A DNA stretch of 64,000 bases from Bacteroidales bacterium. Lineage in GTDB: Bacteria > Bacteroidota > Bacteroidia > Bacteroidales > UBA932. Shown here in pieces: positions 1-64,000 of this stretch. A model generated the notes under the pieces. That model had not been told where the DNA came from, ran no database searches, and saw only the letters and a program-made list of their open reading frames with translations. The position numbers and the translations under genes are program-made. Numbering within the stretch: the first letter of the stretch is position 1; each line of letters starts with the position of its first letter. The stretch is from the NCBI GenBank assembly GCA_015060245.1, contig SUYU01000005.1, positions 62,001-126,000 on the forward strand, written 5' to 3'.

Positions 1-1564
1 CAGACAACGAGTCGGAAAGCGCCGGCAAAGAGTCACGCAAAGAGACCAGAGAATCGTTCACTGCCAGAAGCGAACCGGAAACCAATGTTGAATCCTTCAC
101 TAACGCTGCGGCCTCAGAATCAGGCACAATCCCTGACTGGTCCTGCAGGGCAGCCAATGAGTCTGCTACAGGCAGCATCTGGTTCTGCGCCTGCAACAAT
201 GAGTCTGCTACAGGCAGCATCTGGTTCTGCGCCTGCAACAATGAATCTGCTACAGGCAGCATCTGGTTCTGCGCCTTCAACAATGAATCTGCTCCCGAGC
301 GCAATTGGTCCGATCCTGCAGACAATGAGTCTGCATTGGATATCAACAAGTTCTGACTTGCATTCAAGGAGTCAGTCTCTGCCAACGGCTGGCCGGACAC
401 AGTGTCCAAAGAGTCTGGGGTTGCCTGCTGAGGCTCCTCCTTATTGGCTCTCTTTGGTGTAATGAAATCGCTTATAGGGGTATTGTCTATCCTCTTCTTT
501 GCACTTTCTGCCTCTATCTCAACCAGCGGATCCAACTCCGAAAGTTCAACTCTCGCCCTTGCATGCTCAATGGCGGCAGAATCCACATCACAATACCTTA
601 TCTGATAATATTTGAGAGTATCTGCGGTAAGGAACATTGTATCCCGCACGCCGTTCTCAACACTATATAACGCCACAGCAGGGTTGCGCGTCAAGGTTAT
701 ACACAGCGGATCAGGCCGGTAAGTGGCGTGGTCGGCAAATGCGTATGCCGACTGTTTTGTATCCAGAATCTGTATATTGCCCGAGAGTTCAGCCTCGCCC
801 GTATTCCTGTAGTAAGAAAGGGTATCGGCCCACAGTTCCTGGTCTTTGGTCAGGATATAACCGTCTTTGTAGAAGCGGAAAAGGTTGTTGCCCCTGTCAA
901 ACTCGCCATCATTTGAAAAGAGGATGTTGTCCTCCTGCCATGCTGTGGTATTCTTCCCAAAATAGGCCTTATTCTCGGCTGTACTGTATTCGAGTTGGTC
1001 TGCCTTGATAAATACCGAGTCGGTGAACATCTGCACATTCTCCTCAAAGGAGAAGAGTTTGTCATAGGCAAAGTACCACCCCTCGAGGCTCTCAATGATG
1101 TTGCCGTTGGAGCCCTTCATTACTCCTCCATTGAAGAAATTGCCTATACTGTCACGCGTATTGTAATCAAGGAAATTGGTTCTCAAGACGTTGCCATCCT
1201 TGTCATAAAGTTCCACAAGGTTGCCTCTGACCTTTGCCAGATTCTCGTCAACCACGTAATCGATCTTGTCACTCACAAGAAAAGTATTGTCCTGAATAAC
1301 CTGGACATTGCCGAGCGCCTTTATGACATTTTCGTTTACATTCCAGAGGGCTGTATCACAAAGCAGGTAGGTGTTGTTATGAAAGAAACGGGCGTTGCCT
1401 GTCACCTTACGGAATGAGACTCCCTCAACCTCCAGAATCTGGGCTGAACCCGCCTCAACGAGGCGTACAAGAGAATCCCTCTCCTCCCTCTTCTGCTGCG
1501 ACAAGAGTGTTACGGAGAGAAACTGAAATATAATCAGGAACAACAACGGCAACTTTCCTTTCAT
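1..1564 (-). CDS. OstA/LptA-like outer-membrane LPS transport protein, partial
   Basis: The reading frame opens with ATG at 1564 and stays open to the left edge, so the C-terminus is missing (about 521 codons visible). A short hydrophobic N-terminus (MKGKLPLLFLIIFQFLSV) looks like a signal peptide. Residues of roughly 35-330 show the repeating short beta-strand pattern of OstA_2/LptA-like domains (for example DTALWNVNENVIKALGN, FLVSDKIDYVVDE). The family bridges or assembles lipopolysaccharide transport to the outer membrane. After about residue 370 the sequence becomes Ser/Asp/Gln/Ala-rich, with three tandem 14-residue units (LLQAQNQMLPVADS type) and further DSL-rich repeats. It is the last in-window gene of the minus-strand run guaB, two SurA-like chaperones, ostA, and starts one base after the previous stop. 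Family assignment is fairly secure. The low-complexity tail is unusual. Confidence 0.75.
   Translation of the reverse strand, partial: MKGKLPLLFLIIFQFLSVTLLSQQKREERDSLVRLVEAGSAQILEVEGVSFRKVTGNARFFHNNTYLLCDTALWNVNENVIKALGNVQVIQDNTFLVSDKIDYVVDENLAKVRGNLVELYDKDGNVLRTNFLDYNTRDSIGNFFNGGVMKGSNGNIIESLEGWYFAYDKLFSFEENVQMFTDSVFIKADQLEYSTAENKAYFGKNTTAWQEDNILFSNDGEFDRGNNLFRFYKDGYILTKDQELWADTLSYYRNTGEAELSGNIQILDTKQSAYAFADHATYRPDPLCITLTRNPAVALYSVENGVRDTMFLTADTLKYYQIRYCDVDSAAIEHARARVELSELDPLVEIEAESAKKRIDNTPISDFITPKRANKEEPQQATPDSLDTVSGQPLAETDSLNASQNLLISNADSLSAGSDQLRSGADSLLKAQNQMLPVADSLLQAQNQMLPVADSLLQAQNQMLPVADSLAALQDQSGIVPDSEAAALVKDSTLVSGSLLAVNDSLVSLRDSLPALSDSLS
157..282. repeat. Three tandem 42-bp repeats inside the OstA-like gene
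   Basis: Units lie at 157-198, 199-240 and 241-282. Units 1 and 2 are identical and unit 3 differs at two bases. A fourth unit begins at 283 but diverges after about 12 bases. The unit is a multiple of three and encodes 14 residues on the minus strand, so copy number can change without breaking the frame. There are no spacers, so this is a coding minisatellite. Confidence 0.95.
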
Positions 1565-1565
1565 A

Positions 1566-2924
1566 CTATTTTATCCAACCTTCGTTGTCAAAATTGCACT
1601 TGCGGTACATGTCATCAACAATAATCAGGGTAGTTGACTGCTTCTCCTTTATGAACTTGTCTATTGCATCCATCTTCTGACGGTTGTTGGCAATGCTCTG
1701 GATAATCATGAAGTCCTGTTTGATATTTGCAGTATGCGAAGGCACAATCTCCTCCAACTTTATGATTTTGTATATCGTATTTCCAGAACGTCCCTCATTG
1801 TCAAGAGATTCAAACGGTTCTGAAATCTGTCCCGGCTTCATATCCTTGAGCATATAGTAGTCGGCAGGTTTCAACTGGTCCTTCTCAAAATATGTTGAAC
1901 CGGTATTCTCATCAACCATTATACCTCCGTTAACTGCAGACTTGAGGTCCTGTGAATAGGCTCTTGCCGCAATGAAGAAGGTCATGCTGTCGGTCTCTAT
2001 CTGACGTTTCAGACTGTCAAGAGTCTTGAAGGCCTTTGTCTTGTCCTCGTTGGTATAGGATGGTTTTATGAGGATATGACGGGCATTGAACATGTCGCCA
2101 TCCTTCTCTATCATCTGAATGATGTGGTAACCGTCGGGAGTCTCCACTATCTGCGAGATCTGACCCGGTTTCAACGCCATAGCGGCATCTGAAAATGCAG
2201 GCCAATAGAGATTTTTTGGAGCCATACCCAACTCTCCGCCTCGCACGGCAGTTCCATCCTGCGAATACAATGATGCCAGAGTTGAAAATTTTTCGCCCTT
2301 GATGATACGGTTCCTCAACTCCAGAAGTTTCTCCTTAACCACAAGCGCAGCCGCCTCCTTTGAAGGGTAGAGCACAATCTGGCTGATCTTGTATTGGGTA
2401 GAGATTATTGGCAGGCTGTCCTTATCGGTCTTCTTGTAAAATTTCTCAACCTCCGACGGTGTCATCTGCGGAGCATCTCCCATAACCTTCTGCTGCATCT
2501 GCTGTGTAAGGCTCTGCTCCATCAGAACGTTCCTCCAATCATTTTTCAGTTTATGCAATGGCTTCTTGAAATATTTCTCAATCTCTGCCTCTCCACCAAT
2601 GCTCATCATCATTTCGTTGACCCTGTTTGTAAGGTCAGACTCAACCTGATCCATATTTACAACAAGGCTGTCAAGTCTTGCCTGGGTAAGAAAAAGTTTC
2701 TGGACCAAAAGGTTCTCAAGGATTTCGCATCTCATATTTCCATCTGAAGCAAGGCCCTGGGCCATCATCAACTGGACCTCATTCTCCAACTGCGATATTG
2801 TTATAATCTCATTTCCGACCAATGCAACAGTCTTGTCTATCAGACCGCCCTTATAGGTTTGTGCAGAGAGCGCACAACTGAAAAACAGCATAACTGCCAA
2901 TGGAAGAAGTCTAATCATTTTCAT
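1566..2924 (-). CDS. SurA-like periplasmic peptidyl-prolyl isomerase
   Basis: The 452-residue protein has an N-terminal signal peptide (MKMIRLLPLAVMLFFSCALS), a SurA_N-type helical chaperone region (about residues 25-165) and two PpiC/parvulin-type rotamase regions (about 175-275 and 280-390). Parvulin-like signatures include GGELGMAPKNLYWPAF, ETPDGYHIIQMIEKDG, ARHILI and NGGIMVDENTG. SurA homologues escort unfolded outer-membrane beta-barrel proteins through the periplasm. The gene overlaps the upstream lipoprotein gene by 14 bases and ends one base before the OstA-like gene begins, so all three are probably co-transcribed and form an outer-membrane assembly set. Confidence 0.88.
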   Translation of the reverse strand: MKMIRLLPLAVMLFFSCALSAQTYKGGLIDKTVALVGNEIITISQLENEVQLMMAQGLASDGNMRCEILENLLVQKLFLTQARLDSLVVNMDQVESDLTNRVNEMMMSIGGEAEIEKYFKKPLHKLKNDWRNVLMEQSLTQQMQQKVMGDAPQMTPSEVEKFYKKTDKDSLPIISTQYKISQIVLYPSKEAAALVVKEKLLELRNRIIKGEKFSTLASLYSQDGTAVRGGELGMAPKNLYWPAFSDAAMALKPGQISQIVETPDGYHIIQMIEKDGDMFNARHILIKPSYTNEDKTKAFKTLDSLKRQIETDSMTFFIAARAYSQDLKSAVNGGIMVDENTGSTYFEKDQLKPADYYMLKDMKPGQISEPFESLDNEGRSGNTIYKIIKLEEIVPSHTANIKQDFMIIQSIANNRQKMDAIDKFIKEKQSTTLIIVDDMYRKCNFDNEGWIK

Positions 2925-3774
2925 TCTTTACTAATTTTATTCTGTTACCGGCAAGTGCATCATTCATGATATCCCTATGCAATGTGGATATAAGTTCCTG
3001 CTTTCGCCTGCTTAATATTATATCTCCTATTTTATCTGCATTGTACTCGTATGGCGAGTTCCCTCCCGGAGCGACAAACTCCAGCACCTGCAGGAAGTTT
3101 GAATAGAGCGAATCCTTCTGTTCAACCAGTCTCTTCCTGGCAAGTGTCTCCCACAATCTGGAAATATCCATATCCATATCCCGTGCCACTATTGACAAAT
3201 CCACCCAATTATTTCCATAATCGTCAAATTTGTATGCGGCATTATATGCCAGAAGTTTCAATTCCTCCACCTCTTCAGGCGAAGTTCCCGACGAGAGCCT
3301 CTTTACAATCTGCAACGACGGCGAACTGTTGTGCATTTTTACAAAGCACCCTTTGACCAAACCATTTCCTGTCACAAAGGACTCTTTGTGTGCATTGTAA
3401 TACTCCCTCTTCTCCGCTTCAGTCACAAGGGTATCCAAACGGTCCTCCACATACTTGTTCTCGTATCTGAAAACAAGCAGTTGGATTCTGTATTCGTCAA
3501 GCAACGCCTGCACATCCTTTTCATTTTTAGGCAACTGCTCCTCTGCCTTCATGGCCAGAAGTTGTTTCAGGGCCCATGAATCCACATATTGTTCAACAAA
3601 TGCGGCACTGTCCTGCGGCGAGGCATTCCGTGGCATCACCCTGTTGAGATCGCTCTTATATAACACCGCATTACCTATCTCCGCCACCTTCTCACCCTTT
3701 GAGACATTCTCAAAAAACGAGCAGGAACAGGATAAAAGCAATGCGGTTATTATTAAAAGGATCCGTCCTGTCAT
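2911..3774 (-). CDS. SurA_N/PpiC-related chaperone lipoprotein
   Basis: The 287-residue protein starts with a lipoprotein signal (LLLSCSCSFFENV, lipobox ending at Cys 16 or 18). The N-terminal half resembles SurA_N/trigger-factor-like chaperones (AEIGNAVLYKSDLNRVMP, then long helices with YVEDRLDTLVTEAEKREYY). No second catalytic parvulin domain is obvious, so it may be a chaperone without isomerase activity. It lies 18 bases downstream of guaB and overlaps the next SurA-like gene by 14 bases, indicating translational coupling. Tandem PpiC/SurA paralogues next to guaB are a recurrent Bacteroidales arrangement, from memory. The exact substrate is unknown. Confidence 0.7.
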   Translation of the reverse strand: MTGRILLIITALLLSCSCSFFENVSKGEKVAEIGNAVLYKSDLNRVMPRNASPQDSAAFVEQYVDSWALKQLLAMKAEEQLPKNEKDVQALLDEYRIQLLVFRYENKYVEDRLDTLVTEAEKREYYNAHKESFVTGNGLVKGCFVKMHNSSPSLQIVKRLSSGTSPEEVEELKLLAYNAAYKFDDYGNNWVDLSIVARDMDMDISRLWETLARKRLVEQKDSLYSNFLQVLEFVAPGGNSPYEYNADKIGDIILSRRKQELISTLHRDIMNDALAGNRIKLVKNEND

Positions 3775-3792
3775 CTGTAACTGACTGTATGA

Positions 3793-5262
3793 CTATCGGC
3801 TGTAGTTCGGAGCCTCACGTGTAATTGTGACATCATGAGGGTGATTCTCCATCAAACCGGCATTGGTTATTCTTACAAACTGAGCCTCACGCAATTTTTC
3901 GATATTTGGAGCACCACAGTAACCCATACCGGCCCTCAATCCACCAATCAACTGGTATATCACCTCTGCAAGAGTTCCCTTGTAAGGAACCTGCGCCACG
4001 ATACCCTCCGGAACAAGTTTCTTTATATCCTCTTCCATATCCTGGAAATACCTGTCCTTTGAGCCCTTCTGCATAGCCTCAAGCGAACCCATACCCCTGT
4101 AAGACTTGAATTTTCTTCCATTGAGGATAATTGTCTCTCCTGGAGACTCCTCTACACCGGCAAACAGAGATCCGGCCATAATGGTGCTTGCACCTGCAGC
4201 CAATGCCTTCACAATATCACCCGAATAACGGATACCACCATCTGCGATTACAGGAATGCCGGTGCCCTTCAATGCGTCAGCCGCCAACATGATGGCTGTA
4301 AGTTGGGGAACACCTACACCTGCAACAACGCGTGTTGTACAGATAGATCCGGGACCTATACCCACTTTTACACCGTCAACACCACACTCCGCAAGAGCCC
4401 TGGCAGCCTCGCCTGTAGCAATGTTTCCTGCAATAACCTGAAGATGAGGGAATGCTGCCTTCAACTCCTTGATCACCTTCAATACATATACAGAGTGACC
4501 ATGTGCCGTATCAACAACTACAGCATCTGTATCAACCGAAACAAGTTTCTCAACCTTCTCAATGGTATCGGCACCTACACCAACCGCTGCAGCAGCCAAA
4601 AGTCTGCCTTTTGAATCCTTGCTGGCAATAGGATTATCCTTGATCTTTGTAATGTCCTTATATGTAATCAAGCCGACCAAAGTGCCGTCCGGCTCAACCA
4701 CAGGCAACTTCTCAATCCTATATTTCTGGAGGAGATTGGTAGCGTGTGCCAAATCTGTACCGCTGGTGGTTGTTATGAGGTTCTCCTTGGTCATGATATC
4801 CTTGATTGGAGTCTTCATGTTGTCTACAAACCTCAAATCCCTGTTTGTGACAATACCAATGAGTTTCTTATTGTCATCCACAACAGGAATACCGCCAATA
4901 TGATTTTGGCTCATCAGTTTGAGGGCATCTGCAACCACTGCATCGCTCTTTATGACAACAGGGTCATAAATCATTCCATTCTCGGCCCTCTTTACACGTC
5001 TCACATGCTCCATCTGTCTCTCGATAGGCATATTCTTATGTATGATACCTATTCCACCGGAACGTGCAATTGCAATAGCCAACTCGGCTTCAGTCACTGT
5101 ATCCATAGCGGCTGACACGATAGGCGCCTGCAAAACAATATCTCTTGAGAAATGACTACTTACATTAACCTCTCTAGGAAGTACTTCTGAACGGGCAGGT
5201 ATCAACAAAACATCATCGAATGTCAAACCCTCCTGAATAATTCTGTTCGCTAATAGTTGCAT
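3793..5262 (-). CDS. guaB: IMP dehydrogenase
   Basis: The 489-residue enzyme oxidises IMP to XMP with NAD+, the committed step of GMP synthesis in the cytosol. The barrel carries the catalytic-cysteine loop [17 protein letters not shown], the phosphate-binding [10 protein letters not shown] and the flap region [10 protein letters not shown] with DRYFQD. A tandem CBS (Bateman) insert covers about residues 95-205 ([40 protein letters not shown]). Length matches bacterial GuaB. A -7-like element lies just upstream on the minus strand (TACCTTCGC at 5290-5282). It heads the run leading into the chaperone genes. Confidence 0.97.
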
Positions 5263-5340
5263 ATCTGTGTATTTTTAAAAGGCGAAGGTACTAAAATTTC
5301 GCAAATGAACACGAAAATAGCCCTACAAATTATAAAAATA

Positions 5341-6273
5341 TTACTTTTTACCTACATATAGCCGGCCCTGACAGGTATTTCTCTCCTCCAACCGCCTCTC
5401 CAGCAACCTGATCAGTTCCGTATTTCTTATGAGCCCCCACGGCGAGCCGTTCACAAATCTCGGCGGCACCTCGCCTGCAAACCGCTCTATATAGAGATCC
5501 TTGCGGAGCAACTCAAGGAAATCAACAAAAAAATCAATATACCCGTCGAGGGTAAACTCAACAAACTCCTCCCTGCGTTCGGCATACTCCCGCTCCATAG
5601 CCGTTCCCTTTATTATCTGAAGTTGGTGAAACTTAAGCGTATTCAAAGGCAGTGTATTGATTATCTCCGCCATGCCCATCATCTCCTCCAGGCTCTCCCC
5701 TGGCAGACCGAAAATGAAGTGGGCACCCTGAAAAAGGCCCCTTTGCGCCGTTGCCTCAACAGCCCTGCGCGCTGTCTCAAAATCGTGGCCCCTGTTTATG
5801 CGCTTGAGAGTCCGGTCATAACAACTCTCAATTCCATACTCCACAATGACCACCTTCTCCTTTGCAAGCGATGCCAGATAGTCAAGTTTATGTTCATCTA
5901 TACAATCGGGCCTTGTACCAACCACTATTCCCTTCACCGACGGATGCGACAAGGCTTCGGAATAGAGTCTCTTCAAATCATCAAGCGGGGCATAGGTATT
6001 TGAGTATGACTGAAAATAGGCCAGATAATCCGTTGTATTCCTATACCTTCCCCTGTGAAACTCAATTCCCTCCTCGAGTTGCCGGAAAATCGGTTTGTCG
6101 GGAGTACTGTAATTGGGATGAAAAGCAGCATTGTTGCAGTATGTACAACCTCCCACTCCAACGCGGCCATCCCTGTTGGGACAGGTAAAGCCAGCATCAA
6201 TCACAATCTTCTGCAACCGGCAGCCGTATTTCTCCCTGAAATAGCCCGTAAAGGCGTTATAACGCTTCTCCAT
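5341..6273 (-). CDS. YhcC-type radical SAM protein (TIGR01212 family)
   Basis: I chose the ATG at 6273 (MEKRYNAFTGYFREKYG, 310 residues). A TTG eight codons upstream also opens the frame. The cluster-binding cysteines lie in TCPNRDGRVGVGGCTYC (C-x11-C-x2-C), which fits the TIGR01212/YhcC branch of Elp3-like radical SAM proteins. Other signatures are YFQSYSNTYAPLDDLK, GTRPDCIDEHKLDYL, VEYGIESCYDRTLKRINRGH and GAHFIFGLPGES. The family is widespread but its reaction is not established, to my knowledge. It lies 29 bases downstream of the YhcH gene and is probably co-transcribed with it. Confidence 0.88.
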   Translation of the reverse strand: MEKRYNAFTGYFREKYGCRLQKIVIDAGFTCPNRDGRVGVGGCTYCNNAAFHPNYSTPDKPIFRQLEEGIEFHRGRYRNTTDYLAYFQSYSNTYAPLDDLKRLYSEALSHPSVKGIVVGTRPDCIDEHKLDYLASLAKEKVVIVEYGIESCYDRTLKRINRGHDFETARRAVEATAQRGLFQGAHFIFGLPGESLEEMMGMAEIINTLPLNTLKFHQLQIIKGTAMEREYAERREEFVEFTLDGYIDFFVDFLELLRKDLYIERFAGEVPPRFVNGSPWGLIRNTELIRLLERRLEERNTCQGRLYVGKK

Positions 6274-6302
6274 ACCCTCAAAAACCCGACTTGTCAAGGA
6301 AA

Positions 6303-6788
6303 CTAATTATTAAGGAAACTCTCCTTTGGCCTCTCGACCATCACTTTGAAGACAGCCTTCGTTATGGCTCCTTCTCCAATTAGCGGCGCATGCGCATCAG
6401 CAGGAAATATTATTGCAAGATTATTTGCGCCAAGGCTCACAAAATTCTCAGGCTCATCATCATTGAGGAATGCAATGTCATCCTCCTCCTTGTATTTTAC
6501 ATTGAGGCCATGCTCATCACACAGTGCCCTATCCTTGATGCCTATTGTCTCTACCCCTTCGAGCACCACATGAATATCAATATACGAATCATGCACCTCA
6601 AGCGGAGCCTCCTCATAACTCTTCAAAGGCCCGTTGAAAATTGTACAATATACATTCTTGCCGTCAATTTCATGCTTTCCCTCCTCCAAAGCAAGAAGAT
6701 TCTCCTTGCGGAGGAACTCATACACCTTGTCAAATCCCGGAACAAGGGTCTTATATTTTTCAAAACTTTTGACTGAATCTAATATCAT
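6303..6788 (-). CDS. YhcH/YjgK/YiaL family cupin-like protein
   Basis: This 161-residue protein matches the DUF386 (EbgC/YhcH/YiaL) beta-sandwich family: IDGKNVYCTIFNGPLKSYEEA, EVHDSYIDIHVVLEGVETIG, FAIIFPADAHAP-like segment (LAIIFPADAHAPLIGEG). His/Glu residues in EVHDSYIDIHVVL and PADAHAP probably bind a metal. Members are linked to sugar acid or sialic acid use in some bacteria, but the substrate here cannot be told. It is the first gene of a minus-strand unit with the radical SAM gene and has a clear -7 element at 6809-6801, divergent from the NlpC/P60 gene. Confidence 0.85.
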   Translation of the reverse strand: MILDSVKSFEKYKTLVPGFDKVYEFLRKENLLALEEGKHEIDGKNVYCTIFNGPLKSYEEAPLEVHDSYIDIHVVLEGVETIGIKDRALCDEHGLNVKYKEEDDIAFLNDDEPENFVSLGANNLAIIFPADAHAPLIGEGAITKAVFKVMVERPKESFLNN

Positions 6789-6896
6789 CTTTTTTTTATT
6801 GCAAAGATACTACAAATCCCTAAAATATTATTGATTCTCTGCCAACAAATCATTATCTTTGCAAGATATTAGGTTAAAAACATTAATTCAACCCAA
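6789..6896. promoter_or_regulatory. Divergent promoter region with two TATCTTTGC elements
   Basis: The minus strand has TATCTTTGC at 6809-6801, 13 bases before the YhcH start. The plus strand has TATCTTTGC at 6854-6862, with TTG at 6831-6833 (20-base spacing), before the NlpC/P60 start at 6897. Both match the Bacteroidetes housekeeping -7 element TAnnTTTG. The plus-strand pair is the better one because it also has the -33 TTG. Confidence 0.7.
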
Positions 6897-8120
6897 ATGA
6901 AAAAAATATTACTACTCACATCCATGGCAGCAGCCGTTTTGGCAGGATGCTGCAATCACCAGTCTGACGCTACCATTGAGAAGTTCAATGACATAAAGAA
7001 AGGAGTCAAGGCGGTTCATGCTCCCGACGGCCGTTCAAAGACATTTGACGCAAGCCTTGAGAAAGAGGGGGACAAATATGTTTTGCGCGGTGTAACAACT
7101 GAGCAGCAGGCAAAAGACTCATTGGCACAGGCTCTGAAAGCGGCGAACATCAAGTTTGAAGACAGCCTTTTCATGTTGCCTTGCGCAAAACTTGGAGAGA
7201 AGACTTATGCTGTATCAACCCAGTCTGTAATCAATTTCCGCACCGGCGGCAAATATAGTGCAGAATCGGCAACACAGGTCATGATGGGAACACCGCTCAG
7301 ACTTCTTGAGAAGAATGACAACGGCTGGACACGCGCAATCACACCTGAAGGATACATTGCATGGGTAACAAATGCAAGTTACCAGGAGATGACAAAAGAG
7401 GAACTTGACGCCTACAAGGCAAAAGACAAAGTGATTGTAACCACAAAATATACCACAATCTATGAGGACAACAGCGACAAGAGCCAGATGGTCAGTGATG
7501 CTGTATGGGGCAATATCCTCATTGACCTTGGCAATTCTGGCCTTTTCTGGAGAAAAGTTGCAATAGCAGACGGCAGAACAGGCTATATTCCTCAAAAGGA
7601 TGTTACAAACTTTGACAAATGGCTTGAGAGCCGCAACCCTACAGCAGAGAACATCATTGCAACAGCAAAACAGTTCATAGGTGTTCCATACATGTGGGGC
7701 GGCACATCAATCAAGGCCGTTGACTGCAGCGGATTCACAAAATCGACATACTTCCTCAATGGCCTTGTTCTTGCAAGGGATGCATCACAACAGTGCCACA
7801 CAGGCGACAATGTTGACATTACAAAATATGTCAATGACAGCACATATACTGTAGAGGCCCTTGCAAACCTCAAGAAAGGAGACCTTATCTTCTTCGGTTC
7901 AAAGGCAACTCCAGAGAAGAAAGAGAGAGTGACCCACGTAGGTATCTACATAGAGAACGGTATCTTCATCCACTCAGCCGGCAAGGTAAGGATCAACTCG
8001 CTTATCCCTACCGACAGCAACTACTACAGTGGCTCAAAGAGACTGCTAAGAGCCTGCAGAATTATCGGCAACCAGGATATGGGCAAAGATATCCACTCAA
8101 TCGAGAAATTATACAAGTAA
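6897..8120 (+). CDS. SH3-NlpC/P60 murein peptide endopeptidase lipoprotein (C40)
   Basis: The 407-residue protein has a lipoprotein signal (AAAVLAGC, Cys 17). Bacterial SH3-like domains cover about residues 100-250 (VINFRTGGKYSAESATQVMMG, DGRTGYIPQKDV). The C-terminal NlpC/P60 domain has catalytic Cys in WGGTSIKAVDCSGFTKS, His in RVTHVGIYIENG and a third polar position near IHSAGKVRIN. This resembles gamma-D-glutamyl-L-diamino acid endopeptidases that cut L-Ala-gamma-D-Glu from diamino acids in wall peptides. The next gene encodes an epimerase for the dipeptide product, which supports that role. It probably acts in the periplasm or at the outer membrane. Confidence 0.9.
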   Translation: MKKILLLTSMAAAVLAGCCNHQSDATIEKFNDIKKGVKAVHAPDGRSKTFDASLEKEGDKYVLRGVTTEQQAKDSLAQALKAANIKFEDSLFMLPCAKLGEKTYAVSTQSVINFRTGGKYSAESATQVMMGTPLRLLEKNDNGWTRAITPEGYIAWVTNASYQEMTKEELDAYKAKDKVIVTTKYTTIYEDNSDKSQMVSDAVWGNILIDLGNSGLFWRKVAIADGRTGYIPQKDVTNFDKWLESRNPTAENIIATAKQFIGVPYMWGGTSIKAVDCSGFTKSTYFLNGLVLARDASQQCHTGDNVDITKYVNDSTYTVEALANLKKGDLIFFGSKATPEKKERVTHVGIYIENGIFIHSAGKVRINSLIPTDSNYYSGSKRLLRACRIIGNQDMGKDIHSIEKLYK

Positions 8121-8149
8121 AAAATTTATAACCGAAAAACATACACAGA

Positions 8150-9289
8150 ATGACAACGAGACGTAACTTTCTGAAATCTGCAGGTATGCTTACAGCGGCG
8201 GCTGCACTATTCAATCCTGCAACAATTTTTGCACAGAAGGGTGTAAAGAAATCAGGCGGAAGCAAAAAAATGGAACTCTCTTTCGTTCCGTTTGACGCAC
8301 AGATGAAACATGCATTTGCAATTGCAACATCCGTAAGGACAACCACCCCTATTGTACTTACCCAAATCACCTATGATGGAGTTACAGGTTACGGTGAGGC
8401 TGCCATGCCCCCTTACTTGGGCGAGACTCAGGCTTCGGTTATAGAGTTCTTGAAGAAAGTTGACCTAAGCAAATTCAGTTCTCCTTTCCTCATTGATGAC
8501 ATCATGAAATATGTAGACAGCATTGCCATCAACAACACAGCGGCAAAGGCTGCAGTTGACATTGCATTGCATGACCTTGTAGGAAAACTTATGGGACAGC
8601 CTTGGTGGAAGATCTGGGGATTTGACCCTACAGTATGCCCTAACACCTCTTTCACAGTAGGTTTCGACACAGAGGATATTGTAAGGGAGAAGACCAAAGA
8701 GGCTTCGCCATATAAGGTGATCAAGGTTAAACTGGGAAGGGATGAGGCTACCGACAAGATGATGATCAACACTATCCGTTCGGTTACCGATACCGTTATC
8801 TGCGTTGACGCCAACCAGGGCTGGAAAGACAAGCACTACGCTTTGGATATGATCCACTGGTTGAATGAGCGCAACGTGAAGATGATTGAGCAGCCTATGT
8901 CAAAATACCTTTTGGACGAGACTGCATGGTTGACCGAGAACAGTCCGCTTCCTATCTATGCAGACGAGGCGTGCCAGAGACTTGTGGATATCCAGAAACT
9001 TAAGGGCGCATATACAGGTATCAACATCAAACTTATGAAATGTACCGGTATGAGAGAGGCTCGCGAGATGGTGTCATTGGCAGAGGCTTTGAACATGAAA
9101 CTCATGATCGGCTGTATGACCGAGACTTCATGCGCTATCTCCGCTGCAGCACAACTTGCTCCTAAAATGGAGTGGGCAGACCTTGACGGCAACCTTCTTA
9201 TCAAGAATGACTGCTACACAGGCATGACAATCGTAGACGGCAAGATCACCTTGAACGACAAGCCTGGTATTGGTATCGAAAAACTATAA
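8150..9289 (+). CDS. L-Ala-D/L-Glu dipeptide epimerase, Tat-exported
   Basis: This 379-residue member of the enolase superfamily has a KVIKVKLG (KxK) general base, metal ligands in CVDANQGW, MIEQPM and YADEAC, a second catalytic Lys in INIKLMK, and a C-terminal DLD motif (EWADLDGN) typical of L-Ala-D/L-Glu epimerases. The N-terminus TTRRNFLKSAG with a following Ala-rich segment is a twin-arginine signal, so the folded enzyme is exported. It starts 30 bases after the NlpC/P60 gene. The pair would release L-Ala-D-Glu and convert it to L-Ala-L-Glu for uptake and catabolism. Confidence 0.9.
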   Translation: MTTRRNFLKSAGMLTAAAALFNPATIFAQKGVKKSGGSKKMELSFVPFDAQMKHAFAIATSVRTTTPIVLTQITYDGVTGYGEAAMPPYLGETQASVIEFLKKVDLSKFSSPFLIDDIMKYVDSIAINNTAAKAAVDIALHDLVGKLMGQPWWKIWGFDPTVCPNTSFTVGFDTEDIVREKTKEASPYKVIKVKLGRDEATDKMMINTIRSVTDTVICVDANQGWKDKHYALDMIHWLNERNVKMIEQPMSKYLLDETAWLTENSPLPIYADEACQRLVDIQKLKGAYTGINIKLMKCTGMREAREMVSLAEALNMKLMIGCMTETSCAISAAAQLAPKMEWADLDGNLLIKNDCYTGMTIVDGKITLNDKPGIGIEKL

Positions 9290-9322
9290 CATCAATATTG
9301 AACCATTTAAAACCACATAAAG

Positions 9323-9595
9323 ATGGCAAATCTTAGAACTATTAAAAAAGACGTTATCTATTTGATCAACGAAGTAATTTCAGACTGCTGGGTATTCATG
9401 TACCTTAACGGCGAGAAGAACCATGAAGAGGCAAAGAATATCATTACAGATGCCATTACCCTTGGCGACAACCTTTTTGACCAGATCAACCACTACCCTA
9501 AAGAGGGTACAAAAGAGCACTTCAAACAGATTAATGTGAAACTTCTATCTGAGGTTGACGCATTGTTCAAGAGAATCAGTGCTTTGGCTAAATAA
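9323..9595 (+). CDS. Small conserved hypothetical protein
   Basis: This 90-residue, mostly helical, soluble protein has no signal peptide, membrane segment or cysteine cluster (one Cys near residue 23). It starts 34 bases after the epimerase gene, and a strong intrinsic terminator follows it, so it probably ends that transcript. I recall similar short proteins in Bacteroidales genomes but know no function. Composition matches neighbours, and the regular charged/hydrophobic spacing suggests a helical bundle. Confidence 0.75.
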   Translation: MANLRTIKKDVIYLINEVISDCWVFMYLNGEKNHEEAKNIITDAITLGDNLFDQINHYPKEGTKEHFKQINVKLLSEVDALFKRISALAK

Positions 9596-9614
9596 TTTGC
9601 AGACGCAAAGTTGG

Positions 9615-9647
9615 GGAGCCCGGCATTGTCGGGCTCCTTTGTTTTTT
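9615..9647 (+). terminator. Intrinsic terminator after the epimerase operon
   Basis: A perfect 8-bp stem (GGAGCCCG at 9615-9622 and CGGGCTCC at 9630-9637) with a 7-base loop is followed by TTTGTTTTTT. Confidence 0.93.
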
Positions 9648-9736
9648 AGATTTCCGGCGTTCAGACAGGATACACATATTTTAAGCAGTATACAGTATTA
9701 TATAGCAGGATACAGGCCGATTTTTTCAGTAGAGAT

Positions 9737-10363
9737 ATGGGACTACTTGTAAAGGAGGTTGAGCACGCAGGGCTCGGAACGGTCCGCTACACAAAAAGGA
9801 GCGGCAGCAGGTCTCTCCGCGTGAGCGTAGGGGCAAAAGGTTCGGTACGGGTCACACTGCCGTTTCTTTGCAGGTTCTCCACAGCAATTGAGTTTGTTGA
9901 GAAGAACCGTGACCGGATCATTGCTTCTATTGAGAAGATAAGAAAAAGAGAGGCTTCTGTCTGCAGAGTGAACAGTCTCTCAGACGAAGAGTTAAATGCC
10001 ATACGGAAAAGGGCGCACGAGAGTCTGCCTTTAAGGTTAAAGGAGTTGTCGGGATACATGAATGAAAAATTCAAGATTTGCGACAAATACGGAAGATGTA
10101 TGGAAAAGCCCTTCACTTTCAGGAGAGTGGCCATAAAGAACAACAGGAGCAACTGGGGAAGTTGCTCAACCGCCGGCAACATAAACCTGAACATGCATCT
10201 TGTAAGCCTGCCTCCCCATTTGAGGGATTTCATAATCCTGCATGAACTGTGTCATCTGATATACCCCAACCACGGAAAGGAGTTCCACTCGCTGCTCGAC
10301 AGGGCCTGCGCCGGAAAGGAAAAGGAGTTTGCAAAAGAACTGCGCAAATATCGTCTGGGGTAA
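9737..10363 (+). CDS. YgjP-like zinc metalloprotease (DUF45/M48-like)
   Basis: The 208-residue cytosolic protein ends with the zinc-protease motif HELCHLIYPNHGKEFHSLL (HExxH variant HELCH plus a downstream H). It also has the NNRSNWGSCSTAGNINLN block typical of YgjP/DUF45 (SprT-like) proteins. The family is widespread, often next to restriction or housekeeping genes, and its substrate is unknown. Here it stands alone between a terminator and rpsO, in the same direction. Confidence 0.88.
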   Translation: MGLLVKEVEHAGLGTVRYTKRSGSRSLRVSVGAKGSVRVTLPFLCRFSTAIEFVEKNRDRIIASIEKIRKREASVCRVNSLSDEELNAIRKRAHESLPLRLKELSGYMNEKFKICDKYGRCMEKPFTFRRVAIKNNRSNWGSCSTAGNINLNMHLVSLPPHLRDFIILHELCHLIYPNHGKEFHSLLDRACAGKEKEFAKELRKYRLG

Positions 10364-10410
10364 CTGCTGTGCAGCATAACAGGATAATTTTCAAAATATT
10401 TCAAGTAAAA

Positions 10411-10460
10411 GTTGCAGGATAATATTTTTTGACTACCTTTGCAGTCCCAATTTTGGGACA
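10411..10460 (+). promoter_or_regulatory. rpsO promoter and leader hairpin
   Basis: TTG at 10412-10414, a 19-base spacer, and TACCTTTGC at 10434-10442 form a near-ideal Bacteroidetes promoter. Immediately downstream, GTCCCA (10444-10449) and TGGGAC (10454-10459) form a 6-bp hairpin with a 4-base loop, at or just after the expected transcription start. Confidence 0.7.
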
Positions 10461-10482
10461 TAACAATTTAATGATCTTAGCA

Positions 10483-10758
10483 ATGGCAGAGTATTTATCA
10501 CCTGACAAAAAGCAAGAGATTTTCGGTCAATACGGAAAGTCTAATACAGACACCGGCTCAGCAGAGAGTCAAGTTGCTTTATTTTCCTACCGTATCGCTC
10601 ACCTTACAGCGCATCTTAAAAACAACAAGAAAGACTACAACACTCAAAGATCACTTTTGAGACTTGTTGGTAAGAGACGCCGTTTGTTGGATTACCTTAA
10701 AGCAAGGGATATCGAGAGATACAGAAATATTGTGAAGGCACTTAACCTTCGTAAATAA
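10483..10758 (+). CDS. rpsO: 30S ribosomal protein S15
   Basis: I chose the start at 10483 (MAEYLSPDKKQEIF), giving 91 residues as expected for S15. The frame is open further upstream, but that stretch holds the promoter. Conserved blocks are DTGSAESQVALFSYRIAHLT, HLKNNKKDYNTQRSLLRLVGKRRRLLDYL. S15 binds 16S rRNA and nucleates assembly of the small-subunit platform. It precedes pnp, the classic rpsO-pnp order, but a terminator separates the two here. Confidence 0.97.
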   Translation: MAEYLSPDKKQEIFGQYGKSNTDTGSAESQVALFSYRIAHLTAHLKNNKKDYNTQRSLLRLVGKRRRLLDYLKARDIERYRNIVKALNLRK

Positions 10759-10776
10759 TATAAAAGGAAAGATGTC

Positions 10777-10812
10777 AAGAGGTGGTAAATTGTTACCGCC
10801 TCTTCTTTTTTA
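10777..10812 (+). terminator. Intrinsic terminator after rpsO
   Basis: AAGAGGTGGTAA (10777-10788) pairs with TTACCGCCTCTT (10793-10804) through a 12-bp stem with one G-U pair, followed by CTTTTTTATG. Confidence 0.92.
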
Positions 10813-10854
10813 TGCATAATTGCAAATAAAATGACGCAATCGCGTAACTTTTTG

Positions 10855-10980
10855 TATCTTTGCGAGATATTATAGATAATAATACCCTGTTTGCCAACAA
10901 AGGTAACTCGCGGCAAGCGGTGGTGATGTTTGAGTTAATTAAAACTCCCGTAGGGGGAGGCGAGTTACATTTAAAATATA
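10855..10980 (+). promoter_or_regulatory. pnp promoter and structured 5' leader
   Basis: TATCTTTGC at 10855-10863 is a good -7 element, without a clear -33. The leader to the pnp start at 10981 is about 110 nt. It contains a 9-base inverted repeat, GTAACTCGC (10903-10911) and GCGAGTTAC (10960-10968), enclosing a smaller hairpin GAGTT (10932-10936)/AACTC (10943-10947). The outer stem ends 12 bases before the start codon, so it could control translation. PNPase is known to autoregulate through its leader in enterobacteria; here this is only an analogy. Confidence 0.6.
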
Positions 10981-13254
10981 ATGAATATAGTTAAAAAATC
11001 CATCCAACTTAACGATGGAAGAATAATTGAGATTGAAACCGGCAAACTGGCAAAACAGGCAGACGGTTCTGTTGTTGTAAAGATGGGCAACACCATGTTG
11101 CTTGCAGCAGTCACTTGCGCCAAAGATGCCAAAGAGGATGTTGACTTCATGCCTTTGCAGGTAGATTACAAAGAGAAATTTGCTGCAGCAGGAAGATTCC
11201 CTGGCGGATTTATGAAGAGAGAGGGCAGGGCATCAGATGCAGAGATACTCGTTGCACGTCTTATTGACCGCGCATTGAGACCTCTCTTTCCGGATGATTT
11301 CCATGCAGAAGTTTTTGTTACTGTAAATCTTATTTCTGCCGACAAGGAGATTATGCCTGACGCATTGGCTGGCTTGGCTGCATCTGCAGCAATCGCAGTA
11401 AGTGACATTCCGTTTGGAGGTCCAATTTCAGAGGTAAGAGTGGCAAGAATCAATGGTGAGTTCTGCATCAACCCTACATTTACTGAACTTGAGAAGGCAG
11501 ACCTTGACATTATGGTTGCTGCAACAATTGACAACATCATGATGGTTGAGGGCGAGATGAAGGAGGTGAGCGAGGCTGTAATGCTTGATGCCATCAAATT
11601 TGCACACGAGGCAATCAAAGTTCAGTGTCAGGCCCAGTTGGAACTTATGGCAGAGGTTGGCAAGACAGAGAAGAGAACATATTGCCATGAGAAAAATGAC
11701 GAGGAACTTAGAGAGGCTTGTCACAAATACTGCTATGACAAATGCTATGCAATCGCAAAGAGCGGCACTGCAAAACATGAGAGAGGTGATGCTTTTGCTG
11801 CACTTGAGGAGGAGTTCCTTGCAACACTTCCAGAGGAGGAGCAGGAGGAGAAGGCTGCATTGGTAGCCCGTTACTTCCACGCAGTTGAGAAAGAGGCTAT
11901 GCGCAACATGATCCTTGATGAGGGTGTGAGACTTGACGGCAGGACAACCACACAAATCCGCCCTATCTGGTGCGAGGTTGACTACCTTCCATGCGCACAC
12001 GGTTCAGCAATCTTCACACGTGGCGAGACCCAATCATTGACAACTGTTACTCTTGGTACCAAACTTGACATGAAAGAGACCGACGAGGTATTGGTACAGA
12101 AGACAGAACCATTTGTACTTCACTATAACTTCCCTCCTTTCTCAACAGGTGAGGCAAAGGCACAGAGAGGTGTTGGAAGACGTGAGATCGGACACGGTAA
12201 CTTGGCATTCAGAGCCCTTAAGCCAATGGTTCCTACAGGTGAGGAGAATCCATACGCAGTTCGCGTAGTATCAGATATTCTTGAGTCAAACGGCTCATCA
12301 TCAATGGCTACAGTTTGTGCCGGCACATTGGCACTTATGGATGCCGGTATCCAGATCAAGAAACCTGTTTCAGGTATTGCTATGGGTCTTATCTCAGATT
12401 CAAAGAGAGGCAGATATGCTGTCTTGTCAGACATTTTGGGAGATGAGGACCACTTGGGTGATATGGACTTCAAGGTTACAGGTACCAAAGACGGTATCAC
12501 TGCAACCCAGATGGACATTAAAGTTGACGGCTTGTCATACCAGGTATTGGAGCAGGCTCTTGAGCAGGCTCGCCAGGGCAGAATGCACATCATGGGCGAG
12601 ATGATGAAGTGCATTGACGCACCTCGTCCAGACCTTAAACCTTACGCTCCAAGAATCGTTCAGATTACAGTTCCAGGTGAGTTCATCGGTGCAATCATCG
12701 GTAAAGGCGGTGAGGTTATCCAGAACATCCAGAAGACTACAGGTACCACCATTACAATTACTGAGCAGCAGAATGAGAACAACGAGGCTGTTGGTGTTGT
12801 AGATATCTTTGGCGAGAACAAGGAGGGAATGGATGCTGCACTTAACTGGATCAAAGGTATCGTTACAGTTCCTGAAGTTGGTGAGATATATAAAGGAAAG
12901 GTTGTTTCAATTCTTGAGTTTGGAGCATTCGTTCAGATTCTTCCTGGCAAAGAGGGCTTGTTGCACATCTCTGAGATAGACTGGAAGAAGACCGAGAAAG
13001 TTGAGGATGTACTCAAGATTGGCGACGAAGTGGAGGTTAAACTTCTTGAGATTGACAGCAAGACCGGCAAGATGAGACTTTCACGCAAAGCCCTATTGGA
13101 GAAACCTGAGGGTTATGTTGAGCCTGTACGCAGACCTCGTCCTGAGGGTAAAGATGACCGCAAAGGCGGAAATGACAGAAGAGGCGGAAAGTTCAACAAG
13201 GATGAGAGACGTCCTAACAGAAACGAGAACCGCAAAGAGGAGAGCGCAGAGTAA
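10981..13254 (+). CDS. pnp: Polynucleotide phosphorylase
   Basis: The 757-residue 3'-5' exoribonuclease uses phosphate to degrade RNA. It has two RNase PH domains (about 1-225 and 320-545), a helical linker, a KH domain ([19 protein letters not shown]) and an S1 domain ([20 protein letters not shown]). The C-terminus (about 705-757) is a Lys/Arg/Gly/Asn-rich tail ([19 protein letters not shown]), likely an RNA-binding or partner-binding extension. It lies downstream of rpsO but with its own promoter and leader. Confidence 0.97.
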
Positions 13255-13308
13255 TCTCTCCACGCAATATAGAGGAGACTGACCCAAGAGTCATCTCCAT
13301 AAAGGGTA

Positions 13309-13338
13309 AATCCCTGTCAGAATATTCTGGCAGGGATT
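13309..13338. terminator. Bidirectional hairpin between pnp and glyA
   Basis: A 30-base near-perfect palindrome: AATCCCTGTCAGAAT (13309-13323) and ATTCTGGCAGGGATT (13324-13338), with a single T/G position that forms a G-U pair in RNA. It is followed by CGCTCTTTTATT on the plus strand. It probably terminates pnp. Confidence 0.8.
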
Positions 13339-13405
13339 CGCTCTTTTATTGATATTACCGGCTGTTTCCTGCAACATTACCACACAGATCATTCAGTAAG
13401 GGCAT

Positions 13406-13440
13406 AATAAAAAGAGCGGCCATATACTGGAGCCGCCCTT
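13406..13440 (-). terminator. Intrinsic terminator of glyA
   Basis: On the minus strand a 9-bp stem with one G-U pair (13440-13432 with 13420-13412) is followed by TTTTATTATG. It starts 32 bases after the glyA stop. Confidence 0.85.
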
Positions 13441-13471
13441 TAGTTGTAATTTATCTCTGGCGCACTGTTTT

Positions 13472-14749
13472 CTACCATGCGTTCAAAGGACGTCCGCTCA
13501 TCAACTGACGTGCCGATGCCTTTACCTCCTCCAATACTTTAGGATCATCAATGTTGCTCAATACCTTGTCTACAAGATCAACGATTGTTGCCATATCCTT
13601 CTCCACCAAGCCTCTTGATGTTACAGCAGGGCTACCTACGCGGATACCTGATGTCTGGAATGGTGAACGGCTGTCGAACGGAACCATATTCTTGTTTACA
13701 GTAATATCTGCCTGAACAAGAGTCTTCTCTGCAACTTTACCGGTAAGGTCAGGGAATTTTGTTCTCAAATCAATCAACATTACATGGTTGTCGGTACCAC
13801 CTGAAACAACTTTATATCCCTTTGCAATGAAAGCCTCTGCCATGGCAGCAGCATTCTTCTTTACCTGAATCTGATACTCCTTGAACTCAGGCTGCAATGC
13901 CTCAAAGAAAGAGACAGCCTTTGCAGCAATACAATGCTCAAGCGGACCACCTTGAATACCTGGGAATACGCTTGAATTCAAGACTGCAGACATCTTTTTA
14001 ATCTCGCCTTTAGGGGTCTTTATTCCAAATGGATTGTCAAAATCCTTACCCATCAAGATGATACCACCGCGCGGACCTCTCAATGTCTTGTGAGTGGTAG
14101 ATGTAACAATATGGGCAAATTTTACAGGATTGCTCAACAATCCGGCAGCAATAAGACCTGCAGGGTGAGCCATATCAACCCAGAAGATTGCTCCTACCTT
14201 ATCAGCAATTGCACGCATTCTTGCCCAATCCCACTCCCTTGAGTATGCAGATGCGCCGCCAATGATAAGTTTTGGTTTGTGCTCAAGTGCCTGTTTCTCC
14301 ATGTCATCATAATCAATAATGCCCTCCTCATTCAAGTGATATGCTACGGCATTGTAAAGGATTCCAGACATATTTACCGGAGAACCGTGGGTAAGGTGTC
14401 CGCCATGTGCAAGGTCAAGACCCATGAAAGTATCTCCTGGTTTTAGGCAAGCCATCATTACTGCCATGTTCGCCTGTGCGCCTGAGTGCGGTTGCACATT
14501 TGCATACTCGGCCTCAAAAAGTTGGCAAATACGGTCAATGGCCAACTGCTCAATCTGGTCCACTACCTCACATCCGCCATAATACCTTGCTCCAGGGTAA
14601 CCCTCTGCATATTTGTTTGTACATACAGAACCCAAAGCCTCCAACACCTGGTTGGATACAAAGTTTTCAGATGCAATCAACTCAATGCCATGAAGTTGTC
14701 TGTTTTCCTCTTTTTTGATTAGTTCAGAAATTTGAAGATCTTGTTTCAT
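13472..14749 (-). CDS. glyA: Serine hydroxymethyltransferase
   Basis: The 425-residue PLP enzyme converts serine and tetrahydrofolate to glycine and 5,10-methylene-THF. The PLP lysine is in [14 protein letters not shown]. Other hallmarks are IASENFVS near the N-terminus, [26 protein letters not shown] and [11 protein letters not shown]. Length is typical. The gene is monocistronic, with a promoter-like element at 14796-14788 and its own terminator. Confidence 0.98.
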
Positions 14750-14851
14750 ATTGTTTTTATTTTATCTACGTGTAAAGAATATTTCTCACAAATTTATGAT
14801 TTTAATTTTATTTTTGCATCAACATTCGGTAAAGTTACAATATTTTTTTAA
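14750..14851. promoter_or_regulatory. Overlapping divergent promoters of glyA and the SpoU gene
   Basis: The minus strand has TAAATTTGT at 14796-14788 for glyA. The plus strand has TATTTTTGC at 14809-14817 for the methyltransferase. Both fit TAnnTTTG(C/T). -33 elements are weak. The two sites are only 12 bases apart, so polymerase binding may be mutually exclusive. Confidence 0.55.
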
Positions 14852-15388
14852 ATGTACAGAAAATTAAGGAATGATGAACTTGGCCGCATTTCGGCACAGG
14901 AGTTCAAACAGGCCCAAAAACTCAGTATAACAGTAGTTTTGGATAATGTGAGGAGCCAGCACAATATAGGCTCCGCTTTCCGTACCGCAGACTCCTTCTT
15001 TATAGAAAAGATAATCCTTTGCGGAATTTGCGCCACTCCCCCAACCGCAGAAATACACAAATCTGCCCTTGGAGCCGAGTTTTCTGTAGAGTGGGAATAT
15101 TATAAGGAGACAATGGAGGCTGTCGGGAAACTTAAAGAAGAGGGCTACACCATTATAAGCATTGAACAGGCAGAAGACTCCATTTCACTTGAAAAATTCA
15201 CTCCTCTTCCCGACAGAAAATACGCCCTCATCTTTGGCAATGAGGTAAAGGGCGTGCAGCAGGAGGTTGTGAGTGCCAGCGATGCTGTACTGGAAATTCC
15301 ACAGTTCGGCACTAAACACTCCCTGAACATATCGGTTTCGGCAGGAGTTGTACTCTGGGAGTGCTGCAAGAAACTAAAACTTGAATAA
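14852..15388 (+). CDS. TrmH/SpoU family RNA 2'-O-methyltransferase
   Basis: The 178-residue SPOUT methyltransferase has motif 1 (LDNVRSQHNIGSAFRTAD), motif 2 (YALIFGNEVKGVQQEV) and motif 3 (HSLNISVSAGVVLWECCK), the knotted SAM site. It is a single-domain form lacking the C-terminal extension of TrmH proper, so the modified RNA position is not predictable. It faces away from glyA and ends in a terminator. Confidence 0.9.
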   Translation: MYRKLRNDELGRISAQEFKQAQKLSITVVLDNVRSQHNIGSAFRTADSFFIEKIILCGICATPPTAEIHKSALGAEFSVEWEYYKETMEAVGKLKEEGYTIISIEQAEDSISLEKFTPLPDRKYALIFGNEVKGVQQEVVSASDAVLEIPQFGTKHSLNISVSAGVVLWECCKKLKLE

Positions 15389-15708
15389 TACGGCAAGCAT
15401 ACGTAAAGATATTGTTCCAAAAGAATAAAAGGCAACCTTGACAGGCTGCCTTTTTTTGTATGTCATTGCTCCAATACTCTTAAAAAAAGCAAAAAAACGA
15501 TTCCGCTCTCTTATACAGAGATGGATTGGGCATAGTAGCCAATAAGTTGCATGATTATTGCCAAACTGCGCCATATTGAGACATTTTGTCTACATAAAAG
15601 CATTCTTTTGAGGATTTTTTCTTAACTTTACCAAGAATAATCGGCACTTGCAGAATTATATAAAAAAACAAAATAAAAACAATCATTACTAACTAACACT
15701 AATTTACT
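15389..15708. other. Intergenic region upstream of susC-like gene
   Basis: This 320-base stretch holds the terminator of the SpoU gene at its left end, then AT-rich sequence with no convincing ORF or RNA gene. A weak -7-like TAACTTTAC at 15623-15631 lies 78 bases before the susC-like start. I see no ECF-sigma or anti-sigma gene nearby. Confidence 0.6.
15427..15457 (+). terminator. Intrinsic terminator after the SpoU gene
   Basis: AAAAGGCA (15427-15434) pairs with TGCCTTTT (15447-15454), reinforced by inner CCT/AGG pairing, and is followed by a T-run to 15457. Confidence 0.9.
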
Positions 15709-18700
15709 ATGAAGAGATTATTTCTGCTAGCGTTGGCAATACTCACAACCGGAGTAATGTTCGCGCAAACCAAAGTTTCCGGTAAGGTGACTTCGGCGGA
15801 AGATGGTAGTCCGGTTTCTTTTGCAAGTATAGTTGTAAAGGGAACCACCAATATGGCTACTTCAGGTGATAACGGAGAGTTCGTTTTGAATAATGTAGCA
15901 GATGGTGCCACTATTGTGGTTTCATCTATCGGTTTCAAAACAATTGAGATCCCTGTAAACGGAAAGGCTTATATTGATGTTATCCTTGCTCCTGACTCAG
16001 AAGCATTGGAAGAGGTTATGGTCGTTGCTTACGGTACAGTCAAAAAAGGTTCTTATTCAGGATCTGCTACCGTGGTTAAAGATGACGCCTTGAAAGATGC
16101 TCCAGTGATGAGTTTTGAGTCTGTATTGTCAGGTAAGGCTCCTGGCGTACAGGTTGCTGCATCATCAGGACAACCTGGTGCACAGGCTGATATCAGCATC
16201 CGTGGTTTCGGTTCATTCAATGCCGGCAACGCGCCTTTGTACGTTATTGACGGTGTTCCTGCAACAAGCGGTGACTGGTCTTCAGGCAACATCTCAACAA
16301 CTGCAATGTCTTTCTTGAATCCTTCAGACATCGAGTCAATCACAATCCTTAAAGATGCCGCTGCTGCCTCTTTGTACGGTTCACGTGCATCAAACGGTGT
16401 TATCCTCATCACTACCAAGAAAGGTCAGAGAGGTAAAGTGACTTCAACATTCAAGGCAAGCGTAGGTGTTTCATACTTTGCATACGACAACTACCCATTG
16501 GCATCAGATGCAGAGACTGAGGAGTTGCACAGACAGGCATGGTACCACTATGGCCAGAACAACCCTAACGCATGGAAGAGTTACAATACTTTGGAGGATT
16601 ATGTTGCAGCAAAAGTTGAGCAGAACTACCCTTCAAGAGATGAGAGCAAATATATCTACAAAGATTGGGAAGATGTATTGTTCCGCAAAGGTATTTCACA
16701 AAACTATGAGTACAACATCTCAGGTGGTGGTGAAAAAGGTAGAATCTACGCTTCAGTTGCATACTCAGACCAACAGGGTTTGACATCTATTGAGAACTTG
16801 CAGAGGGTTTCAACAACTATCAATGGTGAGGCAAGTCTTAACAAGTTCATCAAATTGGGCGGTAACCTACAGTACTCTTGGACATTCCAGGAAGGTCACC
16901 AGGAGGACCACTCAAAAGATGACCCTTATACAATATGGAAAGTTTACTTGAATGAAAGATGGCCTTATGCTTACAAAGAGACCGGCGACCTTTACATGGA
17001 GCGCTGGAACCCTACAGTAAGTACAGTTAACCCTGTTCCTACATACGACATGCAGATCAATGACGCACGTCAGAACCGTTTGCTTTTGAAAGGCTGGATG
17101 GAAGTTAAATTCACAGAGTGGTTGACCGCAAAGACTACAATAAGCAGCGACTGGCTATATGTACATGACAGATTCGGTTGGCTATACGGGCACCCTAACT
17201 TCACTGCATACGGTGAGCCTGGTGGATATATGTCAGACCGCCACAGAAATGTTAACCGTATGGTTAGTACAACACAGTTGAACTTTGACAAGACTTGGGG
17301 AGACCACCATCTTTCTGCTATGGCAGGCTGGGAGGCAGAAGAGGAGAAATACCGCATGACAAGAGCCGGTAAAACAAGTTTCTCTTACGCAGGTGCAACT
17401 GAGTCAATCTTCGGTACAGAGTATGATTCAAGTTACTCTTGGAGCCGTGAAGAGGGTTTGCTTTCAGTTTTGGGTAGCCTAAGTTACGATTACGGTGCAA
17501 GATACTACTTGACTGGAACTTACAGACGTGACGGTTCTTCAAGACTTGCTCCTGAGACCCGTTGGGGTGATTTCTGGTCAGTATCAGGATCATGGAGATT
17601 CTCAAACGAGAAATTTATGGACTTTGACTGGTTGAACGACGGTAAACTTCGTGGATCATACGGTACCAGCGGTACTCTTCCTACAGATTACTTCGGATAC
17701 ATGTCAGTTTATGACTATGGTGTTTACGGCAACGAGGGTGCAAGTTATCCTTCAAACTTGGCAAACTCTGATTTGACTTGGGAGAAGAACAAGAACTGGA
17801 ACGTTGCTATTGACGCTACTATCTTTGACAGATACACACTATCAGTCGAGTACTTTGAGAAGAAGACTACAGACTTGTTGCTTGACGCAAAGATTCCTTC
17901 AACTACAGGTTTCACCAGCACACTTTCAAACGTTGGTGCAATGAAGAACAGAGGTTGGGAGTTGGCTTTGAACGTTGATATCCTTCAGAAGGATGATTGG
18001 GATTTGTCAGTTGGCGTAAACTGGTCAAAGATTGACAATGAGATCCTTTCTCTATCTGAGGAGGGCGAGACCCAGACATCACGTCCTTACATCTGGAAAC
18101 AGGGTTACGCATTCTACCAATACTACTCTCGTGACTATCTTGGATATGATGAGAACGGTATGCCTCAATATGCCGACGGTTCATTCTTCAAGAAAGGTGC
18201 AACTCTAACAGAGGATGTTATCCTTAAAGACGGAACAAAATTGGCGAAAGGCGAGAAAGCCCCTCACGATTTGTACAACTACACTCCAAGAAACAGAAAC
18301 AACTCCAATTCTGTAATCCTTGAGGGCAAGACTGCTCTTCCTGACGGTTATGGTGGATTCAATGTTGACTTGAGATGGAGAGACTTGTCATTCTCAATGG
18401 CATGGTCATACAAATATGGCCACTATATCTGGGATGACGGTACAGATGACTTGTACACAGACGGTTACCGTGAGTTCCATAGAAACATCGGTAAATCACA
18501 GGTAGATGCATGGTCAGAGACCAACAAAGATGCTGCATTCCCTAAACGTATTGCAGGTAACAATCAGGGTGGTTACTACGATTCAGACAGATTCCTACAC
18601 AGAGGTGACTATCTAAGATTGAAGAACGCTACTATTTCATATACTATACCTAAGACTTTTGTAAACAAACTAAGTTTGTCAAATGCACGTGTATACGTTG

Positions 18701-18825
18701 CTGGAGCAAACTTGTTGACATTCTCTAAACTTCACATTGACCCAGAGATCCAGAACAGCGGTTTCTACTCATTGGGAATGCCTTCTATGAGAACTGTTAC
18801 ATTTGGTCTTGAAGTAAGTTTCTAA
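15709..18825 (+). CDS. SusC/RagA-type TonB-dependent outer-membrane transporter
   Basis: The 1038-residue protein has a signal peptide (MKRLFLLALAILTTGVMFAQ), a CarboxypepD_reg-like domain (about 22-105), a TonB plug (about 115-225; ISIRGFGSFNAGNAPLYVID, GSRASNGVILITTKKG) and a beta-barrel ending in aromatic Phe (TFGLEVSF). SusC proteins import glycans or peptides across the outer membrane together with a SusD lipoprotein, encoded next. The N-terminus has no STN signalling domain, so it is not an obvious partner of an anti-sigma relay. No glycosidase, peptidase or regulator is linked, so the substrate is unknown. Confidence 0.95.
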   Translation: MKRLFLLALAILTTGVMFAQTKVSGKVTSAEDGSPVSFASIVVKGTTNMATSGDNGEFVLNNVADGATIVVSSIGFKTIEIPVNGKAYIDVILAPDSEALEEVMVVAYGTVKKGSYSGSATVVKDDALKDAPVMSFESVLSGKAPGVQVAASSGQPGAQADISIRGFGSFNAGNAPLYVIDGVPATSGDWSSGNISTTAMSFLNPSDIESITILKDAAAASLYGSRASNGVILITTKKGQRGKVTSTFKASVGVSYFAYDNYPLASDAETEELHRQAWYHYGQNNPNAWKSYNTLEDYVAAKVEQNYPSRDESKYIYKDWEDVLFRKGISQNYEYNISGGGEKGRIYASVAYSDQQGLTSIENLQRVSTTINGEASLNKFIKLGGNLQYSWTFQEGHQEDHSKDDPYTIWKVYLNERWPYAYKETGDLYMERWNPTVSTVNPVPTYDMQINDARQNRLLLKGWMEVKFTEWLTAKTTISSDWLYVHDRFGWLYGHPNFTAYGEPGGYMSDRHRNVNRMVSTTQLNFDKTWGDHHLSAMAGWEAEEEKYRMTRAGKTSFSYAGATESIFGTEYDSSYSWSREEGLLSVLGSLSYDYGARYYLTGTYRRDGSSRLAPETRWGDFWSVSGSWRFSNEKFMDFDWLNDGKLRGSYGTSGTLPTDYFGYMSVYDYGVYGNEGASYPSNLANSDLTWEKNKNWNVAIDATIFDRYTLSVEYFEKKTTDLLLDAKIPSTTGFTSTLSNVGAMKNRGWELALNVDILQKDDWDLSVGVNWSKIDNEILSLSEEGETQTSRPYIWKQGYAFYQYYSRDYLGYDENGMPQYADGSFFKKGATLTEDVILKDGTKLAKGEKAPHDLYNYTPRNRNNSNSVILEGKTALPDGYGGFNVDLRWRDLSFSMAWSYKYGHYIWDDGTDDLYTDGYREFHRNIGKSQVDAWSETNKDAAFPKRIAGNNQGGYYDSDRFLHRGDYLRLKNATISYTIPKTFVNKLSLSNARVYVAGANLLTFSKLHIDPEIQNSGFYSLGMPSMRTVTFGLEVSF

Positions 18826-18871
18826 TAAACCCTACAATAGCAATTAGAAAGAATTTTAAAATTTGAATAGT

Positions 18872-20338
18872 ATGAAAAGATTTATATACAACATAGCAAT
18901 TGCTGCCGGCGTTCTATTGGGAGCATCTTCATGCGAGGGCTTCCTGGATAAAGTGCCTACAGACTCAGTAGTAGCAGAGAGCGCAATGGTAACTATGGAT
19001 GATGCCAAAGTTGCAGCAAACGGTCTTTATACCGAATTGATGTACTACAGTATGTACGGAACACACATCCCTTATCTTGGTGATGTGAGGGCTGACAATA
19101 TCTACCCTAAAGATATGGGCGGTACTGCAAATACCATTTATTTGTTGGACTTCTCCCCTACACAGACTAACTATTTCTCAATGTGGCAAGGCTTCTACAA
19201 CATCATTATGAGAGCCAACACATTCATTGCAAATATCAACACTCTTGAGACAAGTTCAACAGAAGAGGCTGCCCTCAGAGACGATCTAATGGGTCAGGCA
19301 TATGCTGTAAGATCTCTATGCTACTTTGACTTGGCAAGACTTTACGGTTATCCATACCTTAAAGACAACGGCGCTTCTCTTGGTGCAGTAGTTCTTACTT
19401 CAGTAGTTTCACCTTCAGAGGCAAGACTTCCTCGTAACACTGTTGCAGAGACATACGCTCAAGCAGAATCTGACGTTGCTGAGGCTTTGAAATATTTGTC
19501 AAGAGCAAAAAATAACGGCCACTTCAACTATTGGGCAGCAAAAATGCTACAAGGCAAGATTGCCCTTTACAAAGGCAACTACCAGTTGGCATACGATGCA
19601 AACGCAGAGGTTGTAGAGAACTCTCCTTACAGATTGGTTCCAAATGACGAGTATTTGGCTTACTGGAGCAGAGTATGTGACGACGAGTCAGTAATGGAAT
19701 TCCTTGTAACTGCAGATGGCGATATTGACGATGACGGTGGTTTCTACACTATCTACCACAACCTATGGTTTGAGGCAAGCAATGCCGGCAAATCACTTCT
19801 ACCTACAAAGAAATGGAGAGAACTTTTCAAAGATACTCCTAACGATGTACGCGCAGAGATGATCAAATACCACGACCCTGAAACCGGTGTAATCCCTGGT
19901 CAGGAGTTCTACTGGTTGAAAAAATTCGTCGGCAACGAAGGCGGAACAACTTTCAGACAGAACAACCCAAGATTGTTCAGAATTACAGATGCTTACCTTA
20001 TGGCTGCAGAGGCTGCTTGCCACCTTGGCAAACAGAGTGTTGCTGACAACTACTTGAACGCTGTAAGAAAGAGAGCAGATGTTACTGCACAAGATGTAAC
20101 TGCTACTGTTGACCTTGTTCTTACAGAGCGTCACAAAGAGTTCATTGGCGAGGGCCACAGATTCTTTGACGTTATGAGAACTGGCGGTACAATCGTAAGG
20201 GACCAGAGCATTGACGAGCGCGACTACGCAGGTGCTACAAGACAGGTAATTGACTGGAATGACCACAGAATCGTTCTTCCAATCTCTGCTACCGAGCAGA
20301 CTATCTACCCTGAACTTCAACAGAACCCTGGATACTAA
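18872..20338 (+). CDS. SusD/RagB-type substrate-binding lipoprotein
   Basis: I chose the ATG at 18872 (MKRFIYNIAIAAGVLLG, 488 residues), because it directly precedes a lipoprotein signal with lipobox LGASSC. A TTG three codons earlier is less likely. The TPR-like helical SusD fold is recognisable (LMGQAYAVRSLCYFDLARLYG, ITDAYLMAAEAACHLG, LTERHKEFIGEGHRFFDVMR). It sits on the SusC barrel as a lid on the cell surface. It lies 46 bases after susC and ends in a terminator, so the pair is a complete two-gene unit. Confidence 0.95.
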   Translation: MKRFIYNIAIAAGVLLGASSCEGFLDKVPTDSVVAESAMVTMDDAKVAANGLYTELMYYSMYGTHIPYLGDVRADNIYPKDMGGTANTIYLLDFSPTQTNYFSMWQGFYNIIMRANTFIANINTLETSSTEEAALRDDLMGQAYAVRSLCYFDLARLYGYPYLKDNGASLGAVVLTSVVSPSEARLPRNTVAETYAQAESDVAEALKYLSRAKNNGHFNYWAAKMLQGKIALYKGNYQLAYDANAEVVENSPYRLVPNDEYLAYWSRVCDDESVMEFLVTADGDIDDDGGFYTIYHNLWFEASNAGKSLLPTKKWRELFKDTPNDVRAEMIKYHDPETGVIPGQEFYWLKKFVGNEGGTTFRQNNPRLFRITDAYLMAAEAACHLGKQSVADNYLNAVRKRADVTAQDVTATVDLVLTERHKEFIGEGHRFFDVMRTGGTIVRDQSIDERDYAGATRQVIDWNDHRIVLPISATEQTIYPELQQNPGY

Positions 20339-20367
20339 CAGACAGGTAGATACCTGAATAATTTCAA

Positions 20368-20397
20368 GGGAGTGACCGCTTGGCCACTCCCTTTTTT
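20368..20397 (+). terminator. Intrinsic terminator after the susCD-like pair
   Basis: GGGAGTG (20368-20374) pairs with CACTCCC (20385-20391), with inner CC/GG pairing, followed by TTTTTT. Confidence 0.92.
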
Positions 20398-20619
20398 ATG
20401 GGCAAAATTCAAGGCTATTAAGGCCGTCGTACAAAATTTAAAGGGAATATATACAGAACAAAAATGAATCGCTCTGCGGCAGTATTTGAGGAGGAAACGG
20501 AAATTTTTAGATTTTCCAACTAATCCAAAATTATTTTAAACAATGCAATACCATTGTAACCTTAACATAACGAAGTTTAAATATTACTAATGCATAAGAA
20601 TACTCTAAAACATTTTTCC

Positions 20620-20628
20620 TATCTTTGC
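20620..20628 (+). promoter_or_regulatory. Candidate promoter of the structured leader
   Basis: TATCTTTGC matches the Bacteroidetes -7 element exactly. A TTG at the usual -33 distance is not seen, which lowers confidence. Transcription from here would include the inverted-repeat element and could continue into the 20957 gene. Confidence 0.45.
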
Positions 20629-20697
20629 ATAGTAAACGATTAATATATTTGCCTATGAAACATTGCGTATAGTCAGATACGCGCATTTAGAAATATA

Positions 20698-20733
20698 ATG
20701 AAAAAGCGTTTTAGCTTTATTCTTTTGCTTTGA
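20698..20733 (+). CDS. Possible 11-residue leader peptide
   Basis: ATG at 20698 opens MKKRFSFILLL followed by TGA. It looks like the start of a signal peptide and ends inside the 5' arm of the inverted-repeat element. It may be a true leader peptide, the decayed start of a secreted protein gene, or chance. No other evidence supports translation. Confidence 0.25.
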   Translation: MKKRFSFILLL

Positions 20734-20851
20734 AAGTTTGGCGACTATAAAAAAGACAAAAAAGAATAATAGTTGAAATGCTCGTGCTGTAGCACGGGCT
20801 TTTTAGTTATTCTTTTGTCGAGGTTACGCCAAACACCCCAAAGCAAGAATA
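20718..20851 (+). ncRNA. Candidate structured RNA: 134-nt nested inverted repeat
   Basis: Successive arms pair around one centre. TATTCTT (20718-20724) pairs with AAGAATA (20845-20851), GCTTTG (20727-20732) with CAAAGC (20839-20844), and GTTTGGCG (20736-20743) with CGCCAAAC (20827-20834). Inside these, GACAAAAAAGAATAA (20755-20769) pairs with TTATTCTTTTGTC (20807-20819) with two bulged A. An apical hairpin lies at 20780-20799. TTATTCTTTT occurs at both 20717 and 20807, so the central AAAAGAATAA can pair either way, which allows alternative folds. It could be a 6S-like long-hairpin RNA, an attenuator, or a MITE-like element. I do not recognise it as a known family. Confidence 0.45.
20780..20804 (+). 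terminator. Hairpin with U-tract inside the inverted-repeat element
   Basis: GCTCGTGCT (20780-20788) and AGCACGGGC (20791-20799) form a 9-bp stem with one mismatch/G-U position and a two-base apex, followed by TTTTT. Alone it would be an intrinsic terminator; within the larger element it may be an apical stem instead. Confidence 0.5.
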
Positions 20852-20956
20852 CTAATAAGTACCGTGCTTTTTTTGTGCGTATTTCAAATTTTAGGTACTA
20901 CGGAGTAATCGAAAAGCCGTCAAGTGAGTAGATTATTATATAAATATAACAGGATT

Positions 20957-21310
20957 ATGAAGAAACTATTGTTTATATTACTGCTGAGCATGACTTCAGT
21001 CACCATTACGACTTCAACTTATGCAAGTTCAATTAATTGTTCAGCCGAACAAGTATGCGTAGAAGTAATGGGAGTATCCGGTAATATTTGGATTGACAAA
21101 AATGAAGCACGAGCAGAATTTCGAAATACGAATAATTACAAAGTGACCGTAACGTGGTCTGTATTTGCATATGATTCATGTAACCAACTAAAAGAAATAG
21201 CATCTGGCACATCAGTCATTAGCCCTAACAACCAAGGGTCAGGTTACACATTTTCAACTACCGGATATTCATCTCCATCATTGAAAATGAAAGTGTACAA
21301 ATGCTCTTAA
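20957..21310 (+). CDS. Small secreted cysteine-containing protein, unknown
   Basis: I chose ATG 20957 (117 residues), which gives a clean signal peptide (MKKLLFILLLSMTSVTITTS, cleavage near STYASS). A GTG 11 codons upstream is less likely. The mature part has four cysteines (in INCSAEQVC, DSCNQ, YKCS) suitable for disulfides, and beta-type sequence (ARAEFRNTNNYKVTVTWSVF) suggesting a small immunoglobulin- or lipocalin-like sandwich. No family recognised. The gene is AT-richer than the flanking housekeeping genes and starts a set of four same-strand envelope genes. Confidence 0.7.
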   Translation: MKKLLFILLLSMTSVTITTSTYASSINCSAEQVCVEVMGVSGNIWIDKNEARAEFRNTNNYKVTVTWSVFAYDSCNQLKEIASGTSVISPNNQGSGYTFSTTGYSSPSLKMKVYKCS

Positions 21311-21355
21311 AAACAGAATTTATCAATAGAAGATAAACATACAAAACTATTACTT

Positions 21356-21769
21356 ATGAAAAAGATTATATTAATGTTATCAACAACACTTTTGTTATAT
21401 TCTTGTGCAACACCCAAGTTAGCAAATAGTGTATGGTGTACTATAAAAGAAGTATCAAATGAAGAACAGACCGGTGTTATGGTAGAAAGTATCTATTTTC
21501 TCAATAACGGTAAAGCAAACATATTAAGATCAGTTTTGGCAGACTCTTGCCTGCTAATTGCTCCATATAAATATGCAGATGCAGAATATAATATGAGCAA
21601 CATCAATCGAAAAGAAGGAACCATAGTTCTAAATGGCATTAATATTCAAGGGAATACCATTGAAAATAAAGGTTTAATAAACATTAAGAAAAATACTCTC
21701 ATATTAGAGAATACCGAGAACTCTTCTAAATCTATCTATGTAAAAAATCCTAACATAATCATTGAGTAG
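21356..21769 (+). CDS. Hypothetical lipoprotein
   Basis: The 137-residue protein has a lipoprotein signal (MKKIILMLSTTLLLYSC, Cys 17). The mature part is beta-rich (ANSVWCTIKEVSNEEQTGV, IYFLNNGKANILRSV, TIVLNGINIQGNTIENKG, NTLILENTENSSKS), which resembles a lipocalin-like barrel in pattern only. I cannot assign a family. It lies 45 bases after the previous gene and its stop is one base before the OmpA-domain gene's ATG, so those two are almost certainly co-transcribed. Confidence 0.7.
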   Translation: MKKIILMLSTTLLLYSCATPKLANSVWCTIKEVSNEEQTGVMVESIYFLNNGKANILRSVLADSCLLIAPYKYADAEYNMSNINRKEGTIVLNGINIQGNTIENKGLINIKKNTLILENTENSSKSIYVKNPNIIIE

Positions 21770-21770
21770 T

Positions 21771-23237
21771 ATGAAAAGAAAAATAATATCATTTGCCGCC
21801 ATTGCAATTATGCTATTAGGTGGTGCACCATCTGCGAATGCGCAATTCCTCCAAAACATATGTAGAGCACTAGGTGTAAAGGAAGATAGTTACGTTATGT
21901 CAATATGCAAAGTAGGTGACGAGATTGGCAATGCTGCTATTGCTAAACAAACTGATAACGCAATAAATAAGTACGGTTCGGCTGAAGCCAATTCATATAA
22001 GGAATGGGCAGACAACTGGAACACTGAACAAGAAAAAAAATTAACCAGTTTCAATAATGAGAGAGAGCAATATATGAAGGACTATTGTAAACAGCATGGA
22101 TTCTATGAATTATGGTTAGGAATGTACGGAGACAACTGGTTTGAGATGGCTGGTAGAGAGTGGTTTGAAAAACAGAATGATTTAAGAATTAGAAGAGGAG
22201 AGGATCAATTGCTTCCATGGCATCTTCGTGGAAATGCTGAGGAAGAAACCAGATATTCGCCTGTTGAGTCCAACTTATGTTCCGCCATTTTAAATGACAT
22301 CGGATTATCATCAAATGATTTGGATAGGGCCAATCAATGGATTGAATCTGATAAATATGGGAAGCAGGATATGATAATAGATGCCGCATTTAACGTAATT
22401 GGGAATCATGTTGATAATACCGAAATGCTTGAAGGTTTTAGACAATTAGCAAAGGCAAACAATAAATATCTGAAAAACATAGAGAATCAAAACCCATATG
22501 CCGTGACAGAAAGAAATATCGATTTTCAGAATATTATTTTCAATGCAGCCTCTATATCACATGAAAAGAAAGCAAATCTTTTAGCAGAAAAACGAAAAAT
22601 CTGTCAAAGCCTTATGAATAGTGGCGCTTATACCAACGAACCTCTTGCGTTGGAAGTTGCTGGACAAGTATTATCAATACAAAAAGATAAAACTTTGAGT
22701 GAAACAGAAAAAAAAGAGTGGCTTTGCCAATTGGGATATTATGAGAAGGTTGAAGAAATATTGGAGGCTGCAGACAAAATTAACAACTCAATTGAGCCGA
22801 CTAACGTTGAACCTGAAGGTCCTACACCAGAAGAAATAGAAGAACAAAAAAGAAAAGAGCAAGAAGAAAAAGAACGAATTGAAAGAGAAAACGCAATAAC
22901 AGCAATCAACAATACCTCTATTCAAAAATATAAATTTGACAGCAGCGATCTCACAGACATACAAAAAACTTCACTTGATGAAATTGCTGAAATAATGAAT
23001 AAATATAATGATCTTTCGCTAACTATAACAGGCCATACCTGCTCTAAAGGTTACAAATCAGTAAATCGACGAATTGGATTAAGAAGAGCAAATATTGCAA
23101 AAGAATACCTAATAAACAAAGGCATTGATGAAAATAGAATTGTTACAAAATCTATGGGAGAAGAGGCTCCAATTGTTGAAAATTTTCCAATAGAGAATCG
23201 TTCGATTAACAGAAGGCTTGAGTTTGCAGTAGAATAG
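21771..23237 (+). CDS. OmpA C-terminal domain protein with large unknown N-terminal region
   Basis: I chose ATG 21771 (488 residues; MKRKIISFAAIAIMLLGG, signal cleavage near ANAQF). Residues of about 25-350 are mostly helical with many Trp/Tyr/Asn (EWADNWNTEQEKKL, LWLGMYGDNWFEMAG) and match no family I know. A Glu/Lys coiled coil (EEIEEQKRKEQEEKERIE) leads to an OmpA_C domain (about 385-488; SLTITGHTCSKGYKSVNRR, LRRANIAKEYLINKGID, NRSINRRLEF). These domains bind peptidoglycan. The usual Asp of GHTD is Cys here, which may alter binding. It probably tethers a periplasmic or outer-membrane structure to the wall. Confidence 0.82.
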   Translation: MKRKIISFAAIAIMLLGGAPSANAQFLQNICRALGVKEDSYVMSICKVGDEIGNAAIAKQTDNAINKYGSAEANSYKEWADNWNTEQEKKLTSFNNEREQYMKDYCKQHGFYELWLGMYGDNWFEMAGREWFEKQNDLRIRRGEDQLLPWHLRGNAEEETRYSPVESNLCSAILNDIGLSSNDLDRANQWIESDKYGKQDMIIDAAFNVIGNHVDNTEMLEGFRQLAKANNKYLKNIENQNPYAVTERNIDFQNIIFNAASISHEKKANLLAEKRKICQSLMNSGAYTNEPLALEVAGQVLSIQKDKTLSETEKKEWLCQLGYYEKVEEILEAADKINNSIEPTNVEPEGPTPEEIEEQKRKEQEEKERIERENAITAINNTSIQKYKFDSSDLTDIQKTSLDEIAEIMNKYNDLSLTITGHTCSKGYKSVNRRIGLRRANIAKEYLINKGIDENRIVTKSMGEEAPIVENFPIENRSINRRLEFAVE

Positions 23238-23253
23238 ATGAATTAGAAACTAC

Positions 23254-23610
23254 ATGAAAAAAAGCATATTAACTATACTTCTTATTTTCTCCTTAATAAT
23301 AATTTCAAACACAATGACATCAAATTTTATTAATGTTTATGCTGTTGAATGCTCTGAAGGAGAAGAATACATTGAACATGTTGTTGCTCAAAATATGAAT
23401 GGCACACAAACAAAGACATTTGCTGTATATGGGCGAAGAATGGCCAATGGGAAATATCACTACTTTGTAAAATTGTCAACTCGCGAATTTTCCATTTTAT
23501 ATGCAGATAATAATAATTACAAGCCATTCTATATAAAAATAAATGGAGATCGCTGGTATTTTAAATCCACAACCTTGGACTTATATTATCTCAAAACTGA
23601 CCAATGGTAA
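23254..23610 (+). CDS. Small secreted hypothetical protein
   Basis: This 118-residue protein has a signal-like N-terminus (MKKSILTILLIFSLIIISN) and a beta-rich mature region with many aromatic residues (KYHYFVKLSTREFSILYADN, YIKINGDRWYFKSTTLDLYY). It contains one cysteine and no known domain. It starts 17 bases after the OmpA-domain gene and ends the AT-rich group. Possibly a partner of the preceding envelope proteins, inferred only from position. Confidence 0.65.
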   Translation: MKKSILTILLIFSLIIISNTMTSNFINVYAVECSEGEEYIEHVVAQNMNGTQTKTFAVYGRRMANGKYHYFVKLSTREFSILYADNNNYKPFYIKINGDRWYFKSTTLDLYYLKTDQW

Positions 23611-23643
23611 AATCATGGTAATGTTGTCTAAAACAACAATACC

Positions 23644-23674
23644 AAAAAGGCCGGATCATCACAATGAACCGGCC
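23644..23674 (-). terminator. Terminator at the end of the rnf transcript, possibly bidirectional
   Basis: GGCCGG (23649-23654) pairs with CCGGCC (23669-23674). On the minus strand the stem is followed by TTTTTGG, so it best terminates the rnf-TPR run. The plus-strand tail TCTGTTTC is weaker but may end the island transcript. Confidence 0.8.
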
Positions 23675-23701
23675 TCTGTTTCAAATATCAATCCTTAAAT
23701 G

Positions 23702-24001
23702 CTATGCATTCAGGAAATCGACATTCCTGTAGTTCAATATTTCGTATATGGCCTCAATGGCGGTTGCCGCAGGACCTGTAGGGTCTATCATCTTTGCCTT
23801 GTTGTAGGCGTTGATTGCATCGCCCCATAACTGCTGTCGGCGGTAAATGCCACCCAAAAGATACCACGCATACGCATTTTTAGGTTCCCGCTCAAGTAAA
23901 TTATGAAGTTCTGTATAGGCTTCATCCAATCTGCCTTCGCGCAAAAGTGCTTCTACCTCCAATGTGGTAAGTATTTGTGATATTGTCTTGTTCTTGGTCA
24001 T
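23702..24001 (-). CDS. Small TPR-repeat protein
   Basis: The 99-residue soluble protein contains about two tetratricopeptide repeats (LEVEALLREGRLDEAYTELHNLL, NAYAWYLLGGIYRRQQLWGDAINAYNKAKMIDP). TPRs mediate protein contacts. It begins 27 bases after rnfA and precedes the terminator, so it is probably the last gene of the Rnf operon. A role in Rnf assembly is possible but only inferred from position. Confidence 0.75.
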   Translation of the reverse strand: MTKNKTISQILTTLEVEALLREGRLDEAYTELHNLLEREPKNAYAWYLLGGIYRRQQLWGDAINAYNKAKMIDPTGPAATAIEAIYEILNYRNVDFLNA

Positions 24002-24028
24002 AATGATACTGAATACAGTTGTTATTTA

Positions 24029-24628
24029 CTATACAAGTCCTGAGAATCCCATGAACGCCATTGCAAGTATACCTGCAGTAATAAGCGCAATAGGAACACC
24101 CTTGAATGCTTTAGGAACACTTGAAAGTTCCAATTGTTCTCTCAAACCTGCAAATAGAGTCATAGCCAATCCAAAACCCAATGCACTTGCAATTGCGTAC
24201 ACAACCGACTCTGCAAGATTCAAGTAATGGGCATCGCCACCAAAAGTGAACTCTTTTGAAACTACAAGAATTGCAACACCCAATACAGCACAGTTTGTAG
24301 TGATCAAAGGCAAGAAAATACCCAAAGCCTGATACAACGCAGGGCTGATCTTTTTAAGTATAATCTCTACCATCTGAACCAGTGCTGCAATTACAAGAAT
24401 AAATGCAATGGTCTGCATGAACTCAATTCCAAGCGGAACTAACAGATAATATTGGACCAAATAGGTAACAAGTGTAGCAACTGCCATAACAAAGCACACA
24501 GCACCAGACATACCAACTGCAGTAGAAACCTTATTTGATACGCCAAGGAATGGACATACGCCCAAGAATTGCGCCAACAAAATGTTGTTTACAAAAACTG
24601 CAGATATTATAATAATTATATATTCCAT
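24029..24628 (-). CDS. rnfA: Rnf complex subunit A (ion-translocating ferredoxin:NAD oxidoreductase)
   Basis: The 199-residue integral membrane protein has six hydrophobic segments and RnfA/NqrE signatures ([49 protein letters not shown]). RnfA and RnfE are inverted-topology paralogues that carry a membrane iron-sulfur centre, using the Cys of VCPFLG and TNCAVLG. It lies 18 bases after rnfE in the order B-C-D-G-E-A. Confidence 0.96.
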
Positions 24629-24646
24629 AGTACTAATTTTTTAAGG

Positions 24647-25228
24647 TTATTTTTTTGTTGCTTTGTTGAACAATACCATAAGATATCCTAAAACAAGGAA
24701 AGCACCAGGCGCAAGCACAAAGGCCAACATACCATCACCTTCAACCAATTTGTTTCCAAATACAGACAGGCCACCCAACAACTCTCTTACAAATCCGATA
24801 GTTGTCAATGAAAGTGTAAAACCAAGTCCGATACCAACACCGTCAAGTGCCGAATCAATCACAGAGTTCTTGCATGCAAAAGCCTCAGCCCTGCCCAATA
24901 CGATACAGTTAACCACAATCAGTGGAATGAACAGACCCAAAGTAGCATACAAAGCAGGAACATAGGCCTGCATAACAAACTGAAGAACAGTTACCAATGC
25001 TGCAATAACAACAATGTAACTAGGAATCTTCACTTTAGCAGGAATAAGAGGGGCAATTGCAGAAATCACCATATTTGACAAAATCAACACAAATGTTGTT
25101 GCCAAACCCATACCCATACCATTGATTGCCGAGGTAGTTGTACCCAAAGTAGGACACATACCCAATACCAATACAAATGTAGGGTTCTCCTTAATTATAC
25201 CTTTTAATATCAATCCAAATTTACCCAT
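24647..25228 (-). CDS. rnfE: Rnf complex subunit E
   Basis: I chose the ATG at 25228 (MGKFGLILKGIIKENPTFVL, 193 residues), right after the rnfG stop. The frame is open seven codons further upstream, inside rnfG. The six-TM protein has the conserved Cys segments LGMCPTLGTTTSAINGMGMG and VNCIVLGRAEAFA, which match RnfE/NqrD. It partners RnfA in the membrane iron-sulfur pathway. Confidence 0.95.
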   Translation of the reverse strand: MGKFGLILKGIIKENPTFVLVLGMCPTLGTTTSAINGMGMGLATTFVLILSNMVISAIAPLIPAKVKIPSYIVVIAALVTVLQFVMQAYVPALYATLGLFIPLIVVNCIVLGRAEAFACKNSVIDSALDGVGIGLGFTLSLTTIGFVRELLGGLSVFGNKLVEGDGMLAFVLAPGAFLVLGYLMVLFNKATKK

Positions 25229-25229
25229 A

Positions 25230-25886
25230 TTAGTTTTGAGCCTCCTCACTCGCGTTTGCAGCCTCCTGAACCTCCTCTACAGGTTGTTCAGCATCAGCCT
25301 TTACGTTATTTTTATTAGCCTCACAAAATGCCTTGTAGGCATTCTCAATAACATCACAGTATGCTCTTGAAGTAATTGTAGAAGCAGTGATTGCATCAAT
25401 GTCACCACCATCTTTCTTCACAGAGAGTTTGAAGTTTGGATCAGCCGGATTCTTGCCCTCGAACTGAGTTACAAAATGGCTCTGGCTGTCATCAATCTTC
25501 GCGCCCAAACCTGGAGTTTCCGCATGGGAAATTACAGATGTCTTTACAAGTGAACCGTCTGGTTTGAAACCGACCATCAAAGTAATGTTTCCGCCGAATC
25601 CTTTTGAAGAAGAGGCCTCAATTGCATAACCTACAATCTCCTCACCCTTCTTTGCCGGATAGACATTCGATTTCTTGCCGTCAACCTCAACTGTGAACAT
25701 TTCAGCAGAAGGAGCATTGTCAAACTCTGGCACAACTCCTCCAATTGCACCATTGATTTTAGCGATCTGCGCTGCATCAATAGGCTCTTTTGTCAGTGCA
25801 TAAACACCACCCAACACTGCAGATGCAATAAGGCATACTGCGAACAGTGTTACTGACATATTTACAAATGTAGATTCTCTTGCCAT
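25230..25886 (-). CDS. rnfG: Rnf complex FMN-binding subunit G
   Basis: The 218-residue protein has one N-terminal membrane anchor (MSVTLFAVCLIASAVLGGVYA) and an extracytoplasmic FMN_bind domain. The region GGDIDAITASTITSRAYCDVI holds the Thr that should carry covalent FMN (S/T-x-x-T-x-T-S type). The C-terminal 30 residues are Ala/Glu-rich. Its ATG overlaps the rnfD stop by one base, indicating tight coupling. Confidence 0.93.
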   Translation of the reverse strand: MARESTFVNMSVTLFAVCLIASAVLGGVYALTKEPIDAAQIAKINGAIGGVVPEFDNAPSAEMFTVEVDGKKSNVYPAKKGEEIVGYAIEASSSKGFGGNITLMVGFKPDGSLVKTSVISHAETPGLGAKIDDSQSHFVTQFEGKNPADPNFKLSVKKDGGDIDAITASTITSRAYCDVIENAYKAFCEANKNNVKADAEQPVEEVQEAANASEEAQN

Positions 25887-26881
25887 TATTTTGCCTCCTT
25901 TGCGAAACGTTTAGGTTTAACATACATGTTGATTAGAGGAACAGTTGCATTCATGATAAGAATGGCAAATGAGATACCCTCAGGATAAGCACCGAACTCA
26001 CGGATAAGTATTGTAATGATACCGATACCGGCACCAAAGATTATCATACCCTTCTCGCTCATAGGTGATGTAACGTAGTCGGTAGCCATAAAGATGGAGC
26101 CCAACAACATACCACCTGTAAGAAGATTGAAGATAGGATCTGTAAACTGGTCAGGGTTGCACAACCATAGAATTCCTGAGAATACAAATACTGTAGCCCA
26201 AATAGAAAGAGTTATGTGAGGTTTGATGACTCTTCTTACAAGAAGATATACAAAGCCCAACAAAAGGGCAATTGCAGATACCTCACCGGCAGAACCGACC
26301 CTTGCAAACAACAATTGTGAATATGAAAGAGACGGGTTCTGTGCAAAAATCTCGCTTACAGGAGTTCCTGCAGCGACAGCCTCCTTAACCAATGCCAATG
26401 GAGTTGCTCCAGAAGCGGCATCAAGGGATGCACCGAAGAAAGATGCAGGAGCAGTCCAGTCTGTCATAAGTACAGGGAACGAAACCAATAGGAATACACG
26501 GCCCACCAATGCAGGGTTGAACAAGTTCTGTCCCAAGCCGCCGAAAGTCATCTTTGCAACACCGATTGCCACAATGGCACCAATTACCATAAGCCACCAA
26601 GGTGAGTTAGGCGGAAGGTTTAGAGCCAAAAGCACACCGGTTAGTGCTGCTGAACAGTCGCAAATTGTACATTTGCCCTTAAGAAGGAATTTCTGGATAA
26701 GAAACTCCACCAACATACATGAGATCACGCCAACCAATACCAATTTGATTGCCGAGAATCCAAAGTAATATATCGAAACCGCAACTGCAGGGAGCAATGC
26801 AATGATTACATCCCTCATCAAGTTTCTGGTATTTTCCTTTCCGTGGATGTGCGGAGAAGGTGATACAAGCAGTTTTTTCAT
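25886..26881 (-). CDS. rnfD: Rnf complex subunit D
   Basis: The 331-residue multi-pass membrane protein (NqrB/RnfD family) has the covalent-flavin motif in DAASGATPLALVKEA and a conserved FGGLGQNLFNPALVGRVFL segment. It takes part in ion translocation coupled to electron transfer between ferredoxin and NAD+. It lies 28 bases after rnfC. Confidence 0.96.
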   Translation of the reverse strand: MKKLLVSPSPHIHGKENTRNLMRDVIIALLPAVAVSIYYFGFSAIKLVLVGVISCMLVEFLIQKFLLKGKCTICDCSAALTGVLLALNLPPNSPWWLMVIGAIVAIGVAKMTFGGLGQNLFNPALVGRVFLLVSFPVLMTDWTAPASFFGASLDAASGATPLALVKEAVAAGTPVSEIFAQNPSLSYSQLLFARVGSAGEVSAIALLLGFVYLLVRRVIKPHITLSIWATVFVFSGILWLCNPDQFTDPIFNLLTGGMLLGSIFMATDYVTSPMSEKGMIIFGAGIGIITILIREFGAYPEGISFAILIMNATVPLINMYVKPKRFAKEAK

Positions 26882-26909
26882 TCTTAGTTATTTAAATTAG
26901 CATTAATTG

Positions 26910-28241
26910 TTATTTTTTAGGACGGCTACGCATGATACCCATAACTTTTGCCTTGCCGAATCTTATGCTGTCCAATAGAGGAATGTAAGCAGGACATGTA
27001 AACTGGCAACAGCCGCACTCAATACAATCATAGATGAAATGAGCCTCAGCATCGTCCCAACGGGCAACCTTGCTCAATTTGTTCAAAAGATAAGGCTCAA
27101 GACCCATAGGACAAGCACTTACACATTTGCCACATCTGATACAATTGCTCTCCTCCTTTCTCTTTGTCTGCTCCTCTGTCAAATAAAGTACAGAAGATGA
27201 TCCTTTAAGAGTTGGAGCATCAAGGTTTGCCATAGCCTTACCCATCATAGGACCACCGCTGATAACCTTTGCAGCACTCTCAGGAATACCGCCGGTAACC
27301 TCAATTATCTTGCTTATAGGTGTACCTACCCTGTGTTTGTAGTTCTTTTGCACATTGCTGCACTGTCCGGTAACTGTAAGGATACCCTCAAACAGAGGTT
27401 TGTTTTTCTGTACAGCCTCATAAACAGCCAAAGCAGTACCTACGTTCTGCACTACAGCACCTGTATCAATTGGAAGGCCTTTTGAAGGAACCCTTCTTCC
27501 AACAACTGCGTCAATCAACTGCTTCTCACCACCCTGTGGATATTTCTTTTTCAATACCACAACTTTGATTTGAGGATATGCAGAAGCATATTTGTTCAAA
27601 ATCTCAATAGCCTTAGGCTTGTTCTCCTCAATGCCAATGAAACCTTGTGTCACATTAAGCGCCTTCATCATTATTGAAGCACCTATAAGCACCTGCTCAG
27701 GCATCTCAACCAATACTCTGTAGTCAGATGTAAGATATGGCTCACACTCTGCAGCGTTAATGATAAGGAACTCTGCTTTTTTACCTGGAGGAGGTGATAG
27801 TTTTACGTTGGTCGGGAATGTTGCACCACCCAAACCTACAACACCACACTCTTGAATTTTTGCAATAATCTCTTTGGAGTCAAGTTTGATCTCCTTTACA
27901 ATTGCATCTGAACGGTCAATTGTCTCTACCCACTCATCACCCTCTACAGTAATTACAACTGCCTTGCAAGGGTTACCGGCCAAATCCTTGATTGTATCAA
28001 TCGCTTTGACAGTACCGCTTACAGATGAGTGTACGGGAGCAGAGATGAAACCACTTGCATTGGCTATAAGTTGACCGACCTTTACTTTGTCTCCAACCGC
28101 AACAATAGGCTCCGCAGGAGCACCCAGGTGTTGCGACATAGAGATATATGCTGTTTCAGGAATCGGGAAATTCTCAATGGCCGCATCACAAGAGATCTTG
28201 TTGTCAGCAGGATGAACTCCACCTAGCGAAAATGTCTTCAT
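26910..28241 (-). CDS. rnfC: Rnf complex subunit C (NADH/flavin-binding, 2x 4Fe-4S)
   Basis: The 443-residue protein has an N-terminal barrel-sandwich region, an NADH/FMN-binding NuoF-like domain (GVVGLGGATFPTNVKL, INAAECEPYLTSDYRVL) and two ferredoxin clusters near the C-terminus (CIRCGKCVSACPMGLEP and CIECGCCQFTCPAYIPL). It docks NAD(H) in the Rnf complex on the cytoplasmic face. Length is typical of the short bacterial form. Confidence 0.97.
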   Translation of the reverse strand: MKTFSLGGVHPADNKISCDAAIENFPIPETAYISMSQHLGAPAEPIVAVGDKVKVGQLIANASGFISAPVHSSVSGTVKAIDTIKDLAGNPCKAVVITVEGDEWVETIDRSDAIVKEIKLDSKEIIAKIQECGVVGLGGATFPTNVKLSPPPGKKAEFLIINAAECEPYLTSDYRVLVEMPEQVLIGASIMMKALNVTQGFIGIEENKPKAIEILNKYASAYPQIKVVVLKKKYPQGGEKQLIDAVVGRRVPSKGLPIDTGAVVQNVGTALAVYEAVQKNKPLFEGILTVTGQCSNVQKNYKHRVGTPISKIIEVTGGIPESAAKVISGGPMMGKAMANLDAPTLKGSSSVLYLTEEQTKRKEESNCIRCGKCVSACPMGLEPYLLNKLSKVARWDDAEAHFIYDCIECGCCQFTCPAYIPLLDSIRFGKAKVMGIMRSRPKK

Positions 28242-28274
28242 ATATCTGTTAGTTTTTTAATCTGTTTAGTTATT

Positions 28275-29273
28275 TTAAGCCTCTTTTTTCTCTGCAACCG
28301 GAACAGCAACTTGAGTCTTCTCGGCAGGTGCAGCAGCGGGTGCCTTCTCTGCAGGTGCAGCAGCAGGAGCCTTCTCGGCAGGTGCAGCAGCGGGTGCCTT
28401 CTCTGCAGGTGCAGCAGCAGGAGCCGCTGGAGCCGCAGCAGGTTTTGGAGGTCTTGGAGGGAAGTTTACAGCATGGATTGCACCGGTAGGACACTCTGCC
28501 ACACACTTGGTACACAACTTACACTTGTTGAAATCTATGTAAGCCACGTTGTTCTCAACTGTAATGGCGCCGAATGGGCATGTCTTTGCACATTTGCCAC
28601 AACCGATACATGCAGCAGTACAAGCCTTTCTTGCAACACCGCCTTTATCTTTGTTGATACAAGAAACAAATACCCTGCGTGATTTAGGACCTTTGTTCCT
28701 CAATTCAATCACACCTTTCGGACATGCTTTCACGCAAGCACCGCAGGCTGTACATTTTTCATCATCAACCACAGGAAGTCCTGAAACAGGATCCATTGAG
28801 ATTGCACCAAAGTTACATGCATTTGTACAGTCGCCCTTTCCAAGACAACCATACTTGCAACCAGTATCTCCCGGATACAACGCACTCATAATAGCACATG
28901 AAGCGGCTCCGTCATAAACGTTTGTCTTGGGACGCTTGTCGCAACTTCCCGCACATCTTACAACGGCTACCATAGGAGCCTTCTCAGCCACCTCAAAGCC
29001 TAGGGCTCCTGCAATTTTCTGCATTACAGGGTTACCGCCAACGGGGCAATAAAGATTGTCCAGATTCTCAGCCTTTGTACAAGCCTCAGCAAAAGCCCTA
29101 CAACCGGCCTGACCGCAACCACCGCAATTTGCGCCGGGCATCAGAGCCTCCACGATATCAATGCGCGGATCCTCCTCTACCTTGAATTTTTGTGCCACGA
29201 AATAAAGCACAACAGCCAGCAAAAGTCCCAAAAGACTTAGGCTGACTACGGTAAAAATAATAGTAGTACTCAT
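28275..29273 (-). CDS. rnfB: Rnf complex ferredoxin subunit B
   Basis: The 332-residue protein has an N-terminal membrane anchor (FTVVSLSLLGLLLAVVLYFV), a 4Fe-4S domain (GANCGGCGQAGCRAFAEAC) and several ferredoxin clusters (CTACGACVKACPKGVI, CIGCGKCAKTCPFGAI, CKLCTKCVAECPTGAI). It is the entry point for electrons from ferredoxin. The last 60 residues form a Pro/Ala/Lys/Glu linker of repeated APAEKAPAA units, a feature not needed for cluster binding. Its first codon is 23 bases after the RseC-like gene. Confidence 0.96.
   Translation of the reverse strand: MSTTIIFTVVSLSLLGLLLAVVLYFVAQKFKVEEDPRIDIVEALMPGANCGGCGQAGCRAFAEACTKAENLDNLYCPVGGNPVMQKIAGALGFEVAEKAPMVAVVRCAGSCDKRPKTNVYDGAASCAIMSALYPGDTGCKYGCLGKGDCTNACNFGAISMDPVSGLPVVDDEKCTACGACVKACPKGVIELRNKGPKSRRVFVSCINKDKGGVARKACTAACIGCGKCAKTCPFGAITVENNVAYIDFNKCKLCTKCVAECPTGAIHAVNFPPRPPKPAAAPAAPAAAPAEKAPAAAPAEKAPAAAPAEKAPAAAPAEKTQVAVPVAEKKEA
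28317..28424. repeat. Tandem 27/54-bp repeats in the rnfB tail
   Basis: Four 27-base units lie at 28317-28343, 28344-28370, 28371-28397 and 28398-28424. Units 1 and 3 are identical, as are 2 and 4, so the array is two identical 54-base repeats. Each unit encodes nine residues (APAEKAPAA type). Confidence 0.93.
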
Positions 29274-29295
29274 TAAAATTTAAGTTTATTGATAT

Positions 29296-29724
29296 TTAGT
29301 GTTTCTTTTCAATTGCAAAGGTGAACTCCTTGGCCAACCTGTCCCTGAACAAAAACACTCCAACATAGTAGAGGCTGACTCCAAGAACGGCCATTAGCCC
29401 AGCACCCAACTCACTGAAATTTAAGTAAGGCAAAGATAATAATAAAATCATTAAAATAATCAAAGGAATTACATAAGAAATCCATACGGCACGCAATCCC
29501 AACGTTTTTTTCATAACCACCAGAACCTCTTCGCCCACATGGTACACTTCGTTTGAAGTGCGGTATATTTTTATTCTCTTTATAGACATGTCACTCATAG
29601 TACAGGCCGATTTTGCATGACAGGCAGCACACATCGACTTGTTCAGGATCTCGACATAAATCTCGGTGGGTGTTATCTGTGTAACAACACCCTCATGGTC
29701 TATTGTCTTGTTGCGTCTACTCAT
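29296..29724 (-). CDS. RseC/RnfH-like SoxR-reducing-system membrane protein
   Basis: The 142-residue protein begins with a cysteine-bearing region (MCAACHAKSACTMSD) followed by two membrane helices (AVWISYVIPLIILMILLLSL, LMAVLGVSLYYVGVFLF). This is the layout of RseC, which is associated with Rnf/Rsx systems and redox signalling in proteobacteria. Position directly upstream of rnfB agrees with a role in Rnf assembly or redox control. It is the first gene of the Rnf run unless transcription comes from dnaB. Confidence 0.87.
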   Translation of the reverse strand: MSRRNKTIDHEGVVTQITPTEIYVEILNKSMCAACHAKSACTMSDMSIKRIKIYRTSNEVYHVGEEVLVVMKKTLGLRAVWISYVIPLIILMILLLSLPYLNFSELGAGLMAVLGVSLYYVGVFLFRDRLAKEFTFAIEKKH

Positions 29725-29750
29725 TTACTCTCCGTTTTTTGTTTACAACA

Positions 29751-30593
29751 CTATTTTTTCACTCTGCTCTCCAAAGGATACTTGAGGTTCTCCCATTTTG
29801 TCAGCCTGCCGTAAACTTTGCCCACAAGTATTTTGGACTCAAACATCAGCGGAATCTTGTTCCTGTCATCCGTAACCCAGACAAAAAGTTCATCCTCGCC
29901 TGTAAAAACCTCCCCCGCAACAAGTCTTACCGCAAATTTCATGGTCCTGTATGTACCCATGCCGGGGATCTTCTTCACCTCTTTCCCCTTATAGACAAAA
30001 TAGAGGTCAAAAATCTCCCTGTCTATGGCAAATGAGATGGGCTGCTTCTCGTCAATCCTCACTTTTGAGAAATCAAGCGTTCTGCTTACAAAATAAAGGG
30101 TTACAAGATCATAGGTATTCTGGCGTCCCGGAAGAATGGAATCCTTTTCGGGGTAATCCTTCTTTTTGGTAACAGCATTGATCTCATAGGTATCATTATT
30201 GAAAGTATAGTTGTTTATCATCCTGTACTTTCCCTCCAGCGTGTTCCTGTAAAACTTGAGCGGGCGCAGTGTCTTCTCATCAAAATGAGACTCAAAATGC
30301 TCCCTCACCGTAAAGAACATGTCATAGAACCTGTATGTATATCCCTTTACCACCGGGTTATACACACCATTGTCATAATTGAGGGTGACCACACCTTCGC
30401 CCACATCTGTATTTATGCCGCCCCATGTATAACTGAGCACATAGGTAAGTTTCTCGCCCTTTTTGAAGGGGAGTTCCCTGCCGGCCGTATCGGTCTGGGC
30501 AAAGAGAGAGTTCACCGACAAAAGTGTCATGAGCAACCCCAACACTACAGCCCTGCTTCCCGACAATCTGATAATTTCCTTTAACACCATCAT
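29751..30593 (-). CDS. DUF3108 secreted protein
   Basis: The 280-residue protein has an N-terminal signal or anchor (AVVLGLLMTLLSVNSLFAQ) and DUF3108 signatures (FKKGEKLTYVLSYTWGGI, FYDMFFTVREHFESHFDE, LRPLKFYRNTLEGKYRMINN, DRNKIPLMFESKILVGKV). Function is unknown; Bacteroidetes members are exported. It lies 26 bases before the RseC-like gene start and 65 bases after dnaB, all on the minus strand. Two start codons (30593 and 30590) are possible. Confidence 0.85.
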   Translation of the reverse strand: MMVLKEIIRLSGSRAVVLGLLMTLLSVNSLFAQTDTAGRELPFKKGEKLTYVLSYTWGGINTDVGEGVVTLNYDNGVYNPVVKGYTYRFYDMFFTVREHFESHFDEKTLRPLKFYRNTLEGKYRMINNYTFNNDTYEINAVTKKKDYPEKDSILPGRQNTYDLVTLYFVSRTLDFSKVRIDEKQPISFAIDREIFDLYFVYKGKEVKKIPGMGTYRTMKFAVRLVAGEVFTGEDELFVWVTDDRNKIPLMFESKILVGKVYGRLTKWENLKYPLESRVKK

Positions 30594-30657
30594 TCAATAT
30601 CTCCTCTAAAAACAACAATAACCCTCCAAATGCAGGTCACAATCCGGAATGCCCGAT

Positions 30658-32163
30658 TCAGAAATCGGTATTGTTTCCAAAATCATCATTTCCTCCGGTC
30701 ATATCATTCATTCTTGAACCGGTATAGGTATCCACTCCCTGCACATCAACATCAAGTGCAACATCGTTCACATCAACAAAACGCACCTCCGAGTTGCGGA
30801 ACTTCATCTTCACATCACACACGGCTCCATTACGGTGCTTTGCAATAATTATATCAGTCATACCGGCCTGCGACGGATCTTCAGTCATTCCATAATAGTC
30901 GGGGCGGTGAATAAACATTACAATATCCGCATCCTGCTCAATTGCACCCGACTCCCTCAAGTCGCTCAATTGCGGTCTTTTGGCTCCGCCTCTGGTCTCC
31001 ACCGCACGGCTCAACTGTGAAAGGGCCAGAATAGGCACATCCAACTCCTTTGCTATAGCCTTCAATGACCTTGATATTGCCGAGACCTCCTGCTCCCTCA
31101 TTGCCTTCAACTCCGGAGGGCCTGACATCAACTGAAGATAGTCTATGATAATCATCTTAACGCCCGCAGAAGAGACAAGACGTCTCGCCTTTGAGCGGAA
31201 CTCATATATTGACAAGGAGGGGGTATCATCAATATAGAGCGGCGCCTGCGACAAGGCGTTAAGGCGCACGTTCAACTGCTCCCACTCATACAATTCAAGT
31301 TTCTTGCCACCTTTGATCTTCTCGGCAGAGAGACCTGTTTCGCTGATCATCAACCTCTTTACAAGTTGCTTCGATGCCATCTCAAGGGAGAAGAACGCCA
31401 CCGGAACCTTATGCTCCACCGCCATATTCCTTGCCATTGTAAGCACAAAGGCGGTCTTACCCATTGACGGACGGGCCGCTATGATCACAAGGTCAGACGG
31501 CTGCCATCCCAATGTTACCCGGTCTATGCCGGTATAACCGCTCGGCACTCCACTCAAACCATCTTCCCGCATCTGGACCGACTGCAGGTCGTCTATAGCC
31601 TCATTGATGACATCCTGTACAGATTGGGTCTCCCTTTTCATATTTCTGTCGGCAAGGGTAAAGATCTTCTGCTGGGTATTGTCCAGCAGATCGTCCACTC
31701 CCGTAGCATCATCATAAGCCTCCTTCTGCACCTCATAAGATATTGAAATGAGTTCCCTCTGAATATATTTCTGTACCAGAATCTTTGTATGGTAATCGAG
31801 GTGGGCAGCAGCACCAATCTTCATACTGAGTTGGCTCAAATAGTATGGACCACCCACAAGTTCAAGGTCATCGGTCTTCTTGAGTTCCTCCGCCACCGTG
31901 TAGATATCCACCGCATCATGTCTCATTGCCAATGCCGATATAGCCTTGAATATCTTCCGGTTTGCCTCCTTGTAGAAACACTCCGGAACCAACACGTCTA
32001 TAACGTCAGCAACAGAATTTGGTTCAAGCAGGAGCGAGCCGAGCACAGCCTCCTCTATATCTACAGCCTGGGGCGGTTTTCTGCCCGATTCCAATCCCAT
32101 GAACTCAAGATTCTTTATCTGGTTAGAACCGCCGGTTCCCCTTTTTCCACTTGTTTTTGCCAT
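30658..32163 (-). CDS. dnaB: Replicative DNA helicase
   Basis: The 501-residue hexameric helicase unwinds DNA at the replication fork. It has the N-terminal DnaB domain (PQAVDIEEAVLGSLLLEPN) and a RecA-like ATPase with Walker A (AARPSMGKTAFVL), Walker B (MIIIDYLQLMSG) and the arginine-finger/motif 4 region (SDLRESGAIEQDADIVMFIH). The C-terminus has a Bacteroidetes-type acidic and Asn-rich tail. No intein. Confidence 0.97.
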   Translation of the reverse strand: MAKTSGKRGTGGSNQIKNLEFMGLESGRKPPQAVDIEEAVLGSLLLEPNSVADVIDVLVPECFYKEANRKIFKAISALAMRHDAVDIYTVAEELKKTDDLELVGGPYYLSQLSMKIGAAAHLDYHTKILVQKYIQRELISISYEVQKEAYDDATGVDDLLDNTQQKIFTLADRNMKRETQSVQDVINEAIDDLQSVQMREDGLSGVPSGYTGIDRVTLGWQPSDLVIIAARPSMGKTAFVLTMARNMAVEHKVPVAFFSLEMASKQLVKRLMISETGLSAEKIKGGKKLELYEWEQLNVRLNALSQAPLYIDDTPSLSIYEFRSKARRLVSSAGVKMIIIDYLQLMSGPPELKAMREQEVSAISRSLKAIAKELDVPILALSQLSRAVETRGGAKRPQLSDLRESGAIEQDADIVMFIHRPDYYGMTEDPSQAGMTDIIIAKHRNGAVCDVKMKFRNSEVRFVDVNDVALDVDVQGVDTYTGSRMNDMTGGNDDFGNNTDF

Positions 32164-32192
32164 TCTTCAATACTAATTCATAAATGATTACA

Positions 32193-32242
32193 AAAAAACA
32201 CCCTCGCCAATGGTTCAAGATCAAAGGCAGAGGATGTTTTTT
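32193..32242 (-). terminator. Intrinsic terminator of the M23-MerR-Nif3-zinc ribbon run
   Basis: On the minus strand 32242-32230 and 32205-32193 form a 13-bp stem with one G-U pair and a 24-base loop, ending in a TTTTTT run. It lies between the zinc-ribbon gene stop and dnaB and separates the two transcripts. Confidence 0.8.
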
Positions 32243-32289
32243 CTATATCTCCCTATCATAACCCTCAAAGGGTTCTTCACAACAACAGA

Positions 32290-33111
32290 CTACTCGTTCT
32301 CAAACTCCGGATTTACAAGAATCCTTCCGCAATACTCGCAAACAATTATCTTTTTGCTTGAAGCAATATCCAACTGCCTTTGAGGCGGAATCTTGTTGAA
32401 GCAACCTCCGCAAGCATCTCTCTTGACTGTAACAACAGCAAGTTTATTGCGGGTATTTGACCTTACCTTCTTGTAAGCATTCAACAATCTCACCTCAATC
32501 TGGGACTGTATCTCCTCAGACTCTTTCAAAAGGATCTCCTCATCTTTCTGTGTCTCCTCAATGATTGACGCCAACTCCTGTTTCTTGTTCTCAAGGTCTA
32601 TTTTTCTACCCTCAAGAAGTTCATTTGCAGAAGCCAACGCCACCTTCTTCTCTGCCATGGAACGTGTGCTGTCCTTAATCCTCTTCTCTGAAAGTTCCCT
32701 TTCAAGATCCTGGAACTCAATCTCCTTTGACAAAGAGTCATACTCCCTGTTGTTCTTCACATTATTTCTCTGGGCCTCATACTTTTCAATAAGAGACTTG
32801 CTGGTAACAATATCCTGCTTCTTCTGCGCTATAAAGGCCTCAGTATCTGCAATCTCCTTGCTCAAATTGGAAATACGTGTCTCCAATCCTGCAATATCAT
32901 CCTCCAAATCCTGCACCTCCAATGGAAGTTCGCCCCTCAACAAATAAATCTTATCTATTTTTGAATCAGTCTGTTGAAGTCTGTACAACAACTTCAGTCT
33001 GGTCTCCATACTCATATCGGAATCCAGATTCTTTGCAATCTGCAATGACGCAAAAGTCTCACCCTCCACTATAGGAGTTGCATTTGTGTTATTCTTTTTA
33101 CCTGTAGCCAT
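32290..33111 (-). CDS. Coiled-coil protein with C4 zinc ribbon (CdsZ/RseP-like family)
   Basis: This 273-residue protein has a long heptad-rich coiled coil (about 55-215) and a C-terminal C4 zinc ribbon (CGGCFNKIPPQR followed by VCEYCGRIL). Proteins of this layout are annotated as zf-RING_7/C4-type zinc ribbon proteins, found widely next to Nif3 genes. Function is not established; nucleic-acid or ribosome binding has been suggested. It follows nif3 by 10 bases and is probably co-expressed. Confidence 0.87.
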   Translation of the reverse strand: MATGKKNNTNATPIVEGETFASLQIAKNLDSDMSMETRLKLLYRLQQTDSKIDKIYLLRGELPLEVQDLEDDIAGLETRISNLSKEIADTEAFIAQKKQDIVTSKSLIEKYEAQRNNVKNNREYDSLSKEIEFQDLERELSEKRIKDSTRSMAEKKVALASANELLEGRKIDLENKKQELASIIEETQKDEEILLKESEEIQSQIEVRLLNAYKKVRSNTRNKLAVVTVKRDACGGCFNKIPPQRQLDIASSKKIIVCEYCGRILVNPEFENE

Positions 33112-33120
33112 AATTCAGCT

Positions 33121-33882
33121 TTAATAGTAATATATAGGATTATTATTTCTTCTACTTATACAAACGGCAAAGTTAGGAAATTTTTTGCAAAGTAAGTCTG
33201 CAAATAGACCAACAACATCATATTCGCTCAAATAATGGCCAATATCCATAACCATAAATCCCCTCTCGCAATAGAATTCATGATATGTAATGTCGCCCGT
33301 AATGTACGCCTGGGCACCTTTTGCCATCGCATCACCAATAAAAGAGCGTCCGCTGCCTCCACATAGGGCTACCCTTGAAATTTTTCCGTCCACAGCAGAT
33401 GAACACCGCAGATGCTCAACCCCGAACCTCTCCTTTACCATGTCGGCCAGTTCCCTCCATCCAAGAGGCTCCTTGAGGTTACCCACAAGACCCAACTGCT
33501 CCTCATTGAGCGGTTCAACATCAACAAGGCCCAATTTTGCAGCCATAAGCCCGCTTACGCCATTGGCGGCCTTGTCCATATTTGTATGCGCAGCGTATAT
33601 TGCTATGTCGTTTTTCAAGGCCCGTGTTACAATCCTGCCCACATAATTTGACGGGGTAATTGATTTCAGTCCCTTGAATATCAAGGGATGGTGTGTAATG
33701 ATCATATCACAGCCAAGTTCAATTGCCTCATCAAGAACATCCTCTGTACAATCCAGGGCAATAAGCGCCCTTGTAACTTCGCGTTGCGGATCACCTACAG
33801 AAAATCCGCAGTTGTCCCAACTCTCCTGTAGCGCCAAAGGGGCAAACTCCTCTATGGGAGCAATAAGTTCACATGCCTTCAT
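33121..33882 (-). CDS. Nif3-like dinuclear metal-binding protein (GTP cyclohydrolase I type 2 / YqfO)
   Basis: The 253-residue protein has the family metal ligands in MIITHHPLIFKGL, YAAHTNMDKA and VMDIGHYLSEYDVV. It is the compact form: many Bacteroidetes homologues carry a PII-like insertion between the two halves and are about 365 residues long, and this one lacks it. Family members form hexamers with two metals. Their reaction is not settled. The gene precedes the zinc-ribbon gene. Confidence 0.9.
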   Translation of the reverse strand: MKACELIAPIEEFAPLALQESWDNCGFSVGDPQREVTRALIALDCTEDVLDEAIELGCDMIITHHPLIFKGLKSITPSNYVGRIVTRALKNDIAIYAAHTNMDKAANGVSGLMAAKLGLVDVEPLNEEQLGLVGNLKEPLGWRELADMVKERFGVEHLRCSSAVDGKISRVALCGGSGRSFIGDAMAKGAQAYITGDITYHEFYCERGFMVMDIGHYLSEYDVVGLFADLLCKKFPNFAVCISRRNNNPIYYY

Positions 33883-33901
33883 ACCAAAAATTTATTGACA
33901 T

Positions 33902-34255
33902 TTAATCTTGCTGAACCTTAAGTTGCGCAGAGATTTCAAGCAATCTCTCCTTTATTGAGGTAAGTTTTGAGATGACCTCCACTCTCCTGTCGGCCCCGGT
34001 TATATTATCCTTCATTCTCTTTGCCGCACCATCAAGGGTCATTCCATTCTCCTTGACAAGATGGTAGATAACCTTGAAATTTGCCAGATCCTGAGCAGTG
34101 AAGAGCCTGTTCCCCTTCTTGTTCCTGGCAGGCTTGATAAAATCCGGGAACTTCTGAGCCCAGAAACGCACAAGTGATGTACTCTCGCCCAAAATCTCAG
34201 AAACCTCACCAATGGTGTAATAAAGTTTCTCTATACTCTTCTCCTTATATGGCAT
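33902..34255 (-). CDS. MerR family transcriptional regulator
   Basis: The 117-residue protein has a MerR helix-turn-helix (LYYTIGEVSEILGESTSLVRFWAQKF) with a short dimerisation helix and no ligand domain. MerR-type short regulators occur in the Bacteroidetes envelope-gene neighbourhood and resemble the form next to M23 peptidases. It lies 13 bases after the second M23 gene and 19 bases before nif3, so it is probably co-transcribed. Its targets cannot be told from the sequence. Confidence 0.9.
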   Translation of the reverse strand: MPYKEKSIEKLYYTIGEVSEILGESTSLVRFWAQKFPDFIKPARNKKGNRLFTAQDLANFKVIYHLVKENGMTLDGAAKRMKDNITGADRRVEVISKLTSIKERLLEISAQLKVQQD

Positions 34256-34268
34256 AACTGTAAATTTA

Positions 34269-35225
34269 TCAGTCCAAAGACTGTCCGGTATTTGATGAAA
34301 TTGCTATAATCTCCCTGAACTGTTCAGGGGTAATGTCTGCAAAAAAGTAGTTCCTCGGGTCAACAACTTTACCGTTATAGGTAACACAATAATGAAGATG
34401 AGGTGCAAATGACATTCCCGACAGGCCTATCCTCCCTATAACCTCTCCCCTGCCCACACTCTTTCCTTTCCTCACCAGAATATCACCAAGGTGTGAATAT
34501 GTTGTCATATAACCATTCTTGTGGTCTATTGTAACCGAATTGCCTCGTCCTCTCTTTGACCTTACAGACTCCACCACCACACCATCGGCCGAAGCAAGCA
34601 CATCTGTTCCCACCGCACCCAGCAGATCCATGCCGTCATGCTCAACCACAGTCTTGTAGAATGGATTTATCTTCTTCCCGACAGATGCGCCGGTCTGTCC
34701 AACGGAAAAATCCTTCAACGGCACTATTGACGGTATATGGTCCACACTCTTACCCAGATACTTGCACTCCTCGTTGATATCCTCAAAAACCGCCTGCACA
34801 TCCGATGCGCTCTCCTGCATAAGTTCCAGCATCTGGCGGCTTTTGCTCACAATCATCTCATCTTTTGTGGTATCTATATTCTCAAGAAGCGGCGAACTCT
34901 GGTCTATCAGGGAAACTATCAACGGGTCGGCATTGAATATGCTCCGGTAAATCTCGCGGTCCTTGAGTTTAAGATTGGAGACAGTATTGTCAAGGACCTC
35001 AAGTTTCTGGCGCAATTTTTCATACTCTTCCGCCATGACCTCATTCTCCTTTGCAAGTTTCCTTTCGGCATCTGTACTTACCACAAGTGCAAAAATGCAA
35101 TAATAGAGGATTGCCAGAAGAATACTTGCCAACAAATACTGGAAAATCTTCCTGCACCACCACTTGACACCCCTTCTGACCTCTACAAATTCCAGTTTCT
35201 CCTTATTGAATTTGTACTTTTCCAT
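34269..35225 (-). CDS. M23 family peptidase (peptidoglycan endopeptidase or regulator)
   Basis: The 318-residue protein has a transmembrane anchor (about 27-50), a coiled-coil region (about 58-110) and a C-terminal M23 domain with the zinc ligands in HDGMDLLG and HLHYCVTYNG and a GVVVESVRSKRGRGNSVTID core. It probably cuts cell-wall peptides in the periplasm. It is the second of two tandem paralogues: it starts one base before the stop of the upstream gene. Confidence 0.9.
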   Translation of the reverse strand: MEKYKFNKEKLEFVEVRRGVKWWCRKIFQYLLASILLAILYYCIFALVVSTDAERKLAKENEVMAEEYEKLRQKLEVLDNTVSNLKLKDREIYRSIFNADPLIVSLIDQSSPLLENIDTTKDEMIVSKSRQMLELMQESASDVQAVFEDINEECKYLGKSVDHIPSIVPLKDFSVGQTGASVGKKINPFYKTVVEHDGMDLLGAVGTDVLASADGVVVESVRSKRGRGNSVTIDHKNGYMTTYSHLGDILVRKGKSVGRGEVIGRIGLSGMSFAPHLHYCVTYNGKVVDPRNYFFADITPEQFREIIAISSNTGQSLD

Positions 35226-36194
35226 CTAGGCCTCTCCGCTGTTGTTTGACTTGACTATAGAAAGGAACTCCTCGCCCTTCATATCCCGGCTGAAATAGTT
35301 TGATGGATTGACCCTGTTTCCCTTATACATCACTTCGTAGTGGAGGTGTGTTCCTGTAGAGCGGCCACTGTTGCCCATGCCGCCGATCTTCTGGCCCCTC
35401 TCTACCATATCCCCCTCCTTTACATCAATTGTATTGAGATGGGCATACCTGGTCTTGTAACCGAAGCCGTGGTCAATGATTACCTCCTTGCCATAGCCGA
35501 AGAAATTGAATGAAACCTCAACTACCTTTCCATTGCCTGACGCATATATAGGCTCACCCGTCTTGCCCACAAAATCAACTCCCGTATGCATTTTGGGCGT
35601 CTTCATGAATGGATCTGACCTCAACCCGAACAGACTGGAGATGCGCACTTTGTCAAGATGCACAGGCGGTACGGCGGGCACACACGATGCCATCTCTCCG
35701 GTACGTTTCGACAGCACTGCCACCTCGTCATACGAACGTGACTGCACAAACGCCTTCTTATAGAGGATATCCATCTTTTTCTCAATGTCAATCACAAAGT
35801 CGGAGTTGGGCATATTCTCAAGATGTGCATATCTGTTCACTCCACCAAAACCGGCATTGCGCACATCCTGGGAAATCTCCTCCATACCAAAGATAGGACG
35901 GTATACATAATTGTCCCTTCTCTGGAGTTCCATAAGGACTCTGTTGTTCTTTTCAAATTTTCTCTCAAGAAGTTCCATTTTTGACTTCAACTCAACCGAT
36001 TCCTGCTTCAAAAGAGCCATCTTGGGAGTTTCAAGATCAAGGCACAAAGTATAGATAAGGAAGTAGGCAACGAATGAAGCCAAACTTAAAATAAAGAGTC
36101 CGAAACCCGCAGAGAAGCGCTTCATAAAGGGAATTTTATGCACCTCATAAAGGAGCGTATCCGCGTTGAACTTATATTTTTTAATTCCTGACAT
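35226..36194 (-). CDS. M23 family peptidase
   Basis: The 322-residue protein shares its architecture with the next gene (both start with a KYKFN motif, a membrane segment at about 24-50, a coiled coil, then M23). The zinc ligands lie in MHTGVDFVG and GTHLHYEVMYKG. The catalytic centre looks intact in both copies. The pair may be gene duplicates with different partners. Transcription starts from a divergent promoter region shared with alaS (minus -7 element TATATTTGC at 36229-36221). Confidence 0.92.
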   Translation of the reverse strand: MSGIKKYKFNADTLLYEVHKIPFMKRFSAGFGLFILSLASFVAYFLIYTLCLDLETPKMALLKQESVELKSKMELLERKFEKNNRVLMELQRRDNYVYRPIFGMEEISQDVRNAGFGGVNRYAHLENMPNSDFVIDIEKKMDILYKKAFVQSRSYDEVAVLSKRTGEMASCVPAVPPVHLDKVRISSLFGLRSDPFMKTPKMHTGVDFVGKTGEPIYASGNGKVVEVSFNFFGYGKEVIIDHGFGYKTRYAHLNTIDVKEGDMVERGQKIGGMGNSGRSTGTHLHYEVMYKGNRVNPSNYFSRDMKGEEFLSIVKSNNSGEA

Positions 36195-36280
36195 ATACTA
36201 AAATTCCTAAATTAGTGGTTGCAAATATAAAAAATTAAAATTAAAAAGATTAAATTTGCAGGCTTATTAGATTAAAAATT
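36195..36280. promoter_or_regulatory. Divergent promoter region of M23 operon and alaS
   Basis: The minus strand has TATATTTGC at 36229-36221 and the plus strand has TAAATTTGC at 36251-36259, 22 bases before alaS. Both match TAnnTTTGC exactly. -33 elements are not clear. Confidence 0.65.
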
Positions 36281-38896
36281 ATGACCTCAAACGAAATCAG
36301 AAATACTTTTTTGGAGTTTTTTCGCTCTAAAAATCATACCATAGTGCCGTCTGCACCTATGGTTGTCAAAAATGACCCTACACTCATGTTTACCAATGCC
36401 GGCATGAATCAGTTCAAGGACTGGTTCCTGGGCAATACTACAGTAAAGCACAAAAGGGTTGCAGATTCCCAAAAGTGCCTCAGAGTAAGCGGCAAGCACA
36501 ACGACCTTGAAGAGGTGGGACTTGACACCTACCATCACACCATGTTTGAGATGCTTGGCAACTGGAGTTTCGGTGACTACTTCAAAAATGAGGCCATAGA
36601 GTGGGCCTGGGAACTTCTTACAGAGGTTTACAAAATTGATAAAGACAGACTCTACGCCACTGTTTTTGAGGGATATGCTCCCGACAATCTTGAGATGGAC
36701 AATGAGGCAAAAGAGGCTTGGCTGAAATATCTTCCGGCAGAGAGGATCATCAACGGCAACAAAAAGGACAACTTCTGGGAGATGGGTGAGACCGGTCCTT
36801 GTGGCCCTTGCAGCGAGATTCATGTGGATTTGAGAAGCGATGAGGAGCGTGCCAAAATTTCAGGTGCGGAACTTGTGAACAAGGGACACCACCTTGTAAT
36901 TGAGATCTGGAACCTTGTATTCATGCAGTTCAACCGCAAGGCAAACGGAGAGTTGGAGGCCCTTCCACAGAAACATGTGGATACAGGTATGGGACTTGAG
37001 CGTCTGTGCATGACCCTGCAGGCAAAACAGAGCAACTATGACACTGATGTTTTCCAGACAATGATCTCAAAGATTGCCGGATTGAGCGGCAAGCCATATA
37101 CGGCAGACGACAAAGTGGGCGTAGCCATGAGGGTGATTTCTGACCACATAAGGGCAATAAGTTTCTCAATTGCCGACGGCCAACTCCCTTCCAACGTAAA
37201 GGCCGGCTATGTGATAAGGCGTATTTTGAGAAGGGCTGTAAGATATGCATACACATTCCTTGACATGTCGGAGCCGCTTCTTTACAGACTTGTACCTACC
37301 CTTGTGGAGCAGATGGGAAATGCATTCCCTGAACTCAAATCACAGCAGACACTTATAGAAAAGGTGATAAAAGAGGAGGAAGAGGCATTCTTGAGAACTC
37401 TTGAAAAGGGTATCAAACTGCTTGACACCCTCATTGAAAAGAACAAGGAGAGCAAATCAATCTCCGGTGCAGATGCCTTTGTTCTTTATGACACCTTCGG
37501 TTTCCCTATTGACCTGACAGAACTGATAGCAAAAGAGCATGACTATATGGTAGACCTCAAAGGCTTCGAAGAGGAGTTGAGACAACAGAAAGAGAGAAGC
37601 CGCAACGCAACCGCCAAGGAGGAGGGCGACTGGGTTGAGATTGCCCCTTATCAGGCAACAGAGTTCACCGGTTATGAGAGTTCAAGGGAGGAGGATGTAA
37701 AAATTCTGAAATACAGAACCGTAAAAACCAAGAACAAGGAGATATTCCAATTGGTGTTCAACAAGAGTCCTTTCTATGCAGAGAGTGGCGGACAGGTTGG
37801 AGACAGCGGATATATTGAGGCTCCGTCGGGAGAAAAGATAAAGATACTCAATACAGTAAAGGAGAACGGACTTCCAATCCACATTGCAGAGCGCATTCCT
37901 TCTGAGCCGGGGGAGAACTTCATTGCAGAGATTGACACTGAGAGAAGGCAGGATATTGCCAATAACCATACTGCAACACACCTTCTTCACCACGCTTTGA
38001 GAAAGATTCTTGGCACACATATTGAACAGAAGGGTTCACTCGTTGCTGCCGCTTACTTCAGATTTGACTTTTCACACTTTGAAAAGATTGACGAGAAGAC
38101 TTTGAGGCAGGTTGAGAGGGAGGTTAACCGCCTGATCAGAAACAACACTCCAAGATGCGAGTTCAGGGAGATTCCTATTGAAGAGGCAAAGGCAAAGGGT
38201 GCAATGGCTCTGTTCGGCGAAAAATATGGCGACAAGGTCAGGGTTATCCAATATGGCGACTCCATTGAACTTTGTGGAGGTACCCATACAAACGCTACCG
38301 GAAATATAGGCTTCTTCAAGATCATTTCAGAATCTGCTGTTGCAGCAGGTGTAAGAAGGATTGAGGCTGTTACCGGACCTCATGCCGAGACTCTTGTTGA
38401 GGGAGCGGAGGACCTTATGGCTTCTGTCAAGAAACTCTTCAACAACTCGCCTAATGTCCTTGCAAGCATTGCCAAACTCATGGAGGACAACGATGCCATA
38501 AAGAAGAACATGGATGAGATGCTCAAGGAGCGTGCCATTACCCTAAAGAACACCTGTATTGAGAATGCAAAGAACTACAACGGAGTAAACATAATGGTTC
38601 TCAAAGGCTTCTACCAGCCAAACGTAATCAAGGATGTGGCATTCATGCTCAAGAACGAGACACAGAACAGCGCCTTCATAGGCGTAACCCAGTTTGACGG
38701 CAAGGTAACTCTTACACTCATGTACACCGACGACCTTGTAGCACAGGGCTACCATGCTGGCAAGGATGTGAAGGATGCCGCAAAACATATTCAAGGAGGC
38801 GGAGGCGGTCAGCCATCTTTGGCTACTGCCGGCGGAAAACTCATTGACGGAATGTCCTTGGCATTGGATACAATGATTACCAACGCAACAAAATAG
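36281..38896 (+). CDS. alaS: Alanyl-tRNA synthetase
   Basis: The 871-residue class II synthetase charges tRNA-Ala and edits mischarged Ser/Gly. It has the catalytic N-terminal domain ([48 protein letters not shown]), the editing-domain zinc motif ([12 protein letters not shown] with [10 protein letters not shown]) and a C-terminal DHHA1 domain with the glycine-rich [15 protein letters not shown]. Full length. Confidence 0.98.
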
Positions 38897-38935
38897 GTAT
38901 AGGAAAAAACAGCACATATCATATACAGCAGTGTA

Positions 38936-40384
38936 ATGAAAAAATTGGATTCATTTATATTGAAGTCATTCTTCGGACCATTCATAATGACATTTCTCAT
39001 TGTGATATTTGTCCTCATGCTCCAATTCCTGTGGCTATATATAGATGAATTGGTGGGTAAAGGTCTCAGTTTTGGAGTCATACTTGAATTCCTGGGCTGG
39101 GGCTCAGCCACACTTATACCAATGGCTCTTCCCCTGGCATCATTGCTTGCCTCCATCATGACCATGGGAAATATGGGTGAGAACAATGAATTGCTTGCCA
39201 TGAAAGCGGCCGGAATCTCCCTGCAAAGGATAATAGCGCCGCTTATCATTGTATCGGTAATCATAAGTATTGGAGCCTTTTTCGCATCCAATGACCTCAT
39301 TCCTGTTGCATACAACAAGATCTATACGCTGCGCGACGACATTGGCAAGACCAAGGAGGAGATCAAGATTCCTACCGGCATCTTCTACAATGGTGTTGAC
39401 GGCTATACCATAAGGATTGCCAGCCGTGACGACAACAACATCATGCATGACGTGATGGTGTACAATCACAGCAGCAACAAGGGCAATGTGAGCCTTACAG
39501 TTGCAGATTCCGGACTTGTCAGGCTATCGCCCGACAAAAGCAGCATGATATTCACCCTCTACTCGGGAATAAACTACGAAGAGACCAACCGCATCCAGTA
39601 CAAGGATACATCCCTTACGCTCCAGAAGATTGATTTTTCGCAGCAGGAGGTGATTATACCTCTTGAGAACTATGCCTTCAAAAAATCAGACGATGCCCGC
39701 TACGGCAACGAAATCATGGCCAAGGACCTCAAGCAACTGGCCATAGACAGGGACTCCCTGGAGATTGTCTTTGAAAAGACGCTCAGTTCACAATTGAAAA
39801 AATCAATATTTTCGGGCAACCTGATGTACACATACCAGTTTGACTCGTCAAGGGTAGGTAATTACAAGGGTTACATTCCTGCTGATTCCATATTCATGGA
39901 TATTGACATAAGGAACAAAGAAAAGGCCCTCTCAAGTGCCATGAATATGATTAACAACCAGGTTTCAAGTTACCAGTTCTACGAGAGGGAACTTTTCCAG
40001 TCTGCCCACCCATTGAGAAGGTCAATCATCGAGTCGTACAGAAAGTTTACCCTGTCACTTGCCTGCCTCATATTCTTCTTTATAGGGGCACCGCTCGGTG
40101 CAATCATCAGAAAGGGAGGATTGGGCACGCCGGTAATCATATCAATGCTCTTCTTTGTTGTCTACTGGGTCGTTGACATCAGCGGCAAGAAACTGGCGAA
40201 TGACGGCGCCATCGGGCCATTCATAGGCACATTCATTTCAACATTTGTGCTTATCCCTATAGGAGTATTCCTTACAGTAAAGAGTACCAGAGACTCTGCG
40301 CTCTTCAACGCAGATGCCTACAAGATATTCTTCAACAAGATTTCAAACAAAATCTCCGGTTTGAGGAGAAAGAAAACAGCATAG
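38936..40384 (+). CDS. LptF/LptG-type permease (lipopolysaccharide export)
   Basis: The 482-residue protein has an N-terminal pair of TMs after LDSFILKSFFGPFIMTF, a large extracytoplasmic beta-jellyroll domain (about 115-330) and C-terminal TMs (CLIFFFIGAPLGAIIRKGG), the YjgP/YjgQ layout. It works with LptB in the inner membrane to extract LPS. A second paralogue is at 45450, and together they could be the LptF-LptG pair. It lies 39 bases after alaS. Confidence 0.92.
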   Translation: MKKLDSFILKSFFGPFIMTFLIVIFVLMLQFLWLYIDELVGKGLSFGVILEFLGWGSATLIPMALPLASLLASIMTMGNMGENNELLAMKAAGISLQRIIAPLIIVSVIISIGAFFASNDLIPVAYNKIYTLRDDIGKTKEEIKIPTGIFYNGVDGYTIRIASRDDNNIMHDVMVYNHSSNKGNVSLTVADSGLVRLSPDKSSMIFTLYSGINYEETNRIQYKDTSLTLQKIDFSQQEVIIPLENYAFKKSDDARYGNEIMAKDLKQLAIDRDSLEIVFEKTLSSQLKKSIFSGNLMYTYQFDSSRVGNYKGYIPADSIFMDIDIRNKEKALSSAMNMINNQVSSYQFYERELFQSAHPLRRSIIESYRKFTLSLACLIFFFIGAPLGAIIRKGGLGTPVIISMLFFVVYWVVDISGKKLANDGAIGPFIGTFISTFVLIPIGVFLTVKSTRDSALFNADAYKIFFNKISNKISGLRRKKTA

Positions 40385-40386
40385 AA

Positions 40387-41382
40387 ATGAGTCTGAAAAT
40401 TGTATATATGGGCACTCCTGAATTTGCAGTTGCCCCACTTGATGCCATTATTGAAAAGGGGTATGACGTGGTTGGAGTCGTTACCGTACCCGACAAGCCC
40501 AGCGGACGCGGACTTAAACTCAACGAGAGCGCGGTAAAACAGTACGCAGTATCAAAAGGGCTCAAAATCATGCAGCCCGTATCGCTTAAAGAGCAGGGAT
40601 TCCTTGACGAACTTGCCGCTCTTGAGGCAGATCTTTTTATTGTTGTGGCGTTCAGGATGCTGCCAAAGGTTGTATGGAGCATGCCAAAGATGGGCACATT
40701 CAATCTTCACGGCTCCCTGCTTCCCCAATATAGGGGTGCAGCCCCAATCAACTGGGCAATAATCAATGGCGAAAAGAAATCGGGTGTCACCACATTCCTT
40801 ATTGATGAAAAGATTGACACCGGAAATATTCTCATGAGACAGGAGTGCGCAATTGGGGATAACGAGAATGTCGGCATCCTTTACGACAGGCTTATGGCCA
40901 TAGGTGCGGAACTTGTTGTAAAGAGTGTGGAGGGTTTGGCCGACGGAACTCTTGTACCACAGCCGCAGGAACTCTTCCTTCCGGAGGAGTTGAGGGGAAA
41001 GGATATTGATACTGTGGTCGACGGAGCGCCCAAACTTACAAAAGAGTTGTGCCGCATAAAATGGGACAACCCCGTTTCAAAGATACACAACCTTGTCAGA
41101 GGTCTGTCGCCATATCCGGCAGCATTCTCAACCATAACAGACGGCATAAAGGAGATTGACATGAAGATTTTTGAGGCACAGCCTGTCGACGGCACTTGCG
41201 GAGCATCTTCAAACGGTATTCCGGCCGGAACGGTTGTCACCGACAAAAAGAGTTATATACATGTTATCTGTTCAGAGGGCAGACTCTCCTTGGAAGAGAT
41301 ACAACTTGCCGGCAAAAAAAGGATGAAAGTAAAGGATTTCTTATTGGGATTCAGAGATATAGAAAACTTCAGATTTATTTGA
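40387..41382 (+). CDS. fmt: Methionyl-tRNA formyltransferase
   Basis: The 331-residue enzyme formylates initiator Met-tRNA using 10-formyl-THF. It shows the catalytic block FNLHGSLLPQYRGAAPINWA, IDEKIDTGNIL and the C-terminal OB-like domain (PKLTKELCRIKWDNPVSKIH). Full length; it starts two bases after the LptF/G stop, suggesting co-transcription. Confidence 0.98.
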   Translation: MSLKIVYMGTPEFAVAPLDAIIEKGYDVVGVVTVPDKPSGRGLKLNESAVKQYAVSKGLKIMQPVSLKEQGFLDELAALEADLFIVVAFRMLPKVVWSMPKMGTFNLHGSLLPQYRGAAPINWAIINGEKKSGVTTFLIDEKIDTGNILMRQECAIGDNENVGILYDRLMAIGAELVVKSVEGLADGTLVPQPQELFLPEELRGKDIDTVVDGAPKLTKELCRIKWDNPVSKIHNLVRGLSPYPAAFSTITDGIKEIDMKIFEAQPVDGTCGASSNGIPAGTVVTDKKSYIHVICSEGRLSLEEIQLAGKKRMKVKDFLLGFRDIENFRFI

Positions 41383-41386
41383 CAAG

Positions 41387-42025
41387 ATGAATGGCAAAGA
41401 GAGACATACAGTTATTTTGGCCGACGGTGATTTTCCGCAGCACCCCTGCCCCATTGCCATTCTCAGGAGTGCCGACACCATTGTGTGCTGCGACAACTCC
41501 ATTCTCAAACTCATGGCAAACACCGATATTGAGGCCGACTACATCGTGGGTGATATGGACACGATGAGTGAAGAGAACAAATTGAGATTCAAGGAGAAGA
41601 TACGTATTTTCCCCGACCAGGAGACCAATGACCTCACAAAGGCATTCAAGTTCGCCCTCGGTCTCAACCCTACTAAAATCACCATTCTTGGCGCAACCGG
41701 GGCAAGGGAGGACCACACATTGGGCAACATTTCACTTCTTGCCGACTACGCCAAAGTGTTTGACAACATTGAGACTGTTACTGATTACGGGATTTTTACC
41801 TCACACTCCGATACATTTACAATGGATTCGGTACCCGGACAACAGATCTCCATTTTTGCCTTTGACCCTACATTAAAAATAGAGTCGGCAGGTTTGGTGT
41901 ACCCTACCGGCTCCGTTATTTTTGACCGCTGGTGGAAGGCCACACTCAATGAAGCCTCATCCACCTCCTTTACCCTCACATTCAGCCACAAGGCAGAAGT
42001 TCTTGTATTCAGGGCCTTTGTATAA
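41387..42025 (+). CDS. Thiamine pyrophosphokinase
   Basis: The 212-residue protein transfers pyrophosphate from ATP to thiamine. Signatures are VCCDNSILKLM, YIVGDMDTMSEENK, QETNDLTKAFKFAL and GATGAREDHTLGNISLL. Close after fmt (four bases between). No thiamine-transporter gene is nearby. Confidence 0.93.
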   Translation: MNGKERHTVILADGDFPQHPCPIAILRSADTIVCCDNSILKLMANTDIEADYIVGDMDTMSEENKLRFKEKIRIFPDQETNDLTKAFKFALGLNPTKITILGATGAREDHTLGNISLLADYAKVFDNIETVTDYGIFTSHSDTFTMDSVPGQQISIFAFDPTLKIESAGLVYPTGSVIFDRWWKATLNEASSTSFTLTFSHKAEVLVFRAFV

Positions 42026-42046
42026 CCTCCATCACAGATTCATCTG

Positions 42047-43633
42047 CTACTCAAGGAACATTCCCATCATTGCCGCAGACATCAAAGCCACAAGCGATGC
42101 AGTCAGCAACGCCCTGAAGCCGTGCGCCGACAATACATGACGTTTGGCCGGTGCAATACTGCCAATGCCTCCAATCTGAATTCCCACCGAAGCGAAATTT
42201 GCAAAGCCGCACAATACATAGGTTGCAAGTATTACCGATTTGGTGGAGACAAATGCACCTGCCTGTATCATTGTGGCAAGACTCTGGTATCCCACAAACT
42301 CTGTCAAGATGAGTTTCTCGCCAAGAAGACGTCCTACAAGCGGAAGGTCAGCAGCATTTATTCCGGTAAGCCAGATTACGGGATAGAAGAGATATGAAAG
42401 GATAAACTCCATTGAAAGCGCTGTATAACGGCCGTCTGTTGCAGATGCTATGACGTCATTCAATGATGTGATGTCACCTATCTTGCCAAATATGAAATTG
42501 AATCCTGCAATCAACGCATAGAATACAAGAAGCATAGCACCTACGTTCGCCGCAAGTTTTAGACCGTCGGCAGTTCCATTTGAAATTGCATCAAGAACAT
42601 TTTTGCCAATCTTCTCATTCGAAACCTCAACCGAATTGTCAACCTCCTCTGTCTGCGGCACAACTATCTTTGACAATGCAATTGCTCCCGGAGCAGCCAT
42701 TACTGATGCCGAAAGCAGATGCTTTGCAAACTCAATCTCCATAAGTTTGTCGCCGCCACCCAACATGCCGATATAGGCGGCAAGCACTCCTCCTGCCATT
42801 GTAGCCATACCCGCAGTCATAACCAGCATAAGTTCTGATTTGGTCATTCTTGGAATATACTCCTTTACAAGAAGAGGGGCCTCTGTCTGGCCAAGAAATA
42901 TATTTCCTGCGCAAGACAATGATTCTGCTCCCGACAGCCTCATAAGTTTTGTAAGGCACCATCCCATTGCCCAAACTATCTTCTGCAGGATTCCCAGATA
43001 GAAGAAAAGGCTTGTAAGGGCCGAGAAGAATATTATGGTAGGCAATATCTGCAACACAAAGATGAAGCCGAACTTGCTTGGATCCATAAGGTCTCCAAAG
43101 AGGAAGAGTGAACCCGCTTTGGTCCAGTCAAGCACTGCAACAAAGCATTTTCCCATTACCTCAAAAATTGTCTGGACAGCAGGGAACATGAGCACAGAAA
43201 CGGCAATTACAAACTGAAGTGCAAGAGCCTTGAACACTGTACCCCAATTGATGCGTTTACGGTCTGAACTGAAGAGCCATGCTATGAGAATTATGACAGC
43301 CATGCCACACAATCCCCTCAAAATCGAGACAATATTGAATGAGAACTTTTTCTGCGTAAGGACTGATTTGTACGGATTCTCTGCCGCACCTGCAGCCTTC
43401 TCCTCTGCCTGCGTCTGATTCATGGCCATTTCATCACCCAACCCGGCGGCCTCCGGAACGGCCTCTTCGCCAGTCTGGTCTACAACCTCAACGGCTTGTG
43501 CTTCTGCGGCAGCCACCGTCTGGGCAGCAGCCTGCTCCACTTGCTGCAAATCTGCAATAGTATCCTCCGGTTGCTGCGCAAAAGAGAGACAGCACCACAT
43601 CATGGCTACTATAATAAAAATATACCTTTTCAT
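42047..43633 (-). CDS. CNT family nucleoside transporter with signal-peptide-like extension
   Basis: The 528-residue protein has about 10 C-terminal transmembrane segments with NupC/CNT motifs (ILPTIIFFSALTSLFFYLG, GQTEAPLLVKEYIPRMTKSE, GMATMAGGVLAAYIGML, GVQIGG-type core). It imports nucleosides with Na+ or H+. It is preceded by a cleavable signal (MKRYIFIIVAMMWCCLSFA) and an Ala/Glu-rich segment (about 20-95), not part of the canonical family. It starts one base after the stop of the nuclease-domain gene. Confidence 0.9.
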   Translation of the reverse strand: MKRYIFIIVAMMWCCLSFAQQPEDTIADLQQVEQAAAQTVAAAEAQAVEVVDQTGEEAVPEAAGLGDEMAMNQTQAEEKAAGAAENPYKSVLTQKKFSFNIVSILRGLCGMAVIILIAWLFSSDRKRINWGTVFKALALQFVIAVSVLMFPAVQTIFEVMGKCFVAVLDWTKAGSLFLFGDLMDPSKFGFIFVLQILPTIIFFSALTSLFFYLGILQKIVWAMGWCLTKLMRLSGAESLSCAGNIFLGQTEAPLLVKEYIPRMTKSELMLVMTAGMATMAGGVLAAYIGMLGGGDKLMEIEFAKHLLSASVMAAPGAIALSKIVVPQTEEVDNSVEVSNEKIGKNVLDAISNGTADGLKLAANVGAMLLVFYALIAGFNFIFGKIGDITSLNDVIASATDGRYTALSMEFILSYLFYPVIWLTGINAADLPLVGRLLGEKLILTEFVGYQSLATMIQAGAFVSTKSVILATYVLCGFANFASVGIQIGGIGSIAPAKRHVLSAHGFRALLTASLVALMSAAMMGMFLE

Positions 43634-44200
43634 CTATTTTTTGTTTTTTATGTTCTCTATTTTCCTGCTTATCTCAGAAGCCCTTTCGTACTCCTCGTTA
43701 TTGATTGCCTCCTGAAGTTCCTCCTTGAGCCTCTTCAATACAGCCTCCCTGTCGAGCACATCCTTTGAATGGGAATCAATGTCGGTAGAGTACTTCTCCA
43801 TAAGTTCTTCCGATATATAAATTGGAGAACTGAAACTCCTTGAAAGTATAATGCCGTCTACAAAGCCGGCAAGTTCCCTCACCTCGGTTTCGCCATCAAA
43901 GAAGAGGAGTTCAGACATGAAGCCGTTGTTCTCACCACACTCACTCTCCTCAGGTTTTACAATGGAGACCTCCAGAAGTTCTATCCTGTAATCCTGAGCC
44001 ACCTTGGCAAGCAACGAATGCACAGAGACTCCGTTTTGCGGAAGTTGTTTGAAATTTGACAATACAGAGTGCATCTGGGGCGGAGTAAGAGGCACCGGGA
44101 GACACCTGTCCATCCCCTCCCTATAGAGGAAGAATGTAAAACTGCCCCCATCTTCAGCAGATGCAGCAACTGCACCTATATCCAATCTGACACGTTTCAT
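43634..44200 (-). CDS. Bifunctional nuclease (DUF151) domain protein with UVR motif
   Basis: The 188-residue protein has a BFN/DUF151 domain (about 1-130; GSFTFFLYREGMDRCLPVPL, GVSVHSLLAKVAQDYRIELL, EVRELAGFVDGIILS) followed by a UvrB/UvrC interaction helix pair (LKRLKEELQEAINNEEYER). BFN proteins have been reported to cut RNA or DNA; the substrate here is unknown. The UVR motif suggests a protein-protein contact. It is likely the first gene of a two-gene unit with the transporter, with a -7 match TATATTTGT at 44238-44230. Confidence 0.88.
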   Translation of the reverse strand: MKRVRLDIGAVAASAEDGGSFTFFLYREGMDRCLPVPLTPPQMHSVLSNFKQLPQNGVSVHSLLAKVAQDYRIELLEVSIVKPEESECGENNGFMSELLFFDGETEVRELAGFVDGIILSRSFSSPIYISEELMEKYSTDIDSHSKDVLDREAVLKRLKEELQEAINNEEYERASEISRKIENIKNKK

Positions 44201-44277
44201 CCGGCTTGTTTTTTGGTATGCATTAAATTACAAATATAAAGTAATTTTTATTACTTTTGTTGCCTATAGGTTGATAA
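44201..44277. promoter_or_regulatory. Divergent promoter region of BFN operon and tgt
   Basis: The minus strand has TATATTTGT at 44238-44230. The plus strand has TACTTTTGT at 44252-44260, 17 bases before the tgt ATG at 44278, which would give a very short 5' UTR. Neither has an evident -33 TTG at the ideal spacing. Confidence 0.6.
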
Positions 44278-45414
44278 ATGAGAATGATTTTTGAAAAAAC
44301 AGCACAGGACAGCCAATCATCTGCAAGATGTGGTCTCCTGCATACAGACCATGGTACAATAGAGACTCCCATCTTCATGCCGGTTGGCACAGTGGGCTCT
44401 GTAAAAGGTATCTATCATAAAGATCTTAAGGAGGATATAAAGGCCCAGATTATTCTTGGCAACACATATCATCTCTATCTCAGGCCCGGTCTTGACATAC
44501 TGAACAAGGCTGGCGGACTGCATAAATTCATTTCATGGGACAGACCGATGCTTACAGACAGCGGCGGATTTCAGGTCTTCTCCCTTGCCGAGAACCGCAA
44601 ACTTACCGAAGAGGGATGCACTTTCCGCTCACATATAGATGGTTCCAAACATATTTTTACCCCCGAGAACAATGTTGACACCCAACGTATGATAGGTGCC
44701 GACATTATTATGGCTCTTGACGAATGCACACCTGGTGATGCAGATCACAATTATGCCCTGAAATCACTTAAACTTACACAAAAGTGGCTTGAAAGGGGTA
44801 TAAAGAGATTCCGTGAAACAGAGCCGCTCTACGGCTACAGGCAGTTTTTCTTTCCAATAGTGCAGGGATGTGTCTACCCCGATCTCAGACGTATGGCAGC
44901 AGAGCATGTGATGCAGTTTGACATGGACGGCTATGCCATTGGCGGTCTCTCCGTGGGCGAGCCTACAGAGAAAATGTACCAGATGCTGGAAGTTGTGGAC
45001 CCTATCCTTCCGAAGGATAAGCCACGATACCTTATGGGCGTGGGTACCCCTGCCAATATTCTTGAAGGAATTGCACGTGGAGTGGATATGTTTGACTGCG
45101 TAATGCCTACAAGAAACGGCCGTAACGGAATGCTCTTCACATGGGAAGGCATGATAAACATAAAGAACAGGAAGTGGGCAGACGACTACTCGCCTATTGA
45201 TCCGATGGGCACCTCATTTGTAGACCATACCTACAGCAAGGCCTACTTGAGGCACCAGTTTGTTGCAGGAGAGATGCTTGCAGCACAGATTGCCAGTGAA
45301 CACAACCTTGCCTTCTATCTTGAACTTGTGAGAGTTGCACGCGAGCATATCAAGGCCGGAGACTTTACCCAGTGGAAAAATGCTGCAGTAAAAAAACTGG
45401 AGACCAAACTGTAG
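44278..45414 (+). CDS. tgt: tRNA-guanine transglycosylase (Tgt), lacking zinc cysteines
   Basis: The 378-residue enzyme swaps guanine for a queuosine precursor at the tRNA wobble base. It has the active-site Asp blocks LTDSGGFQVFSL and MFDCVMPTRNGR, with base recognition GGLSVGEP. In canonical bacterial Tgt a C-x-C-x2-C-x25-H site binds zinc; the corresponding stretch here is DDYSPIDPMGTSFVDHTYSK, without those cysteines, although the His in ASEHNLAF is kept. I recall similar losses in other Bacteroidetes. queG is located about 3.5 kb downstream. Confidence 0.93.
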   Translation: MRMIFEKTAQDSQSSARCGLLHTDHGTIETPIFMPVGTVGSVKGIYHKDLKEDIKAQIILGNTYHLYLRPGLDILNKAGGLHKFISWDRPMLTDSGGFQVFSLAENRKLTEEGCTFRSHIDGSKHIFTPENNVDTQRMIGADIIMALDECTPGDADHNYALKSLKLTQKWLERGIKRFRETEPLYGYRQFFFPIVQGCVYPDLRRMAAEHVMQFDMDGYAIGGLSVGEPTEKMYQMLEVVDPILPKDKPRYLMGVGTPANILEGIARGVDMFDCVMPTRNGRNGMLFTWEGMINIKNRKWADDYSPIDPMGTSFVDHTYSKAYLRHQFVAGEMLAAQIASEHNLAFYLELVRVAREHIKAGDFTQWKNAAVKKLETKL

Positions 45415-45449
45415 GTGCCGTTTAACCAGAGCAAATAAATTTTTGAGAG

Positions 45450-46547
45450 ATGAACAACTATAATTTCAAAATAACAATACTTGACAGGTACATAATCAAG
45501 AAGTTCATTGGTACCTTCTTCTTTGCGTTGTTATTGATTATAGGCATTGTCATAATATTTGACATAAGCGAAAAGATTGATGACTTTGTAGACAAGGAAG
45601 CACCGCTTGACGAGATAATTTTCAACTACTATCTCAACTTCATTCCATACTTCATGAATATGTTCAGTCCCCTGTTCGTATTCATTACGGTTATCTTCTT
45701 TACATCCAAACTCGCCGCAAACAGTGAGATTGTGGCCATACTTGCGGGTGGTATAAGTTTCAAGAGGCTGATGTACCCCTACTTCATATCTGCTGCGGCA
45801 ATTGCCGTCTTCAGTCTGGCACTCAACCTCTTTGTCATTCCCCCGGCAAACAAGGGAAGGCTGGGATTTGAGAACAGGTACATAAAGAAGAAGTTTGAGA
45901 ACACCAACAGGAACATGCACTACCAGATCTCTCCCGGAACATTCATGTACGGAGAATCATTCCGCACCTGGGACAATACCATAAACAAGTTCACTCTTGA
46001 AACAATAGAGGATCATAACCTTGTATCAAAGTTGAGTGCGGAGACTGCGGCTTGGGACACAACCAAAGATTGCTGGCGACTCAACAATTACCATTTGAGA
46101 CAATTCATAAACAATACCGAAGTCATCAAGACCGGACAGACGCTTGACACTGCAATTGTCATAACCATAGATGACTTCTACCGCAAGAAGAATGTGGTGG
46201 AGACTCTGAATTATGTTGAATTGAATGAACTGATTGAGACTCAGAAGATGCGTGGCGACCAGATGGTCAAATATGCGCTCATAGAGAAGCACACCCGCTT
46301 TGCCATGCCATTTTCTGCATTTATACTTACTCTTATTGGAGTATCGCTCTCTTCAAAGAAGAGGCGTGGAGGAATTGGCATGAACATAGGTATAGGCATT
46401 GCCTTGAGTTTCTCATATATCCTCTTCCTGCGTTTCAGCCAGATGTTTGTACATACAGGAGCCCTTCCGCCCGGAATAGCCCTGTGGCTTCCAAACTTCC
46501 TGTATGCAATTATTGCAGTATTCCTCTACAGAATAGCGCCTAAATAG
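45450..46547 (+). CDS. LptF/LptG-type permease (second copy)
   Basis: The 365-residue protein begins ITILDRYIIKKFIGTFFFAL and has the YjgP/YjgQ layout: TM helices, an extracytoplasmic domain (about 130-265), then TMs (GIGMNIGIGIALSFSYILF). It is shorter than the paralogue at 38936 and more typical of LptG. The two probably form the LPS-extraction heterodimer. It follows tgt by 35 bases. Confidence 0.92.
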   Translation: MNNYNFKITILDRYIIKKFIGTFFFALLLIIGIVIIFDISEKIDDFVDKEAPLDEIIFNYYLNFIPYFMNMFSPLFVFITVIFFTSKLAANSEIVAILAGGISFKRLMYPYFISAAAIAVFSLALNLFVIPPANKGRLGFENRYIKKKFENTNRNMHYQISPGTFMYGESFRTWDNTINKFTLETIEDHNLVSKLSAETAAWDTTKDCWRLNNYHLRQFINNTEVIKTGQTLDTAIVITIDDFYRKKNVVETLNYVELNELIETQKMRGDQMVKYALIEKHTRFAMPFSAFILTLIGVSLSSKKRRGGIGMNIGIGIALSFSYILFLRFSQMFVHTGALPPGIALWLPNFLYAIIAVFLYRIAPK

Positions 46548-46586
46548 GAGATATTTGTCTTACCGCAACAAAAGTTTGACCTTAAT

Positions 46587-47624
46587 ATGAACAGAGTAAA
46601 TTTTAGATCGGCATTAATATCGGTTCTCCTCTGCTGCATGTTGATTGCAGCATGCTCTCCGTCGGGAGGCAAGGGGGACTCAGGCAAAAGTGTGGAATCC
46701 TATATACAACCGGCATTCCTGCAACCTGGCGACAGCATCGGCATAATGGTGCTCTCCTCTCCCATTAACACAATAAGAAGGAGCAAGGTAGACTCCATGA
46801 TTAGGGTTGTTGAGGGAATTGGAGTAAAGGTGAGACTTGGTGAGCACATCTTCAAGAATGAGTTTGCGGCATTCTCCGTATCAGACAAAGAGCGCGCCGA
46901 GGAGTTCATGAGAATGGTAAGGAATCCCAATCTCAAGGCCATCATGTTCTACAGGGGCGGATACGGGGCCATCAGGACACTTGAATATCTCAATATGGAG
47001 GAGATCAGGCGCAATCCCAAATGGATTGTGGGCTTCAGCGATGTAACCACTCTGCATAATGTGTTGTCAAATCATGGGATACAGTCAATACATGGAGGAA
47101 TGCCAAGTTCATTCTGGCTCACAAAGAGAGACAGACCGGACTCTACACTCATAACAGTACAGAATGCACTGTTCGGCAAGACTACAGGGTATGAAGTTGC
47201 GCCTCACCCTTATAACAGATATGGAGAGGCAGAGGGCATTCTTGCCGGGGGCAACATGACCCTTATATCTGCATCAATCGGAACACCTTATGACTTGCAG
47301 GTCAATGAGAACACCGTTCTTCTCATTGAAGAGGTCGGCGAAGGGTTGAATGATCTTGACCGCTACATGCAGCAACTCCAGAAAAGCGGCAAACTCGGCA
47401 AGATAAAGGCGCTGCTTGTAGGCAGTTTTACAAAAATCAAGGATGATGAGGATCCTTGGAACATTGGCGCCTATGAACTTATAAAGATGTATACCGACGG
47501 GTTGGATATTCCTGTAATCTACAAATATCCTGCAGGCCACAGCCGTCCCAACTATGCCCAATACCTTGGCAGGAGGGTCAGGGTAAAGGTTGCTCAAGAC
47601 GGGGCAAGCGTAGAGTTCCTGTAA
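46587..47624 (+). CDS. S66 LD-carboxypeptidase lipoprotein
   Basis: The 345-residue protein carries a lipoprotein signal (LLCCMLIAACSPSGG) and the S66 fold: GGYGAIRTLEYL, the nucleophile Ser in VGFSDVTTLHN, Glu in LLIEEVGEGLNDL, and His in YPAGHSRPNYA. S66 enzymes remove the terminal D-Ala from murein tetrapeptides (LdcA) or cleave related amides. Its lipid anchor puts it outside the cytoplasm, unlike classical LdcA, so it may process external wall peptides. Confidence 0.92.
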   Translation: MNRVNFRSALISVLLCCMLIAACSPSGGKGDSGKSVESYIQPAFLQPGDSIGIMVLSSPINTIRRSKVDSMIRVVEGIGVKVRLGEHIFKNEFAAFSVSDKERAEEFMRMVRNPNLKAIMFYRGGYGAIRTLEYLNMEEIRRNPKWIVGFSDVTTLHNVLSNHGIQSIHGGMPSSFWLTKRDRPDSTLITVQNALFGKTTGYEVAPHPYNRYGEAEGILAGGNMTLISASIGTPYDLQVNENTVLLIEEVGEGLNDLDRYMQQLQKSGKLGKIKALLVGSFTKIKDDEDPWNIGAYELIKMYTDGLDIPVIYKYPAGHSRPNYAQYLGRRVRVKVAQDGASVEFL

Positions 47625-47733
47625 CCCGCTGCAAAGAGCCGGAAGCACTCCCTACGAATAAAAGATTTATAACCGGCAATTACTCTTTTGATAATAAATT
47701 GTAATTTAGGGATAGACTTTTCTATAATTTTAC

Positions 47734-47780
47734 TAAATTTGTATGTACTGATGCCCGGACAAAGTTTTTTTGCTGTCCGG
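47734..47780 (+). promoter_or_regulatory. Promoter element and leader hairpin of the threonine dehydrogenase-like gene
   Basis: TAAATTTGT (47734-47742) matches the -7 element. Just downstream CCGGACA (47755-47761) and TGTCCGG (47774-47780) form a 7-bp stem with a T-rich 12-base loop, 31 bases before the ATG. Confidence 0.55.
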
Positions 47781-47811
47781 CCACAAAATGAACTTGTAAA
47801 CTTATTGCACT

Positions 47812-48774
47812 ATGAAACGCATATTGGTTGTAGGAGCCGGCGGACAGATTGGAACTGAACTTGTTCCGCACCTACAGAAAAATTATGGAGAGGAGAATGT
47901 TATTGCGGCAGACTTGAGACCTGAAATTGTCGCCAAACTTCAGGAGAAATCTATTGCAATATCCTTGGATGCCCTTAATGCCGAGGCTTACGCCCAGGCT
48001 GTGAAAGAGTATAAAGTTGATGCCATATTCAATCTGGTTGCACTTCTTTCGGCCACAGGCGAAAAGAATCCGCAACTGGCATGGAACATAAATATGGGTG
48101 CCCTGCTGAATTCTTTGAATATAGCCAAAGAGTATGAATGTGCCGTATTTACCCCAAGTTCAATCGGTGCTTTTGGTGAGAATACGCCACACCACATGAC
48201 ACCACAGGATACAGTAATGAGGCCAAATACAATTTACGGAGTATGTAAAGTTTCAGGCGAGTTGCTGAGTGACTACTATTACACAAAGTTTGGAGTGGAT
48301 ACACGCAGTGTAAGGTTTCCGGGTATCATTTCAAATGGAGCAATGCCGGGTGGCGGTACTACAGACTATGCTGTTGAGGTCTTTTACCATGCTGTCAAAA
48401 CAGGCAAATACACCTGTGAGGTTCCTGAAAACACATATATGGATATGCTCTATATGCCCGATGCACTCGAGGCAACAACCCAACTTATGGAGGCTGACCC
48501 TGCCAGACTGATCCACAGGAACAGTTTCAACATTACCTCAATGAGTTTCACACCAAAAGAACTTTTTGCCGAGATCAAGAAACGTATTCCTGAATTTACA
48601 GCCAACTACAACATCGACCCTGTAAAGGATCAGATTTCGGCATCATGGCCTGATTGTATGGATGACTCGTGCGCACGTGCAGAGTGGGGCTGGAATCCCA
48701 AATGGGGCATAAATGAGATGATAGATGACATGTTGCGCGCATGCCGTGAAAAACTTGCAAGGGGCGAGTATTAG
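47812..48774 (+). CDS. NAD-dependent epimerase/dehydratase, L-threonine 3-dehydrogenase-like
   Basis: The 320-residue short-chain dehydrogenase has a Rossmann motif (GAGGQIGTELVPHL), the catalytic YxxxK (IYGVCKVSGELL), and the sections TTDYAVEVFYHAV, PENTYMDMLYMPDALEAT and WPDCMDDSCARAEWGW. This combination matches extended SDR L-threonine dehydrogenases common in Bacteroidetes. The product would be 2-amino-3-ketobutyrate. The usual partner kbl is not adjacent in this window. Confidence 0.88.
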   Translation: MKRILVVGAGGQIGTELVPHLQKNYGEENVIAADLRPEIVAKLQEKSIAISLDALNAEAYAQAVKEYKVDAIFNLVALLSATGEKNPQLAWNINMGALLNSLNIAKEYECAVFTPSSIGAFGENTPHHMTPQDTVMRPNTIYGVCKVSGELLSDYYYTKFGVDTRSVRFPGIISNGAMPGGGTTDYAVEVFYHAVKTGKYTCEVPENTYMDMLYMPDALEATTQLMEADPARLIHRNSFNITSMSFTPKELFAEIKKRIPEFTANYNIDPVKDQISASWPDCMDDSCARAEWGWNPKWGINEMIDDMLRACREKLARGEY

Positions 48775-48814
48775 AATACACAGAATCATTGGTCTTTAAG
48801 ATTAATAAAGTACT

Positions 48815-48850
48815 GAAGGCTGAATCCCAAATGCTCCGGATTCAGCCTTC
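48815..48850 (+). terminator. Terminator-like hairpin after the threonine dehydrogenase-like gene
   Basis: A perfect 12-bp stem (48815-48826 with 48839-48850) is followed by TGGTTA rather than a T-run. Likely transcription termination or mRNA protection. Confidence 0.6.
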
Positions 48851-48875
48851 TGGTTAAACTTACGGCCACATTCAC

Positions 48876-48884
48876 TAAATTTGC
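48876..48884 (+). promoter_or_regulatory. Promoter -7 element of queG
   Basis: TAAATTTGC matches the Bacteroidetes -7 consensus and lies 17 bases before the queG ATG at 48902. No TTG at the ideal -33 position. Confidence 0.5.
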
Positions 48885-48901
48885 TTTCCATTCTTTTCAA
48901 G

Positions 48902-49930
48902 ATGAAAATAGCCTTTGAACATATAGAGAGTCTTGCCAGGGAGTTGGGGTTTGCCGCAGTCGGATATGCCCCTGCATCTGAATTGACAGATGAAGTTCCA
49001 CGCTATATGCAGGCTTTGGAGATGGGCCATTTTGCAGGCCTTGAGTATCTTAAGCGCAACCTTGAAAAGCGTTTCAACCCGCAGTTGCTCGTTGAAGGGG
49101 CAAAAAGTGTTCTTGTATTTCTTGTACCTTACGGAAAAGAGCGCGATACTGAATATATAGAGATTTCTTTACCGGCAAATCCAGATCCCCCCGCAGATAC
49201 TCCACATCAGGCACCGATGCAACCGCAAGCATTCCTGAGACAATCAATACCAGCCGGTAAAACGGAGGCAACCGCACGGTACAAAGTTGCACAGTATGCC
49301 TTGGGAGAAGATTACCATAGGGTAATAAAGGAGAAACTCAATGTTGTTCTGGAGAGGATGAAAGATGCCTGCCCGGCCATCAGCGGACGTGTGTTTGTAG
49401 ATACAGCCCCCGTCCTTGAACGCGCCTGGGCCGTACAGGCAGGACTTGGATTCATTGGCAAGAACAACTTCTTCATAAGCAGAGAACATGGCATAAGGAA
49501 CTTCATAGGTGTTATAATAAGCAACTATGAGATCCCTTACAAGGAAGAGGCAGATGAGACAAATGCAGCGGATCCCGCCAATATGGGGAATAGGGAGAGA
49601 AGAGAAAGTTTGTCGGGAAGAGAAACGGTAAAAGAGATTGGCAAAAAATATTGTGGCAACTGCACCAGGTGCCTTGATGCCTGCCCTACAGGAGCCCTAT
49701 GCGCCCCATACACGCTTGATGCAGGCAGATGTATTTCATACCTGACAATTGAAGAGAAAGGATCTTCAACTGCATCAAATATTGGGAATGCCAGTTCACG
49801 CAATGGGTGGATTTTTGGATGCGATGCCTGCATGAATGCCTGCCCATGGAACAGCCGCAACGGCAAGGGATGGGAAGAGTTTGAACAGAAGGGCTTTCCG
49901 CTCGAGGCGTCGCACCTAAGGCGAAGGTAA
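48902..49930 (+). CDS. queG: Epoxyqueuosine reductase
   Basis: I chose ATG 48902 (MKIAFEHIESLARELGFAAVG, 342 residues). A TTG seven codons upstream overlaps the -7 element. The cobalamin-dependent enzyme converts epoxyqueuosine in tRNA to queuosine. Markers are VDTAPVLERAWAVQAGLGF, IGKNNFFISREHG and two ferredoxin clusters (CGNCTRCLDACPTGAL and CDACMNACPWN). It lacks C-terminal HEAT repeats. Together with tgt it indicates that this organism makes queuosine or salvages its precursors. Confidence 0.95.
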   Translation: MKIAFEHIESLARELGFAAVGYAPASELTDEVPRYMQALEMGHFAGLEYLKRNLEKRFNPQLLVEGAKSVLVFLVPYGKERDTEYIEISLPANPDPPADTPHQAPMQPQAFLRQSIPAGKTEATARYKVAQYALGEDYHRVIKEKLNVVLERMKDACPAISGRVFVDTAPVLERAWAVQAGLGFIGKNNFFISREHGIRNFIGVIISNYEIPYKEEADETNAADPANMGNRERRESLSGRETVKEIGKKYCGNCTRCLDACPTGALCAPYTLDAGRCISYLTIEEKGSSTASNIGNASSRNGWIFGCDACMNACPWNSRNGKGWEEFEQKGFPLEASHLRRR

Positions 49931-49959
49931 TTAAAAGCAAGTCAAAAAATATAGGTCAG

Positions 49960-50892
49960 ATGGAATTTACAACAAGGGTCAATATAGAGCCAGCCTTACA
50001 AAAGATCAGTTACAGCAACCGGATACTCATGATAGGATCATGCTTCGCCAATGAGATTGGAGACAAGTTGAAAGAGTGCGGATTTGACATATCAGTAAAT
50101 CCATTCGGCACACTCTACAATGCTGCCTCAATTTCAAAATCCCTCGCACTTCTTGACTCGTCAGAGAGGTTTGCACAGAGCGATGTCATTGACATAAGCC
50201 GCCACACAACGACATTTGCCACAGATGCAATTCAAGGTTCCGACGAAACCGGAGCAAAGGCCAATAATGAGGCTTTTAAGGGCAGATACTGCTCCTTCTG
50301 TCACCATAGTTCATTTGCAAGGGAGAGCGCCGCAGAGTTTCTTGAAAACGCCAACAGGCGGCTCCAATTGGAGCAGGAGTTCTTTGCCGGGAGCGACACC
50401 GTAATTATTACATTGGGAACAAGTTGGGTCTACAGGCACAAAGCACTTGACACAATTGTTTCAAACTGCCATAAGATACATCCGGCAGAGTTTGAGAGGG
50501 AATTTATGGAGTGGGGCCTTACTGCCCGTACTTTGGAAAAGAGCATCACTTCGCATCCCGACAAAAGGTTCATCTTTACAGTAAGTCCAATCAGGCACCT
50601 CAAAGACGGGGCACACGGCAATGCCATAAGCAAGGCATCACTTCTGTTGGCCATAGAGAGCCTGGTTGAAAAGCATGAAAACGCAGAGTACTTTCCTGCC
50701 TACGAGATTCTTCTTGATGAGTTGAGAGATTACCGCTTCTACGCTGAGGACATGATACACCCCTCCCCTGTTGCGGTAAAGTATATATTCGAGAGGTTCA
50801 AGGATTCATTCATAGAGCCTGAATGCTACCCGCAAATGGCCCAAATGAGCAAGATGGCCCGCAGAAGGGCCCATATCCCAATTGAAAGATAA
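49960..50892 (+). CDS. GSCFA family protein
   Basis: The 310-residue protein has the diagnostic MIGSCFANEIGDKL motif near the N-terminus, followed by NPFGTLYNAASI, TLGTSWVYRH, FTVSPIRHLKDG and a DMIHPSP block. GSCFA proteins are distantly related to SGNH hydrolases (catalytic Ser in GSCF, His in MIHPSP); their substrates are unknown. It follows queG by 29 bases and may be co-transcribed. Confidence 0.92.
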   Translation: MEFTTRVNIEPALQKISYSNRILMIGSCFANEIGDKLKECGFDISVNPFGTLYNAASISKSLALLDSSERFAQSDVIDISRHTTTFATDAIQGSDETGAKANNEAFKGRYCSFCHHSSFARESAAEFLENANRRLQLEQEFFAGSDTVIITLGTSWVYRHKALDTIVSNCHKIHPAEFEREFMEWGLTARTLEKSITSHPDKRFIFTVSPIRHLKDGAHGNAISKASLLLAIESLVEKHENAEYFPAYEILLDELRDYRFYAEDMIHPSPVAVKYIFERFKDSFIEPECYPQMAQMSKMARRRAHIPIER

Positions 50893-50927
50893 TCATCACA
50901 GCATCAAATAATCATCACAGCATCAAA
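50890..50927. repeat. 19-bp tandem duplication at the GSCFA stop codon
   Basis: TAATCATCACAGCATCAAA occurs at 50890-50908 and again at 50909-50927. The first copy begins with the stop codon TAA. Confidence 0.95.
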
Positions 50928-51004
50928 GCGGCAATGCCGGCAATTAGGATGAAATTACCTCCGGCGACACCGCCACGGAATTCATTGACCGGCGGCAAAA
51001 TAAA

Positions 51005-51030
51005 AAAGGATGACCACGTGGCCATCCTTT
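51005..51030. terminator. Bidirectional terminator at the end of the ribosomal cluster
   Basis: AAAGGATG (51005-51012) pairs with CATCCTTT (51023-51030), with additional inner CCA/TGG pairing. On the minus strand it is followed by TTTTATTTTG and terminates rplQ. On the plus strand it is followed by CTTATTTTATG and can end the GSCFA transcript. Confidence 0.92.
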
Positions 51031-51060
51031 CTTATTTTATGATCAAAAGATCCATCAATG

Positions 51061-51528
51061 TTACTCTGCTTTCTCTTCTGCAGCAGGAGCCTCAGCGGCT
51101 TTTTTACCGCGGCTTCTACGAGTAGAAGATTTTTTAGCCTCTTTCTTAGGAGCAGCAGCCAAAGCAGCCTCATTAAAGTCTACAAACTCAATGATAGCCA
51201 TCTCTGCAGCGTCACCAACACGGAAACCAGTTTTAAGGATACGAAGGTATCCACCTGGACGGTCAGCAATCTTAGGGGCAATTACGCGGAACAACTCAGA
51301 AACTGCCTCTTTCTGCTTTAGATAACTGAACACTATACGACGAGAGTGTGTGCTGTCCTCTTTAGATTTTGTAACAAGCGGCTCTAGATATACGCGTAAA
51401 GCCTTAGCCTTGGCAACTGTAGTCTCAATACGTTTGTGTAGGACTAGAGAAGAAGCCATATTAGCCAACATTGCCTTACGGTGACCGGTTTTACGGCCTA
51501 GGTGGTTAAATGCCTTATTATGTCTCAT
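51061..51528 (-). CDS. rplQ: 50S ribosomal protein L17
   Basis: The 155-residue protein has the L17 core ([60 protein letters not shown]) and a Lys/Ala/Glu-rich tail of about 35 residues ([20 protein letters not shown]) that the E. coli protein lacks. Tails of this type are common in Bacteroidetes L17. It is the last gene of the spc-alpha cluster. Confidence 0.97.
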
Positions 51529-51529
51529 T

Positions 51530-52528
51530 TTAACTTACTTTTTTTTCAATATTATACTTAGTTACATCCATGCCGAAAGACAACTTCAATCTGTCTATCA
51601 ACATATCAATTTCAGTCAATGACTTCTTACCAAAGTTTCTGAACTTCATAAGTTCTGAACGCTGGTGCGAAACCAAATCTGCAAATGTCTCTATATCAGC
51701 AGCCTTCAAACAGTTCAATGCTCTTACTGAAAGCTCCATATCAGAAAGTTTGGTCAAAAGAAGGTGGCGCATACGCAATGACTCCTCATCAAGTTCATTG
51801 CTTACAACCTCCGGTGCAGTCTCAAGACTGATCTTCTCATCAGAGAACAACATAAAGTGGTGAATCAAGATCTTTGCAGCCTCTTTCAAAGCCTCCTTAG
51901 GATGGATTGAACCATCTGTTGTAATCTCAAGATTCAACTTTTCGTAGTCAGTTCTTTGCTCTACACGCCAGTTCTCAAATGAGAAATTGACATTCTTGAT
52001 AGGAGAGAAAATAGAGTCAATAGGAATGGTTCCAAATGGAGCACCCTCAACTTTATTCTCCTCAGCCGGAACGTATCCTCTACCTTTGTCGATTCTCATG
52101 TCAATTGACAATTGGACAGAAGGCTCCATTGAACAGATACGCAACTCCGGATTCAATACTTTAAATGAAGACAAATGTTTTGAAATATCCTCGGCTGTGA
52201 AATCTTGCTTACCACTAACAGTTACAGTTATCACTTCGCTATCCTCCCCCTCAATCATTCTCTTGAAACGTACTTGCTTCAAGTTAAGAACAATATCTAC
52301 AACGCTTTCAATAACGCCGGGAATAGTGGCGAACTCGTGGTCTACACCATGAATTCTGATTGAAGTGATAGCAAAACCCTCAAGTGAAGATAATAATATT
52401 CTTCTCAACGCATTACCTATAGTAATTCCATAAGTGGGCTCAAGAGGTCTGAACTCAAATCTACCAAAGGTCTCGGTCGAGTCAAGCATTATTACCTTAT
52501 CCGGTTTTTGAAATGCTAATATTGCCAT
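51530..52528 (-). CDS. rpoA: RNA polymerase alpha subunit
   Basis: The 332-residue subunit has an N-terminal dimerisation domain ([40 protein letters not shown]) and a C-terminal helical domain ([42 protein letters not shown]). It scaffolds beta/beta' assembly and contacts UP elements and activators. It starts 42 bases after rpsD in the alpha cluster. Confidence 0.98.
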
Positions 52529-52570
52529 TTTTATTCAGTTTTATTAGTGTTACGCTTAAAAGCAAGTTTT

Positions 52571-53176
52571 TTATTTAGAGTACAACTCAACGATCAATTG
52601 CTCGTTAATTGTTTCAGGGATCTCGGCTCTTACAGGAACATTCAAGAATTTACCTGAAAGTGAGTTTGAATCCCACTCCAACCAAGAGTATTTGTTTGCA
52701 GAAGCAGCCAAACTTGCTTGGATAACCTCAAGACTCTTTGATCTCTCACGAACACCAATTACGTCACCAGGTTTAACCAATACTGAAGGGATGCTGTTTA
52801 CCTCACCGTTAACTACAATGTGGCGGTGTGATACCAACTGGCGTGCAGCAGCACGTGTAGGAGCAATACCCATTCTGTAAACCAAGTTATCCAAACGAGA
52901 CTCTAGAAGCATGATAAGGTTCTCACCCTTGATACCTTTCATCTTAGAGGCTTTCTCATACAAGTTACGGAATTGTCTCTCCAACAAACCGTATGTATAT
53001 TTTACTTTTTGTTTCTCTTTCAACTGAGTACCGTACTCAGAAGATTTTTTTCTCTTTTTTGCGAGGCCGTGTTGTCCTGGAGGGAAGTTCCTGCGCTCAA
53101 AGTATTTATCAGGGCCAAAGATAGGCTCTCCGAATTTGCGGGCGATTTTAGTAGTAGGCCCAGTATATCTTGCCAT
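52571..53176 (-). CDS. rpsD: 30S ribosomal protein S4
   Basis: The 201-residue protein shows [21 protein letters not shown] and the S4 domain ([41 protein letters not shown]). S4 initiates 30S assembly and represses the alpha operon in E. coli. No frameshift seen. Confidence 0.98.
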
Positions 53177-53205
53177 ATTAAATTACAATTTAAATTATTA
53201 GGAAA

Positions 53206-53595
53206 TTATACTCTACGGCGACCTTTTGGTCTACAACCGTTGTGTGGAAGTGGAGTAACATCTACAATCTCTGTTACCTCGATTCCTGCACCATGGATGG
53301 TACGGATCGCTGACTCACGACCAGCACCAGGACCTTTAACATACGCCTTAACTTTGCGCAATCCCAAGTCAAAAGCAACCTTTGCACAATCAGCCGCTGC
53401 TACCTGAGCCGCATAAGGAGTGTTTTTCTTAGAACCTCTGAAGCCCATTTTACCAGCCGATGACCAACTGATAACTTGTCCTTGACCATTGGTTAAAGTC
53501 ACAATTACATTATTGAATGTTGATGAGATATGAGCCTCGCCATATGCCTCAACCTTAACAACTCTCTTCTTGTTAGATGATGTTTTCTTTGCCAT
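53206..53595 (-). CDS. rpsK: 30S ribosomal protein S11
   Basis: The 129-residue protein contains [40 protein letters not shown] and [18 protein letters not shown], all S11 signatures. Part of the 30S platform. 29 bases after it comes rpsD. Confidence 0.98.
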
Positions 53596-53606
53596 AATCT
53601 TAGGTT

Positions 53607-53984
53607 CTATTTAGTTGCTTTCTTCTTGTTTGCTACCGTTTTCTTCTTACCTTTACGGGTACGGGCATTGTTTTTAGTACTTTGACCCCTTACAGGAAGA
53701 CCAATACGGTGACGGATACCTCTGTAACATCCGATATCCATCAGACGTTTAATGTTCAACTGAATAGTAGAACGAAGTTCTCCTTCAATTTTATACTCTT
53801 CTGCAATTGTTGCTCTAATTGCAGCGATTTGGTCATCTGTCCAATCTTGCACCTTAATGTTAACGTCAATACCGTTCTGATTAAGGATTTTTTTGGCAGA
53901 ACTGCGACCAATTCCAAAGATATAGGTTAGACCTATCTCTCCACGTTTGTTTTTTGGTAAATCAACTCCGGCTATACGTGCCAT
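53607..53984 (-). CDS. rpsM: 30S ribosomal protein S13
   Basis: The 125-residue protein starts [21 protein letters not shown] and has the helix-two-turns-helix [13 protein letters not shown] and [21 protein letters not shown]13 contacts P-site tRNA and bridge B1. It precedes rpsK by 11 bases. Confidence 0.98.
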
Positions 53985-54022
53985 AATTATAAAAATTTTT
54001 CTTTATTGTTTACGACTAGAAA

Positions 54023-54139
54023 TTATCCTTGGCGCATTTTGAATTTAGGATTCTTTTTGCAAATGATGTACAAACGGCCTTTGCGTTTTACTATTTTGCA
54101 GTCTTCGCTACGCTTTTTGATGGATGCTTTTACTTTCAT
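54023..54139 (-). CDS. rpmJ: 50S ribosomal protein L36
   Basis: A 38-residue ORF, ATG at 54139 to TAA at 54023, translates as a clear L36: [17 protein letters not shown], then [19 protein letters not shown]-type end ([19 protein letters not shown]). The zinc-binding form has C-x2-C-x12-C-x4-H. Here only Cys 14 and Cys 27 remain, the first Cys is Ser and the final His is Lys-like, so zinc binding is probably lost (the C-minus form). It lies between infA and rpsM as usual. Confidence 0.95.
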
Positions 54140-54151
54140 TATATTTAGTTT

Positions 54152-54370
54152 TTATTTGTATCTGAAAGAAATCCTTCCTTTTGTCAAATCATAAGGCGAC
54201 ATCTCAACTCTTACTTTATCTCCTGGCAAAATGCGGATATAGTGCATTCTCATTTTTCCGGAAATATGGGCGGTTAACACGTGACCATTATCCAATTCTA
54301 CTCTGAACATAGCATTTGATAATGCTTCAATGATTGTTCCGTCTTTCTCAATAGCAGGTTGTTTTGACAT
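54152..54370 (-). CDS. infA: Translation initiation factor IF-1
   Basis: The 72-residue OB-fold protein has [40 protein letters not shown] and [16 protein letters not shown]. It binds the A site of the 30S during initiation. Its position between map and rpmJ is the standard one. Confidence 0.98.
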
Positions 54371-54402
54371 AAATTCTTTTCCTTACAATTTAAAAAATTA
54401 CT

Positions 54403-55167
54403 CTATTTGTTTTCAATATATTCAAATGTTGTCAAGATATCGGGAGCGCCTTTGCGGATGGCAACCATAAACTCAAAGTGAGCCGACTTCTTGCCGTCTG
54501 CTGTCCTTACGTCCCAGCCATTGTCCTCGAGGTAGATATCCTTCACTCCGGCGTTGATCATCGGCTCAATGCAGATAACCATGCCTTCATGGAGTTTCTT
54601 GCCTTGACCGGCTCTTCCATAATTAGGGATCTCCGGAGACTCGTGAAGGCGCTTGCCTATGCCGTGTCCGACCAACTCCCTAACTACAGAAAATCCGTTC
54701 TCTTCACAATAGCGCTGGATGGCAAAACCTATATCACCTATTCTGTTTCCGGCAACTGCCTGTTGCGCCCCAAGATACAAAGATTTCTTGGTAACTTCAA
54801 GCAATTTTGCAGTTTCAGGATCAATTTCGCCTACAGCAAATGTATAAGCCGAATCACCGTTGAATCCCTTGTATATTGTTCCGCAATCAACAGAAACAAT
54901 ATCACCCTCCTTCAAGCAGTATCCCGACGGAAATCCATGAACTACGGTATCATTAACTGATATACACAATGTGTAAGGAAAACCTCCGTAGTTGAGAAAA
55001 CCTGGAACAGCACCGTGGTCCCTGATGAAGGTCTCTGCAATCTCATCCAATCTCTTGGTTGTGACTCCAGGGGCAATTGCCTTTCCAACCTCCGCAAGAG
55101 TCTTCGATACCAGAATGGCATTCTCTCTAAGGATTTCTATCTCCTCTTCGGTCTTGATCTTAATCAT
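54403..55167 (-). CDS. map: Methionine aminopeptidase type I
   Basis: The 254-residue metalloenzyme removes the initiator Met. Metal ligands are seen in VSVDCGTIYKGFNGDSAYTF (two Asp), VRELVGHGIGKRLHE (His), VICIEPMINAG (Glu) and SAHFEFMVAI (Glu). It is located between secY and infA. Confidence 0.98.
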   Translation of the reverse strand: MIKIKTEEEIEILRENAILVSKTLAEVGKAIAPGVTTKRLDEIAETFIRDHGAVPGFLNYGGFPYTLCISVNDTVVHGFPSGYCLKEGDIVSVDCGTIYKGFNGDSAYTFAVGEIDPETAKLLEVTKKSLYLGAQQAVAGNRIGDIGFAIQRYCEENGFSVVRELVGHGIGKRLHESPEIPNYGRAGQGKKLHEGMVICIEPMINAGVKDIYLEDNGWDVRTADGKKSAHFEFMVAIRKGAPDILTTFEYIENK

Positions 55168-55187
55168 TTCAAATAACTATCGAAAAT

Positions 55188-56507
55188 TTACATTCCCGAA
55201 CGGCCTTTCAGACGTCCTGTCTTCATTAGACCGTCGTAGTGGCGCATCAACAAATAACTCTCTATCTGTTGCAATGTATCCAATACAACTCCAACAAGAA
55301 TCAACAAACTTGTACCGCCGTAGAACTGTGCGAACTGGTTGTTGATGCCAAGTTTCATTGCGAATGCCGGCATGATTGCTACCAAAGCGAGGAAGATTGA
55401 TCCCGGTAGTGTAATACGCGACATTATTGAATCCAAGTACTCTGCTGTTTTCTTACCAGGTTTTACACCAGGTATGAAACCACCATTTTTCTTCATGTCC
55501 TCAGCCATCATGGTTGGGTTCACAGTTACTGCTGTATAGAAGTATGTGAAAGCAATTACCATCAAGGCAAAGATGAAGTTGTACCAGAAGCCTGTGTAGT
55601 TACCTAGAGTGGCGGCTAATCCACGGGTAGCATCAAAGCTTGCGAAAATGATTGGGAATAGCATCAATGCCTGCGCGAAGATAATAGGCATCACACCTGC
55701 TGCATTTATCTTCAACGGAATATATTGACGAACTCCACCATATTGTTTGTTACCTATAATTCTCTTTGCATACTGTACAGGGATTCTGCGTGTACCCTGA
55801 ACCAATGCGATGGTAGCAACGAAAACGAAGAAGAGAATCAACAACTCAATGATAAGCATTAGGAAACCACCGGTTGTCTGGCTCAATCTTGTTCCAACCT
55901 CTGCAGCCAAAGCATAAGGCAATCTTGCAATGATACCAACCATAATGATGAGTGAAATACCATTACCCAAGCCGCGATCGGTAATGCGCTCACCCAACCA
56001 CATGATGAACATTGTACCACCAATAAGAACTATTGTAGCAAACAGGTTAAAAGAAAATCCTTTAATCAAGAACGCTGACTCTGGCAACTGTGCATGCAAG
56101 TTTGTCAAATAGGCAGGACCTTGCAAAGCCAAAATGATTATTGTCAGATAGCGGGTGTACTGATTCAATTTCCTTCTGCCGCTCTCGCCTTCGCGTTGCA
56201 ACTTCTGGAAATAAGGAATCATCATTCCCAACAATTGAATAACAATTGATGCAGAGATGTAAGGCATTACACCCAATGCAAAAATTGAAGCATTTCCGAA
56301 AGCACCACCTGAGAACATGTTCAACAAGCCCATCAAACCGTCTTGTGTCTGCGCTTCCAGATTTGCAAGTTGCGTAGGATCTATACCTGGGACAACTACA
56401 AAACTGCCCAGTCTATAGACAATAAGAAGAAGTATCGTGTAGACGATTCTCTTACGCAACTCTTCAATCTTGAAAATATTTTTTAATGTTTCAATAAATT
56501 TTTTCAT
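55188..56507 (-). CDS. secY: Preprotein translocase subunit SecY
   Basis: The 439-residue channel protein has about 10 transmembrane segments. Hallmarks are PGIDPTQLANL, ALGVMPYISASIVIQLL, GLGNGISLIIMVGIIARLP and GTSLLILVGVVLDTLQQIES. It forms the Sec channel for export and membrane insertion. 21 bases separate it from map. Confidence 0.98.
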   Translation of the reverse strand: MKKFIETLKNIFKIEELRKRIVYTILLLIVYRLGSFVVVPGIDPTQLANLEAQTQDGLMGLLNMFSGGAFGNASIFALGVMPYISASIVIQLLGMMIPYFQKLQREGESGRRKLNQYTRYLTIIILALQGPAYLTNLHAQLPESAFLIKGFSFNLFATIVLIGGTMFIMWLGERITDRGLGNGISLIIMVGIIARLPYALAAEVGTRLSQTTGGFLMLIIELLILFFVFVATIALVQGTRRIPVQYAKRIIGNKQYGGVRQYIPLKINAAGVMPIIFAQALMLFPIIFASFDATRGLAATLGNYTGFWYNFIFALMVIAFTYFYTAVTVNPTMMAEDMKKNGGFIPGVKPGKKTAEYLDSIMSRITLPGSIFLALVAIMPAFAMKLGINNQFAQFYGGTSLLILVGVVLDTLQQIESYLLMRHYDGLMKTGRLKGRSGM

Positions 56508-56519
56508 CAGTTTCTCAAA

Positions 56520-56966
56520 TTATAGAATAGATGTAGTACCCTGAAGAGCCTCAATCTTTGCGATTGCTGATTTTGAGAAAGCGTGAGCAGTAACATCCAA
56601 TTTTACTGTAAGTTCACCATTACCCAAAATCTTGACCATATCCTTCTTGTTGATAAGGCCATGCTCGATCAATGTATCAACTGTAATTACGTTCAATCCG
56701 TTCTTCTCGCTTAGTGCCTGCAAGTTAGAAAGATTGATTGCTTTATACTCCACTCTATTAGGATTGTTGAATCCATATTTAGGCAAACGTCTTTGGATAG
56801 GCATCTGACCACCCTCAAAGCCCAATTTGCGAGAGTAACCAGAACGAGACTTGGCACCGTTCATACCACGGCAAGCAGTTTTACCGTGACCTGAACCCTG
56901 TCCACGACCCACTCTTTTCTCTCCTTTAGTTGCACCTGTTGCAGGTTTTAGTGTATTTAATTCCAT
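56520..56966 (-). CDS. rplO: 50S ribosomal protein L15
   Basis: The 148-residue protein has KRVGRGQGSGHGKTACRGMN and GFEGGQMPIQRRLPKYGFNN. Normal length. 12 bases before secY. Confidence 0.98.
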   Translation of the reverse strand: MELNTLKPATGATKGEKRVGRGQGSGHGKTACRGMNGAKSRSGYSRKLGFEGGQMPIQRRLPKYGFNNPNRVEYKAINLSNLQALSEKNGLNVITVDTLIEHGLINKKDMVKILGNGELTVKLDVTAHAFSKSAIAKIEALQGTTSIL

Positions 56967-56985
56967 TATTAAGATCTCCTATTAT

Positions 56986-57168
56986 TTAGTTGATTTCTTC
57001 AACTTTAACTAAGTGTAGAACTTTCTGGATCATACCTTGAGCTACTGGAGTCAATTCTAGTTCTACTGTTTGATTAATTCGGCGAAGTCCCAAAGACTGC
57101 AAGTTTGCAATCTGTCTCTGAGTTGCTCCATTTTTACTTTTAACTTGAGTAACTTTTACTTTTGCCAT
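56986..57168 (-). CDS. rpmD: 50S ribosomal protein L30
   Basis: The 60-residue protein MAKVKVTQVKSKNGATQRQI with LGLRRINQTVELE is a bacterial L30. Located between rpsE and rplO. Confidence 0.97.
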   Translation of the reverse strand: MAKVKVTQVKSKNGATQRQIANLQSLGLRRINQTVELELTPVAQGMIQKVLHLVKVEEIN

Positions 57169-57179
57169 GATCTACCTCC

Positions 57180-57698
57180 TTAACCATTAAATACTTTATT
57201 CATGTGAATACCTCTCAAACCAGCAATTGTATAAGCGTCACGCATCTCTGCAAGGGCAGCAACGGTTGCTTTTACAAGGTTATGAGGATTTGAAGATCCT
57301 TTGGATTTAGCCAACACGTCGTGAATACCAACTGACTCAAATACTGCACGCATCGCACCACCGGCCTTTACTCCAGTACCGGGAGCAGCAGGTTTCATGA
57401 ATACACGTGCACCACCAAATTTAGCAGACTGCTCGTGTGGAATAGTCTCCTTGTTTAGAGGAACTCTTACCAAGTTTTTCTTTGCATCCTCTATACCTTT
57501 AGATATAGCGGTAGTTACCTCGTTTGCTTTGCCAAGGCCGTAGCCTACAACACCATTCTCATCACCTACAACAACTATTGCTGCAAAACTGAAGTGACGA
57601 CCACCTTTAGTAACTTTAGTAACTCTTCTTACCGCTACTAGTCTGTCTTTCAACTCAAGATCGGTAGTTTTTACCTTTTTTACATTCATATTTGCCAT
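57180..57698 (-). CDS. rpsE: 30S ribosomal protein S5
   Basis: The 172-residue protein has the double-stranded RNA-binding N-domain ([30 protein letters not shown]-type) and the C-domain ([20 protein letters not shown]). S5 affects translational accuracy. Seven bases after rplR. Confidence 0.98.
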
Positions 57699-57704
57699 AG
57701 TTCA

Positions 57705-58067
57705 TTAGAATTTAAGTCCACCCTCACGAGCGGCATCAGCCAAACTTTTTACTCTTCCATGATATAGGTAACCGCCACGGTCAAATGCAACCTCAGTAAT
57801 GCCTTTTGCAAGAGCACGCTCAGCAGCAACTTTACCTACCATTGCAGCGATTTCCATATTTGTTTTACCTTTAGCCTGCTCTGCAACTGCTTTCTCCAAT
57901 GATGAAGCCGCAGCCAAGGTAACTGAATTTACGTCATCGATAAACTGTACGTATATCTGACTGTTGCTTCTGAATACGCTCATTCTTGGTTTCTGAGCAG
58001 TACCGTTCACAACTTTACGAATACGGTAACGTATTCTCTGTCTTCTTTCTATTTTATTTATAGCCAT
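57705..58067 (-). CDS. rplR: 50S ribosomal protein L18
   Basis: The 120-residue 5S rRNA-binding protein has [38 protein letters not shown] and [20 protein letters not shown]. Standard order after rplF. Confidence 0.98.
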
Positions 58068-58079
58068 ATCTACTCCTTA

Positions 58080-58640
58080 TTATTTAGCGCCAGCCGATTT
58101 ACCAGCCTTACGACGAAGTTGTTCACCAACAAACTTAATACCTTTACCTTTGTATGGCTCAGGTTTACGCAACGAACGAATTTTGGCAGCGATCATACCA
58201 ATCAATTGCTTGTCATGGCTCTTCAATACCAAAATTGGGTTAGCACCTTTCTTAACAGGCTCTGCCTCACCTTTAACCTCATTTGGAAGCATGAAGTGGA
58301 TATCATGAGAGAAGCCCAAGTTAAACTCAAGGATCTGGCCTTTTACTTCTACACGGTAACCTACACCAACCAACTCCTGTTTGATAGTATAACCGGTTGA
58401 AACACCAGTAACCATGTTGTTGATTAGAGCGCGGTACAAACCATGCAATGAACGATGGCGCGGTTGATCAGTAGGTCTTGTTACTTTCACTACGCCGTCC
58501 TCTACAGTTACTTTAATGTCTGCGTCAACTTTCTGACTCAATTCACCTAGAGGTCCTTTAACCTTAACCACATTATCATCACCAACGGTAACTGTTACTC
58601 CTTGTGGAAGGCTTACAGGTAATTTTCCTATTCTTGACAT
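58080..58640 (-). CDS. rplF: 50S ribosomal protein L6
   Basis: I chose the ATG at 58640 (MSRIGKLPVSLPQGVTVTVG, 186 residues) over an upstream in-frame ATG at 58661, because MSRIGK is the conserved start. Signatures are SLHGLYRALINNMVTGVSTG and the C-terminal GKGIKFVGEQLRRKAGKSAG. Near the GTPase-associated centre. Confidence 0.97.
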   Translation of the reverse strand: MSRIGKLPVSLPQGVTVTVGDDNVVKVKGPLGELSQKVDADIKVTVEDGVVKVTRPTDQPRHRSLHGLYRALINNMVTGVSTGYTIKQELVGVGYRVEVKGQILEFNLGFSHDIHFMLPNEVKGEAEPVKKGANPILVLKSHDKQLIGMIAAKIRSLRKPEPYKGKGIKFVGEQLRRKAGKSAGAK

Positions 58641-58667
58641 TTCTATTAATTTTTTAAACAATTAATA

Positions 58668-59063
58668 TTAATAAACATAGCACAATACCTCACCACCTAC
58701 GTTAAGAGATTTTGCCTCTTTGTCGGTAATAATACCTTTGGATGTAGATAAAATGGCTATACCCAATCCATTAAGTACTCTTGGCATAGTTGCTACACCT
58801 CTGTACTGTCTTAGACCAGGTTTACTTACACGAATAATTTTTTTGATTGCAGCCTTCTTACTCTCAGGATGGTATTTAAGCGCAATTTTGATTGTGTTGT
58901 AAGGTGTACCCTCAACAACTTTGTAACTCAAGATGTACCCTTTCTCGTGTAGGACACGGGTAATCTCCATTTTCATTCTTGACGAAGGAATCTCCACAAC
59001 TTTGTGGCCCGCAAGCGATGCGTTACGGATTCTTGTCAAAAAGTCTGCTATTGGATCAGTCAT
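58668..59063 (-). CDS. rpsH: 30S ribosomal protein S8
   Basis: The 131-residue protein has MTDPIADFLTRIRNASLAGH, IPSSRMKMEITRVLHEKGYI and the C-terminal GIAILSTSKGIITDKEAKSL. S8 is the spc-operon repressor in E. coli. Unusually, 126 bases separate it from rpsN upstream. Confidence 0.98.
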   Translation of the reverse strand: MTDPIADFLTRIRNASLAGHKVVEIPSSRMKMEITRVLHEKGYILSYKVVEGTPYNTIKIALKYHPESKKAAIKKIIRVSKPGLRQYRGVATMPRVLNGLGIAILSTSKGIITDKEAKSLNVGGEVLCYVY

Positions 59064-59087
59064 TTTTAATTTGTTTTTTTTAGAATC

Positions 59088-59132
59088 GACACCCGCAACT
59101 GTTATCCGCTTGTGGAACCTGCTGCAAGTGCC
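59088..59132 (-). promoter_or_regulatory. Foldable element in the rpsN-rpsH gap
   Basis: In the 126-base gap, the minus strand contains GGCAC (59132-59128) and GTGTC (59092-59088), nested GCAGC and GTTGC, and a short inner TTCC/GGAT stem. The folding is consistent with an RNA protein-binding site, perhaps a regulator of rpsH. I see no ORF or promoter consensus in the gap. Function is inference. Confidence 0.4.
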
Positions 59133-59189
59133 CGATATCCAATGTTAATACTTTTTTTATTTATACTTGAGGTAAAAACCCCGATATTT

Positions 59190-59459
59190 CTACCAACTTG
59201 CCTTATGAACTCCTGGGATTAGGCCTTTGCTTGCCATCTCACGGAATTGAATACGGCTGATACCAAAGATACGCATATAACCTTTTGGTCTACCGGTAAT
59301 TGAACAACGGTTGTGAAGACGAACCGGGCTTGAGTTCTTTGGAAGTTTAGCCAAGCCTTCATAATCACCAGCCTCTTTTAGTTGTTTGCGTTTCTCAGCA
59401 TATTTGGCACATAGTTTAGCGCGTTTAACCTCGCGTGCCTTCATTGATTCTTTTGCCAT
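59190..59459 (-). CDS. rpsN: 30S ribosomal protein S14
   Basis: The 89-residue protein has [40 protein letters not shown] and [20 protein letters not shown]. It is the zinc-free long type (no C-x2-C pairs). Intact despite the long gap after it. Confidence 0.98.
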
Positions 59460-59474
59460 TATCTGTCTCCTTGA

Positions 59475-60077
59475 TTATTTCTTGTTAGTTTTAAAAGGCA
59501 AACCAAATTCACGAAGCAAAGCGTGTGCAGCCTCGTCATTCTCAGTTGAAGTTACAAAAGTAATCTCCATACCTAGAACTTTGGTAATTTTATCGATATC
59601 TATCTCAGGGAAAATAATCTGCTCTTTGATACCCAAAGTGTAGTTACCTCTACCGTCAAATTTCTCATTGATACCTTTGAAGTCTCTGATACGAGGAAGA
59701 GCAATGCAGATCAATCTCTCCAAGAACTCATACATTCTTGAACCACGCAATGTAACTTTAACGCCGATTGGCATACCTTTACGAAGTTTGAAGTTTGAGA
59801 TATCTTTTCTAGAGTAAGTAAGAACTGCTTTCTGACCAGTGATAGTAGTCAACTCCTGTTGAGCGATCTCTATAAGTTTTTTGTCAGCAACTGCCTGGCC
59901 CATACCCTGGTTGATAGTAATCTTCTCAAGTTTTGGAACCTGCATTACAGTCTTAAATCCGAAATCCTTCTGCAATTTTGCAACGATCTCCTCTTTATAT
60001 TTCTTTTGAAGAGTAGGAACAAAACCTTCCACTTTCTGAGCAGCAGGTGCTGCTACGTTTTTCTCTTTTGCTGCCAT
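59475..60077 (-). CDS. rplE: 50S ribosomal protein L5
   Basis: The 200-residue 5S rRNA-binding protein has [40 protein letters not shown] and [20 protein letters not shown]. The first about 18 residues ([17 protein letters not shown]) are an Ala/Lys-rich extension not present in E. coli L5. The ATG overlaps the rplX stop by one base. Confidence 0.97.
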
Positions 60078-60400
60078 TATTTAATCTCCTCCCCAGATTT
60101 TTTTGCGTAACGAACCAACTTGCCATTCTCGCCTGCTTTACGGCCAATTTTTGTAGGAACACCTTTAACTGGATCCACTACCTGCAAGTTTGAAATATGT
60201 ATACCAGCCTCTTGCTTGATGATACCACCCTGCGGATGTTGTGCATTAGGTTTGGTATGCTTGCTAACCATGTTGAGTCCCTCAACAATAGCACGGTTTT
60301 TAGATTTGTCAACGCTTAGGACTTTTCCAGTCTTACCTTTATCGTCACCGGCGTTTACAAAAACCATATCACCTTTCTTAATATGTAATTTCTTATTCAT
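60077..60400 (-). CDS. rplX: 50S ribosomal protein L24
   Basis: The 107-residue KOW-motif protein has [20 protein letters not shown] and [21 protein letters not shown]24 initiates 50S assembly. Stop overlaps rplE start. Confidence 0.98.
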
Positions 60401-60415
60401 AATACCTAATTATTA

Positions 60416-60781
60416 TTATAGAACCTCCGGTGCTAAGGAAACAATCTTCATATAGTTGTCACGCAACTCTCTGGCAACAGGGCCAAAAATACGAGTTCCG
60501 CGAACCTCGCCTTGATTATTCAATAATACACAGGCGTTCTCGTCAAATCTGATATAAGAACCATCAGCACGACGAATCTCTTTTTTAGTACGAACTACTA
60601 CTGCTTTTGAAACAGAGCCTTTTTTTGCATCACCGCCAGGGATAGCGCTTTTAACGGCAACAACAATCTTGTCACCTACACTCGCATAGCGACGGCGTGT
60701 ACCGCCCAACACGCGAATGCAAAGAACCTCTTTTGCCCCGCTGTTATCTGCTACCAATAATCTTGATTCCTGTTGTATCAT
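60416..60781 (-). CDS. rplN: 50S ribosomal protein L14
   Basis: The 121-residue protein has [40 protein letters not shown] and [20 protein letters not shown]. It contributes to bridges at the subunit interface. Confidence 0.98.
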
Positions 60782-60784
60782 GGC

Positions 60785-61039
60785 TTATTTTACTTTTTCT
60801 ACGATTTCTACTAGTCTCCAACGTTTTGTTTTGCTCAACGGACGGGTTTCCATAATTCTTACAGTATCACCCTCGCTGCATTCATTTTTCTCATCGTGAG
60901 CAACAAATTTAGTGGTTTTATTTACGAACTTTCCGTAAATAGGGTGTTTCTCTTTTGTTTTTACAGCAACAACTACTGTTCTATCCATCTTGTTGCTTAC
61001 CACTACACCAATTCTTTCTTTACGAAGTTTTCTTTCCAT
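60785..61039 (-). CDS. rpsQ: 30S ribosomal protein S17
   Basis: The 84-residue OB-fold protein has [20 protein letters not shown] and [20 protein letters not shown]. Three bases before rplN. Confidence 0.98.
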
Positions 61040-61045
61040 GAACGA

Positions 61046-61261
61046 CTATTTTTTGTCCTGGTTTTCAATTTGGCTCAACACGGTGAGCATTTTTGCAATA
61101 TTCTTTCTTGCTTTTTTAATCTTTGATGAATCCTCTAATGGAGAGATCGCATGATTCATCTTCATCTGGTTAAGAGCAGCAACTTCTGACTCCAAACGCT
61201 CGCGCAAATCTTTTGCAGGTATTTCACGTATTTCTGCTATTTTCATCTTTCTAGTCTCCAT
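61046..61261 (-). CDS. rpmC: 50S ribosomal protein L29
   Basis: The 71-residue helical protein METRKMKIAEIREIPAKDLR with ALNQMKMNHAISPLEDSSKI lies between rplP and rpsQ. L29 is near the peptide exit tunnel and trigger-factor docking site. Confidence 0.96.
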   Translation of the reverse strand: METRKMKIAEIREIPAKDLRERLESEVAALNQMKMNHAISPLEDSSKIKKARKNIAKMLTVLSQIENQDKK

Positions 61262-61266
61262 TAAAA

Positions 61267-61686
61267 TTATTCAACATAATCTCTACGTACAATGAATTTT
61301 GTTGTAACAGGCAATTTCTGAGCGCCTAGACGAAGAGCCTCTTTTGCAATCTCCATAGGAACACCTTCGATCTCAATCAAAATTCTACCAGGAGTAACTG
61401 GGGCAACGAATCCTTCAGGAGCACCCTTACCTTTACCCATACGCACCTCAGCAGGTTTCTTTGTATAAGGTTTGTCAGGGAATACTCTAATCCAAATCTT
61501 ACCCTCACGTTTCATATAACGAACTACGGCCTGACGGGCAGCCTCAATTTGTTGGCCTGTTAGCCAGCAAGACTCAAGCGTTTTAATTGCAAATGAACCG
61601 AACGCCAACTGAGCACCTCTATGGGCAAGACCTTTCATGCGGCCTTTTTGCTGTCTTCTAAACTTGGTTTTCTTTGGTTGTAACAT
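61267..61686 (-). CDS. rplP: 50S ribosomal protein L16
   Basis: The 139-residue protein has [40 protein letters not shown] and [20 protein letters not shown]. It organises the peptidyl transferase and tRNA-binding region. Normally rpsC lies directly upstream; here rplP is the first gene, preceded by a strong promoter and a hairpin leader. Confidence 0.98.
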
Positions 61687-61738
61687 TACTTTCTACAATT
61701 TAACAATAATAGTTATTGTAATTTTAACTTATTGATTT

Positions 61739-61809
61739 CCAATAACATGGCTGTAACGGAGCCGTATTATTGGGGTTGCAAAGATACACAAAATATTTAA
61801 AAACCAAAC
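61739..61809 (-). promoter_or_regulatory. Promoter and hairpin leader of the rplP ribosomal operon
   Basis: On the minus strand TTG at 61807-61805, an 18-base spacer and TATCTTTGC at 61786-61778 form an excellent Bacteroidetes promoter. The roughly 85-base leader contains CCAATAA (61773-61767) pairing with TTATTGG (61745-61739), with inner GGCT/AGCC, a two-part hairpin that could be an r-protein autoregulatory site. Confidence 0.8.
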
Positions 61810-61839
61810 ATTTTTTACATTTTTTCTTTGATTTTGGCC

Positions 61840-61870
61840 AAAAAAAAATGACAGCCAAAGCCGCCATTTT
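61840..61870 (-). terminator. Intrinsic terminator of the M19 dipeptidase transcript
   Basis: On the minus strand 61870-61860 pairs with 61855-61845 (11-bp stem with two G-U pairs, TTTG loop), followed by a T-run to 61840. It lies 31 bases upstream of the rplP -33 element and separates the two transcripts. Confidence 0.85.
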
Positions 61871-61930
61871 CATGCACTTACAAAAGTGAAAACTTTTTTG
61901 GAACCGCCGTTTTGTCAAAAATTGGAAGAC

Positions 61931-63067
61931 CTAATCAAGCCTATCCGAAACTTTGATTACCTCCTGCCAGGCCCTGAGGAAATTTCCGCCCCAGAACTTG
62001 CCCAATTCCGTAGGGGTATAACCCCTCCTGAGCATCTCCACTGTTATGGACCTCATCCTTGTGCAATCCTCAAGCCCTACAACTCCTCCGCCACCGTCAA
62101 AATCTGTACCCAGGCCTATATGGTCAGGCCCCACAACACTCTTCATGTGGTCTATATGGTCTACAAGATGCTTGATTGTAACCTCCTTCTTTGGCAGTGT
62201 GGACAAAAAGAACCTTCCTGTAGCGCACTGAATGACACCACCCTTTGCAGCAATGGCCCTCATCTCGTCATCGGTAAGGTTTCTCTTGTGGTTCTTCACC
62301 TCCCACGCGCCGGAGTGTGTGGCCACAACAGGTGCCTTGCTGCACTCAAGCACGTCTGCCAATGTAGAGGATGATGCGTGGGAAACATCCACAATCATTC
62401 CCAACTTGTTCATACGCTCAATCACCTTGTAGCCGAATTCCGACAATCCGCCATAACGTTCAGGCTGCTTGTCCATTGAGGCATCGCATATAGTATTGGC
62501 ATAATTGTGGCTCAAGGTCATGTAACGCACCCCCTTGCCAAAAAATTCGTCAAGTTTGTCAAGGTCATATCCAATCGGATATCCATTCTCTATTGCCAAT
62601 ACAACAATGCTCTTCCCCTTGGCCTTTATCCTCTTGAAATCTTTGGGCTCCAAGGCAATCTCCGCTTCATCCGGGCGTGCAGCCACGTACTCCCTAAAAA
62701 GGTCAAGTTCTGTAGAACAGTAGTTGTAGGCAGAATCAAGCGACTTCTGGTCCAAACCCTTCTGACCCAAATAGATTGCAAAGAATCCTGCATCCAGGCC
62801 GCCCTGTTTCATCTTTTCAAAAGTGACCTGGCCTTTTGTTACCGAATATTTTCCACCGGGGTGATTCAGATACAGGGCTGTATCATTATGCGAATCAAGC
62901 GTAATGTAGCGCTTGTGCACAGAATCGGCCACAGCAACACACTCAGCCTCTGTCAGAGGCTCTCCTTTTTCGGCCTTCTTCCAGGCCTTGGCCACATCCA
63001 CATCCTGGGCAAAAAGATTTGCTCCGGCCATGGCACACAAGAGTGACAACAATAATATTCTCTTCAT
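61931..63067 (-). CDS. M19 membrane dipeptidase (renal dipeptidase family)
   Basis: The 378-residue protein has a signal peptide (MKRILLLSLLCAMAGANLFA) and the M19 zinc barrel: TLDSHNDTALYL (ligands His and Asp), VLAIENGYPIG (bridging Glu), VDVSHASSSTLADV and VVATHSGAW (His ligands), and HIGLGTDFDGG. These enzymes hydrolyse dipeptides, including some with D-residues, and sometimes beta-lactams. It is probably exported. It follows the GltS-type gene by seven bases and may be co-transcribed. Confidence 0.93.
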   Translation of the reverse strand: MKRILLLSLLCAMAGANLFAQDVDVAKAWKKAEKGEPLTEAECVAVADSVHKRYITLDSHNDTALYLNHPGGKYSVTKGQVTFEKMKQGGLDAGFFAIYLGQKGLDQKSLDSAYNYCSTELDLFREYVAARPDEAEIALEPKDFKRIKAKGKSIVVLAIENGYPIGYDLDKLDEFFGKGVRYMTLSHNYANTICDASMDKQPERYGGLSEFGYKVIERMNKLGMIVDVSHASSSTLADVLECSKAPVVATHSGAWEVKNHKRNLTDDEMRAIAAKGGVIQCATGRFFLSTLPKKEVTIKHLVDHIDHMKSVVGPDHIGLGTDFDGGGGVVGLEDCTRMRSITVEMLRRGYTPTELGKFWGGNFLRAWQEVIKVSDRLD

Positions 63068-63074
63068 AATAAAA

Positions 63075-64000
63075 CTATTTTTTGCCTATCCACCAGCCCA
63101 TCTTCCTTGCAAGCAGCAGAAGAAGGATTGAAAACACAAGGCAAGCCAACATAAGCCATACTCCATATCCGCTCACAAAGAGTATAGGAACAAATGTAAT
63201 GAGCAGAATCTCGATTGGCGCTATAGGCAGATATGCCAATGCATAGTCATCCATAGCCTTGCTCAAGAGTTTTGGATCTACAATTCTTATCAGCGCAATG
63301 CCCATGGCCATAGTGCCTGTCCACCAGCCCCAGGCAAAAATTGAGCGCTCAAACCAGTATGTCTTTGAAAGGCGCCTGCCGAAATAGAATGTAACGCCCC
63401 AGACCACCAATACACCAAACAAAACCAGTACTACAAGCGGAAGGGCATACTTTACAACAACACCCAACTTGATTGACGCCACTCCACACGCCACGAGCAA
63501 ATCTGTAAAGAAACTGCTCATACGCTGAGTTGTATTGGGACATATATAATCAGAGACTCCGGTCCTGTCAAAAATCTTCTTGAAGAGCAGTCCCACTATA
63601 AAGGCGCAACTGAAGACCGGAAGTTCCAATTTAGGGTAGTACATTTTCACGCCCTGGCTTATAAGGTAACCTACAAGTGCAACCACAAAAATGAATGCCA
63701 TTTGCAAGGTCAGTGATTCTATTGATATTGAAGATGTTGTAGCCTCGCCCACAGGATCCCTCTTCTCTTTTGGAAGCAGACCGCTCCTCAATTCGTCAGG
63801 CAGATCATTAAAGTCTGAAATGAATGCAGTATGCTTGTTGCGCGCAGCCCATTTTATGAATATGAGACCGCCAATAATAGCACACACAACACCTACAGTT
63901 GCTGTTGTCATTCCAAGACTGCGGGCCTCATCCCAGCCAAGACCTTCGTAGGCCGAACCGATTGCCGCAGCAGTACCATGGCCTCCATAGAAACCGGTTG
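63075..64000 (-). CDS. Sodium:glutamate symporter (GltS)-type membrane protein, partial
   Basis: The frame runs off the right edge. In-frame codons upstream of the 63911 ATG continue to 63998 and contain TGFYGGHGTAAAIGSAYEG, a GltS-type GGHGTA motif. About 307 residues are visible, with roughly seven to eight membrane segments (IEILLITFVPILFVSGYGVW, AWGWWTGTMAMGIALIRIVD). GltS carriers import glutamate with Na+. The downstream dipeptidase may supply amino acids, an inference. Confidence 0.8.
   Translation of the reverse strand, partial: TGFYGGHGTAAAIGSAYEGLGWDEARSLGMTTATVGVVCAIIGGLIFIKWAARNKHTAFISDFNDLPDELRSGLLPKEKRDPVGEATTSSISIESLTLQMAFIFVVALVGYLISQGVKMYYPKLELPVFSCAFIVGLLFKKIFDRTGVSDYICPNTTQRMSSFFTDLLVACGVASIKLGVVVKYALPLVVLVLFGVLVVWGVTFYFGRRLSKTYWFERSIFAWGWWTGTMAMGIALIRIVDPKLLSKAMDDYALAYLPIAPIEILLITFVPILFVSGYGVWLMLACLVFSILLLLLARKMGWWIGKK

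Follow-up and report, generated by a model that had tools for sequence, protein, structure and literature searches.

A structured RNA whose arms exclude one another, and a candidate leader of exported-protein genes, in the Bacteroidales

A patch of nested inverted repeats in a Bacteroidales genome raises two questions: is it a structured RNA and, if so, what might it do for the genes that follow it? The patch lies in the window (the whole 64,000-nt stretch of DNA analysed here) between a SusC/SusD-like gene pair, recognized by eye and ending at 20338, and a run of small exported-looking proteins, one with an OmpA domain, that begins at 20957. An earlier note, made from the letters alone, had pointed to the repeats and to two folds that would compete for one of them. 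Comparison with relatives supports a structured RNA with mutually exclusive arms that matches no Rfam family.

The element in the window

The arms are exactly as the earlier note gave them, with the repeat TTATTCTTTT at 20717-20726 and again at 20807-20816, and its partner AAAAGAATAA at 20760-20769. Two other features that it named are also in place: a −7 promoter match about 100 bases upstream (TATCTTTG at 20620-20627, ~98 nt 5' of 20718), which we take to be a Bacteroidetes −7 box by the TAnnTTTG consensus, and a hairpin with a T-run in the apex (GCTCGTGC-TGTA-GCACGGGC, then TTTTT, 20780-20804). The RNA from 20700 to 20860 folds at −56.4 kcal/mol, as compared to a shuffle mean of −30.1 (z −6.93), and none of 200 shuffles folds as well. 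A default repeat search of 20500-21200 listed no repeat; the arms are invisible to a search of this kind.

The repeat arms of the nested element proposed at 20718..20851 are real, but these limits are too narrow, as pairing and conservation span the region from the promoter box to ~20931. The locus is one copy of a structured RNA that extends from the promoter-like box at 20620-20627 to ~20931, i.e., to 25 nt 5' of the ATG (20957) of an exported-protein gene. Its parts are as follows, all on the + strand:

20620..20627, +: −7 promoter-like box TATCTTTG, TAnnTTTG type
20655..20672, +: minimal ORF ATG AAA CAT TGC GTA TAG (MKHCV*), with the conserved TTTGCCT just before it
20665..20682, +: local hairpin H1, GCGTAT/ATACGC, which competes with P1
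20677..20684, +: P1 5' strand ATACGCGC, partner 20875-20882
20701..20707, +: P2 5' strand AAAAAGC, partner the U-run at 20866-20872
20703..20707 with 20714..20718, +: local hairpin H2, which shares the P2 5' strand
20717..20726, +: first copy of TTATTCTTTT, in P3/P4 in the closed fold, otherwise in ALT2 with 20760-20769
20725..20732, +: P4 5' strand TTGCTTTG, partner 20839-20846
20736..20743, +: P5 5' strand GTTTGGCG, partner 20827-20834
20760..20769, +: P6 5' strand AAAAGAATAA, partner 20807-20816
20780..20799, +: P7 apical hairpin GCTCGTGC-TGTA-GCACGGGC
20792..20797, +: switching strand GCACGG, in P7 or in ALT with CCGTGC at 20862-20867
20807..20851, +: 3' strands of P6 (20807-20816), P5 (20827-20834), P4 (20839-20846), and P3 (20847-20851)
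20859..20874, +: GTACCGTGC-TTTTTTT, holding the P0' 5' strand, the ALT 3' strand, and the U-run
20875..20882, +: P1 3' strand GTGCGTAT, 3' of the U-run
20894..20898, +: P0' 3' strand GGTAC, partner GTACC at 20859-20863
20901..20931, +: DUF805b-like 3' tail CGG..TCGAAAAGCCG..GAGTAG
20957..21310, +: gene for an orphan 117-aa protein with a signal-peptide-like N-terminus; ATG chosen, the ORF list starting at GTG 20924

If P0', P1, and P2 all form at once, P0' makes a pseudoknot with P1/P2. A reading frame within the element, at 20698-20733 (ATGAAAAAGCGTTTTAGC...), reads MKKRFSFILLL* and resembles a cut-off signal peptide. A coding role for this frame was rejected; by eye, it is not kept in three relatives (L002, L003, and L032). 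Beyond the element, an Rnf-type electron transport operon was seen by eye on the minus strand at 24029-28241, beside the exported-protein cluster.

Relatives, covariation, and known RNA families

The genome of origin, 2.2 Mb in size, holds a single copy by blastn and by both covariance models described below. Across 61 genomes, blastn gave one strong match, in a member of another family of the order (G056; 76% identity, E 6e-37), and a weaker second match in G054. In a four-copy alignment, conservation runs from ~20648 to 20882, the long-range stem P1 included. A covariance model made from four aligned copies (R1) matches 136 of 393 genomes of the order at E 0.01, where E-values are rough and the weakest matches may be due to chance. 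Within the genus, R1 matches 18 of 39 genomes at the same cut-off, and only the genome of origin and G015 (112.3 bits) exceed 66 bits.

A pattern scan of named genomes returned at least 119 stretches. The pattern demands TTTGCCTATG, a purine, and AAAGCG..TAGC, so the motif is present in these stretches by construction; the stop codon lies outside the pattern. Among the first 80 stretches, 61 pass R1 at E 0.01, two of them (L137 and L141) with scores of only ~25 bits. The titles of all 61 name Bacteroidota, including Rikenellaceae, Alistipes, Bacteroidaceae, Paludibacteraceae, Lentimicrobiaceae, Odoribacter, Muribaculaceae, and Dysgonomonas; R1 is passed by none of the 16 non-Bacteroidota and none of the three further Bacteroidota pattern matches among these 80. 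The other 39 stretches yielded 28 that pass.

A second model (R2), of the core only, was built from 90 non-redundant copies. At E 1e-5, with at most 150 candidates scored per genome, R2 finds 3-24 copies in each of 12 Bacteroidales genomes, picked for a prior R1 match, and none in six genomes of other phyla, picked for chance pattern matches. Across the phylum, at E 1e-10, 15 of 247 genomes have a match, the genome of origin among them and the other 14 outside the order; 15 of the 20 places in these 14 genomes were retrieved, and all show the same core. The earlier note had held that an absence of conservation would speak against a structured RNA, and relatives across the Bacteroidales contradict any such absence. 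By these sequence matches, the repeat belongs to a widespread and apparently uncatalogued RNA leader of the Bacteroidales.

Covariation across relatives, a check that the earlier note had named, reveals heavy compensatory change in the core helices. Boundary finding started with 142 records, of which nine failed and one (L214) was removed by hand; the remaining 132 copies reduce to 90 non-redundant ones (<80% identity), and 85 of these have a 3' segment that matches the search expression. Over the 31 pairs of P2, P4, P5, and P7 in 90 sequences, 88.8% of cells are paired, and 422 cells carry double changes vs 140 in shuffled data; sliding the partners by 1-3 columns reduces pairing to 34-57%. 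Both partners vary in all eight pairs of P4 (83.9% of cells paired) and in five of the eight pairs of P7 (97.9%). In P5, 94.3% of cells are paired, and one pair is CG in 30 copies, GC in 30, UA in 19, and AU in nine. P2 is mostly conserved, with 77.8% of cells paired.

We also used a swap test, which compares the native partner of an arm with the corresponding strands of less closely related copies. Native partners are preferred for P4+P5 (p 4.5e-16), P6 (p 3.0e-14), P7 (p 6.9e-14), and P0' (p 1.9e-14, with the native pair beating at least 90% of swaps in 41 of 85 copies), while negative-control pairs gave p 0.65, 0.42, and 0.055, the last in the opposite direction; kinship inflates both the shuffle and the swap statistics, and the negative controls offset that only in part. 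P2 (p 0.83) and H2 (p 0.17) give no covariation signal because they are too conserved. A cruder swap test, with boundaries faulty in some copies, gave p 2.5e-5 for P1, 0.41 for P2, 0.011 for ALT, and 2e-10 for P0'. Conserved sequence also occurs outside the helices, e.g., as GGT..ACC flanking P5.

The earlier note recognized no known class. This is true of the core, which is unmatched in Rfam searches of the window and 39 relative loci, but the note missed the 3' tail, which is related to DUF805b. A scan of the whole window against Rfam 15 at gathering thresholds gave no match, and no 6S family, for which a search had been suggested, came up in the window at E values up to 10. The best sub-threshold match of the core is the Bacteroides small RNA BTnc231 (RF04180), at 23.2 bits vs a cut-off of 80.4. 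The window tail scores 13.5 bits against DUF805b (RF02914) at 20900-20934, below the gathering score of 35.6. Of ten relative loci searched at E up to 1, six have a DUF805b match, above the cut-off in L037 (38.8 bits) and below it in L046 (32.1), L219 (30.2), L072 (28.1), L217 (27.3), and L039 (21.4); a seventh, L202, has DUF805 directly after the core, at 75.9 bits vs a cut-off of 51.1; and three (L047, L056, and L221) have neither.

DUF805b and DUF805 (RF03081) are cis-regulatory families of clan CL00115 and, in the loci viewed, both lie just upstream of start codons. Copies of type A resemble them in ending with a hairpin tail, CGG..CCGAAAAGCCG..GAGTAGG; type-B copies lack the tail (by eye). 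The two Rfam models span only 35 and 68 nt, respectively, without the 180-nt core, P1, P0', or the mini-ORF. DUF805 occurs in 78 of 198 genomes of the order, the genome of origin not being one of them. Two places (G180:C117 and G188:C121) have DUF805 adjacent to the core by coordinates as well. Since the window tail scores only 13.5 bits and just one of the best 30 DUF805 loci has the core, the core and the DUF805 tail are separate modules that are sometimes joined. Stand-alone DUF805 leaders (L289, L292, L294, and L298) share by eye a similar small upstream frame, roughly MGKxxKRHSGMTREPP..FDSS, which might encode a leader peptide or be a remnant. Full-text literature searches, with subscription-journal papers outside their coverage, turned up no description in which the element could be recognized.

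Partners of the apical strand, the 5' end, and the genes downstream

The arms do exclude one another, as the earlier note had proposed, but the best competing pair is not TTATTCTTTT/AAAAGAATAA. It is formed by the 3' arm of the apical hairpin, which reads GCACGG here and usually GCGTGG in the family and can pair within P7 or with CCGTGC. The second pairing, ALT, joins the apical strand to the segment right before the U-run. ALT is paired in 97.6% of cells vs 29-64% in slid controls, has 32 double-change cells vs 9.1 in shuffled data (none of 500 shuffles as high), and prefers its native partners in the swap test (p 1.1e-10).

The 3' half of the core (apical strand through U-run) was folded in isolation for 85 copies; every one forms ALT, with a mean of −27.5 kcal/mol and z < −2 in 82. 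The search expressions for this set demand TTTT and restrict letters, so both the U-run and some of the complementarity in ALT are there by construction. Held-out model matches without the T demand (n = 37) form ALT in all cases except one (L264), with at least five T in 33 and z < −2 in 33. A T-run of at least five follows in 36 of 40 model matches unfiltered for T. At 15 loci outside the order, ALT forms in every case with z < −2, and nine of the 15 have at least five T; as the hairpin is kept in all 15 and the T-run in only nine, ALT outside the order is probably not solely an intrinsic terminator. Within the order, the ALT hairpin and U-run look like a terminator, apart from the long loop (median 62 nt). 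There, at the level of sequence, the terminator hairpin with its U-run and another conserved hairpin are mutually exclusive, as they are in an attenuator.

The competing pair of the earlier note, ALT2 (20717-20726 with 20760-20769), appears to be a weak feature with modest support (swap test p 1.9e-6; mean duplex −7.5 vs −5.5 kcal/mol shuffled). The 5' half alone also folds weakly, with a mean z of −0.89 and z < −2 in only 10 of 85 copies. Opening the closed fold into its two half-folds would cost 23.8 kcal/mol on average, so a terminated state would need either a co-transcriptional set-up or a factor that holds the 5' half apart. P7 of the window is itself followed by TTTTT (20780-20804) and resembles a small terminator. 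Termination at the apical hairpin alone was considered and rejected; by eye, relatives usually have only three or four T after P7.

At the 5' end, TAnnTTTG is found in 122 of 163 upstream regions vs 11.3 expected from mononucleotide shuffles, at a median of 36.5 nt 5' of the mini-ORF in the 84 copies with both. Copies with a GCCTATG-like motif have a stop after 0-5 sense codons in 106 of 109 cases (expected 41 ± 5; maximum 55 in 200 shuffles). These 106 mini-ORFs encode 38 kinds of peptide, among them M*, MK*, MKH*, MKHCV*, ME*, and MI*. The start and the shortness of the mini-ORF are conserved, and the peptide sequence is not. Motif-less copies show a weaker excess of short ORFs (a fraction of 0.64 of 44 ATGs vs 0.41 ± 0.08), and the 58 nt upstream of the core lack an ATG altogether in 25 of 165 copies. 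Four of the ATG-less copies (L203, L204, L243, and L244) precede export-signal genes.

The mini-ORF goes together with P1. P1 has the common form ATACGCRCAT/ATGTGCGTAT and a covaried form, ACATACAT/ATGTATGT, in L032; its native duplex averages −10.8 vs −5.3 kcal/mol with a shuffled partner, and the swap test gave p 4.6e-5, with 12 of 103 copies in the top 10%. P1 with z < −2 is present in 63 of 123 mini-ORF copies vs none of 28 copies without a mini-ORF (Fisher p 4.4e-8, n = 151). The mini-ORF stop lies at a median of 6 nt before the best P1 duplex (10-90%: −3 to 13), for which the search began 12 nt after the ATG, a limit on the closest possible distance between stop and P1. Among 103 mini-ORF copies, 71 have a local fold, H1, that takes up the P1 5' strand; H1 itself is only mildly stable (mean z −1.47; z < −2 in 40 of 103). 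P1 and P0' each need a strand that lies 3' of the U-run and would therefore act in read-through mRNA; through its association with P1, the mini-ORF belongs to the same layer. It is too far upstream to mask core strands; in the window it lies at 20655-20672, 5' of the core.

The copies have a consistent position with respect to the next gene. Because the same genomes occur in two collections, some loci are duplicates, and identical cores were removed before downstream ORFs were counted. Of the resulting 167 unique elements, 157 have an ORF start within 150 nt downstream, nine do not, and one is at a contig end. By a simple home-made hydrophobicity rule, the ORF carries an export signal after 130 of the 157 elements, vs 267 of 885 control ORFs (at least 150 aa, same loci); 42 of the 130 export-like proteins have a lipobox, and among the 27 negatives at least five seem by eye to have a signal peptide that the rule missed (L103, L118, L164, L211, and L270). 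Both flanks are available for 109 copies. A same-strand ORF follows within 150 nt in 103 of these, 90 of them export-like, and an opposite-strand ORF is present upstream in 21, two of them export-like. Exceptions occur in G309, where four of 17 copies precede proteins without an export signal and four more have no ORF within 150 nt. Six other copies in this genome (L232, L240, and L243-L246) stand before exported proteins whose signal peptides are nearly identical and end in LCANVL.AQ. Outside the order, three cores (L274, L275, and L278) lie by eye ~225 nt upstream of SusC-like genes.

In the window, the next gene encodes the 117-aa protein, for which a search of 295 genomes of the order gave a match only in the genome of origin. 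It has no Pfam match over the cut-off and no match in viral contigs. Since the protein is confined to its own genome (1/295), the leader is better conserved than its gene.

Readings of the element

Computation establishes the homology of the copies, their orientation and position, the enrichment of the promoter box, the helices, the conservation of two alternative partners for the apical strand, a 3' half that folds autonomously into a terminator-like shape, and the co-occurrence of the mini-ORF with P1. From these features we infer transcription, actual termination, and a regulatory role. We propose that the element is a cis-acting 5' leader of exported-protein genes that works as a transcription attenuator, a reading that, on the sequence comparisons, has in our view about an even chance of being right. 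Transcription would start just 3' of the TAnnTTTG box. Read-through would correspond to a fold in which the two halves pair with each other (P3-P6), the apical strand is kept in P7, and the A-rich 5' strand sequesters the U-run (P2). For termination, the apical GCGTGG would leave P7 and pair with CCACGC, which immediately precedes the U-run; the 3' half as a whole would self-fold into a terminator hairpin, and polymerase would stop ~50-110 nt 5' of the start codon (82 nt in the window). After read-through, P1, P0', and, in some copies, the DUF805b-like tail would shape the mRNA up to the gene. In copies of the window type, a ribosome on the minimal ORF may melt H1 and free the P1 5' strand, which would link translation near the 5' end with the closed form of the mRNA.

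Attenuators of the trp/his type use alternative terminator and antiterminator hairpins. The element resembles such leaders in having three segments with one shared strand, a terminator-like hairpin with a U-run and, in window-type copies, a short 5' ORF. It differs in that this ORF has 0-5 codons after the ATG, is unconserved, and lies clear of the core switching strands; in its 180-nt core; and in its targets, which are diverse exported proteins and belong to no single pathway. Conserved regulatory codons over the switching strands, the mark of a leader-peptide attenuator, were not found, given 38 peptides among 106 mini-ORFs. No common pathway among the targets suggests a riboswitch ligand. 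Counting against attenuation are the long terminator loop, the weak fold of the 5' half, the greater stability of the closed fold, the retention of ALT outside the order where the T-run is short, the distance of the mini-ORF from the core strands, and the copies that precede genes without export signals.

Some of the same evidence can be read differently. The element may be a cis leader that controls translation or mRNA stability and is bound by a protein or small molecule shared by an exported-protein regulon; ALT and P0' would then be switch or pseudoknot pairings of the finished mRNA, with no terminator. Sequence conservation outside the helices, such as GGT..ACC around P5, favors this idea, as does the covarying P0', part of which lies 3' of the U-run, restricting it to read-through mRNA; moreover, six of 15 loci outside the order keep ALT and lack a T-run of five. 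However, by itself it leaves unexplained the U-run that so frequently follows ALT within the order (36 of 40 unfiltered matches), and we consider it possible but on the unlikely side. A trans-acting small RNA gene that stands before exported-protein genes by chance would account for the promoter box and the terminator-like 3' end, which together would delimit a discrete RNA of ~240 nt; it does not fit the 103 of 109 copies with a same-strand ORF within 150 nt, nor the conservation of paired segments 3' of the U-run (P1 and P0'), and seems to us very unlikely. The multiple copies in many genomes and the patchy distribution in the genus (the genome of origin and G015 alone above 66 bits) might suggest a MITE or other selfish repeat, yet the blastn check for further copies that the earlier note had suggested found one only in the genome of origin, as did both models. 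In G309, the 17 copies share 62-87% core identity (median 72%) with no near-identical pair; the copies have a fixed orientation toward the next gene and compensatory changes; and none of six viral contigs that match the pattern passes the model. These results make a mobile repeat hardly credible. In phages and plasmids, blastn gave no match to window 20600-20950. A retron was likewise rejected; no reverse transcriptase was recognized by eye among the neighboring ORFs, and the downstream genes are unrelated exported proteins.

The mini-ORF invites another comparison, with the ribosome shunt of pararetroviruses. A bacterial analogue would translate a minimal ORF, stop at the foot of a hairpin, bypass it, and reinitiate at the start of the exported protein. 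In mini-ORF copies only, the arrangement of a shunt leader is present, i.e., a conserved start, a near stop, and a stem a few nucleotides on: the start and shortness are kept while the peptide varies (106/109; 38 peptides), the median of 6 nt to P1 was obtained with a search begun 12 nt after the ATG, and the mini-ORF and P1 co-occur. Against this stand the 25 of 165 copies without an upstream ATG, among them the four before export-signal genes listed above. We know of no established case of reinitiation by scanning in bacteria, and ribosomes of Bacteroidetes are able to start at the main ATG without such a detour; a shunt is, overall, improbable. The layout is nonetheless similar to that described for the cauliflower mosaic virus leader, with a minimal ORF that ends ~6 nt short of a long hairpin and a main ORF past the far foot of that hairpin; in that virus, the sORF stop is six nucleotides upstream of the stem base, and mutations in the sORF start or stop nearly abolish shunting while coding changes do not (PMC2241666). 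The viral leader belongs to a eukaryotic scanning system and has no sequence relation to the element, and reinitiation here would be an analogy alone. Closer to bacteria, the axe-txe minigene is a two-codon mini-ORF that acts in cis (PMC8708949). As in the Bacteroidales element, it lies in a bacterial transcript in cis to a downstream gene; in axe-txe it is translated, and the abstract of that paper mentions no comparable structured element. A broader version, in which a shunt-like device and a terminator switch, in several to two dozen copies per genome, would exert global post-initiation control over the Bacteroidales secretome, is by the same analogy a long shot.

If the attenuator reading is right, many gut and rumen Bacteroidales steer unrelated exported proteins with one multi-copy RNA element, which would combine an RNA switch with a start-stop ORF under selection for shortness. 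The conserved part would be the leader and not the gene, the protein in the window being an orphan. The element would also give a longer context to the small DUF805 and DUF805b motifs in Rfam.
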